Virus record (IMG/VR): IMGVR_UViG_3300030390_000791
Span: 1 to 27,795 of that record
Direction: 5' to 3' (one strand)
DNA: 27,795 bases
Origin: a virus
Of the stretch, positions 1 through 27,795 are shown piece by piece (the first letter of the stretch is position 1; every line of letters begins with the position of its first letter). Under the pieces are notes generated by a model, which had not been told where the DNA came from, did not search any database, and saw nothing but the letters and a program-made list of their open reading frames with translations. The position numbers and the translations under genes are program-made.

Positions 1-719
1 CCACCAGCAGTTGGAAATCTTAAAAATTTACCGTTTCCTACAAGCACATCTCCAGCAAAAGTTGCGTTACTAGAAGTATCTATAGAAAAAGATGTTGATG
101 CTGGGCTACTATCACTTGCTTGTTGTAATATTTGAAATCCTCCTAAAGTTGTGCCATCTGGTCCTTTTGATATAATTCTAGCATTCCCACCTATAAAATC
201 AAGATAAGCTGTACTAGGAGAAGTTTCACTAGGTATGCTTGATATAGCTTTAAAAGAACCTGCTTTAACATTTCCTGAAAAATCTCCCTGTCCTGTTACG
301 GATATACCTGTGCTTGTAGTTTCAAACTTTTTAGAACTGTCGTAATATAAACCAACAGAACCATTTTCTGTAAAAACTGCCATATTTTCAGTTCCTAATG
401 AGTTTTGTACAGTTAGACCAGAAACTTGCATCTTTAATACACCAGTACCTGAATCTTTTATTAAAGAGTGGCTACCATCGTGAAATATTTGTAAGTCATT
501 GCCTGGAGAAGTTCCATAAATAGATTTTACATTGTCATTGTGTAAAGTATTACCAGTCATTGTACCACCAGCTAAAGGAAGAAAAACTCCTGTACCTCCA
601 CCAGTTACAAAGTTTGCTGGTGTTATTTGAACATTCTCTGCTCCATTATACCCTACAATGTGAGATACATCACTAGTGCTAGTTTTCAGTACAAATTCGC
701 TAAATTTTTTATTTGCCAT
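1..719 (-). CDS. Tail fibre/spike protein, N-terminal part (3' end cut by window)
   Basis: Open frame from ATG at 719 to the window edge, 239 codons without a stop. The product begins MANKKFSEFVLKTSTSD and soon carries LPLAGGTMTGN, the hallmark repeat of phage tail-fibre proteins. Farther on, Gly/Ser/Thr-rich segments such as SIDTSSNATFAGDVLVGNG resemble repeats in fibres that end in an intramolecular chaperone domain. It is probably the receptor-binding fibre at the tail tip. The C-terminus, where an endosialidase-type chaperone might lie, is outside the window. It follows the 66-aa gene at 730-930 by 10 bp. Seen: frame and motif; family role is established; receptor binding is inferred. Confidence 0.85.
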   Translation of the reverse strand, partial: MANKKFSEFVLKTSTSDVSHIVGYNGAENVQITPANFVTGGGTGVFLPLAGGTMTGNTLHNDNVKSIYGTSPGNDLQIFHDGSHSLIKDSGTGVLKMQVSGLTVQNSLGTENMAVFTENGSVGLYYDSSKKFETTSTGISVTGQGDFSGNVKAGSFKAISSIPSETSPSTAYLDFIGGNARIISKGPDGTTLGGFQILQQASDSSPASTSFSIDTSSNATFAGDVLVGNGKFLRFPTAG

Positions 720-729
720 TATATTTTTT

Positions 730-930
730 TTATTGTGTTTCTGTTATTAAAAATTCGTTGTTAGCTTCAGTAAATAAGAAATCTCCGTTTTCTGCTATGA
801 TTTCAAAGAATGGTGTTGGTGTACAATCTACATAAGGCTTATATACTAAACCCCAGTTTACTGTGTTATCACAAACTCCATCTCCCCACCAAGTTTCACT
901 AGTAGGTGTTATATAGTAACTTCCAAACAT
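730..930 (-). CDS. Small phage structural-region protein (66 aa)
   Basis: 66 aa, starting MFGSYYITPTSETWWGDG and ending with two similar turns, IIAENGDFLFTEAN and NEFLITETQ, which resemble short beta-repeat tails next to phage tail-fibre genes. Its ATG directly follows the TAA of the 41-aa gene upstream (TAA-ATG, no gap), so the two are translationally linked. It lies between the head-tail connector and the tail fibre, suggesting a minor virion or fibre-attachment component. No enzymatic motif is visible. Function is not known. Confidence 0.7.
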   Translation of the reverse strand: MFGSYYITPTSETWWGDGVCDNTVNWGLVYKPYVDCTPTPFFEIIAENGDFLFTEANNEFLITETQ

Positions 931-1056
931 TTATTTTTGTTTTTTGTTTTGTAGTTTATTACTACGTTCCATGTATTGTTTTCTGTCCACATATTTTAAA
1001 TATTTTTCTAGTTTTACAATATTTTCTTTTTTTTGTTTATATCTTATAAAACCCAT
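931..1056 (-). CDS. Small basic helical protein (41 aa)
   Basis: Short frame MGFIRYKQKKENIVKLEKY..., 41 aa, highly basic (many Lys/Arg) and predicted helical. The ATG lies inside the last codons of the upstream connector gene, a 13-nt overlap, and its TAA abuts the ATG of the next gene, so it sits exactly in a coding slot that would otherwise be empty. No known family is recognised. The perfect fit between neighbours, with overlap and zero gap, is the main evidence that it is real. Confidence 0.6.
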   Translation of the reverse strand: MGFIRYKQKKENIVKLEKYLKYVDRKQYMERSNKLQNKKQK

Positions 1057-1559
1057 CCACCGAAATCTGCGTTAGCTGTATCTGGGTATGTATCATCTTG
1101 CGTATTTGCATTATACTCAGGATATTTATTTTGATTATAGATCATAAAATCTATAAAGTTATTTGTGTAAAATTGTGCTATATCTCTATATTTTTCTACC
1201 AAATAATCTACTTCATCTTTATCTACTGTTAATGCGTTTTCACTTTGCCCTTTAAATACTCCTTTTGCACCCACTGTGTAAGCAGCAAATGGCATATAAC
1301 ATACTAACGCCCAATATATTGTCATTGGTTTAACGTATGTTTCTAAAAGTGTCTTATAATCTGCATTAGCTGGTAGATCAACAGTTCCAGCAAGTATTAA
1401 ATCTTGTAACTTATCTAAAAGCTTAGTTCCTAGATAATTTTGAACTTCTGTATCTTGAGCAATTTCGACCATATAAATAAAACGATCTGGATCCACTGAT
1501 CCCGATAGTACAGAATATCTTTTTATGTCTTTAGTTGTTATAAATAATGCTTTTGCCAT
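1044..1559 (-). CDS. Head-tail connector protein, DUF6712-like
   Basis: 171 aa, mainly helical, beginning MAKALFITTKDIKRYSVL with a middle VKPMTIYWALVCYMPF segment. It resembles the DUF6712-type connector/adaptor proteins that follow portal genes in Bacteroidota phages. Such proteins form a ring below the portal that bridges head and tail. It begins 3 bp after the portal stop and overlaps the following 41-aa gene. The start is preceded by GGAAGATAAAAC, A-rich as expected here. The connector role is inferred from position and family resemblance. Confidence 0.7.
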   Translation of the reverse strand: MAKALFITTKDIKRYSVLSGSVDPDRFIYMVEIAQDTEVQNYLGTKLLDKLQDLILAGTVDLPANADYKTLLETYVKPMTIYWALVCYMPFAAYTVGAKGVFKGQSENALTVDKDEVDYLVEKYRDIAQFYTNNFIDFMIYNQNKYPEYNANTQDDTYPDTANADFGGWVL

Positions 1560-1562
1560 GTT

Positions 1563-3605
1563 TTATCTTCCTTGTGGGTTACCGGGTAAAAATCCTTTAT
1601 TTGGTAAATTTCTTGGTTGTATAGAAACTTGATATGGGTTTGTAACTTTATATCCCAGTATTGCCGCTTGTCTTGTGCCTATTATATCTTGTGAAGTTTT
1701 TAAGTCAATTTTTGCTTGTTTACTTCTAAATGTAACACGCTTCCATGAATGTTGGCAATTACCTCCCCCTTTGTATAACCAAATGGAATAGGTTGCAGAA
1801 TTTCCTTTAGGACCCCAACCTTTATTTACTGGTTTATCGCCCATTGCTATTATATCTTCTTTACGATATAATTTTTTAGCTTTTGTCATTGCAACACAAA
1901 AATCTCTAGGATTATCTCTTGTACTTTCTGGAGAATATTTATATCTTACTTTAAAGTAATTTTCTACTCCATTAACATCAACTTTTTTATCTTGAGCACT
2001 TTTTGAATTTGGTCTAGCAATTCCTGTACTAACAAATTTCCATATTTTATTTAATACAGATAATTGTTTTTCACTTTGATTATTTAATTCATGTATTATA
2101 CTATCCAGTTTATCATCATGTTCATAATTTACATCTTGTTCATCTATTGCTTCCCATAAATCTTGATCAATATCTTCACCTAAATTTATAAAGTCTTGTA
2201 AGTCTTTATTTAATTCTTGAGCTAACGGAACACAATTAGGAACTTTTTTTCCATTTTTCATTTTAGTTCCATATTGTTCATAACCAGCTTGACATGGTTT
2301 TTTTAAGTCTATTGCTTCATCGTGTGAATCACAAGCCATATACCATACTTCTCCATCTTCTTCATGTTCATGATAACCAGAACAACCTTGTTCTAAGGCT
2401 TTTTCTTCTGCTTCTTCTATAGTTTTATAAGCTTCTACTCCATCAATCATTTTAAGATCAACCTTACTCATTTCGTAACCAGTTTCCTCCTCTATTACTT
2501 CTTTAGTTTCTAATACATCTATATCGCTAAATTCAATAGGTTTAAGAGTCTTAAAATATAAATCTAATGCTATATCATTAACTGATAAAATAGCATCAAT
2601 ACATTCAATTACTTGATCTTGAAAACATCTAATTACAATATTGTCAAATAGTTGTGTTGCATTCTTTATTTCATCTGCATTGTTACCAAGTCCATCGTTT
2701 CCTTCACGAATACCAAGAAGCATTGGAGATGTAACCCTATGACCTACGATTAGTTTTTTAAAACATTCATCAGCTAAATATTGATAATGAGCTGGTGCAT
2801 CGTTTAGTGGAATGTCATCTATAGTAGTTTTGGATTCTGCATTGTTATTAAATGCAACGATTACTTTTTCTCCTCTGCTTCCGGTTAGTTTACTTAATAC
2901 ATCACTTTTAATTGATTGTATTTTATCGGGATCTGGGACACCGTTGTTAAAATTGACAACCTTTGTGCCGCTGAAACCGTTAATACAATCGTTAATTAGA
3001 TAATCTCCTATTTCATCTTCTAAAACTGCGTAAGGCATTGCAGATGACCAATCTGGACTACTATAATAGTATTTACCAGCTTCATAAGGCTTTAAAACGT
3101 ACATTTCAACACCATTAGCTTTACTAAATCCAAATGCTGGTATTCTTTCTGGTATTTCTGTTGGTTTTAAGTTATCCCAATGATTAGAGTAGTACCATGC
3201 TTCTATTTCACCATCATCATTACATTTCTCAGCTCTTAATGTTTCCATTGGAAAGTGATGCACTTGTTTTACTTTACCATCTTGATAAACTAATTGAAAA
3301 GCAGCCATTCCAAGAACTTTGTAATCGTTTATGAATTTTCTTAAATCAGACTTTTTAAATAAAGACATCATTTGAGCGTATTGCTCTGGTCTTTTGCTGG
3401 CATCATGTGCTGCTAGTCCTTTACCATAGATCATATTAGAAATACCTATGGTTATAGCTCTATTAGTTGTAGAATTGTTGTTTACATCAATTATGTAATT
3501 AAAATAGTTATTATCTATTCCGTATTGTACCCAATCTTTGTTTTTTAATTCTACAACTTCTGGTGCTGTATAAGCCGCTAATTTAGTAACAAAAAATTCA
3601 CTCAT
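1563..3605 (-). CDS. Portal protein with a long C-terminal extension
   Basis: 680 aa. The first ~370 residues look like a phage portal (the DNA-entry dodecamer of the capsid): they contain DDIPLNDAPAHYQYLADE and REGNDGLGNNADEIKNATQLF, typical of the portal stem and clip. Residues ~395-475 add a Cys/His-rich segment (GYHEHEEDGEVWYMACDSH, then CQAGYEQYGTKMKNGKKVPNC). The last ~150 residues hold a distinct domain with RDFCVAMTKAKKLYRKEDI and WLYKGGGNCQHSWKRVTF, a unit that recurs on portal or head proteins of flavobacterial phages. Total length exceeds a normal 400-500 aa portal. It overlaps the upstream gene by 4 nt (ATGA). Confidence 0.85.
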   Translation of the reverse strand: MSEFFVTKLAAYTAPEVVELKNKDWVQYGIDNNYFNYIIDVNNNSTTNRAITIGISNMIYGKGLAAHDASKRPEQYAQMMSLFKKSDLRKFINDYKVLGMAAFQLVYQDGKVKQVHHFPMETLRAEKCNDDGEIEAWYYSNHWDNLKPTEIPERIPAFGFSKANGVEMYVLKPYEAGKYYYSSPDWSSAMPYAVLEDEIGDYLINDCINGFSGTKVVNFNNGVPDPDKIQSIKSDVLSKLTGSRGEKVIVAFNNNAESKTTIDDIPLNDAPAHYQYLADECFKKLIVGHRVTSPMLLGIREGNDGLGNNADEIKNATQLFDNIVIRCFQDQVIECIDAILSVNDIALDLYFKTLKPIEFSDIDVLETKEVIEEETGYEMSKVDLKMIDGVEAYKTIEEAEEKALEQGCSGYHEHEEDGEVWYMACDSHDEAIDLKKPCQAGYEQYGTKMKNGKKVPNCVPLAQELNKDLQDFINLGEDIDQDLWEAIDEQDVNYEHDDKLDSIIHELNNQSEKQLSVLNKIWKFVSTGIARPNSKSAQDKKVDVNGVENYFKVRYKYSPESTRDNPRDFCVAMTKAKKLYRKEDIIAMGDKPVNKGWGPKGNSATYSIWLYKGGGNCQHSWKRVTFRSKQAKIDLKTSQDIIGTRQAAILGYKVTNPYQVSIQPRNLPNKGFLPGNPQGR

Positions 3606-3937
3606 ATTACTACGTATTCGTTAGTTGTTGCGTGTTCTGTATATACATCTTTATTAATAGTGTATGTACTAATTGTTTGATCTGTGCAAAATATCATATC
3701 TCTATAAACTACGTTAGTTCCATTTAACACTTTGAGTGTATAAAATCGACCCTCGTTAAGTAATGGACTAAATGTTACATTACCTTGTAAATAATAAGAA
3801 TTTGTTGTAAAAGTCAATCCAGAATATGTTACAGGTGTATTTGTATCTTGATCAGTAATTATTATACTACTTGCAGTATATTCTCTTGGAATAAACTTCA
3901 ATTGTTGTGCGTTTGCACTAGTAGTTAATATAATCAT
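3602..3937 (-). CDS. Beta-rich structural-module protein (111 aa)
   Basis: I choose ATG at 3937 (MIILTTSANAQQLKFIPREY). An in-frame ATG at 3994 would run through a terminator and a promoter-like motif and add a spurious hydrophobic stretch. The protein alternates short strands (Thr/Tyr/Asn-rich), ends YTEHATTNEYVVI and contains FYTLKV...VYRDMIFCTDQ, resembling a small conserved protein of flavobacterial phage head regions. It lies between the tail-tube-like gene and the portal; a virion accessory role is likely but unproven. It ends in a 4-nt overlap with the portal start. Confidence 0.75.
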   Translation of the reverse strand: MIILTTSANAQQLKFIPREYTASSIIITDQDTNTPVTYSGLTFTTNSYYLQGNVTFSPLLNEGRFYTLKVLNGTNVVYRDMIFCTDQTISTYTINKDVYTEHATTNEYVVI

Positions 3938-3943
3938 TGATTT

Positions 3944-3958
3944 CTTTTTTAATAAACG
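3944..3958 (-). promoter_or_regulatory. Late-gene motif copy C
   Basis: Minus-strand CGTTTATTAAAAAAG, six bases before the ATG at 3937 and 23 nt downstream of a terminator. It is one of five related 15-nt elements in front of packaging and structural genes. A gene right after a terminator needs its own promoter, so I read this as a candidate phage late promoter core; a translation signal is the alternative. Confidence 0.5.
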
Positions 3959-3981
3959 AAAAAAGATGAAAAGTGTTATAT

Positions 3982-4014
3982 AAAAAAAAGGCAAAACTTA
4001 AAGTAATGCCTTTT
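3982..4014 (-). terminator. Rho-independent terminator after tail-tube-like gene
   Basis: Minus strand: AAAAGGCA (4014-4007), 13-nt loop, TGCC then eight T (3993-3982). Perfect 8-bp stem followed by a continuous T-tract, in the gap after the stop at 4035. It should end transcripts that carry the major capsid and tail-tube-like genes. Confidence 0.85.
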
Positions 4015-4034
4015 AATTTAGTTGTGTTGTATAA

Positions 4035-4589
4035 TTATACTCCTACGACTACAACTGTATTTGTAGTATCTCCAATAATTGCTGGATCTACAAAATAAGC
4101 AGATTCTCTTTCATTTCCAGTGAATACAAGATTATATCCAGTAAAATCAGCCATAACTGCCCCAGATACAGAACTTGCTGCAACTTCACATCCATTTTCA
4201 ATTCCAGCTAACTGAAATTTAGTTGTTTTACCATCTTCAGAATAAGATTCAACTATTACTTGTGGTCTTCCATATCCTAATAGTTTTAATTCTTTTCTTG
4301 TTACAGCATCTTGTTTTTTTAACTGAATAGTTCCAGTTTGTGTAAAAACAGAAGTTCCATTTTCTCTTGAAGATTCGTTAGTTTGATCAAAAGAATTTGT
4401 ACCTCTTAAATCGTATTTGTGTAATGTAAGAGCAGAAGCAAATGCTGTTATTGTATCATCTGAGCTAAATGTAGCCGCAGTAGTACCAGTCAAAAGACCA
4501 GCAGTGTAATTGATAAAATAAACAGCCACCAAACCGCCAACATCTTTTTTACATGGCTCTAAACGGCCCAAGGTAATATCACATGACAT
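4035..4589 (-). CDS. Putative major tail tube protein
   Basis: 184 aa starting MSCDITLGRLEPCKKDVGG, with Ser/Thr/Val-rich beta segments throughout and LKKQDAVTRKELKLLGYGRP near the middle. I associate this N-terminus (CDIT-GRLEPCK-VGG) with abundant structural proteins of flavobacterial siphoviruses, most likely the tail tube. Size and beta content fit a tube subunit. It follows the major capsid gene and is itself followed by a strong terminator, consistent with high expression. The alternative is a head decoration protein; its position next to the capsid gene rather than the tape measure leaves this open. Confidence 0.6.
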   Translation of the reverse strand: MSCDITLGRLEPCKKDVGGLVAVYFINYTAGLLTGTTAATFSSDDTITAFASALTLHKYDLRGTNSFDQTNESSRENGTSVFTQTGTIQLKKQDAVTRKELKLLGYGRPQVIVESYSEDGKTTKFQLAGIENGCEVAASSVSGAVMADFTGYNLVFTGNERESAYFVDPAIIGDTTNTVVVVGV

Positions 4590-4614
4590 AAGTTTATATG
4601 TATTATAACTCTAT

Positions 4615-4640
4615 GGGTATCAAGTATTTACAAGATACCC
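4615..4640 (-). other. Hairpin between capsid and tail-tube-like genes
   Basis: Perfect 7-bp inverted repeat GGGTATC / GATACCC with a 12-nt loop in the 79-bp gap between the capsid stop (4669) and the next start (4589). There is no T-tract on the downstream side in either direction, so it is not a standard terminator. It could be a partial terminator, an RNA-processing site or a 3'-end stabiliser. Confidence 0.6.
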
Positions 4641-4668
4641 TTTGAGTTGATTAGTATTAATTTATTAA

Positions 4669-5628
4669 TTATCCAGCATAGTAAACTACATCTGCTCCAA
4701 CGCCTATGGCAGCAGCAGCGGTAAACCTCATTACGAGCCTCACATTCTGACTTCCATCCATCGGTGTCATGTCGATTACACGCACTTCATTATAGTCATT
4801 TAACAGCCCGGTGCCAAAAAACAAATTGCTGGATTCCGCAGCGATCATAGTATTATCTGACATTCCTCTTGCAACAAAGACTGGTATTCCACCGAAAGAT
4901 AAACTTCCGTTGTTGTACCATTGAGTTCCACGATTATCAGAACCAGCTGCTCCAATAGTAGCGGTAAATCCACCGAGGGCTCTTATATAAAGCTTAGCCG
5001 CTTTGTTAGATACATAAAGTCTTAAATCTTCCTTTCCAAATAATGCATTTGGAATTAAATCTACAACAGCTTGCATTTTATCAATAATATTTACGCTAGT
5101 TAAGGCAACTGGAGCAGGTACATCAATTACTGTTGCATCAGCAGCAGCAAGAGTTTCAAGTCCATTATATTCTCCAGCTTGAGCACCACCTAAGTTCCCA
5201 GTCCAGATATTAGTTTCATTTGCTCCAGCTACTTTAGAAGCAACATAACCTACTAAATAATCAGCAAATGATGTTGGCAATCCATTAGGATTAAATGCTG
5301 AGAATCCCATTTGAGCGGCTTCCCATGTATCAATAAAATCCGATTTACATAATTGTAAATTTACCTGAAATTCTTCTGGTTGGATTATTACTTCAGTCAA
5401 ATCTACATTTGAACTAGCAGTAAAATCACAAGTTCCATCAGCGATTAGTGATCCAGTTTCTACTCTTTGTATTACTGATTTGTACTTAATGTTAGGCATT
5501 ACTGTAACACCCCCATCTTCAATTGTACTTGCGCTTAATAAAGCCGCCGATACGTAACGTCCTGCGAACTCTCCCGCATATGTGGAAGTGATATTTACAG
5601 TAGTTGCAAGGTCTATTTTTTTTGACAT
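4669..5628 (-). CDS. Major capsid protein (HK97-fold)
   Basis: I start at ATG 5628 (MSKKIDLATTVNITSTYAGE), giving 319 aa; the upstream in-frame ATG at 5664 lies inside the preceding gene and adds an unlikely leader. The sequence has the layout of an HK97-fold capsid protein: N-terminal arm, VIIQPEEFQVNLQLCKSDFIDTW (split here as strands and spine helix), a central NGLETLAAAD region, and a C-terminal QNVRLVMRFTAAAAIGVGADVVYY strand set. Its 3' part is visibly richer in GC than neighbours (GCAGCAGCAGC, ATTACACGCAC), as often seen for highly expressed genes. It lies next to the scaffold-like and protease genes, as expected. Confidence 0.8.
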   Translation of the reverse strand: MSKKIDLATTVNITSTYAGEFAGRYVSAALLSASTIEDGGVTVMPNIKYKSVIQRVETGSLIADGTCDFTASSNVDLTEVIIQPEEFQVNLQLCKSDFIDTWEAAQMGFSAFNPNGLPTSFADYLVGYVASKVAGANETNIWTGNLGGAQAGEYNGLETLAAADATVIDVPAPVALTSVNIIDKMQAVVDLIPNALFGKEDLRLYVSNKAAKLYIRALGGFTATIGAAGSDNRGTQWYNNGSLSFGGIPVFVARGMSDNTMIAAESSNLFFGTGLLNDYNEVRVIDMTPMDGSQNVRLVMRFTAAAAIGVGADVVYYAG

Positions 5629-5638
5629 AATTTTAATT

Positions 5639-6187
5639 TTAATTGTTGTTAAATAATTTAGCAAATACTCTGTCTTGAGTACTCATTTTTTTGTTTTGAG
5701 AAAATAAAGACATTTTAGGTTCTTCTTTACTTTCTGGATTGTGTTTGATTGCTTTAGCAGATAATTCTACTTCAGATTTCATTTCTTCTTTTTCACTGAA
5801 TCGTGATTTTAAATCTGCAATACCATCTTCAAGGTTTTTAATTCTAATTTCTAGTCCTCTCCAATCTTCAATATCGGCTACTTCAGCAGCTTCAACTTCT
5901 TCCACAACTGGTGCTTCAACAGTTTCTTCAACTACTTCTTCTTCAGCTTCTTTTACTTCAGAGATTAAACCATCTTCTTCAACGATTAGCATCATGCCAT
6001 CATCCAATAGATATTCTCCCTTTGGTACTGCAATTCTTTCATCTTCATCGGTTACAATAAAGACTTCTTTACCAGCTTCAAATGAATCAGCTTCAAATCG
6101 AGTGCCATTCTCAAGCATTCTTTCTTCTAACTGAACATCTAAACCTAATAAAGTTTTAACTTTGTTAAGAGTTTCTTTTGAGTTCAT
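5639..6187 (-). CDS. Acidic coiled-coil protein, probable scaffold
   Basis: 182 aa. Residues ~20-75 hold a small beta region (FIVTDEDERIAVPKGEYLLD), then a run extremely rich in Glu and Val, a heptad-like helix (DIEDWRGLEIRIKNLEDGIA) and a basic C-terminus ending KLFNNN. This acidic, helical plan directly upstream of the capsid gene is typical of scaffolding or prohead core proteins that chaperone shell assembly and are then removed by the protease. The antisense frame is open only because of its Glu codons. Role inferred from composition and position. Confidence 0.65.
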   Translation of the reverse strand: MNSKETLNKVKTLLGLDVQLEERMLENGTRFEADSFEAGKEVFIVTDEDERIAVPKGEYLLDDGMMLIVEEDGLISEVKEAEEEVVEETVEAPVVEEVEAAEVADIEDWRGLEIRIKNLEDGIADLKSRFSEKEEMKSEVELSAKAIKHNPESKEEPKMSLFSQNKKMSTQDRVFAKLFNNN

Positions 6188-6208
6188 AATAATTTATTTA
6201 AGTATTTA

Positions 6209-6223
6209 CTTTTTTATTAAACG
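6209..6223 (-). promoter_or_regulatory. Late-gene motif copy A
   Basis: Minus-strand CGTTTAATAAAAAAG in the 94-bp gap before the scaffold-like gene, 21 nt upstream of its ATG at 6187. It is one of five related elements. No other feature explains this gap. Confidence 0.5.
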
Positions 6224-6281
6224 TAATAAGATATTTAGTGTTGTAAATTGAATTATACTAAATTTTGATAAACAACATTAT

Positions 6282-6509
6282 TTATTCTTGTTGTAATTTG
6301 TCTTGATTTTCAGACATTATAAAACCAGAATTATTTTCTAATCGCATAAAATCTTCAAAATTTTGTCCAGTAGTAGAACCTATTCCTTGATTTTGTAAAT
6401 CTCCGTTACAACATTTAGAATTATAAGTGCCATCTTTACATAAACAACCACGGCGACCACCTTGTGGAGAAGTTCTACTTTTCGTTGGTGTTTGATTCCT
6501 TGAGTACAT
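6282..6509 (-). CDS. Small Cys-rich protein (75 aa)
   Basis: 75 aa, MYSRNQTPTKSRTSPQGGRR followed by GCLCKDGTYNSKCCNGDLQNQGIG. The CxC...CC cluster with GDLQ-QGIG recurs in small proteins of flavobacterial phage head modules as far as I recall; function unknown. Four cysteines in 13 residues could bind a metal. The gene overlaps the end of the protease gene by 35 nt in another frame. A second ATG at residue 65 is too late to matter. Confidence 0.65.
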   Translation of the reverse strand: MYSRNQTPTKSRTSPQGGRRGCLCKDGTYNSKCCNGDLQNQGIGSTTGQNFEDFMRLENNSGFIMSENQDKLQQE

Positions 6510-7092
6510 CTATTATTTCTTTTAGTAGTTTGTCATCTTCACTATATTGATCCTTTTGTTTGTCTTGTGGTCTATTTAGTTTGTCCGCAAAATAACCTTC
6601 GATGGAAAATCCCTTTACCTTACCTTCTTTCACATAATTATTCCAAATATCATCATTATCTACTTTCATAGCTACCATCCAAGTTCCTATAGGCATATCT
6701 AATCCATATTTTCTTGATTTGTCATGTACTGTATCTTCTACTAGCCATGATTCAACAATAGTCATTCCTTGTAATTTTTGATCATTATGTTCCATAGTAG
6801 CTTTATTTTGATTGCCAGCTTTTAGAAACATTTGTGATGCTTTTGCTACTGTTTCTTTTGAGAAATAAATGTAAAACTCATTTTCTCCATTCTTACGATA
6901 AATTGGGCGTTCTGGAATAAGTGCTGCCCCAAGAAGCAATCTTTTTTCTTTGCTTATTTCTGCAAGTCTTATTTGTTCGTGATTTTTAAGGGCAATAAAA
7001 TCTTCTTCTATTGCTGGAGAAGAAACCACTGAAATAGCATCTATTCCGGAATATTCTTCATTTTCATCTATTATTAATTCTATTATATCCAT
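6475..7092 (-). CDS. Prohead protease, XkdF/Peptidase S78_2-like
   Basis: 205 aa. The pattern ATMEHNDQKLQGMTIVESWL ... GLDMPIGTWMVAMKVD ... GKVKGFSIEGYF matches XkdF-type phage serine proteases (Peptidase_S78_2). His102 and Ser163 are the likely catalytic His and nucleophile. Such enzymes cleave scaffold and capsid arms during head maturation. It sits two genes upstream of the capsid gene, with the scaffold-like protein between, a normal head-module arrangement. The last ~35 residues (Asp/Glu/Lys-rich) may be a linker. Confidence 0.75.
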   Translation of the reverse strand: MDIIELIIDENEEYSGIDAISVVSSPAIEEDFIALKNHEQIRLAEISKEKRLLLGAALIPERPIYRKNGENEFYIYFSKETVAKASQMFLKAGNQNKATMEHNDQKLQGMTIVESWLVEDTVHDKSRKYGLDMPIGTWMVAMKVDNDDIWNNYVKEGKVKGFSIEGYFADKLNRPQDKQKDQYSEDDKLLKEIIDVLKESNTNEK

Positions 7093-7096
7093 AAGT

Positions 7097-7111
7097 CTTT
7101 TTTTATAAACG
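7097..7111 (-). promoter_or_regulatory. Late-gene motif copy B
   Basis: Minus-strand CGTTTATAAAAAAAG, four bases before the protease ATG at 7092, in the 41-bp gap after the tape measure stop. One of five related elements. It marks the border between the tail and head blocks. Confidence 0.5.
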
Positions 7112-7133
7112 TATTATTTTAATTTTTGTTATA

Positions 7134-8855
7134 TTATCCACCAAGTGTAGCACCTTGTATTATTCCGTTTTCTAAACTTTGTGCTGTTGTTACATCTTGA
7201 CTAACTACAAATGCTTGTACTGGTTGTTGTTGTTGTTCTCCAAGAGCAGAAGCAATTTGACTTCCTTCTCCTTGACCTACTATGTTAAATTGTGGTTGTT
7301 GTGCAGAACCTGGAGCTTGTGTTGGTGCAGATGAATCTCCAGTACTTACAGAAGCAGAGCCACCACCAGATAATAATTGTTTTGCTCTTGCTATGTTAGA
7401 ACCTACTTGTGCAACAGTAGAAGCATAAGATAAAACTCTTGCAATTGTACCAATTCCAGGAATAAAAGGAAATGCCGTTTGAGCTGCAACACCCTCTGCG
7501 TTTGCTAAAGTAGATGCTTTTGAAATAGCGACTGCACTATCTAAACCTATTTGTGTTATTGCAATAGCCTTATATAAAGCTTGACCGGCTTTTGTTTTTT
7601 TAATTCCTGTATCTTCAAGACCTGTTAGTATGTTTTGCATATTTGCTTTAGATATAGCAATAGCAGTGTCTTTGTCTTGTTGAAACTTTGCTTCTTCTTC
7701 TGCAATTCTTTTTTTCTCATCTGCTAAAGTTTGAAGCCTGGTTATTTCATCAAGATCAGCTTGATTTTGATCTGCTATTTTTTGATCTTCAATAGCTTTT
7801 AACGCTGCAGCTTCTTCTGCCTTTAATGCAATAGTTTGACTTGTAACTTCTTTTGCTTTTGTAAGTCTTGCAGTTTCTAAATTAATAAGTTCTGCTTCTA
7901 ATCTTGCTTGCTCCTCTAAATCTTCTTTTTTAGAACCAGCTAATGCATTTTCAGCCACTTGTGCATCAAATCTTATTTTAGCAGCTTGTATTTCTTTTTT
8001 AGTTATATCTTCTTCTAGTTTACCAGCTTCTTCTAAAAATGCTATTCTTTCTTCAACTGTAAACTTTTCTTTATCTACTGCTTGTTCTAGTAATTCAGCT
8101 CTTTTTCTATTTGCTTCCGCTCTATCAACAATTAATTGTCTTTCTAACTTATCTGCCTTTGCTCTTTGATCTGCAATATTACCAGCTATTTTACCTTCTT
8201 TTATTATTTCTTGTCCAAGCTCTTTAACTGCTTTAGTTGTTTTGCCTATTGTATCTTGAACTCCAGTTAATGTATCAATGTAAGAACTACCAGCCGATTT
8301 TGCATCGTCCATAGCACCAGAGAAATCTCCACTAAATACTTTTTTAATAGCACTTCCTAAAAACCCAATTGTATCTATTGCAGCATTAAATCTGTTAGTA
8401 ATGTTTTCAACTATAAAGTCTTTGAATTTTTCAATAGCTTCTAATGGATTTGTAAAAGCATCTATAATACCATTTCCAAGATTTGCAAGTATATCAACTA
8501 GATTACCAGTAACAGAACTTATTACTAGCATTATTTTATTAAACTTGTTTTGACCTTCTTCAGTGCTTGTAAAAGCAGCACCCAAGGCACCAACAGCTAA
8601 AACTAATGCACCGATACCAGTAGCTATTATAGCCACTTTCATAGACTTAAAACCAGTTACAACATTCTTTAGCCCTTGTTTTAAACCTTTAAATTTAGTT
8701 ATCATTCCACCAGAAGCTTGATCTAAACCACTCATAGAACTTTCTAAGTCTTGTGTGTTTTTAGAAGTGTCTTTTATAGAATCATCTAACTTATCTACAC
8801 TCTTAACTGCTTTAGAAGTATTTGCTTCAAAATTTAAGATATACTTTTCTGCCAT
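7134..8855 (-). CDS. Tail tape measure protein
   Basis: 573 aa. Layout: N-terminal helical region (MAEKYILNFEANTSKAVKSV, heptads to ~70), a hydrophobic Ala/Gly/Val segment at ~72-95 (VAIIATGIGALVLAVGALGA), long Glu/Lys/Ala coiled coils (~205-405), another Ala/Ile region (~415-480) and a Gln/Gly/Ser-rich tail. This is the classic tape measure pattern; the hydrophobic segment is thought to help DNA entry. At about 0.15 nm per residue it would set a tail of roughly 85 nm, short for a siphovirus. It is overlapped at its 5' end by a 50-aa gene. Confidence 0.85.
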   Translation of the reverse strand: MAEKYILNFEANTSKAVKSVDKLDDSIKDTSKNTQDLESSMSGLDQASGGMITKFKGLKQGLKNVVTGFKSMKVAIIATGIGALVLAVGALGAAFTSTEEGQNKFNKIMLVISSVTGNLVDILANLGNGIIDAFTNPLEAIEKFKDFIVENITNRFNAAIDTIGFLGSAIKKVFSGDFSGAMDDAKSAGSSYIDTLTGVQDTIGKTTKAVKELGQEIIKEGKIAGNIADQRAKADKLERQLIVDRAEANRKRAELLEQAVDKEKFTVEERIAFLEEAGKLEEDITKKEIQAAKIRFDAQVAENALAGSKKEDLEEQARLEAELINLETARLTKAKEVTSQTIALKAEEAAALKAIEDQKIADQNQADLDEITRLQTLADEKKRIAEEEAKFQQDKDTAIAISKANMQNILTGLEDTGIKKTKAGQALYKAIAITQIGLDSAVAISKASTLANAEGVAAQTAFPFIPGIGTIARVLSYASTVAQVGSNIARAKQLLSGGGSASVSTGDSSAPTQAPGSAQQPQFNIVGQGEGSQIASALGEQQQQPVQAFVVSQDVTTAQSLENGIIQGATLGG

Positions 8856-8986
8856 TTTATTTGTCTTTTAACTTGTTTGAATCCTTCTTTTAATGTTTCT
8901 GGTAATTTGTTTTTGCCTTTTGCTATTTCTATTGTTTCGTTAAGACCATAGAAGTCATCTAAGTTTAATAATTTTATTGCTATCAT
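8834..8986 (-). CDS. Small protein overlapping tape measure start (50 aa)
   Basis: MIAIKLLNLDDFYGLNETIE..., 50 aa, basic C-terminus (KQVKRQIKWQKSIS). Its ATG overlaps the tail hub stop (ATGA) and its last 22 nt overlap the tape measure start in another frame, so it fills the only gap between these genes. No family recognised. Position suggests a tail assembly accessory role. Confidence 0.6.
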   Translation of the reverse strand: MIAIKLLNLDDFYGLNETIEIAKGKNKLPETLKEGFKQVKRQIKWQKSIS

Positions 8987-11088
8987 ATTGTTATTAGTTC
9001 AATTTGACTTTTGTTATTAGTCAAGTTTATATTTAAGCTATTAATTCTGAATTGTTGTCCATTAACTATTAATATATCAGCAAGAGTATAATTTAAAATA
9101 ATGTCTAATGGTAAATAAGCAGTATATTTAACTAATCTTGAACCTTGTAAAAACAGGTTTTCTATATATGAACTATAATAATTATTATATAAAGTTCCAG
9201 TAAAATTGTTTAAGCCTGTAAATTCATTAATCATATTACCAAAGTTTATATTTGCTGTACTTGTAGATGCTGATAATGAAACACTATTAGATGGTAAGTT
9301 ATAAGATGTAACTTCACTATGACTTGTTGGAGTATCTCTAAATGATATTGGAGTTGTAGATCCCCCAGTTTTTAAAATTGGATAAAATAAAATAGGTTTA
9401 CCAATATAAGCTTGTTGATTATCATTTACACAAAAACCCCACTGTATTGTAGTTGGTGTTTCTCCAGATTCATCTTCAATATCTAAAAGTCTTTCAAATT
9501 GCATATGTTCAAAAGGAGCAACTACTGAATATATTCCTCCATCTAAACCACCTTCAGCTTCATAACTTTCTGCTCCCCATTTAGCTACGTTTAATTGTTC
9601 CCATTGAGCGGCTAAAAATGTATCTAAACCTTCATAAGTAAAGTTTATTTTTCTATAAGGTAAAGCTACATCAACAGCGCTTGTATTTACATCAATGTAC
9701 TTGCTTATATCATAAGTATTAGAAGTGGCGTAAAAGCTATCTAAAGTGTCTACAAATATAGTTCCATCTTCTTCTGTATAAGCTACAAGATTAAACAATT
9801 TGAATAGTCCAGTTAAAAAGTCTATTATTTTAATATCTGGAATCTGTTGTGTAATAGCAAATTCGAAATTAGTATCACATAAAAAAGAACCAGTAGGAAA
9901 TGTAAGAGTTACTGGTATTTCGTTTGGTTCATTATTAGTTAAAGTCCAAGTTATATTACTAAATGTTGTAACTGCTGTTACTGTTATAATAACGGTCCAT
10001 TCTCCAGCAGATACAGTAGTATTTCCTAGTTCTTGAAATACACCAGATGTGCTTTTTATTGTAGTGTTTCCTCCTAATCCTGTTGCAGCATAAATAGATA
10101 CTCCGTTTTGCAAAACTTCTACTGCATATTTATTTGTGCTACTTGTAGATAAAGTTAATTGAAACAAAGTACTTGAATCAGAATATGAAGCAAATTCTTC
10201 ACAAACAGTTAAAGTAGATACACTACTCATTCCACCCCAATTTTCAGAAGCACCACAAATAAAACTACCACTTGAAGTCCAACCATTAACAGAAGTTGGA
10301 AAAGTAGATATTTGATCTCCATTACTTACACTACCAGATTTTCTATGTAACCACATAAACAAATCATAATAAGCTTCGTTTGTATTAACAAAGAAATTAT
10401 TACTAAAAGTAATTGAAGGATAATTGACTTGTATTGCTTGTATTATTCTATGCAATCTTAAAGCATATTTTAAATCAGAAAATAATACTCCATGATCATG
10501 TGAACTACCAGTATGATAATATAAGTTTCCAGTATCATTTAAATGTGCAGAATTATCACTGTTATAAAATAATCTTGATTGCGTTCCACTTGCACCTGAT
10601 GTAATTAAAGGAGTAATAATATCATTAGTTGCTGGATCTACTTGTAGTTTTTCTTTTATTTTAGATGTGTTATAATTTAAACTCAAAGTATTTAAATCAC
10701 TCAACGCACTTAACTTATCTTCTCCTAATGTATCGTTTAATGTTATTGTTTCTCCATAGAATATAACTTTGTAAGAATATGCTTTATTGTTTTTCATTGA
10801 AACAGAATTAAGCTTTACTTTACCTATTTTAAAATCTACTCCATTTAATTTAAGTATAGCAGATACTCTTACTCTAGCATCAAAACTTCCAAGAGTTATA
10901 TTCCAATTATAATAATGTTTAAATATTAGATTATTAGGAGATGAAGCTGGTAAACTAAACTGCTGACTAAAAGTTGTGAATACTTTGGCAACATCTTTGG
11001 CGTTTACAATTGTATCTGTAATAGTTACACTTTCATCTTTGAATAAATCAACTCTTGTATTATTAATATATAGTTCTACTACTTGCAT
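8983..11088 (-). CDS. Large tail-tip/hub protein
   Basis: 701 aa. N-terminus MQVVELYINNTRVDLFKDES then FTTFSQQFSLPASSPNNLIF and FKHYYNWNI, which I associate with a conserved baseplate or hub protein of flavobacterial siphoviruses. A Ser/Thr/Gly-rich middle (~235-400) looks like an inserted beta domain for surface contact; the C-terminus ends LNINLTNNKSQIELITI. It starts one base before the upstream gene's stop region and ends in an ATGA overlap. Probable role: distal tail or hub, inferred from position between tail genes and from family resemblance. Confidence 0.65.
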   Translation of the reverse strand: MQVVELYINNTRVDLFKDESVTITDTIVNAKDVAKVFTTFSQQFSLPASSPNNLIFKHYYNWNITLGSFDARVRVSAILKLNGVDFKIGKVKLNSVSMKNNKAYSYKVIFYGETITLNDTLGEDKLSALSDLNTLSLNYNTSKIKEKLQVDPATNDIITPLITSGASGTQSRLFYNSDNSAHLNDTGNLYYHTGSSHDHGVLFSDLKYALRLHRIIQAIQVNYPSITFSNNFFVNTNEAYYDLFMWLHRKSGSVSNGDQISTFPTSVNGWTSSGSFICGASENWGGMSSVSTLTVCEEFASYSDSSTLFQLTLSTSSTNKYAVEVLQNGVSIYAATGLGGNTTIKSTSGVFQELGNTTVSAGEWTVIITVTAVTTFSNITWTLTNNEPNEIPVTLTFPTGSFLCDTNFEFAITQQIPDIKIIDFLTGLFKLFNLVAYTEEDGTIFVDTLDSFYATSNTYDISKYIDVNTSAVDVALPYRKINFTYEGLDTFLAAQWEQLNVAKWGAESYEAEGGLDGGIYSVVAPFEHMQFERLLDIEDESGETPTTIQWGFCVNDNQQAYIGKPILFYPILKTGGSTTPISFRDTPTSHSEVTSYNLPSNSVSLSASTSTANINFGNMINEFTGLNNFTGTLYNNYYSSYIENLFLQGSRLVKYTAYLPLDIILNYTLADILIVNGQQFRINSLNINLTNNKSQIELITI

Positions 11089-12138
11089 CTATCTTATGTT
11101 GTTTATTGTATCAAAAGCAAAACTTACATTAATTGTGTAGTTTATTAAACCATCTGTAAGACTTGTTTTATAATTAATACTTTTACTTTCTATGTTTACT
11201 CCTAGAGTTTGATTTCCATAATAAATCCAAACTTTTTCACTTAAAAACAATTCTTTAAATATTTCGTTGTAACTATCTGGATAGAAATCACTATTAAGAG
11301 TTAATATTTGATTTCCGTTTTTTGTAAGTGTTTTAATTTGTGGATTGTTTATTGAATAAGTTCCGTTACTTAAAATATTAGATTTATATTTTTCTTCATT
11401 AGTATTCATGCTTAACTTAGAGTTAGCAAACATCCATATATCTTGATATGCTCCGTACTTGTTTATGAAAGTTAATTTGTATGGAGTGTATTTACATTTT
11501 TCATAAGAATCAATATTTATAGTTATAGTTTTAAGACTAGCACTAATTTCTGCTTGATCTACATCAAAGTTTCCAGTATTTGTAACATACGTTATTTGGT
11601 TTTCTATTTTAGTTTGAGCCGATATTGCAATAGTTGAAACTATTGATCCTTGATATTTCCAAACTACACTTGTAGCAATAGTATTATCTACTGGAATTGT
11701 TACTGTTTCATTAGTGTTTTTAAGTATAGTTCTATTAGTTTGTAAAGAGAAAGTATTATCAAAACTTGGGTTAGCTCCATCTTCAAAATATCCATATCCA
11801 TAAAAAGCTCTATTTCCATATACTGGAGTTAATACAGTAGTGGCGCTAGTTGTAGTTTGTGTTATTCTATAATCTACAAATATTGTAGTTGATTCTGAAA
11901 AAGAAACAGAAACAGTAGGAAAATTTCCATCAAATAAAGCTGTTATATAATCTTTAATTAATTCTGAAACTTCAAAATTTACTTTTTCATTTATAGCTGT
12001 AGAAACTAAAGTATATTGAGGCGTTCCAAAAGAAGTATTTGCAACTCCAAAATATATAACTATTTCAAGTGTTGCACTTGTTAAATTGGTTGCTGTATGA
12101 TTTATGAAGTATGGACTTCTTACATTAATTTTTGCCAT
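11089..12138 (-). CDS. Tail protein, beta-rich (349 aa)
   Basis: 349 aa, MAKINVRSPYFINHTATNLT ... FEVSELIKDYITALFDGNFP ... FINKYGAYQDIWMFANSKL ... INYTINVSFAFDTINNIR. These phrases recur in a conserved tail protein of flavobacterial phages that sits beside the hub gene. It is beta-rich with no enzymatic motif. It overlaps the upstream gene by 14 nt and touches the downstream one. Probably a distal tail or tail-tip component; exact role not known. Confidence 0.65.
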   Translation of the reverse strand: MAKINVRSPYFINHTATNLTSATLEIVIYFGVANTSFGTPQYTLVSTAINEKVNFEVSELIKDYITALFDGNFPTVSVSFSESTTIFVDYRITQTTTSATTVLTPVYGNRAFYGYGYFEDGANPSFDNTFSLQTNRTILKNTNETVTIPVDNTIATSVVWKYQGSIVSTIAISAQTKIENQITYVTNTGNFDVDQAEISASLKTITINIDSYEKCKYTPYKLTFINKYGAYQDIWMFANSKLSMNTNEEKYKSNILSNGTYSINNPQIKTLTKNGNQILTLNSDFYPDSYNEIFKELFLSEKVWIYYGNQTLGVNIESKSINYKTSLTDGLINYTINVSFAFDTINNIR

Positions 12139-12682
12139 TGTTATTTTCTTTTAGTATGTCTATTATGTCTTGTGCAAATGCTTTTGTTAATAATTGTGGA
12201 TATCTATCAAAGGCTACTAAAAATGGTTTAGTAAAAAACATACTTGGTTTTATTCCTTGTGCAAATATGCTACGTTGTAGTATAAACCCTATTGTTCTAT
12301 AATTGCCTTTTTTAAATTTACCTTTTTCATCTCTTAATCTTATGTTTCTTTTTTTGGCCCAATCAGCTAAAGGCTGCATTGGTGGTTTTTTAAGTTTAAA
12401 ACTATAAGGACTATTACCACCTTTTTGTTTTCCTTTTTTGCCTGTTTCATCATTATCAACTAAACTTGGATCAGCTCCTTTTACACCTTTATCTAAAAAT
12501 GTTCCGTACTCATCCATTATAAAAGCTAAATCATAATTACCATTCTTTTCAGTTAAGTCATAATGAATACTATTATATAAGTCTTTACTTACATTGTGTT
12601 TTTGTCTTGTAAGATTTGACCTTGATTGTTGAACAACATACTTGCCAAAAGATTGTAACTCTTTTTGTAAGTTCTTTAACAT
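12125..12682 (-). CDS. Minor tail protein, HK97 gp10-like
   Basis: 185 aa, basic. Helical N-terminus (MLKNLQKELQSFGKYVVQQS), then DLYNSIHYDLTEKNGNYDLA, EYGTFLDKGVKGADPS and a C-terminal helix. The plan resembles HK97 gp10-type tail completion proteins, which act at the head-tail joint. It overlaps the upstream gene by 7 nt and the downstream gene by 14 nt. Assignment rests on fold-like pattern and position, so it is moderate. Confidence 0.6.
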   Translation of the reverse strand: MLKNLQKELQSFGKYVVQQSRSNLTRQKHNVSKDLYNSIHYDLTEKNGNYDLAFIMDEYGTFLDKGVKGADPSLVDNDETGKKGKQKGGNSPYSFKLKKPPMQPLADWAKKRNIRLRDEKGKFKKGNYRTIGFILQRSIFAQGIKPSMFFTKPFLVAFDRYPQLLTKAFAQDIIDILKENNNGKN

Positions 12683-13140
12683 ATTGTCATTCCATTAGGT
12701 ATTTCTACATTAAATGTAATTGTCCATCCAGCTAACTTGTTTTCAAATCTATCAGTAAATGGTTCAAAGTTTGCATCTCCTTGTAGTTGATAAAGTTCAA
12801 CATATAAAGAGCCTCTTCTTAGTAATTCAATTAATCTATTACCAACTGCTAGTTGTGTGTTAAATACATCTTGCTCGTTATTGTTACCACGAAATTCATC
12901 AGGTATGCCTTGAGCAAAGTTTTTGCTTTCATCTACTATATCCATACATAATAAAGAGATACTAAAATTCCAAACGCTTTCTTGTAATACAGCATTAGTG
13001 ACCATAAAATGACTTAATGGATATATTGTTTGTTTATTTAAATCTACATCGAATATATCTCCGTATGTAACTGTGTTTACGTATTGATCTAATTGTAGTG
13101 TTTCTCTAATTTTATTTGATAGGTTATAAAATCCTTGCAT
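12676..13140 (-). CDS. Tail terminator/completion-like protein
   Basis: 154 aa with FSISLLCMDIVDESKNFAQG, NNNEQDVFNTQLAVGNRLIE and FTDRFENKLAGWTITFNVEI ending NGMTIC, phrases I know from a conserved gene in flavobacterial siphovirus tail modules. Tail terminators cap the tube and bind the head connector. The ATG is one base after the TAA of the -1 frame extension of the tail chaperone (TAA-T-ATG), which supports that extension being translated. Confidence 0.6.
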   Translation of the reverse strand: MQGFYNLSNKIRETLQLDQYVNTVTYGDIFDVDLNKQTIYPLSHFMVTNAVLQESVWNFSISLLCMDIVDESKNFAQGIPDEFRGNNNEQDVFNTQLAVGNRLIELLRRGSLYVELYQLQGDANFEPFTDRFENKLAGWTITFNVEIPNGMTIC

Positions 13141-13141
13141 A

Positions 13142-13396
13142 TTATCTAAATTTACTTTTAATCATTATTGATTCTAATTGTGCTTTTTCTTTTTCAAATG
13201 CTAAATACATTAAACACTGATGTAATGGAAGTTTTGCAACTTCTTCAAATCTTGTAATGTCTGCTTGAGCAAGAGTATATAATTCTGAATAGCTTCCCCA
13301 CTTTCTTGAGAAATTGCTTCGTACATCTGTTCCTTCATTAGTTGCTTCTCCAAATAATTCGGCATAGATTTCAGCAATTCGTTGGTTAAATTGTAA
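13142..13396 (-). CDS. Tail chaperone T-part, reached by -1 frameshift
   Basis: An 84-codon frame lying -1 to the chaperone gene and overlapping its 3' end, then running 68 nt past its stop. It reads FNQRIAEIYAELFGEA ... RKWGSYSELYTLAQADITRF ... LPLHQCLMYLAFEKEKAQLE, strongly protein-like and similar to C-terminal parts of flavobacterial tail chaperones. It has no ATG, GTG or TTG before LMYLA, so independent initiation is unlikely. The fused product would have about 241 aa (157 from frame 0 plus 84). Seen: frame and slippery run; known: lambda G/GT-type -1 shifting; inferred: that shifting occurs here. Confidence 0.75.
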   Translation of the reverse strand, partial: LQFNQRIAEIYAELFGEATNEGTDVRSNFSRKWGSYSELYTLAQADITRFEEVAKLPLHQCLMYLAFEKEKAQLESIMIKSKFR

Positions 13397-13866
13397 AAAA
13401 AAACCATTGCACCCATAACAACATTTAAAGGCATCTCTTTCATTAACTCACTATATTTATGACTTCCTTTATATTCTTCTATTATATACTTGTTGCCTTT
13501 TTTTTGCTTTATTGGTCTAAATAAGACAGCCATTGCTTTATTCATAGTTCCCCAATCGTTTATATAACTTGTAACATCTTTATTTTCTCCGTATGTTATT
13601 TGATCAAGATTAGGAATAAAACCATATTCTACGCCATACATTTTGAATGTAGGTATTAACTCATGTTGTTGTTCAAACAATTTCACAATGTGATCTAATA
13701 AATAATCGACATCACTAGCTTTAACTTTTCCTAATTCATTTTGATCTATATTAAGAATACATTTTAACATATCATCGTTATTAGAATCCTCTATTGTCAA
13801 ATATTGTTGATAGTCTTTTAACTTAACTTCTTTTAAAGAACTTGGTATAGTTATTTCAATTTGCAT
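13210..13866 (-). CDS. Tail assembly chaperone, frame-0 product
   Basis: 218 aa, MQIEITIPSSLKEVKLKDYQ ... LFRPIKQKKGNKYIIEEY ... KEMPLNVVMGAMVFFYNLTN. Phrases such as LFRPI and PLNVVMGAMVFF are typical of the chaperone upstream of the tape measure in Bacteroidota phages; it keeps the tape measure soluble during tail assembly. Nine T residues at 13403-13395 form a slip site leading into the -1 frame. After the slip site frame 0 stays open for about 60 more codons and still looks protein-like (ELLKSMPNYLEKQ), so both frames may be used. The gene starts 20 nt after a terminator. Confidence 0.75.
   Translation of the reverse strand: MQIEITIPSSLKEVKLKDYQQYLTIEDSNNDDMLKCILNIDQNELGKVKASDVDYLLDHIVKLFEQQHELIPTFKMYGVEYGFIPNLDQITYGENKDVTSYINDWGTMNKAMAVLFRPIKQKKGNKYIIEEYKGSHKYSELMKEMPLNVVMGAMVFFYNLTNELLKSMPNYLEKQLMKEQMYEAISQESGEAIQNYILLLKQTLQDLKKLQNFHYISV
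13395..13403 (-). promoter_or_regulatory. Slippery site for -1 ribosomal frameshift
   Basis: Minus strand has T9 between GG and ACAA. In frame 0 it reads GTT TTT TTT TAC, containing the canonical X-XXY-YYZ heptamer T-TTT-TTT; slipping back one base gives TTA CAA TTT. No stop lies between the site and the T-part end at 13142. I did not verify a downstream stimulatory structure. Confidence 0.65.
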
Positions 13867-13871
13867 ACAAT

Positions 13872-13886
13872 CTTTTTTATAAAACG
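13872..13886 (-). promoter_or_regulatory. Late-gene motif copy D
   Basis: Minus-strand CGTTTTATAAAAAAG, five bases before the chaperone ATG at 13866 and directly abutting the T-tract of the terminator at 13887. Being wedged between a terminator and a start codon is the best argument that the motif restarts transcription. Confidence 0.55.
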
Positions 13887-13922
13887 AAAAAAGAGCTACT
13901 TTGTATAAAGCAACTCCTTTTT
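13887..13922 (-). terminator. Strong rho-independent terminator closing the small-gene cassette
   Basis: On the minus strand 13922-13907 pairs with 13902-13887 in a 16-bp stem (three G-T wobbles) around an ATAC tetraloop. It begins AAAAAGGAG and ends CTC then six T. It follows the stop of the 69-aa gene at 13942. Confidence 0.85.
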
Positions 13923-13941
13923 CTTCACTATTAACTAAAAA

Positions 13942-14151
13942 CTAACTTAATGTCTTATATAGATGTAGATATAATTCTTCTATTTTTTTGTATAATTTTT
14001 TGTCTTGTTTGTATATTTCTTTTCCTTTTTGAATTTTGTGATCTCTATGTATTTCTATTGTAACATCTCTTTTATTTTGTGTTGGTTGTATAATAACTTT
14101 AATATTGTTTTTAAAACACCAACTCATAGCAGTTCTTACACTTTTTGTCAT
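13942..14151 (-). CDS. Small basic protein, last gene of cassette (69 aa)
   Basis: 69 aa, MTKSVRTAMSWCFKNNIKVI ... KGKEIYKQDKKLYKKIEELY, very Lys-rich, with a beta-like first half and a helical second half. ATGA overlap with the gene before it. It is followed after 20 nt by a strong terminator. No family recognised; a nucleic-acid or protein-binding accessory factor would fit the charge but is speculation. Confidence 0.65.
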   Translation of the reverse strand: MTKSVRTAMSWCFKNNIKVIIQPTQNKRDVTIEIHRDHKIQKGKEIYKQDKKLYKKIEELYLHLYKTLS

Positions 14152-14327
14152 TTAAACAAGTTAATGAATATTGCTGGAATAAACATAGCTAATATGATAC
14201 AAATTATTTGATAGATTCTTGTGTATAGTTTTCTATAGTATATTGTATCTGTGTATTCTTTTAGTGTATATACTTCTGTTGTGTTGTTTTTTGTTACTAT
14301 TACTTTGCCTTGTTTTACCTCTATCAT
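14148..14327 (-). CDS. Small C-terminal membrane protein (59 aa)
   Basis: MIEVKQGKVIVTKNNTTEVY ... YRKLYTRIYQ then IICIILAMFIPAIFINLFK. A ~40-residue polar N-terminus is followed by a single hydrophobic helix at the C-terminus, so it is probably a tail-anchored inner-membrane protein with its N-terminus in the cytoplasm. It starts 2 bp after the previous stop and ends in ATGA overlap with the next gene. Function unknown; it is just under 60 residues. Confidence 0.65.
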   Translation of the reverse strand: MIEVKQGKVIVTKNNTTEVYTLKEYTDTIYYRKLYTRIYQIICIILAMFIPAIFINLFK

Positions 14328-14329
14328 AT

Positions 14330-14440
14330 CTAAAATATTAAGTTATGTATAATAGATTCAAGCGATAATAATACTACACTTGCTATTAATAATACAAATG
14401 AGAATAATGTTAATGTTAAGTAGTGTTTTAGTTTTTTCAT
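14330..14440 (-). CDS. Tiny membrane protein (36 aa)
   Basis: MKKLKHYLTLTLFSFVLLIA then SVVLLSLESIIHNLIF: a basic N-terminus and one long hydrophobic helix. Its start has the A-rich leader AAAAAACAAAACA shared by other genes in the early regions. Tiny single-pass phage proteins of this kind include holin modulators and exclusion proteins, but nothing here decides between them. Confidence 0.6.
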   Translation of the reverse strand: MKKLKHYLTLTLFSFVLLIASVVLLSLESIIHNLIF

Positions 14441-14464
14441 TGTTTTGTTTTTTAGTTATAAATT

Positions 14465-14662
14465 TTAGACCATTTTTTTGTACTTAGTAAACCTATTGAG
14501 TTTTTCTTTCCTGTATAACTCTTTTCTAAATGTTGTGTTTAAATTAGATACATCTAAATATTCATTTGACATAAATTTATTATACATTAATTTGGTTTTT
14601 TCTTGAGATAATAAATCTTGTAAAATTATTAATTGTTCTCTTGTTACTTTTAATGTTATCAT
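14465..14662 (-). CDS. Small helical protein (65 aa)
   Basis: MITLKVTREQLIILQDLLSQ ... KLMYNKFMSNEYLDVSNL ... KLNRFTKYKKMV; helical, basic C-terminus. The leader reads CTAAAAACAAAACAAA before ATG, with no Shine-Dalgarno match. Second gene of the promoter-to-terminator cassette. No family recognised. Confidence 0.65.
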   Translation of the reverse strand: MITLKVTREQLIILQDLLSQEKTKLMYNKFMSNEYLDVSNLNTTFRKELYRKEKLNRFTKYKKMV

Positions 14663-14684
14663 TTTGTTTTGTTTTTAGTTAATA

Positions 14685-14870
14685 CTATTTTTCAATAACT
14701 AATTGTCTGTACCATAAATCTGGATTGCTAATAGCTTTTCTTAATTGATTTACTTCATAAGACATTTCTTTTTCTTTTCCTAAATTAAATATAACTCTTA
14801 AATTTCTTTCACAAGAGTTTAAGAATGCTTGTTTTTTATTTGGGTTAGATTTTGATATTTTAATCGTCAT
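14685..14870 (-). CDS. Small protein, first gene of cassette (61 aa)
   Basis: MTIKISKSNPNKKQAFLNSC ... SYEVNQLRKAISNPDLWYRQ; basic, helical. It is the first gene after the best promoter in the window and is preceded by ATTAAAACAAAACA. No family recognised. Its position suggests it is expressed independently of the structural genes on either side. Confidence 0.65.
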   Translation of the reverse strand: MTIKISKSNPNKKQAFLNSCERNLRVIFNLGKEKEMSYEVNQLRKAISNPDLWYRQLVIEK

Positions 14871-14892
14871 TGTTTTGTTTTAATGTTATACT

Positions 14893-14922
14893 CAAAGATA
14901 ACACTTATTTACTTATAAACAA
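14893..14922 (-). promoter_or_regulatory. Bacteroidota-type promoter (TTG-N19-TATCTTTG)
   Basis: Minus strand: TTG at 14922-14920, 19-nt spacer, TATCTTTG at 14900-14893. This exactly fits the Bacteroidota primary sigma consensus (-33 TTG, -7 TAnnTTTG). It lies in the 71-bp gap between the TerL stop and the 61-aa gene start at 14870. Recognition by the host housekeeping sigma factor is inferred. Confidence 0.75.
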
Positions 14923-14941
14923 AATTATTAATAACTTTTAT

Positions 14942-16105
14942 TTAATAAATGTAATATTGACCCTTATTAGGATTCTCTAATTGTGAAGTGATAGCGTATC
15001 TCATTGCATCTATACAATGATTAAAAGCATCTATTGGTTTGTTAAGTGTTTCTCCTTCTTTGTTCTTTAACCAAATGTAGTTCTGAAGTTCTTTGATTAA
15101 GTTATGACTTCTATTAGTTATATAGATTTCATTTTGATTGATAAGATTTATTCCATACACTATTGAATCTTTACCTTTTTTAACTGGTAATATTAAATGA
15201 CCATAACTTGACAACTCTGCAATACTCTTTGGTTCGGCTGAATCTGCATATATGATTTCTTTAACTTCATGTGTTTTAAGTAAATTGCTTATTTGACTAT
15301 TAAGTAAACCACGCTGATATATTACTTCATCAAATATGTAAGCGTTATTATATTTATAAAGTGCTATTAATGTTGATGGATCATTAGTATAGCCGAAGTC
15401 CATTCCATAACATAATAATCGTGCATTGTTTGGTAGATCAATAGGCTTCCAATCTTTTATACAAGCACCTTCTAAACTTCCTATCTCTCCAAGACCATAT
15501 ACATTCCACCAGTTGTTCCAATACGTTGATGTCTTTGCTTTGTCTTTAGCTTTCTCTATGTCTTGTACTATTGTGTTTGGTAATGCTTCATTGTCTAAAT
15601 ATGTAAGCTTTATAAAATCTGCATCTTCTTTATCTTGTAGTTCTGTATGTGCCCAAAATGATGAAGTAGGATTAAAGTCAATCCATATTTCTCCAGATGT
15701 TCTTATTGCTAATTGATTGTATGCTTCGTATGGTATGTTGTTAGCTTCGTTTACATATAGTGTGTGTCTTCTTGCTCCTCTTAGTTTATCTGCTGATTCA
15801 ACACTAAAGAACTCAATATAGCTTCCGTTAGCAAACTTATATTTAAGCATTGACTTATTATACTGTGTGTCATTATAACGATTAGTCATCATCATAATCT
15901 TTAAGAAGTCTTTTAATGCACCTCTACGTAAATGTGGTATTGATTCACTAACTACGCTTATTTCTAAGTTAGAAGTTCTTATAGCTCTATCTATAAGTAT
16001 TGGTAGTATTCCAAAAGTCTTACCGGCAGATGTTCCGCCCTGAACGATCTTTTTACGTTTCTTTAGTTTAAGAAGTTTTTTAATTGCAGTTGTTACTACA
16101 AACAT
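14942..16105 (-). CDS. terL: Terminase large subunit
   Basis: 387 aa. ATPase: Walker A QGGTSAGKT (22-30), adenine/coupling region ADKLRGARRH, Walker B TLYVNEAN with Glu120. Nuclease: MDFGY (Asp236), YADSAEP (Asp288) and CIDAMRY (Asp366), the three RNase H-like metal ligands. It is the motor that translocates DNA into the prohead and cuts it. Slightly shorter than many TerL proteins (420-500 aa), mainly at the N-terminus. TAATG overlap with the small upstream gene. Its stop is followed directly by the promoter of the small-gene cassette. Confidence 0.93.
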   Translation of the reverse strand: MFVVTTAIKKLLKLKKRKKIVQGGTSAGKTFGILPILIDRAIRTSNLEISVVSESIPHLRRGALKDFLKIMMMTNRYNDTQYNKSMLKYKFANGSYIEFFSVESADKLRGARRHTLYVNEANNIPYEAYNQLAIRTSGEIWIDFNPTSSFWAHTELQDKEDADFIKLTYLDNEALPNTIVQDIEKAKDKAKTSTYWNNWWNVYGLGEIGSLEGACIKDWKPIDLPNNARLLCYGMDFGYTNDPSTLIALYKYNNAYIFDEVIYQRGLLNSQISNLLKTHEVKEIIYADSAEPKSIAELSSYGHLILPVKKGKDSIVYGINLINQNEIYITNRSHNLIKELQNYIWLKNKEGETLNKPIDAFNHCIDAMRYAITSQLENPNKGQYYIY

Positions 16106-16350
16106 TAATCAATAATATTAAATAAAGGTTGTTCAGTGTTTAGAGTAATGTCTTTTGTTTCTCTTGGTTTACCAGCGTAATAATGATAGAACATTTGTAT
16201 AAACTTAAATTCGCCAGATTCTATTCCTTTTTTAAGAGCTGCGTATGCTTGTGGCTCAAGTGGTGTTAGTCTTTCAATTAACTTTACTTCTTCTGCTTTA
16301 GGCTTTCGACCTCCGTTTGAATGACCACCGTTATTTTTTCTTCCATCCAT
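16105..16350 (-). CDS. Putative small terminase subunit (81 aa)
   Basis: MDGRKNNGGHSNGGRKPKAE ... ERLTPLEPQAYAALKKGIES ... FIQMFYHYYAGKPRETKD, ending EQPLFNIID. The Gly/Arg-rich N-terminus with a short helical core, and translation coupled to TerL by TAATG, are what I expect of the DNA-recognising small subunit in this phage group. It is short for TerS and no helix-turn-helix is clear, so it may be a truncated or divergent version. Motif copy F lies 24 nt upstream. Confidence 0.6.
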   Translation of the reverse strand: MDGRKNNGGHSNGGRKPKAEEVKLIERLTPLEPQAYAALKKGIESGEFKFIQMFYHYYAGKPRETKDITLNTEQPLFNIID

Positions 16351-16374
16351 ATTTGAAATACTTTGAGTTCAATT

Positions 16375-16389
16375 GTTTTTTATATAACG
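16375..16389 (-). promoter_or_regulatory. Late-gene motif copy F (divergent)
   Basis: Minus-strand CGTTATATAAAAAAC in the 62-bp gap before the small terminase-like gene. It shares CGTT and the A6 run with the other four copies but differs at two otherwise fixed positions (fifth and last base). It marks the start of the packaging block. Confidence 0.4.
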
Positions 16390-16412
16390 ATATATCTTTA
16401 TTTTTGTTATTC

Positions 16413-16883
16413 TTAATATTCTTTTAAACGATTAATAACTCTTTTGATTCTATACTCTGCTTGATGTAATTGGTCTTCTGGTATCTCTTGTATTGTTTTT
16501 AATATTGGTCTTAACTTTGGATCTATTTTTATTTGTTTTAAGAAGTTAAATCTTGTTTCTAATTTTCTATGTTCTTCTTGTAGTATTTTTAGTCTTTTGT
16601 GTTTAGGTATATATTCTTCTGTTGCTATTATACGATTGTATATCTCCATGTATTTTGGGTTGTACATTGCGAATGTTGGAAATATTTTCTTTACACTATG
16701 TAGTACTGTTGCGTGATCTTGATTTAGTGTTTGTCCTATTTCTTTCAATGATAGATTAGTTCTATCTTTACATATTTTAAAATATATAGCTCTACCATAT
16801 ACTATACTACGTATTCTTGAGTTTACGTTTATTCTATATCCTAGTTCTCCTTCTACTAGTTCTTTAATTTCTTTTGTTGTCAT
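16413..16883 (-). CDS. DnaA domain IV-like DNA-binding protein
   Basis: 156 aa. Residues ~22-68 (RSIVYGRAIYFKICKD ... LSLKEIGQTLNQDHATVLHS) match the DnaA C-terminal DNA-binding domain, including the QDHATVLHSV signature that contacts DnaA boxes. The AAA+ ATPase part of DnaA is absent; the rest is a helical tail (KILQEEHRKLETRFNFLKQI). It could recognise origin or operator sites, compete with host DnaA, or act in packaging given its position before the terminase genes. Function beyond DNA binding is inference. Confidence 0.75.
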   Translation of the reverse strand: MTTKEIKELVEGELGYRINVNSRIRSIVYGRAIYFKICKDRTNLSLKEIGQTLNQDHATVLHSVKKIFPTFAMYNPKYMEIYNRIIATEEYIPKHKRLKILQEEHRKLETRFNFLKQIKIDPKLRPILKTIQEIPEDQLHQAEYRIKRVINRLKEY

Positions 16884-17088
16884 TTATTATATTTTTTATT
16901 AATTCTGTAAATTCTATTTGTTCTATTGCTAATTTAATTCCTTCACATTCTAAATACATTTCTTTTTCTTCATAGTCATATAAGATAATTCTTAATTCAT
17001 CTAATTCAGTTCCTTTTTCGTAATCGTATAATGAGATGTAATAAAATTGATATATTATATCATTCTTTAATCCTTGTGTTTCGTACAT
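16864..17088 (-). CDS. Small acidic hypothetical protein (74 aa)
   Basis: I take ATG 17088 (MYETQGLKNDIIYQFYYISL); an in-frame ATG at 17106 would lengthen the overlap with DUF3310. Rich in Tyr, Glu and Ile with a central DYEEKEMYLECEGIKLAIEQ. It overlaps the preceding DUF3310 gene by 29 nt and the next gene by 20 nt. No family recognised. Confidence 0.6.
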   Translation of the reverse strand: MYETQGLKNDIIYQFYYISLYDYEKGTELDELRIILYDYEEKEMYLECEGIKLAIEQIEFTELIKNIINDNKRN

Positions 17089-17272
17089 ATTCAATCTCTC
17101 TTTCAAGATAGTCTTTAGCTTTTAGTAAATCCATTAACTCGTGATTCTTCTTTTCTGCTCTGCTTATGTACTTTATAATATTTCCTTTGTTAAAGTTTAA
17201 ATTGTAATCTTTGACAAAATCTATTATATCATAGTTTTTTCCGTTTTCGTAATGTGGTTGACTTGCTCTCAT
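17060..17272 (-). CDS. DUF3310 protein (70 aa)
   Basis: 70 aa. HYENGKNYDIIDFVKDYNLN then FNKGNIIKYISRAEKKN and LLKAKDYLEREIEY match DUF3310, a small helical domain common in phages and often labelled nucleotide kinase-like, although the kinase role is not established. It has no P-loop. It starts 2 bp after the preceding gene and overlaps the following one. The domain call is good; the function is unknown. Confidence 0.85.
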   Translation of the reverse strand: MRASQPHYENGKNYDIIDFVKDYNLNFNKGNIIKYISRAEKKNHELMDLLKAKDYLEREIEYVRNTRIKE

Positions 17273-17274
17273 AT

Positions 17275-17721
17275 TTATAATTCGTTTCGTAATCTTTCTT
17301 TTGTTTTAGTGTGTGTTTCTGGCTGAAAGAATAACTTTAAATCTTCATCATTTCTTATTGTGTAAGTATGTTTAACATAATCAATTTTCATTTTTTTATC
17401 TTTAACAAACGACCAATTTTTTAATTCATATATAATAGAATAAGTATCTGTTTTAGCTTTATTTGTATTTATGTCGCTTCTTATTATAAAAGAACAAAGA
17501 TAAGTATTATCATTTAATTTAACATCAACAAATTTAGACAACTCTCTTAAAGTATTTATACTAACTTTGTCAGTGTGTTTTTTGTGATCTATTATAAAAC
17601 CATATTTGGATCCTATTTTAGAGATAAAACAATCAATATCCATTATTGATCTGTTTCTGTCTGTTAGTTCGCTTATTAAATAGTTAAATTCGTTATTGTA
17701 ATAATTTTTGTTAAAATTCAT
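17275..17721 (-). CDS. Hypothetical protein, possible PD-(D/E)XK nuclease (148 aa)
   Basis: MNFNKNYYNNEFNYLISELT then SIMDIDCFISKIGSKYGFII-DHKKH and a Lys-rich C-terminus. The spacing of Asp28/Asp30 to DHK (about residues 45-47), with a hydrophobic strand before it, resembles the PD-(D/E)XK nuclease core (Asp ... Asp/Glu-x-Lys). The resemblance is short and unconfirmed. It lies directly after the ABC-ATPase/GNAT fusion with a 20-bp gap and an A-rich leader. If real it could trim DNA or partner with a modification enzyme. Otherwise unassigned. Confidence 0.6.
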   Translation of the reverse strand: MNFNKNYYNNEFNYLISELTDRNRSIMDIDCFISKIGSKYGFIIDHKKHTDKVSINTLRELSKFVDVKLNDNTYLCSFIIRSDINTNKAKTDTYSIIYELKNWSFVKDKKMKIDYVKHTYTIRNDEDLKLFFQPETHTKTKERLRNEL

Positions 17722-17741
17722 TTTGTTTTGTTTTTTTATTT

Positions 17742-18935
17742 TTAGAACATTGATATTTGATTTTGTGCAACTTCTTTATATGCTTCAGCTTTAAATACTA
17801 ATATGTTTATATTTTCTTTATATTCTTCTCCAATGTATTTATAAGACTTTGTTACACTTTCTTTTTTGTATTTTATGCCAGTATGAAATGATTTGCCTTC
17901 TTCTTTTAATTTTTTATAGTATTCATTATATTTTTTCATTTGCTCAACATTATTATTTTCACTGGCTAGCTTCCAATATTTTTGATTACGTTGCATTCCT
18001 TTAAACAAAGATGGGTTAGAAGTTTTGATGTAAAGAATTTTATTATCTTTTTTATACATCGAGCCAAAAAAGTTAAGTATTTTTATTCCTATTCCTAATC
18101 CTTGAAAATCAGGCAAAACAACCAATCTACTCACTCTATAAGCATCTTTAACTGTGCCACTGGGCATAGGTAATATTCCCATAAATGAAACAGGTTTATC
18201 ATTATATAAAATTAAAAAACATTTAGCCGCTTTATTTAATTCTTCACTTAAATAATGATGGTGCTTGAATATATCCCAAGCTTCATATCTACATCGAAAT
18301 ATCTGAAGTTTAATTTCTGGTCTTTGCCTTCGACTTGGCGCTATCTCAAGCCGACCTTTTTGTGGTGAATATATCCAATTGGGTTGTAACCATTCCATTA
18401 TATCGAAATGACATGATGCTAATACTATTTTTTTGTTTGTACGTTTTATATACTTTTGTAATGCATTAGACATAGCCTTAGCAACATCTCTATCTACTAC
18501 TGAAGTATATTCATCAATTAATATTATTTCTTCATTAGAGGCTTTCCCTACCATATACGCCAAACTTGCTCTATATTGTTCTCCGTTTGATAAAGTATGA
18601 AACGGTCTTAACCAAGTAGGAACGCTACTTAGTCCCATAGATGAAAGTAGAAAAGTTGCTTCTTGTGGTTCTAACCAATCAAAATTAGATATTAATGATT
18701 TGTTAAAGTCAAACTTATATGTATTCAATTCTTTTTTAAAGAAGTTTTTTAATATAGTTGTTTTTCCAGAACCACTTCCACCATAAACAACGCCAATGTT
18801 CCATTCTTTTGGTAGTCTTTCTAAATTTGCGTTTATAGTTACATTACTATTTTCTTTGTTTTGTATATCAAATGCATCGTAAATATACTCTGTGTATTTA
18901 TCGTTTAATATATTATGTTTTAATTCTATTTTCAT
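17742..18935 (-). CDS. ABC-type ATPase fused to GNAT acyltransferase (COG2401-like)
   Basis: 397 aa. ATPase half (~35-200): Walker A GGSGSGKTT (52-60), ABC signature LSNGEQ (115-120), Walker B IILIDEYTSVVD with Glu142, H-loop CHFD (His176). There are no membrane segments, so it is soluble and not a transporter. GNAT half (~210-330): HHYLSEELNKAAKCFLILYN, then RVSRLVVLPDFQGLGIG (267-283), the acyl-CoA-binding loop. This matches the ABC ATPase/predicted acetyltransferase family COG2401, whose function is not established. The GNAT half recalls Mom-type enzymes of phage Mu that modify adenine; that link is my inference. ATGA overlap with the FEN exonuclease. Confidence 0.85.
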   Translation of the reverse strand: MKIELKHNILNDKYTEYIYDAFDIQNKENSNVTINANLERLPKEWNIGVVYGGSGSGKTTILKNFFKKELNTYKFDFNKSLISNFDWLEPQEATFLLSSMGLSSVPTWLRPFHTLSNGEQYRASLAYMVGKASNEEIILIDEYTSVVDRDVAKAMSNALQKYIKRTNKKIVLASCHFDIMEWLQPNWIYSPQKGRLEIAPSRRQRPEIKLQIFRCRYEAWDIFKHHHYLSEELNKAAKCFLILYNDKPVSFMGILPMPSGTVKDAYRVSRLVVLPDFQGLGIGIKILNFFGSMYKKDNKILYIKTSNPSLFKGMQRNQKYWKLASENNNVEQMKKYNEYYKKLKEEGKSFHTGIKYKKESVTKSYKYIGEEYKENINILVFKAEAYKEVAQNQISMF

Positions 18936-19618
18936 TCTGTCCTTAATTTAAGTAGATTATAACATTGTATGTATTTTAACTTTGCTTTTGATTTGTATAT
19001 GATTTTAAATAACTCATATGTCTTTTTAGTAAATTGATAATGTGTGTTACAATCTTTAAATAATTTCTTTGCATATGCTTTACCATAGCCTTTACAGAAG
19101 TTCACATTATCAGAGCTATCACCGATTATCATTTGCTCATAGAAGTTATATAAAGCATCGTAAGGACTTATCTCTATTATCTCTTGATGTTTATAATGAT
19201 AGTTATAGATAAGACAAGGTAGCTGTTTATAATCTTTGTCAAGTGATACTATTATTACGTTGTTGTGTCCTAATTCATCTGTGAGTGTTTTCCAATATGT
19301 TGCTACTAAATCATCTGTTTCAACACCATAAGAATTTTTAGTGGAGTATATTTCTGATATGTGTTCGTGCATTTCAGATAATAATTTAGGATGTTCTTTT
19401 TTCTTTCTATTAGCTTTATAATTAGAATCTAAAAGTTTTCTAAAATTACCTTTACTATTGTTAAAAGTAATTACTCTTTCTATTTCGTAAGTTTCTTCAA
19501 GTCTGTTTATTATAGACATAAAAATTTCATCGAACTTGCCTATCGCTTCATCAAGTATATCATCTACTCCACAACAAGAAGAATAAACTAAACTATCAGC
19601 ATCAAATAAAACTATCAT
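18932..19618 (-). CDS. 5'-3' exonuclease, FEN/PIN-like
   Basis: 228 aa. FDADSL (Asp6, Asp8), GNFRK...NYKANRKKK (the basic arch region), GVETDDLVA (Glu100, Asp102, Asp103), SLDKDYKQLP (Asp127, Asp129) and MIIGDSSDNV...GYGKAYAKKLF (helix-3-turn-helix) reproduce the order of T5/T7-like 5' nucleases. It probably removes RNA primers or resects ends for ERF-mediated annealing. The C-terminus is a short helical region. ATGA overlaps at both ends tie it to the ATPase/GNAT gene and a 74-aa gene. Confidence 0.88.
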   Translation of the reverse strand: MIVLFDADSLVYSSCCGVDDILDEAIGKFDEIFMSIINRLEETYEIERVITFNNSKGNFRKLLDSNYKANRKKKEHPKLLSEMHEHISEIYSTKNSYGVETDDLVATYWKTLTDELGHNNVIIVSLDKDYKQLPCLIYNYHYKHQEIIEISPYDALYNFYEQMIIGDSSDNVNFCKGYGKAYAKKLFKDCNTHYQFTKKTYELFKIIYKSKAKLKYIQCYNLLKLRTE

Positions 19619-19839
19619 TTGTTTTCTATTTGATCTATTGATAATTCTTCAATATCATTTAGTGTAGCAAAATTTAATATATCGTATATATTAACTTCGT
19701 TTGTTTCTGTGTAAACTTCATGAATTTGAAACTCTGATGGAGATCCGGGATAATCATAAGTTTGTGATTCTTCTTTCGTGTAATAACCATGAACGATTAA
19801 AACAACATCATTGTAAGTAATTTCTGTTTGTATTTCCAT
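19615..19839 (-). CDS. Small acidic phage protein (74 aa)
   Basis: MEIQTEITYNDVVLIVHGYY then YDYPGSPSEFQIHEVYTETN and DIEELSIDQIENK. The pattern of a Tyr-x-Pro-Gly-x-Pro turn before a strand and an acidic end is common in small conserved proteins of phage replication regions, function unknown. Leader is ATAAAAAAAACAAA. ATGA overlap with the exonuclease suggests shared expression. Confidence 0.7.
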   Translation of the reverse strand: MEIQTEITYNDVVLIVHGYYTKEESQTYDYPGSPSEFQIHEVYTETNEVNIYDILNFATLNDIEELSIDQIENK

Positions 19840-19852
19840 TTTGTTTTTTTTA

Positions 19853-19879
19853 TAAATATAAACAATTTTGTTAATACAA
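19853..19879 (-). promoter_or_regulatory. Weak promoter candidate upstream of 74-aa gene
   Basis: Minus strand TTG (19879-19877), 16-nt spacer, TATATTTA (19860-19853). The -7-like part matches TAnnTTT but lacks the final G, and the spacer is shorter than the usual 19-21. AT-rich DNA yields such matches by chance, so this is only a candidate. Confidence 0.25.
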
Positions 19880-19884
19880 AAAAA

Positions 19885-20034
19885 CTATTCTTTATAATCT
19901 TTTGTTGCTTTAGTTAAAAAATTATCTATTCCATCTAATCTTCTTGATAATTTATCAATAGCTACATACAAAGTGGCTACTGTTGATTCAAGTATTTTAA
20001 ATCTTTCTTTAGTAGTAAATTGTTTTTTTTTCAT
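19885..20034 (-). CDS. Small coiled-coil protein (49 aa)
   Basis: MKKKQFTTKERFKILESTVA then TLYVAIDKLSRRLDGIDNFL. The heptad pattern suggests a short coiled coil. Its ATG overlaps the stop of the metallophosphoesterase gene (ATGA). Similar short helical proteins sit in replication regions of flavobacterial phages. Function unknown. Confidence 0.65.
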   Translation of the reverse strand: MKKKQFTTKERFKILESTVATLYVAIDKLSRRLDGIDNFLTKATKDYKE

Positions 20035-20744
20035 AATTCCATTAATTCATTAATTACTGTGTGGCCTCCTAAAACTACAGCGGCGGAAATGGCTGGCTTT
20101 TTTCCTCTTTTTGCGTAACTCATAGCGTAAGAATTTGCATCTATACCGCAACCTATTTGACATCCAAAGACTTTAAAATTTTGTCCAACATACCATTCAG
20201 TGTAACACTGAGTATGTAAATGACCTTGAATTGTTGATTGCATATCGGCTCTGCATTTACTTCTGGCGGTTCCTGCTTCTCCATGTATATATTGCACATC
20301 ATCAATAACAACACGATCTACAAAGTTCCATTGAGGTGTTTCAAGTACTTCTTTATAAGCCTTAATCCATTTTTTAGGAATTGAACTTGTTTGACTTTTT
20401 CTCATTATTAAACGATCATGGTTTCCAATTGTAACATCTGCTTTTGGAAATGCGTTATACCATTTAGATATTTTTTTAATAGCTAGATCAAGTTCTGTTT
20501 TACCTGTATATTCAGCATTTATATCAACTTCATGAAAAGAAGCATAATGATTATCCACCACATCTCCAATAAAAACCACTCGATTACAATTATACTTAGC
20601 GTAAGTTTCTTGACAATGTTCAAGATAACCATCTAAACAAAATGGTTCATGTAAATCTCCAATAGCTAATACACGATTTTCTTTTTTGGTTATGTTCTCG
20701 TAAGCAATTTTTTTGTTTCCTTTTAATCGTGGTCTAATTTCCAT
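20031..20744 (-). CDS. Calcineurin-like metallophosphoesterase
   Basis: 237 aa. All family motifs are in order: GDLHEP (Asp30, His32), GDVVDNH (Asp61), GNHDR (Asn108, His109), HGE (His154) and GHLHTQ (His175, His177), which bind the two metal ions. Phage members act on phosphoesters in DNA or nucleotides; the substrate here is not evident. It lies in the replication block and is translationally coupled on both sides (11-nt and 4-nt overlaps). Confidence 0.88.
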   Translation of the reverse strand: MEIRPRLKGNKKIAYENITKKENRVLAIGDLHEPFCLDGYLEHCQETYAKYNCNRVVFIGDVVDNHYASFHEVDINAEYTGKTELDLAIKKISKWYNAFPKADVTIGNHDRLIMRKSQTSSIPKKWIKAYKEVLETPQWNFVDRVVIDDVQYIHGEAGTARSKCRADMQSTIQGHLHTQCYTEWYVGQNFKVFGCQIGCGIDANSYAMSYAKRGKKPAISAAVVLGGHTVINELMEL

Positions 20745-21144
20745 ACGTTTTATATAAAGTATTTAATTCATTTGTTATAGCACGAATACAACTTCCACAA
20801 GAAGTCATTTCTCTTTTATCGCTAAAAACTCGATTGTATATTTTTAGTAATTGTTTTTGTTCAACAGGTGTTACTCTGTTTGTAGGTTTACTAAACCAAT
20901 CATTTAAAAAGTTATATTCATCTTCTGTTAAACATTTGGGTTTTTTGTATCTAAAAGCTTGATTTAATGCAATTTGTCTTTCTTTACAACCACAATCTTC
21001 TCCAGCTATAAATTTGACTAGTTTGTCAATACCTGTAGCTTTAGTAATCTTTGCGATAGTATCACCTAAACCTTTTGATTTGTTTTCGTAATTAGCTTTC
21101 CATTCTTTGTATGCTTTTGTGCGTTTGTCTTTTGGTTCTTTCAT
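20734..21144 (-). CDS. Conserved hypothetical with Cys motifs (136 aa)
   Basis: Basic N-terminus (MKEPKDKRTKAYKEWKANYE), then GLGDTIAKITKATGIDKLVK and GEDCGC, YNRVFSDKREMTSCGSC. Cys51, Cys53, Cys71, Cys115 and Cys118 could form a zinc site. A gene with this plan accompanies replication genes in other flavobacterial phages to my knowledge. It overlaps both neighbours and is probably nucleic-acid associated, but that is a guess. Confidence 0.7.
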   Translation of the reverse strand: MKEPKDKRTKAYKEWKANYENKSKGLGDTIAKITKATGIDKLVKFIAGEDCGCKERQIALNQAFRYKKPKCLTEDEYNFLNDWFSKPTNRVTPVEQKQLLKIYNRVFSDKREMTSCGSCIRAITNELNTLYKTYGN

Positions 21145-21713
21145 ATTAAATTATAGTCTTCGTTATTAAAATCTTCGTAATCTTCTTTAAATTTTTCTCG
21201 CATTATATTCTTACCTTTTTTTAAAGTATGAAATATATTTACAGAACTTATTTTTGTTTCATTTGCTAAACCTCTTATACTTAAATCAGTATCACGATAT
21301 AATTCAAATATACTTTTATCGTACCAATGCCAATTTTTCAACTCTTTATCCATTTTTTCACACAATCTCCAAAAAGATTCTTCTTTTTTTAATTCATCAT
21401 TAGAAGTAAATTTATCTAAATGTTTTGGCTCTATTTCAAAAAAATCATTGTCTTTATAAAATTGTTCTATTTGTATTTTATGTATCTTTTTTTTAGATCT
21501 TATATAATCAATAAACACTGATCTAATAGTTAAATACATATAAGCTTTAGAAAAATTGCCATTATTATATACTTTTTTATTGTCTTTATATTTAACAATC
21601 TTAATGTATGATTCCTGAACTATATCTTCAGCGTAATCTTTTGCGCCTAAATTTTTTGCTAAATCTACCCACTCTTTGTGGTGCTTACTCAATGATTCTA
21701 AAAAATCTGTCAT
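21141..21713 (-). CDS. Sigma-70 family RNA polymerase sigma factor
   Basis: 190 aa with two domains. Region 2: AEDIVQESYIKIVKYK and YMYLTIRSVFIDYIRSKKK (28-76), which contacts RNA polymerase and the -10 element. Region 4: YRDTDLSIRGLANETKISSV then HTLKKGKNIMREKF (139-175), a helix-turn-helix for the -35 region. This ECF-like layout fits a phage factor that redirects host RNA polymerase. The five copies of a 15-nt motif before structural genes are plausible targets (inference). It starts 1 bp after the ATPase gene and overlaps the next by ATGA. Confidence 0.83.
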   Translation of the reverse strand: MTDFLESLSKHHKEWVDLAKNLGAKDYAEDIVQESYIKIVKYKDNKKVYNNGNFSKAYMYLTIRSVFIDYIRSKKKIHKIQIEQFYKDNDFFEIEPKHLDKFTSNDELKKEESFWRLCEKMDKELKNWHWYDKSIFELYRDTDLSIRGLANETKISSVNIFHTLKKGKNIMREKFKEDYEDFNNEDYNLI

Positions 21714-21714
21714 A

Positions 21715-22557
21715 TTAAAAACTTACACCTTTTAAAGGATTATATAAATCTCCTACAATTTCTGGAAGACCTACTTCATTTACTTTAAAGCTAAATGTTT
21801 CAAATGCATAACCTCTGCTTCTTTTACATTTAACTGTTATCCAATCCTTGTTTACTGTGTTTGTTTCTAATTGTATTTGTGTTTCCGTCTTTTTTTCTAG
21901 TATAGATCCAAGATGGCCCGTGGGTTTGTCGGATCCAAAATTACTATGAATTACTGTTAAAATATGACATGAAAACCGTTGAGACCATTCCATTAATTTT
22001 TGTGCGATAAAATTACTTTGTTCAAGTGAATTTACATCAGAACAAAGATCAGCAACTCCATCTATTATACATAATCCAACTTTGCCTTTCTCGATTTTTT
22101 CTTTTAAATAATATTCTATAAATTCAATACGATCTTTAAATCCTACCGTTCGTAATCCAAAAGTATGATAACATCCTAAATCATTTTTAATGTTCATATC
22201 TACAACACGACGGAACACTCGTTGAGCATGAAACTTTCCCTGTTCTGTGTCAAAATGTATTAAACATTTATTGTTTCTATGACCTTTTAAACTACCGCCA
22301 AATTTGTTTGATCCACCTAAATAAACTGATGCTAATAAACTTATAAAAAAAGTTTTCATTGTTTTAGGCGGTGCTTGTACGAATGAGAAATTACCATAAG
22401 TTCCTATTGGAATTGGTAATGTCTTAGTGCCTTTTAAAGTTTGAATAGTTGTTTCGCCCATTGATATTGCTACTGGTGGATATTCTACTATTTCATTTGT
22501 GTTTATTACACACTCCTCCTCTAAGAGTTGCATAAACATTTTCGTTTCTTCTGTCAT
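21715..22557 (-). CDS. RecA-like ATPase, RepA/DnaB-type
   Basis: 280 aa. Walker A-like QAPPKTMKTFF (Lys68, Thr69), CLIHFDTEQG (Glu105), Walker B GLCIIDGVADL (Asp166), HILTVIHSN (His204) and SDKPTGHLGSILEKKTETQI follow the RepA-like hexameric helicase order. It probably unwinds DNA at the phage origin or supports recombination. The annotated ATG directly follows the T-tract of a terminator hairpin. A second ATG at 22539 (residue 7) has an A-rich leader AAGAAACGAAA and could be the true start; the fold does not need the first six residues. Confidence 0.82.
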   Translation of the reverse strand: MTEETKMFMQLLEEECVINTNEIVEYPPVAISMGETTIQTLKGTKTLPIPIGTYGNFSFVQAPPKTMKTFFISLLASVYLGGSNKFGGSLKGHRNNKCLIHFDTEQGKFHAQRVFRRVVDMNIKNDLGCYHTFGLRTVGFKDRIEFIEYYLKEKIEKGKVGLCIIDGVADLCSDVNSLEQSNFIAQKLMEWSQRFSCHILTVIHSNFGSDKPTGHLGSILEKKTETQIQLETNTVNKDWITVKCKRSRGYAFETFSFKVNEVGLPEIVGDLYNPLKGVSF

Positions 22558-22584
22558 AAAAAAAGGAGAGATTTTACACTCTCC
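22558..22584 (-). terminator. Rho-independent terminator abutting the ATPase start
   Basis: Minus strand GGAGAG (22584-22579), 8-nt loop, CTCTCC (22570-22565), seven T (22564-22558), then ATG. Perfect 6-bp GC-containing stem. It closes the ERF/SSB operon. Confidence 0.85.
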
Positions 22585-22590
22585 AAAATA

Positions 22591-22890
22591 TTAAAATGGT
22601 AAATCTACATTGTTTTCTTTTTCTTGTGTTTGTTGATTGTCTTGATATTCTGCTTTAACACATGATCCATCTGTCCATACAACTTGTCCATTTCCTAAAT
22701 ATTTCTTTGGTTTTTTAGCCTCTCTTTCTTCTTTTGTTTGTGAATCAAAAGCAGATACGTTTTGTCCGTATTGATTTGTTTCATCGTTTATACTGATTGT
22801 AAAATTATAATACACACCTTTTTTTCCTTTTACAAATTTTTCTTTTGGTAAAGATTCAAGATTAATTGATAGATTTACTAGTGATCCCAT
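22591..22890 (-). CDS. Single-stranded DNA-binding-like protein with DLPF tail
   Basis: 99 aa. MGSLVNLSINLESLPKEKFV, then VYYNFTISINDETNQYGQNV, TYLG-like KKYLGNGQVVWTDG, and an acidic end EKENNVDLPF. The beta core plus a C-terminal D-L-P-F tip parallels SSB proteins, whose DIPF-type tip recruits repair partners. It follows ERF by 1 bp, fitting a partner in strand annealing. OB fold not proven; a typical SSB is longer (~110-170 aa). Confidence 0.75.
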   Translation of the reverse strand: MGSLVNLSINLESLPKEKFVKGKKGVYYNFTISINDETNQYGQNVSAFDSQTKEEREAKKPKKYLGNGQVVWTDGSCVKAEYQDNQQTQEKENNVDLPF

Positions 22891-22891
22891 T

Positions 22892-23395
22892 TTATTTATT
22901 TAAGTTAATTAATTTATTTTTTATTTCTTTGGTCATATTCCATTTTGATTCAATATCTTCTATTGTAAATTTACCAGAAAGTATAGCATTTTCACAATTT
23001 GTAATATCTTCTTTTTTTACAAGCCAATCTTTACCTTTTTTTTTTGCTGAATTTCCATCATCATCTTCTGCTTGTAATCCTAATAACGAAGTTAATGTAT
23101 ATCTACGATAATAAGTAATTTCAGATCCTTTTTTTTGTGCATCTAATCCTTCGGTTAATTTTAGTGATGATTCTATTGAACCACCGTCTAAATCAACAAT
23201 AACGCTTTTAACAAATCCATCAATTATAGGTTGAATTAAACATAACTTGTGTTTTTCTAAGAGTGGATCAATTTGTTTTATTAGTTTGTTAATGTCAAAA
23301 TATTTAGATCTAAAAAAAGGGTTATCAGAATCTTTACTAATAGATCCTATTTCGTTTCTTAATGCAAATATCTTATGATATATATTTTTTTCCAT
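22892..23395 (-). CDS. erf: ERF-family single-strand annealing protein
   Basis: 167 aa. NPFFRSKYFDINKLIKQIDP and GSEITYYRRYTLTSLLGLQA-EDDDGN are the ERF superfamily landmarks. ERF proteins anneal complementary strands in phage recombination and genome circularisation. The C-terminal ~45 residues (KKEDITNCENAILSG...) form a small helical unit. The leader AATAAAACAAT is A-rich. It works naturally with the SSB-like protein, the FEN exonuclease and NinG in this window. Confidence 0.87.
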   Translation of the reverse strand: MEKNIYHKIFALRNEIGSISKDSDNPFFRSKYFDINKLIKQIDPLLEKHKLCLIQPIIDGFVKSVIVDLDGGSIESSLKLTEGLDAQKKGSEITYYRRYTLTSLLGLQAEDDDGNSAKKKGKDWLVKKEDITNCENAILSGKFTIEDIESKWNMTKEIKNKLINLNK

Positions 23396-23401
23396 ATTGT
23401 T

Positions 23402-23530
23402 TTATTTTGTTTTGTTTTTTTTTATTAAATGTTTGTTTACGTTATTTTCAGCTAGATCATATATTATTAATGTTGTTAGCATTCCAATAATCATTCCTAT
23501 TAAAAAAAAAGCTATTTCAATTTGTGTCAT
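23402..23530 (-). CDS. Tiny membrane protein (42 aa)
   Basis: MTQIEIAFFLIGMIIGMLTT-LIIYDLAENN then a Lys-rich end. One hydrophobic helix with GxxxG-like spacing (GMIIG), N-terminus probably outside. It overlaps the preceding gene by ATGA. Function unknown. Confidence 0.6.
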   Translation of the reverse strand: MTQIEIAFFLIGMIIGMLTTLIIYDLAENNVNKHLIKKNKTK

Positions 23531-23775
23531 TTTATTTTAATGTTTGTTTTAAAATCATAAAATTCTTGAGTTTGTTTTCTGATTTCTTGTTTAATATTGC
23601 TATTGTTTAATCTTAATTCTCTGTTTTCTATGTGCATTGAGTTTATATAAAAATACATTTCACTTAATGCTTTCATGTATTTATCAGCTTCTTTTGGTTT
23701 AGTTTTGTTAAACTCTAACAATAAATAAGCTAGTAATTCATAATTAGTATAAAAATTAATCTCTTGTAAAGTCAT
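23527..23775 (-). CDS. Small helical protein (82 aa)
   Basis: I take ATG 23775 (MTLQEINFYTNYELLAYLLL), which overlaps the stop of the upstream gene in ATGA; the upstream in-frame ATG at 23820 lies inside that gene. Helical and coiled-coil-like (FYINSMHIENRELRLNNSNI). Ends in a further ATGA with the 42-aa gene. No family recognised. Confidence 0.65.
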   Translation of the reverse strand: MTLQEINFYTNYELLAYLLLEFNKTKPKEADKYMKALSEMYFYINSMHIENRELRLNNSNIKQEIRKQTQEFYDFKTNIKIK

Positions 23776-23966
23776 TTTAGTACTTCTTTTTTTACTATAT
23801 CTTTGTATGATTCTGGACAACTGTCATCACATAACTCAAATACAAATGTTTCTAAATTGATTATTCTTTTATTTGCTTTACATAGTTCTTTTTGTAATGC
23901 ATCTATTTGCATATTTTTAAAAGTATATAAGTCTTTTACTGTTTCGTGTATTTCTTTGTTTTTCAT
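23772..23966 (-). CDS. Small coiled-coil protein with Cys (64 aa)
   Basis: MKNKEIHETVKDLYTFKNMQ then IDALQKELCKANKRIINLET-FVFELCDDSCPESY. A coiled coil with three cysteines near the C-terminus. Starts in an ATGA overlap with the 50-aa gene and ends in one with the 82-aa gene. Function unknown. Confidence 0.65.
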   Translation of the reverse strand: MKNKEIHETVKDLYTFKNMQIDALQKELCKANKRIINLETFVFELCDDSCPESYKDIVKKEVLK

Positions 23967-24115
23967 AAGTTCATAAAATTATCAATTTCATTTCTAACTC
24001 CTGCTCCATTAACTCTTTCTAAAATACATCTGTTATATAAAGCATATTTAAATGCTGTAAAGTGATCATTTTCTTTAATTATTGATCCGTCTTGTGTTGT
24101 TATTCTATAATACAT
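23963..24115 (-). CDS. Small protein (50 aa)
   Basis: MYYRITTQDGSIIKENDHFT then AFKYALYNRCILERVNGAGV. Two strands then helices; Tyr-rich start. Leader ATTAAAAACAAAACT before ATG. ATGA overlap with the coiled-coil gene. No family recognised. Confidence 0.65.
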   Translation of the reverse strand: MYYRITTQDGSIIKENDHFTAFKYALYNRCILERVNGAGVRNEIDNFMNL

Positions 24116-24125
24116 AGTTTTGTTT

Positions 24126-24308
24126 TTAATTGTTTAATTTTAATTGTAAATAAGATAATTGAAATATTTTACCAGAAACTAAATAAACTTGATCGTTTTC
24201 TGGGTTGATACTCATTACAGTTTCAACAGTAGTAATTTCTTTTCCAAATTGTGAAGTAAATGTTCTTTCGAATTTGAAACCTTTTTGAATTTTAATAATT
24301 GCTTTCAT
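24126..24308 (-). CDS. Small beta-rich protein, first gene of ERF operon (60 aa)
   Basis: MKAIIKIQKGFKFERTFTSQ then FGKEITTVETVMSINPENDQ; predicted beta-rich, ends QLKLNN. It is the first gene downstream of the promoter at 24330-24359, with leader ACAAAAAAACAAAAC. No family recognised. First-gene position suggests early expression. Confidence 0.65.
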   Translation of the reverse strand: MKAIIKIQKGFKFERTFTSQFGKEITTVETVMSINPENDQVYLVSGKIFQLSYLQLKLNN

Positions 24309-24329
24309 GTTTTGTTTTTTTGTTATATG

Positions 24330-24359
24330 TAAATATAATACTTTTTATTTAATTAACAA
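24330..24359 (-). promoter_or_regulatory. Promoter of the ERF/SSB operon
   Basis: Minus strand TTG (24359-24357), 19-nt spacer, TATATTTA (24337-24330). It matches -33 TTG and -7 TAnnTTT with the same 19-nt spacing as the promoter at 14893-14922; only the last G is A. It lies between a terminator and the 60-aa gene, where a promoter is expected. Confidence 0.6.
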
Positions 24360-24384
24360 CTATGTTTATAAAATAATTTAAAAT

Positions 24385-24417
24385 AAAAAAAGAGGCTAAT
24401 CGAAATCAACCCCTTTT
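24385..24417 (-). terminator. Rho-independent terminator after NinG
   Basis: Minus strand AAAAGGGG (24417-24410) pairs with CCTCTTTT (24395-24388; one G-T wobble), with a partly paired inner loop, followed by T to 24385. It stands 20 nt after the NinG stop and 26 nt before the -33 element of the next promoter, separating two transcripts. Confidence 0.8.
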
Positions 24418-24437
24418 CAAACAAAACAAAACAAGAA

Positions 24438-24830
24438 CTATTTTAAGTTAGTTAGTAATTTATTATAATAATTTATCATATCTATTAATTGATTATCACT
24501 AAATTTAGTGATTTCTCTGCTTTTTTGTTGTAATTCTTCTGCTGTTCCTTTTCCGTAAACATCTTCTAAATACAATCCATATTTATATTGTTCTCCATAT
24601 CTCATGACATTACAACTATAACATTGTACTTGTACATTAGTAATATTCCATCGAGTTGAATAATGTTTTCTACTCATGAAGTGACCAGCTTGTAACTTCT
24701 TGTAATGTGATTTCGTGCCACAAGTTACACATTGTGCAATTTCATTTACAGCAAATCTTCTTCTAATAAATTGACTAAAAACAGTATCAAGTTTTTTAAC
24801 TATTGTTTTTCTTGATGGTTTCTTAGCCAT
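24438..24830 (-). CDS. NinG/Rap-like recombination protein
   Basis: 130 aa. Cys34-VT-Cys37, LQAGHFMSRKHYSTRW (His50, His56) and QCYSCN (Cys70, Cys73) match NinG (lambda Rap), a zinc-containing, HNH-like, structure-specific nuclease or Holliday-junction factor. Basic N-terminus, helical C-terminus. It starts in a TAATG overlap with the 49-aa gene and ends before a strong terminator. Consistent with recombination-dependent replication or repair in this phage. Confidence 0.87.
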   Translation of the reverse strand: MAKKPSRKTIVKKLDTVFSQFIRRRFAVNEIAQCVTCGTKSHYKKLQAGHFMSRKHYSTRWNITNVQVQCYSCNVMRYGEQYKYGLYLEDVYGKGTAEELQQKSREITKFSDNQLIDMINYYNKLLTNLK

Positions 24831-24979
24831 TATATTATTTCATTGTCTATTTGTTGTATTAGGTATCTTAAATCTTCTTTACTAAACTTGCCTTCTATTG
24901 TGTCTTTGTATGTTGAAAGTTTTAAATCGTAAAATTCTGTTTGATTTTCGTATCTACTAATTTTAACTGAAATATTCAT
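24830..24979 (-). CDS. Small protein coupled to NinG (49 aa)
   Basis: MNISVKISRYENQTEFYDLK then EGKFSKEDLRYLIQQIDNEI. Mixed strand and helix. TAATG overlap with NinG suggests coupled translation. The ATG follows a -7-like TATATTTA by only 4 nt, so the mRNA might be nearly leaderless. No family recognised. Confidence 0.6.
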   Translation of the reverse strand: MNISVKISRYENQTEFYDLKLSTYKDTIEGKFSKEDLRYLIQQIDNEII

Positions 24980-25132
24980 AGTTTAAATATAGTATTTTTT
25001 TATTAAAAAAAAAAGTAATAACTTTAACATTTTTAATTATAAGTCTTTTAATATTAAAAAAATAAAAAAAAAATTAAATATATATAAAATTAGAGATATA
25101 AAGATATATGAATAATATTCAAATTTATTTAG
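24980..25132 (-). promoter_or_regulatory. Very AT-rich intergenic gap with possible promoter or origin
   Basis: The largest non-coding stretch (153 bp, about 10% G+C by my count). It contains a 14-bp palindrome TTTTAATATTAAAA, runs of A and T, and TATATTTA (minus) ending 4 nt before the ATG at 24979. It separates the lysis block from the NinG/recombination block. Easily melted DNA at such a border could serve as an origin, but I see no iterons or DnaA boxes. Confidence 0.4.
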
Positions 25133-25570
25133 CTACTTTCTAGTTTTTTCGTAAGATCGGCCCCCAAAATATGCTATAAAAACGACTGAACAAAGTTGTT
25201 TTAAAGTTTCTATATGTACTTCATCAAAATTAAAATCAATAAATATTGAATCAAGAAATATAAATAATATTAAACTTGTAGTCATAAGAATTAATGTTAA
25301 TGGTCTAACATTTTTAGATAATTTATTATCACTTGCTAAATCAGAACTCCATCGCTTTGTAATTTCTTGCATTTCTACCATATCTATTTCAAGAAGTTTT
25401 AAAGCCTTTTCTTTATCTTCTAGTGGTAATGTGTCATCTTTGTGAATAAGTCCTTTAACGATGTTTAAAATACCATTAGTGGGTAATACATCTCCTAAAG
25501 TATTAATTATAGTTGAACCATTATTTAATAAGAATTTACCTACTTTAGTATCTTTAAATTTCTTCGCCAT
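25133..25570 (-). CDS. Holin-like membrane protein
   Basis: 145 aa. A soluble helical N-terminal half contains a DLASDNKLSKNVRPLTLILM hinge, followed by two hydrophobic helices at ~91-111 (LTLILMTTSLILFIFLDSIF) and ~122-138 (LKQLCSVVFIAYFGGRS), then a basic tail. The SDN-LSKNVRPL phrase is characteristic of a 3TM-type phage holin family. Holins open the inner membrane for the endolysin. It follows the M15 peptidase by two genes. Overlap of 17 nt with the 50-aa gene. Confidence 0.75.
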   Translation of the reverse strand: MAKKFKDTKVGKFLLNNGSTIINTLGDVLPTNGILNIVKGLIHKDDTLPLEDKEKALKLLEIDMVEMQEITKRWSSDLASDNKLSKNVRPLTLILMTTSLILFIFLDSIFIDFNFDEVHIETLKQLCSVVFIAYFGGRSYEKTRK

Positions 25571-25706
25571 TGTTCCATTTAAAGTGTAAACAAATAAAAA
25601 TTAAATAAATATTTAATTCAGTGTGATCTTCATCATCTAATGCTGGATAGTATTCCCAACCTAACATTAAACCTTTTTCAATTAAATTGCTAAAACCTAA
25701 TATCAT
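25554..25706 (-). CDS. Small conserved-looking protein (50 aa)
   Basis: MILGFSNLIEKGLMLGWEYY then PALDDEDHTELNIYLIFICL. The order GWEYYP, acidic turn, hydrophobic strand, then HFKWN looks like a short beta protein I associate with flavobacterial phages. It fills the gap between endolysin and holin and overlaps the holin start by 17 nt. Role in lysis is only positional inference. Confidence 0.6.
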   Translation of the reverse strand: MILGFSNLIEKGLMLGWEYYPALDDEDHTELNIYLIFICLHFKWNNGEEI

Positions 25707-25709
25707 AAT

Positions 25710-26099
25710 TTATTTTTTAGAATAATCCCAACGATTTTTAGTTCCTCGTATATCATAATGACAAAAATTAGAGTAAATACCAAGACCACCTTGTAGCATA
25801 TCTCCTTTATCAATTAGTTCTTCAATAACTTTAGAAACTTCAGTAGATGTCATGCCTTTTACAACTATATCTGCTGCTCTGCCCATTATGTGTTGCGAAT
25901 TTTTGACTCCACCAATTTTATCATTATATTCTTCACTTCTCCAACCAGAATTAATATGTATAGGCTTTCCAATATAATTTCTTAATACTTGTAATTGATT
26001 GGCAACCTTAACAACATTATGATATACGTTTATAGGCATTTCACAAACACCGCAATCACAATTACAATTAAATTCTTCTTTAGTAAAGTTTTTTGTCAT
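25710..26099 (-). CDS. M15-family peptidase endolysin
   Basis: 129 aa. INSGWRSEEYNDKIGG then NSQHIMGRAADI (zinc ligands His70, Asp77) and FCHYDIRG (His114) are the M15 peptidase motifs; these enzymes cut peptide bridges of peptidoglycan. The N-terminus carries CNCDCGVC (12-19), a Cys cluster frequent in this subfamily. No signal peptide, so release depends on a holin. It overlaps the 43-aa membrane protein gene by 20 nt. Confidence 0.87.
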   Translation of the reverse strand: MTKNFTKEEFNCNCDCGVCEMPINVYHNVVKVANQLQVLRNYIGKPIHINSGWRSEEYNDKIGGVKNSQHIMGRAADIVVKGMTSTEVSKVIEELIDKGDMLQGGLGIYSNFCHYDIRGTKNRWDYSKK

Positions 26100-26211
26100 T
26101 GTATTTTTTGTTTAATAAAATTTTTACTAATATAAATATTAATGTTATTGTTATTAAATTAATATGTGATTCTCCACACATACCAGTCAAATGTTTTATA
26201 GTTTCTAACAT
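26080..26211 (-). CDS. Small membrane protein (43 aa)
   Basis: MLETIKHLTGMCGESHINLI then TITLIFILVKILLNKKYNDK. A CGE-H phrase precedes a single membrane helix; such small proteins recur beside endolysins in flavobacterial phages. The ATG lies inside the TAATG of the previous stop. Overlaps the endolysin by 20 nt. Possible holin or antiholin. Confidence 0.65.
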   Translation of the reverse strand: MLETIKHLTGMCGESHINLITITLIFILVKILLNKKYNDKKLY

Positions 26212-26360
26212 TATTTCTTTTTGTTTAAAATAAACCATTTTTGTAGTGTATAAAAAATGGTAATAAGTAGCAAAATAATTTTTAAAACTACATCAATATC
26301 TGTCATAGAAATTCCTAGTGTACCAAAGTTTATAAAAAGTGTTTTATAATCTTGTATCAT
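26211..26360 (-). CDS. Small membrane protein (49 aa)
   Basis: MIQDYKTLFINFGTLGISMT then DIDVVLKIILLLITIFYTLQ-KWFILNKKK. One central membrane helix with a basic end. Such proteins recur next to endolysins in flavobacterial phages as far as I recall. TAATG overlap with the 43-aa gene and a 1-bp gap after the lipoprotein. A holin partner is possible, not shown. Confidence 0.65.
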   Translation of the reverse strand: MIQDYKTLFINFGTLGISMTDIDVVLKIILLLITIFYTLQKWFILNKKK

Positions 26361-26361
26361 T

Positions 26362-26700
26362 TTAATTATCTTTTTTATGTTTAACTAATGGAACAGACAC
26401 TGAATTATTATTTATAGTAGGTTTTATGCCAGTAGGCGTTATTATAACAGGTCTGTTAGGTTTTGGCTTATAAGGTCTAATTATCACTGGAGGAGTGTTA
26501 TAATAATTATATGGATGTTGATTATAACCATTTCGATAATAATAGTTATTATATACTCTTGGTCTTAAAGAGTTCACATCAATTAAAATTGTATCTCCTT
26601 CATTAGTTACTCCTAATACTTTTACGAACGTATAGTCTACTTGAGTTGATGCACATCCATACATTAATAGTATAACAAATAAAACTAAAATCTTTTTCAT
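26362..26700 (-). CDS. Phage lipoprotein, spanin-like candidate
   Basis: 112 aa. Signal peptide MKKILVLFVILLMYG followed by C16 (lipobox LMYG-C, close to LAGC-type), so it should be lipidated. After ~35 residues it becomes a Tyr/Asn/Pro-rich linker (NYYYRNGYNQHPYNYYNTPP) and Pro/Lys-rich end. Position in the lysis block fits an outer-membrane spanin subunit; no matching inner subunit is certain. Alternative: superinfection-exclusion lipoprotein. Confidence 0.75.
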   Translation of the reverse strand: MKKILVLFVILLMYGCASTQVDYTFVKVLGVTNEGDTILIDVNSLRPRVYNNYYYRNGYNQHPYNYYNTPPVIIRPYKPKPNRPVIITPTGIKPTINNNSVSVPLVKHKKDN

Positions 26701-27137
26701 TTATTGTCTATTTCTTTAAGTTTGCTAATTGCCCAATTTACTCCAGAACTTCCACCCCAAGCATCATACATTAAACCACCACAGCCTTTTGAATATGGAA
26801 CATCTTTATGTTGTTGATGTCTTTTAAAGCTAGCCATTCTTGAAATTGTATCTCTGCTAATATTTTCTTTTCGAGCTAATTGTCCAGCTCTAGTCCAACC
26901 CACTTGTGTTCCGCAATCACTTCCATTCTTTTCTTTATATTCAACAGCTCTTTTGGCGTTGTTTACTGCTCCTTGTGGATAATCGTTATAGCTTTTTAGT
27001 TCTATAGCATTACCTTTAAAAGCATCATAACACATTGCAATAGCTTGATCTTTTTCATGATATGGCGTAAGTATTGGAACGCATCGAATCATAAAATCTT
27101 TTTGACTTTCAGATGCTTTGCGTTTAGGAATCGGCAT
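26697..27137 (-). CDS. Two-domain protein with head-protein-like motifs
   Basis: 146 aa. N-terminus MPIPKRKASESQKDFMIRCV ... QAIAMCYDAFKGN resembles a short Cys-x(n)-Cys-Tyr unit of phage head proteins. The rest, with YNDYPQGAVNNAKRAVEY, CGTQVGWTRAGQLARKENIS-RDTISRMASFKRH and GGLMYDAWGGSSGVNW, resembles a domain often attached to prohead proteases or other head proteins. Here it stands alone, far from the head module. Function unknown. Overlaps neighbours by 14 and 4 nt. Confidence 0.7.
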   Translation of the reverse strand: MPIPKRKASESQKDFMIRCVPILTPYHEKDQAIAMCYDAFKGNAIELKSYNDYPQGAVNNAKRAVEYKEKNGSDCGTQVGWTRAGQLARKENISRDTISRMASFKRHQQHKDVPYSKGCGGLMYDAWGGSSGVNWAISKLKEIDNK

Positions 27138-27387
27138 ATTTAAATCCTTTAAATTGATGACATCCTTCTCCTTTTAAACTCACTTCAAATTCTAACCAAT
27201 CTTCACATTCATCAAACCAAAGTGCATCTACTAAAAAACCAGAATCTCTTAAACCTAGTCTAGCAAATAAATTATCTGTACTAGATTGTTTATCAATAAA
27301 TTTTTCAGCTAATGCTTGAGTAGGAAAAACATATTTCCCTACTCTTACACTTTTCTTTTTACTTTTTTTCTTTGTTACTTTCTTCAT
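27124..27387 (-). CDS. Small basic-N-terminus protein (87 aa)
   Basis: I prefer ATG 27387 (MKKVTKKKSKKKSVRVGKYV), preceded by CCTAAAG; an in-frame ATG at 27405 (adding MNLYLK) is possible. Lys-rich start then FPTQALAEKFIDKQ and ALWFDECEDWLEFEVSLKGE, a compact alpha/beta look. It overlaps the 48-aa gene (29 nt) and the next gene (14 nt). No family recognised. Confidence 0.65.
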   Translation of the reverse strand: MKKVTKKKSKKKSVRVGKYVFPTQALAEKFIDKQSSTDNLFARLGLRDSGFLVDALWFDECEDWLEFEVSLKGEGCHQFKGFKYADS

Positions 27388-27505
27388 CTTTAGGTATAGA
27401 TTCATTTAAGATTTTAACTATTTCTTGTGCTTGTGGTAAATAAGCAATAGGTAAAGAGTTGATAACTTGATTAACTTTTTGAATTTGTTCTTCAGTAATT
27501 TTCAT
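27359..27505 (-). CDS. Small protein (48 aa)
   Basis: MKITEEQIQKVNQVINSLPI then AYLPQAQEIVKILNESIPKD, ending in a Lys/Glu run. Two short helices around a Pro-containing turn. Its 3' end overlaps the next gene by 29 nt. A TATATTTA at 27537-27530 (minus) lies 24 nt upstream; without a TTG at the right distance it is a weak promoter candidate. Confidence 0.6.
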   Translation of the reverse strand: MKITEEQIQKVNQVINSLPIAYLPQAQEIVKILNESIPKDEESNKEKK

Positions 27506-27552
27506 AATATATTGTTTTTAAATTTGCATTAAATATACAAAAAATATTTATA

Positions 27553-27795
27553 TTACTCTGCTCCACCAATTTGCATTTGCACAGAAGAAGGATTTATCTC
27601 TTGTTCTATTTGTGCATCTAAACCAGCATATAATGATGCTACTTCATTCTCGCCCATTGCTGCCTTAGTCCAAGCCTCAACATCAGCTTCAGTTAAATCA
27701 GCGAAAGGAATAAACGCTCCTTCTGGTGCTGGTACTACTTGAGTTCCATATACACTAGCAGAGTAAAATTCTCCTTCAGAGTCTTTTTGGTCAGA
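27553..27795 (-). CDS. Conserved phage protein, C-terminal part (5' end cut by window)
   Basis: 80 residues up to the TAA: SDQKDSEGEFYSASVYGTQV, then APEGAFIPFADLTEADVEAW, TKAAMGENEVASLYAGLDAQ and IEQEINPSSVQMQIGGAE. The SVYGTQ...PF-dLTEa-V-aW pattern resembles a small family common in marine phages (DUF7936-like), of unknown function and usually near tail-fibre genes. The N-terminus is outside the window, so total length cannot be given. Confidence 0.75.
   Translation of the reverse strand, partial: SDQKDSEGEFYSASVYGTQVVPAPEGAFIPFADLTEADVEAWTKAAMGENEVASLYAGLDAQIEQEINPSSVQMQIGGAE

What the first reader, a model, noticed from the sequence alone, without database searches (positions are those of the whole stretch)
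17742..18935. Soluble ABC-ATPase fused to a Mom-like GNAT domain in a phage replication block
Seen: complete Walker A, ABC signature, Walker B and H-loop, no membrane helices, then a GNAT domain with RVSRLVVLPDFQGLGIG. Known: COG2401 groups such fusions, without an assigned function; Mu Mom is a GNAT-fold protein that modifies adenine in DNA. Inference: the GNAT half (HHYLS near its start, SRLVVLPDFQG loop) may act on nucleic acid, with the ATPase coupling DNA contact to catalysis. It sits between a FEN exonuclease and a possible nuclease, as a DNA-modification or counter-defence gene might.
Basis: partly seen in the sequence, partly recalled or inferred. Interest (0 to 1): 0.8.

Follow-up and report, generated by a model that had tools for sequence, protein, structure and literature searches.

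The report
Phage ATPase-acyltransferase, probable DNA modifier
A marine-flavobacterium phage carries a two-part enzyme (an ATP-driven motor joined to an acyl-group transferase) whose relatives sit where other phages keep their DNA-decorating enzymes, so it most likely attaches a still unidentified chemical group to the phage's own DNA to hide it from host nucleases.

Summary
In detail: 17742-18935(-) encodes a 397-aa ABC-ATPase + GNAT fusion (PHROG_11143, E 3.7e-137, 'unknown function'). All ATPase motifs and the GNAT acyl-CoA loop are conserved across 67 diverse sequences, and the structure models well (pLDDT 91.5). The reading is partly right. The GNAT half is not a Mom-family member: no Pfam Mom hit, no significant profile-profile match, and the best fold matches are ordinary GNATs. 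The fusion also already has a published prediction, an uncharacterised acyl modification of a DNA base (Iyer et al. 2021, naming phage pT24, whose gene is 56.5% identical to this one).

I found independent support. In Mu-like phages the fusion occupies the com-mom slot: Com precedes it in five loci, and in a scan for Com itself 74 of 75 loci with a readable next gene have Mom or a DNA methyltransferase. A ParB-like protein that precedes Mom in eight loci precedes the fusion in 48. Two partners look specific to the fusion: a ~42-aa domain upstream (50 loci) and a formyltransferase downstream (22 loci, one clade).

The window's own clade lacks these partners. Most likely function: ATP-coupled acylation of an exocyclic amine of phage DNA; group, base and site unknown.

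The parts
17742..18935 (-). ABC-ATPase + GNAT fusion, 397 aa
18336..18935 (-). ABC-ATPase half (about residues 1-200)
   Evidence: Pfam ABC_tran; model and Foldseek match ABC nucleotide-binding domains
18756..18782 (-). Walker A GGSGSGKTT (residues 52-60)
   Evidence: G52, S54, G55, G57, K58 invariant in 67 sequences
18576..18593 (-). ABC signature LSNGEQ (115-120)
   Evidence: L115, S116, G118, E119 invariant in 67 sequences
18510..18527 (-). Walker B and catalytic Glu, IILIDE (137-142)
   Evidence: D141, E142 invariant
18408..18410 (-). H-loop His176
   Evidence: invariant
17742..18323 (-). GNAT half (about residues 205-397)
   Evidence: Pfam Acetyltransf_1/7; model pLDDT 88, GNAT fold
18252..18260 (-). 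HHY motif (226-228), same place and register as the HYS of Mom
   Evidence: H227 at least 90%, Y228 invariant; aligned with Mom HYS but not significant
18087..18128 (-). RLVVLPDFQGLGIG (270-283), acyl-CoA pyrophosphate loop
   Evidence: R270, V272, P275, Q278, G279 invariant; G281, G283 at least 90%
17835..17837 (-). Tyr367 of the C-terminal SYKYIG, conserved
   Evidence: Tyr in 60 and Phe in 5 of 67
18932..19618 (-). context: FEN-type 5'-3' exonuclease, overlaps the fusion's start by 4 bases
   Evidence: PF02739 1.2e-13; phrog_107 7.7e-44
17275..17721 (-). context: downstream gene, PD-(D/E)xK-like pattern, at +1 in 33 related viral loci
   Evidence: no Pfam match

Best explanation
The gene encodes a phage DNA-base modification enzyme. 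SHOWN by sequence: two intact halves, a dimerisation-type ABC ATPase and a GNAT with a classical acyl-CoA loop, kept together across very diverse phages and prophages. INFERRED: two ABC halves close on ATP around DNA, as in other soluble ABC ATPases that handle DNA, and place the base at the GNAT site. The GNAT then transfers an acyl group from an acyl-CoA to an exocyclic amine (N6 of adenine or N4 of cytosine most likely, since every other enzyme identified in the Com slot acts there). ATP hydrolysis lets the complex release and move on. The modified virion DNA resists host restriction enzymes, as with Mu Mom. In relatives, Com or a ParB-like protein plus a ~42-aa adaptor domain controls or targets the enzyme, and a formyltransferase in one clade may alter the added group further. 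The window's clade works without these partners or uses others.
For: Com slot: in Pseudomonas phage Komp_PAO1_1 a Com protein (PF10122, 9e-21, above cut-off) lies 5' of the fusion, after the tail-fibre genes, as com-mom does in Mu. The same holds in Psychrobacter, Nitrosomonadales and Burkholderiaceae loci. In an independent scan for Com (78 loci), Com was followed by Mom in 29 and by a DNA methyltransferase motif in 45 of the 46 others with a readable downstream gene; seven representatives are confirmed as MethyltransfD12 or N6_N4_Mtase by Pfam. Named phages agree: B3, UMP151, Bise, TJ1, Smp131, AP3, Chuche (MTases), PAN70, Baskent_P5 (Mom). ParB slot: a ParB-like protein lies directly 5' of the fusion in 48 loci and of Mom in 8; the same ParB domain matches the N-terminal part of phage DNA methyltransferases (phrog_498, PADLOC MTase_II). 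All ATPase motifs and the GNAT acyl-CoA loop are conserved in 67 sequences. Published prediction of DNA nucleobase acyl modification for this fusion in phage pT24 (PMC7824862); the pT24 homologue is 56.5% identical here.
Against: No direct chemical evidence. The window and its viral clade (152 loci) have no Com, ParB or adaptor, so the slot argument is carried over from relatives at about 32% identity. The Com-linked copies form one clade on the far side of the tree, so they are few independent events. The GNAT half is closest in fold to protein and small-molecule acetyltransferases and is not a detectable Mom homologue. Aeromonas phage PX29 carries both a Mom and the fusion, so they are not simple alternatives there.
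Confidence: 0.68

Rival explanations
1. Protein acetyltransferase for host takeover: the GNAT acetylates a host protein (RNA polymerase, a nucleoid protein or a defence protein), with the ABC half as a targeting or regulatory part, as Rac of phiKMV-like phages does with RNA polymerase alpha.
For: Best fold matches are protein N-terminal acetyltransferases and RimI, Z about 11; phage GNATs that hit RNA polymerase are known (PMC7824862).
Against: Z values are tied over many GNATs, so fold does not pick a substrate. It does not explain why the gene sits in the Com slot, otherwise filled by DNA-modifying enzymes, or why it shares ParB partners with Mom.
Confidence: 0.14
2. RNA-modifying or translation-acting enzyme: a soluble ABC ATPase related in plan to ABC-F/ABCE1 proteins carries the GNAT to the ribosome or tRNA; the linked formyltransferase would act on an aminoacyl-tRNA.
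For: Weak whole-protein HMM similarity to ribosomal-protection ABC-F (7.4e-9; 35 bits, far below the cut-off of 380); a formyl_trans_N protein lies next to the gene in 22 loci.
Against: Generic ABC similarity; no second ABC domain; the formyltransferase is confined to one clade, mostly at the right end of Mu-like phages behind Com or the adaptor, where DNA modifiers are kept.
Confidence: 0.08
3. DNA end-processing or packaging factor: the ABC half works like a small SbcC/RecF protein with nuclease neighbours, and the GNAT regulates it.
For: Next to FEN exonuclease and a nuclease-like gene in the window; next to terminase in ParB-type loci.
Against: No coiled coil or zinc hook in the model; ABC and GNAT stay paired even where they are separate genes (Javan141, MismyG, P335); it does not explain the Com link.
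Confidence: 0.07

Closest known systems
ABC-ATPase + GNAT predicted DNA-modification fusion (Iyer et al. 2013/2021; pT24 QAX98348.1; PHROG_11143)
   Same: Same domain plan; pT24 homologue 56.5% identical; PHROG match 3.7e-137 over the whole protein.
   Different: Another member, in a marine flavobacterial phage; no experiment on any member was found. The 2013 paper itself was not held, so its gene-neighbourhood detail could not be compared.
Mom of phage Mu (methylcarbamoylase, PF25680, PDB 8bv8)
   Same: GNAT superfamily; relatives occupy the same Com and ParB slots; H-Y near the GNAT start and a tyrosine near the C terminus.
   Different: Not detectably homologous by HMM or profile; keeps the classical QxxGxG acyl-CoA loop, lacks Mom's invariant E108, S124 and A148-D149, and carries an ABC ATPase.
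Com-controlled DNA adenine/amino methyltransferases (B3, Smp131, AP3, Chuche)
   Same: Same genomic slot behind Com as the Mu-like relatives of this gene.
   Different: Methyltransferases with S-adenosylmethionine; unrelated fold.
Nonlabens phage P12024S gp24
   Same: 58% identical over 99%, also in the replication block of a flavobacterial siphophage.
   Different: Followed by small genes and a helicase, not by the nuclease-like gene.

Membership tests
ABC-ATPase + GNAT fusion (PHROG_11143) | full-length match, both domains in one or two adjacent genes | tested here: met
   E 3.7e-137, residues 1-373 of profile 1-354/357
ABC ATPase superfamily | Walker A, LSGGQ-type signature, Walker B + Glu, H-loop | tested here: met
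   all invariant in 67 sequences; fold
ABC ATPase superfamily | conserved Q-loop glutamine | tested here: inconclusive
   no conserved Gln between Walker A and the signature among the conserved columns; not examined structurally
GNAT superfamily | Q/RxxGxG/A loop and GNAT fold | tested here: met
   Q278-to-G283 loop conserved; Z up to 12.0
Mom family (PF25680) | HMM match above cut-off | tested here: not met
   absent from 24 Pfam hits at E<=1, while PAN70 and Mu Mom score over 250 bits
Mom family (PF25680) | profile-profile similarity to the family | tested here: not met
   hhalign probability 1.3% against 35 Moms
Mom family (PF25680) | invariant HYS, E108, S124, A148-D149, Y159, Y217 | tested here: not met
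   only H-Y and a C-terminal Tyr have counterparts by eye
Mom family (PF25680) | fold of 8bv8 | tested here: inconclusive
   8bv8 not among the 50 rows shown
Com-controlled modification gene | Com Zn-ribbon gene just upstream | tested here: not met
   no Com in the window (best E 0.62); met in five related loci
ParB/adaptor-linked ABC-GNAT module | ParB-like protein and/or ~42-aa domain directly upstream | tested here: not met
   none in the window; present in 48 and 50 related loci
DNA base modification enzyme | modified base in virion DNA dependent on the gene | not testable with these tools
   needs nucleoside mass spectrometry
COG2401 | match to the COG profile | not testable with these tools
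   no COG library at hand; no held paper names it

The most novel reading that the evidence does not exclude
An ATP-powered DNA hypermodification system unlike Mom: an ABC dimer drives base access for a GNAT that puts a new acyl group on DNA, guided by a dedicated ~42-aa adaptor (alone or as the tail of a ParB-like protein), with a formyltransferase completing the group (for example an N-formyl-aminoacyl base) in one clade.
Probability: 0.2. Interest if true: 0.8.

Novelty: new member of a known kind. Interest (0 to 1): 0.5.

Why it matters
If the prediction holds, the family would be a widespread phage DNA modification whose chemistry is still unknown: the lists here took in 76 phage records, more than 170 viral stretches and 396 genome stretches. 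It would make DNA resistant to restriction by a mechanism with an ATPase, which Mom does not have. Cultured carriers make the question testable now: Komp_PAO1_1, P12024S, LE3/LE4, P335, AnClar. The Com-slot swap gives a specific reason to expect modified DNA.

Tried and rejected
Mom homology of the GNAT half: rejected by Pfam and by hhalign with 4 and with 35 Moms; the Mom structure 8bv8 did not appear among the matches shown, which proves nothing by itself. Defence-system membership: PADLOC gives only weak partial ATPase matches (mad3, 3.8e-8). ABC transporter: no membrane segment and no permease neighbour seen. A first genome-contig scan with the single protein found nothing; the alignment query found 396 relatives. 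A ParB alignment could not be used for a collection scan. Searches for an experimental study of the fusion in the held papers found none; Iyer 2013 and Karambelkar 2020 are not held. A whole-genome 'same backbone, swapped last gene' comparison of Komp_PAO1_1 with Mom-carrying Pseudomonas phages was not done; only tail-fibre assembly and com DNA were seen to be shared.

Full report
OBSERVATION. The gene at 17742-18935 (minus strand, 397 aa) is real and as described. Its ABC half has every ATPase motif and its GNAT half has the acyl-CoA loop; these residues are invariant or nearly so in 67 non-redundant sequences down to 29% identity. AlphaFold2 with that alignment gives mean pLDDT 91.5 for the whole protein and 88 for the GNAT half. 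PHROG_11143, 'unknown function', covers it end to end. The window is a 27.8-kb virus record; its nearest cultured relative for this gene is Nonlabens phage P12024S, 58%.

WHAT IS ALREADY PUBLISHED. [quoted passage not shown] The pT24 gene is 56.5% identical to this one. So the idea of a DNA-modifying ABC-GNAT fusion is not new. No experimental study of it turned up in the held literature.

IS IT MOM-LIKE? Not by homology. Pfam's Mom model does not match at E 1, while true Moms score over 250 bits. Profile-profile comparison with 35 diverse Moms is not significant, although the only aligned stretch puts HHY on Mom's HYS. Mom's invariant E108, S124 and A148-D149 have no counterpart seen here, and Mom lacks the QxxGxG loop kept here. 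Foldseek and VIA-align place the GNAT half among ordinary GNATs, all tied. Sequence and fold therefore leave the substrate open.

GENOMIC SLOTS. This is the main new evidence. In phage Mu the last genes are com and mom. In Pseudomonas phage Komp_PAO1_1 an un-annotated Com protein (PF10122, E 9e-21) follows the tail-fibre genes and is followed by a 49-codon ORF, the ABC-GNAT gene and a formyltransferase. The same order with Com occurs in Psychrobacter, Nitrosomonadales and two identical Burkholderiaceae loci; whole-genome searches found one Com, above cut-off, in each of the three genomes examined. To learn what Com normally precedes I scanned viral contigs for Com itself: 78 loci, of which 29 have Mom, 45 a DNA methyltransferase motif, one a tape-measure gene, and three had no readable gene (two of them at record ends); seven methyltransferase representatives were confirmed as N6-adenine or N6/N4 DNA methylases. 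Many of these loci are near-copies, but nine annotated phages from several genera agree. One annotated case, DVM-2008, has a gene of unknown family there. Com thus marks DNA-modification genes, and the fusion is one of the things it marks. All identified enzymes of this slot act on exocyclic amines, which is what a GNAT would acylate (inference). In Flavobacterium Mu-like prophages, too, one of the last ORFs is reported to be a DNA-modification gene (PMC7761591).

PARB SLOT. A ParB-N protein lies directly upstream of the fusion in 48 loci (42 of 80 genome loci, 6 of 12 phage records) and directly upstream of Mom in 8. Its domain also matches the N-terminal part of phage DNA methyltransferases. 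ParB-like genes are common in phages, so this is weaker than Com.

TWO PARTNERS SPECIFIC TO THE FUSION. A ~42-residue domain (phrog_28816-like, pattern FGVIVxCxDExEQ...L...G...+V.V) ends within 60 bases of the fusion's start in 50 loci, either as its own small gene or as the C-terminal tail of the ParB-like protein, and never before Mom. A formyl-transferase-domain protein follows the fusion in 22 loci, never with ParB and never after Mom; those copies form a single, fully supported clade. In five aligned copies the HPS(L/P)LP motif and an Asp are kept, while the residue where GART has its catalytic Asn (from general knowledge) is Gly or Leu, so its chemistry may not be plain formyl transfer.

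WHERE THE WINDOW STANDS. Its clade of viral copies carries none of Com, ParB, adaptor or formyltransferase and lies apart from the Com clade. ParB-linked copies lie on both sides of the midpoint root, so a ParB-linked ancestor with later loss is likely but not shown. In 33 related viral loci the next gene is the 17275-17721 family with an invariant D-x-D...D-x-K pattern, possibly a nuclease that spares modified DNA; this is inference.

MECHANISM AND ODDS. Best reading (0.68): ATP-coupled acylation of phage DNA bases against restriction. Rivals: protein acetylation for host takeover (0.14), RNA or translation (0.08), DNA-end or packaging factor (0.07). Shown: domains, motifs, fold, slots, partners. 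Inferred: DNA as substrate for this copy, dimer on DNA, acyl donor, base and biological effect.

LIMITS. The 80 genome loci are the best matches only; Com-linked copies amount to few independent lineages; neighbourhood classes rest on home-made HMMs and simple ORF calling, checked with Pfam on representatives.

Noticed in passing
L088 5683-5931: Komp_PAO1_1 carries an un-annotated Com gene; the submitted annotation places a different ORF (5595-5759) there.
   Followed up: yes
L084 6603-7433: The GNAT part of the fusion in Enterococcus phage 9184 is annotated 'DNA polymerase'; in Streptococcus and Oenococcus phages the ATPase part is annotated 'ABC iron siderophore transporter'. In Porphyromonas phages the ~42-aa adaptor is called 'acr candidate'.
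   Followed up: partly
L088 7113-7730; L089 7128-7601; L091 2312-2962; L274 9088-9606: Formyl-transferase-domain proteins next to the fusion keep HPSLLP/HPSPLP but have Gly or Leu where GART-type enzymes have the catalytic Asn (recalled); in Gordonia phage AnClar the gene is annotated 'tRNA-methyltransferase'.
   Followed up: partly
L340 353-2482: Two Mom genes in tandem, each behind its own ParB-like gene.
   Followed up: no
plasmid hits H66-H82 and phage hits H52-H60: An ABC-ATPase about 30% identical to the ATPase half alone occurs in over 870 plasmid records, those listed about 105-120 kb (phage-plasmid size), and in Rhizobium phages, where it is next to a DUF2829 gene; no GNAT was seen in the matched stretch.
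   Followed up: no
L090 and hits H9, H89 (Aeromonas phage PX29): One genome carries both a Mom homologue (36309-36881) and the ABC-GNAT fusion (53320-54165).
   Followed up: no
L198: A contig labelled Woesearchaeota carries a copy 74% identical to the window's; probably a flavobacterial phage contig binned wrongly.
   Followed up: no
window 17275-17721: Conserved gene family with invariant D-x-D...D-H/Y-K and E, no Pfam or PHROG match; PD-(D/E)xK-like.
   Followed up: partly
window 16413-16883: DnaA C-terminal helix-turn-helix (PF08299, 2.7e-12) in a phage gene without the DnaA ATPase; genes of similar sequence recur near the fusion in related viral loci.
   Followed up: no
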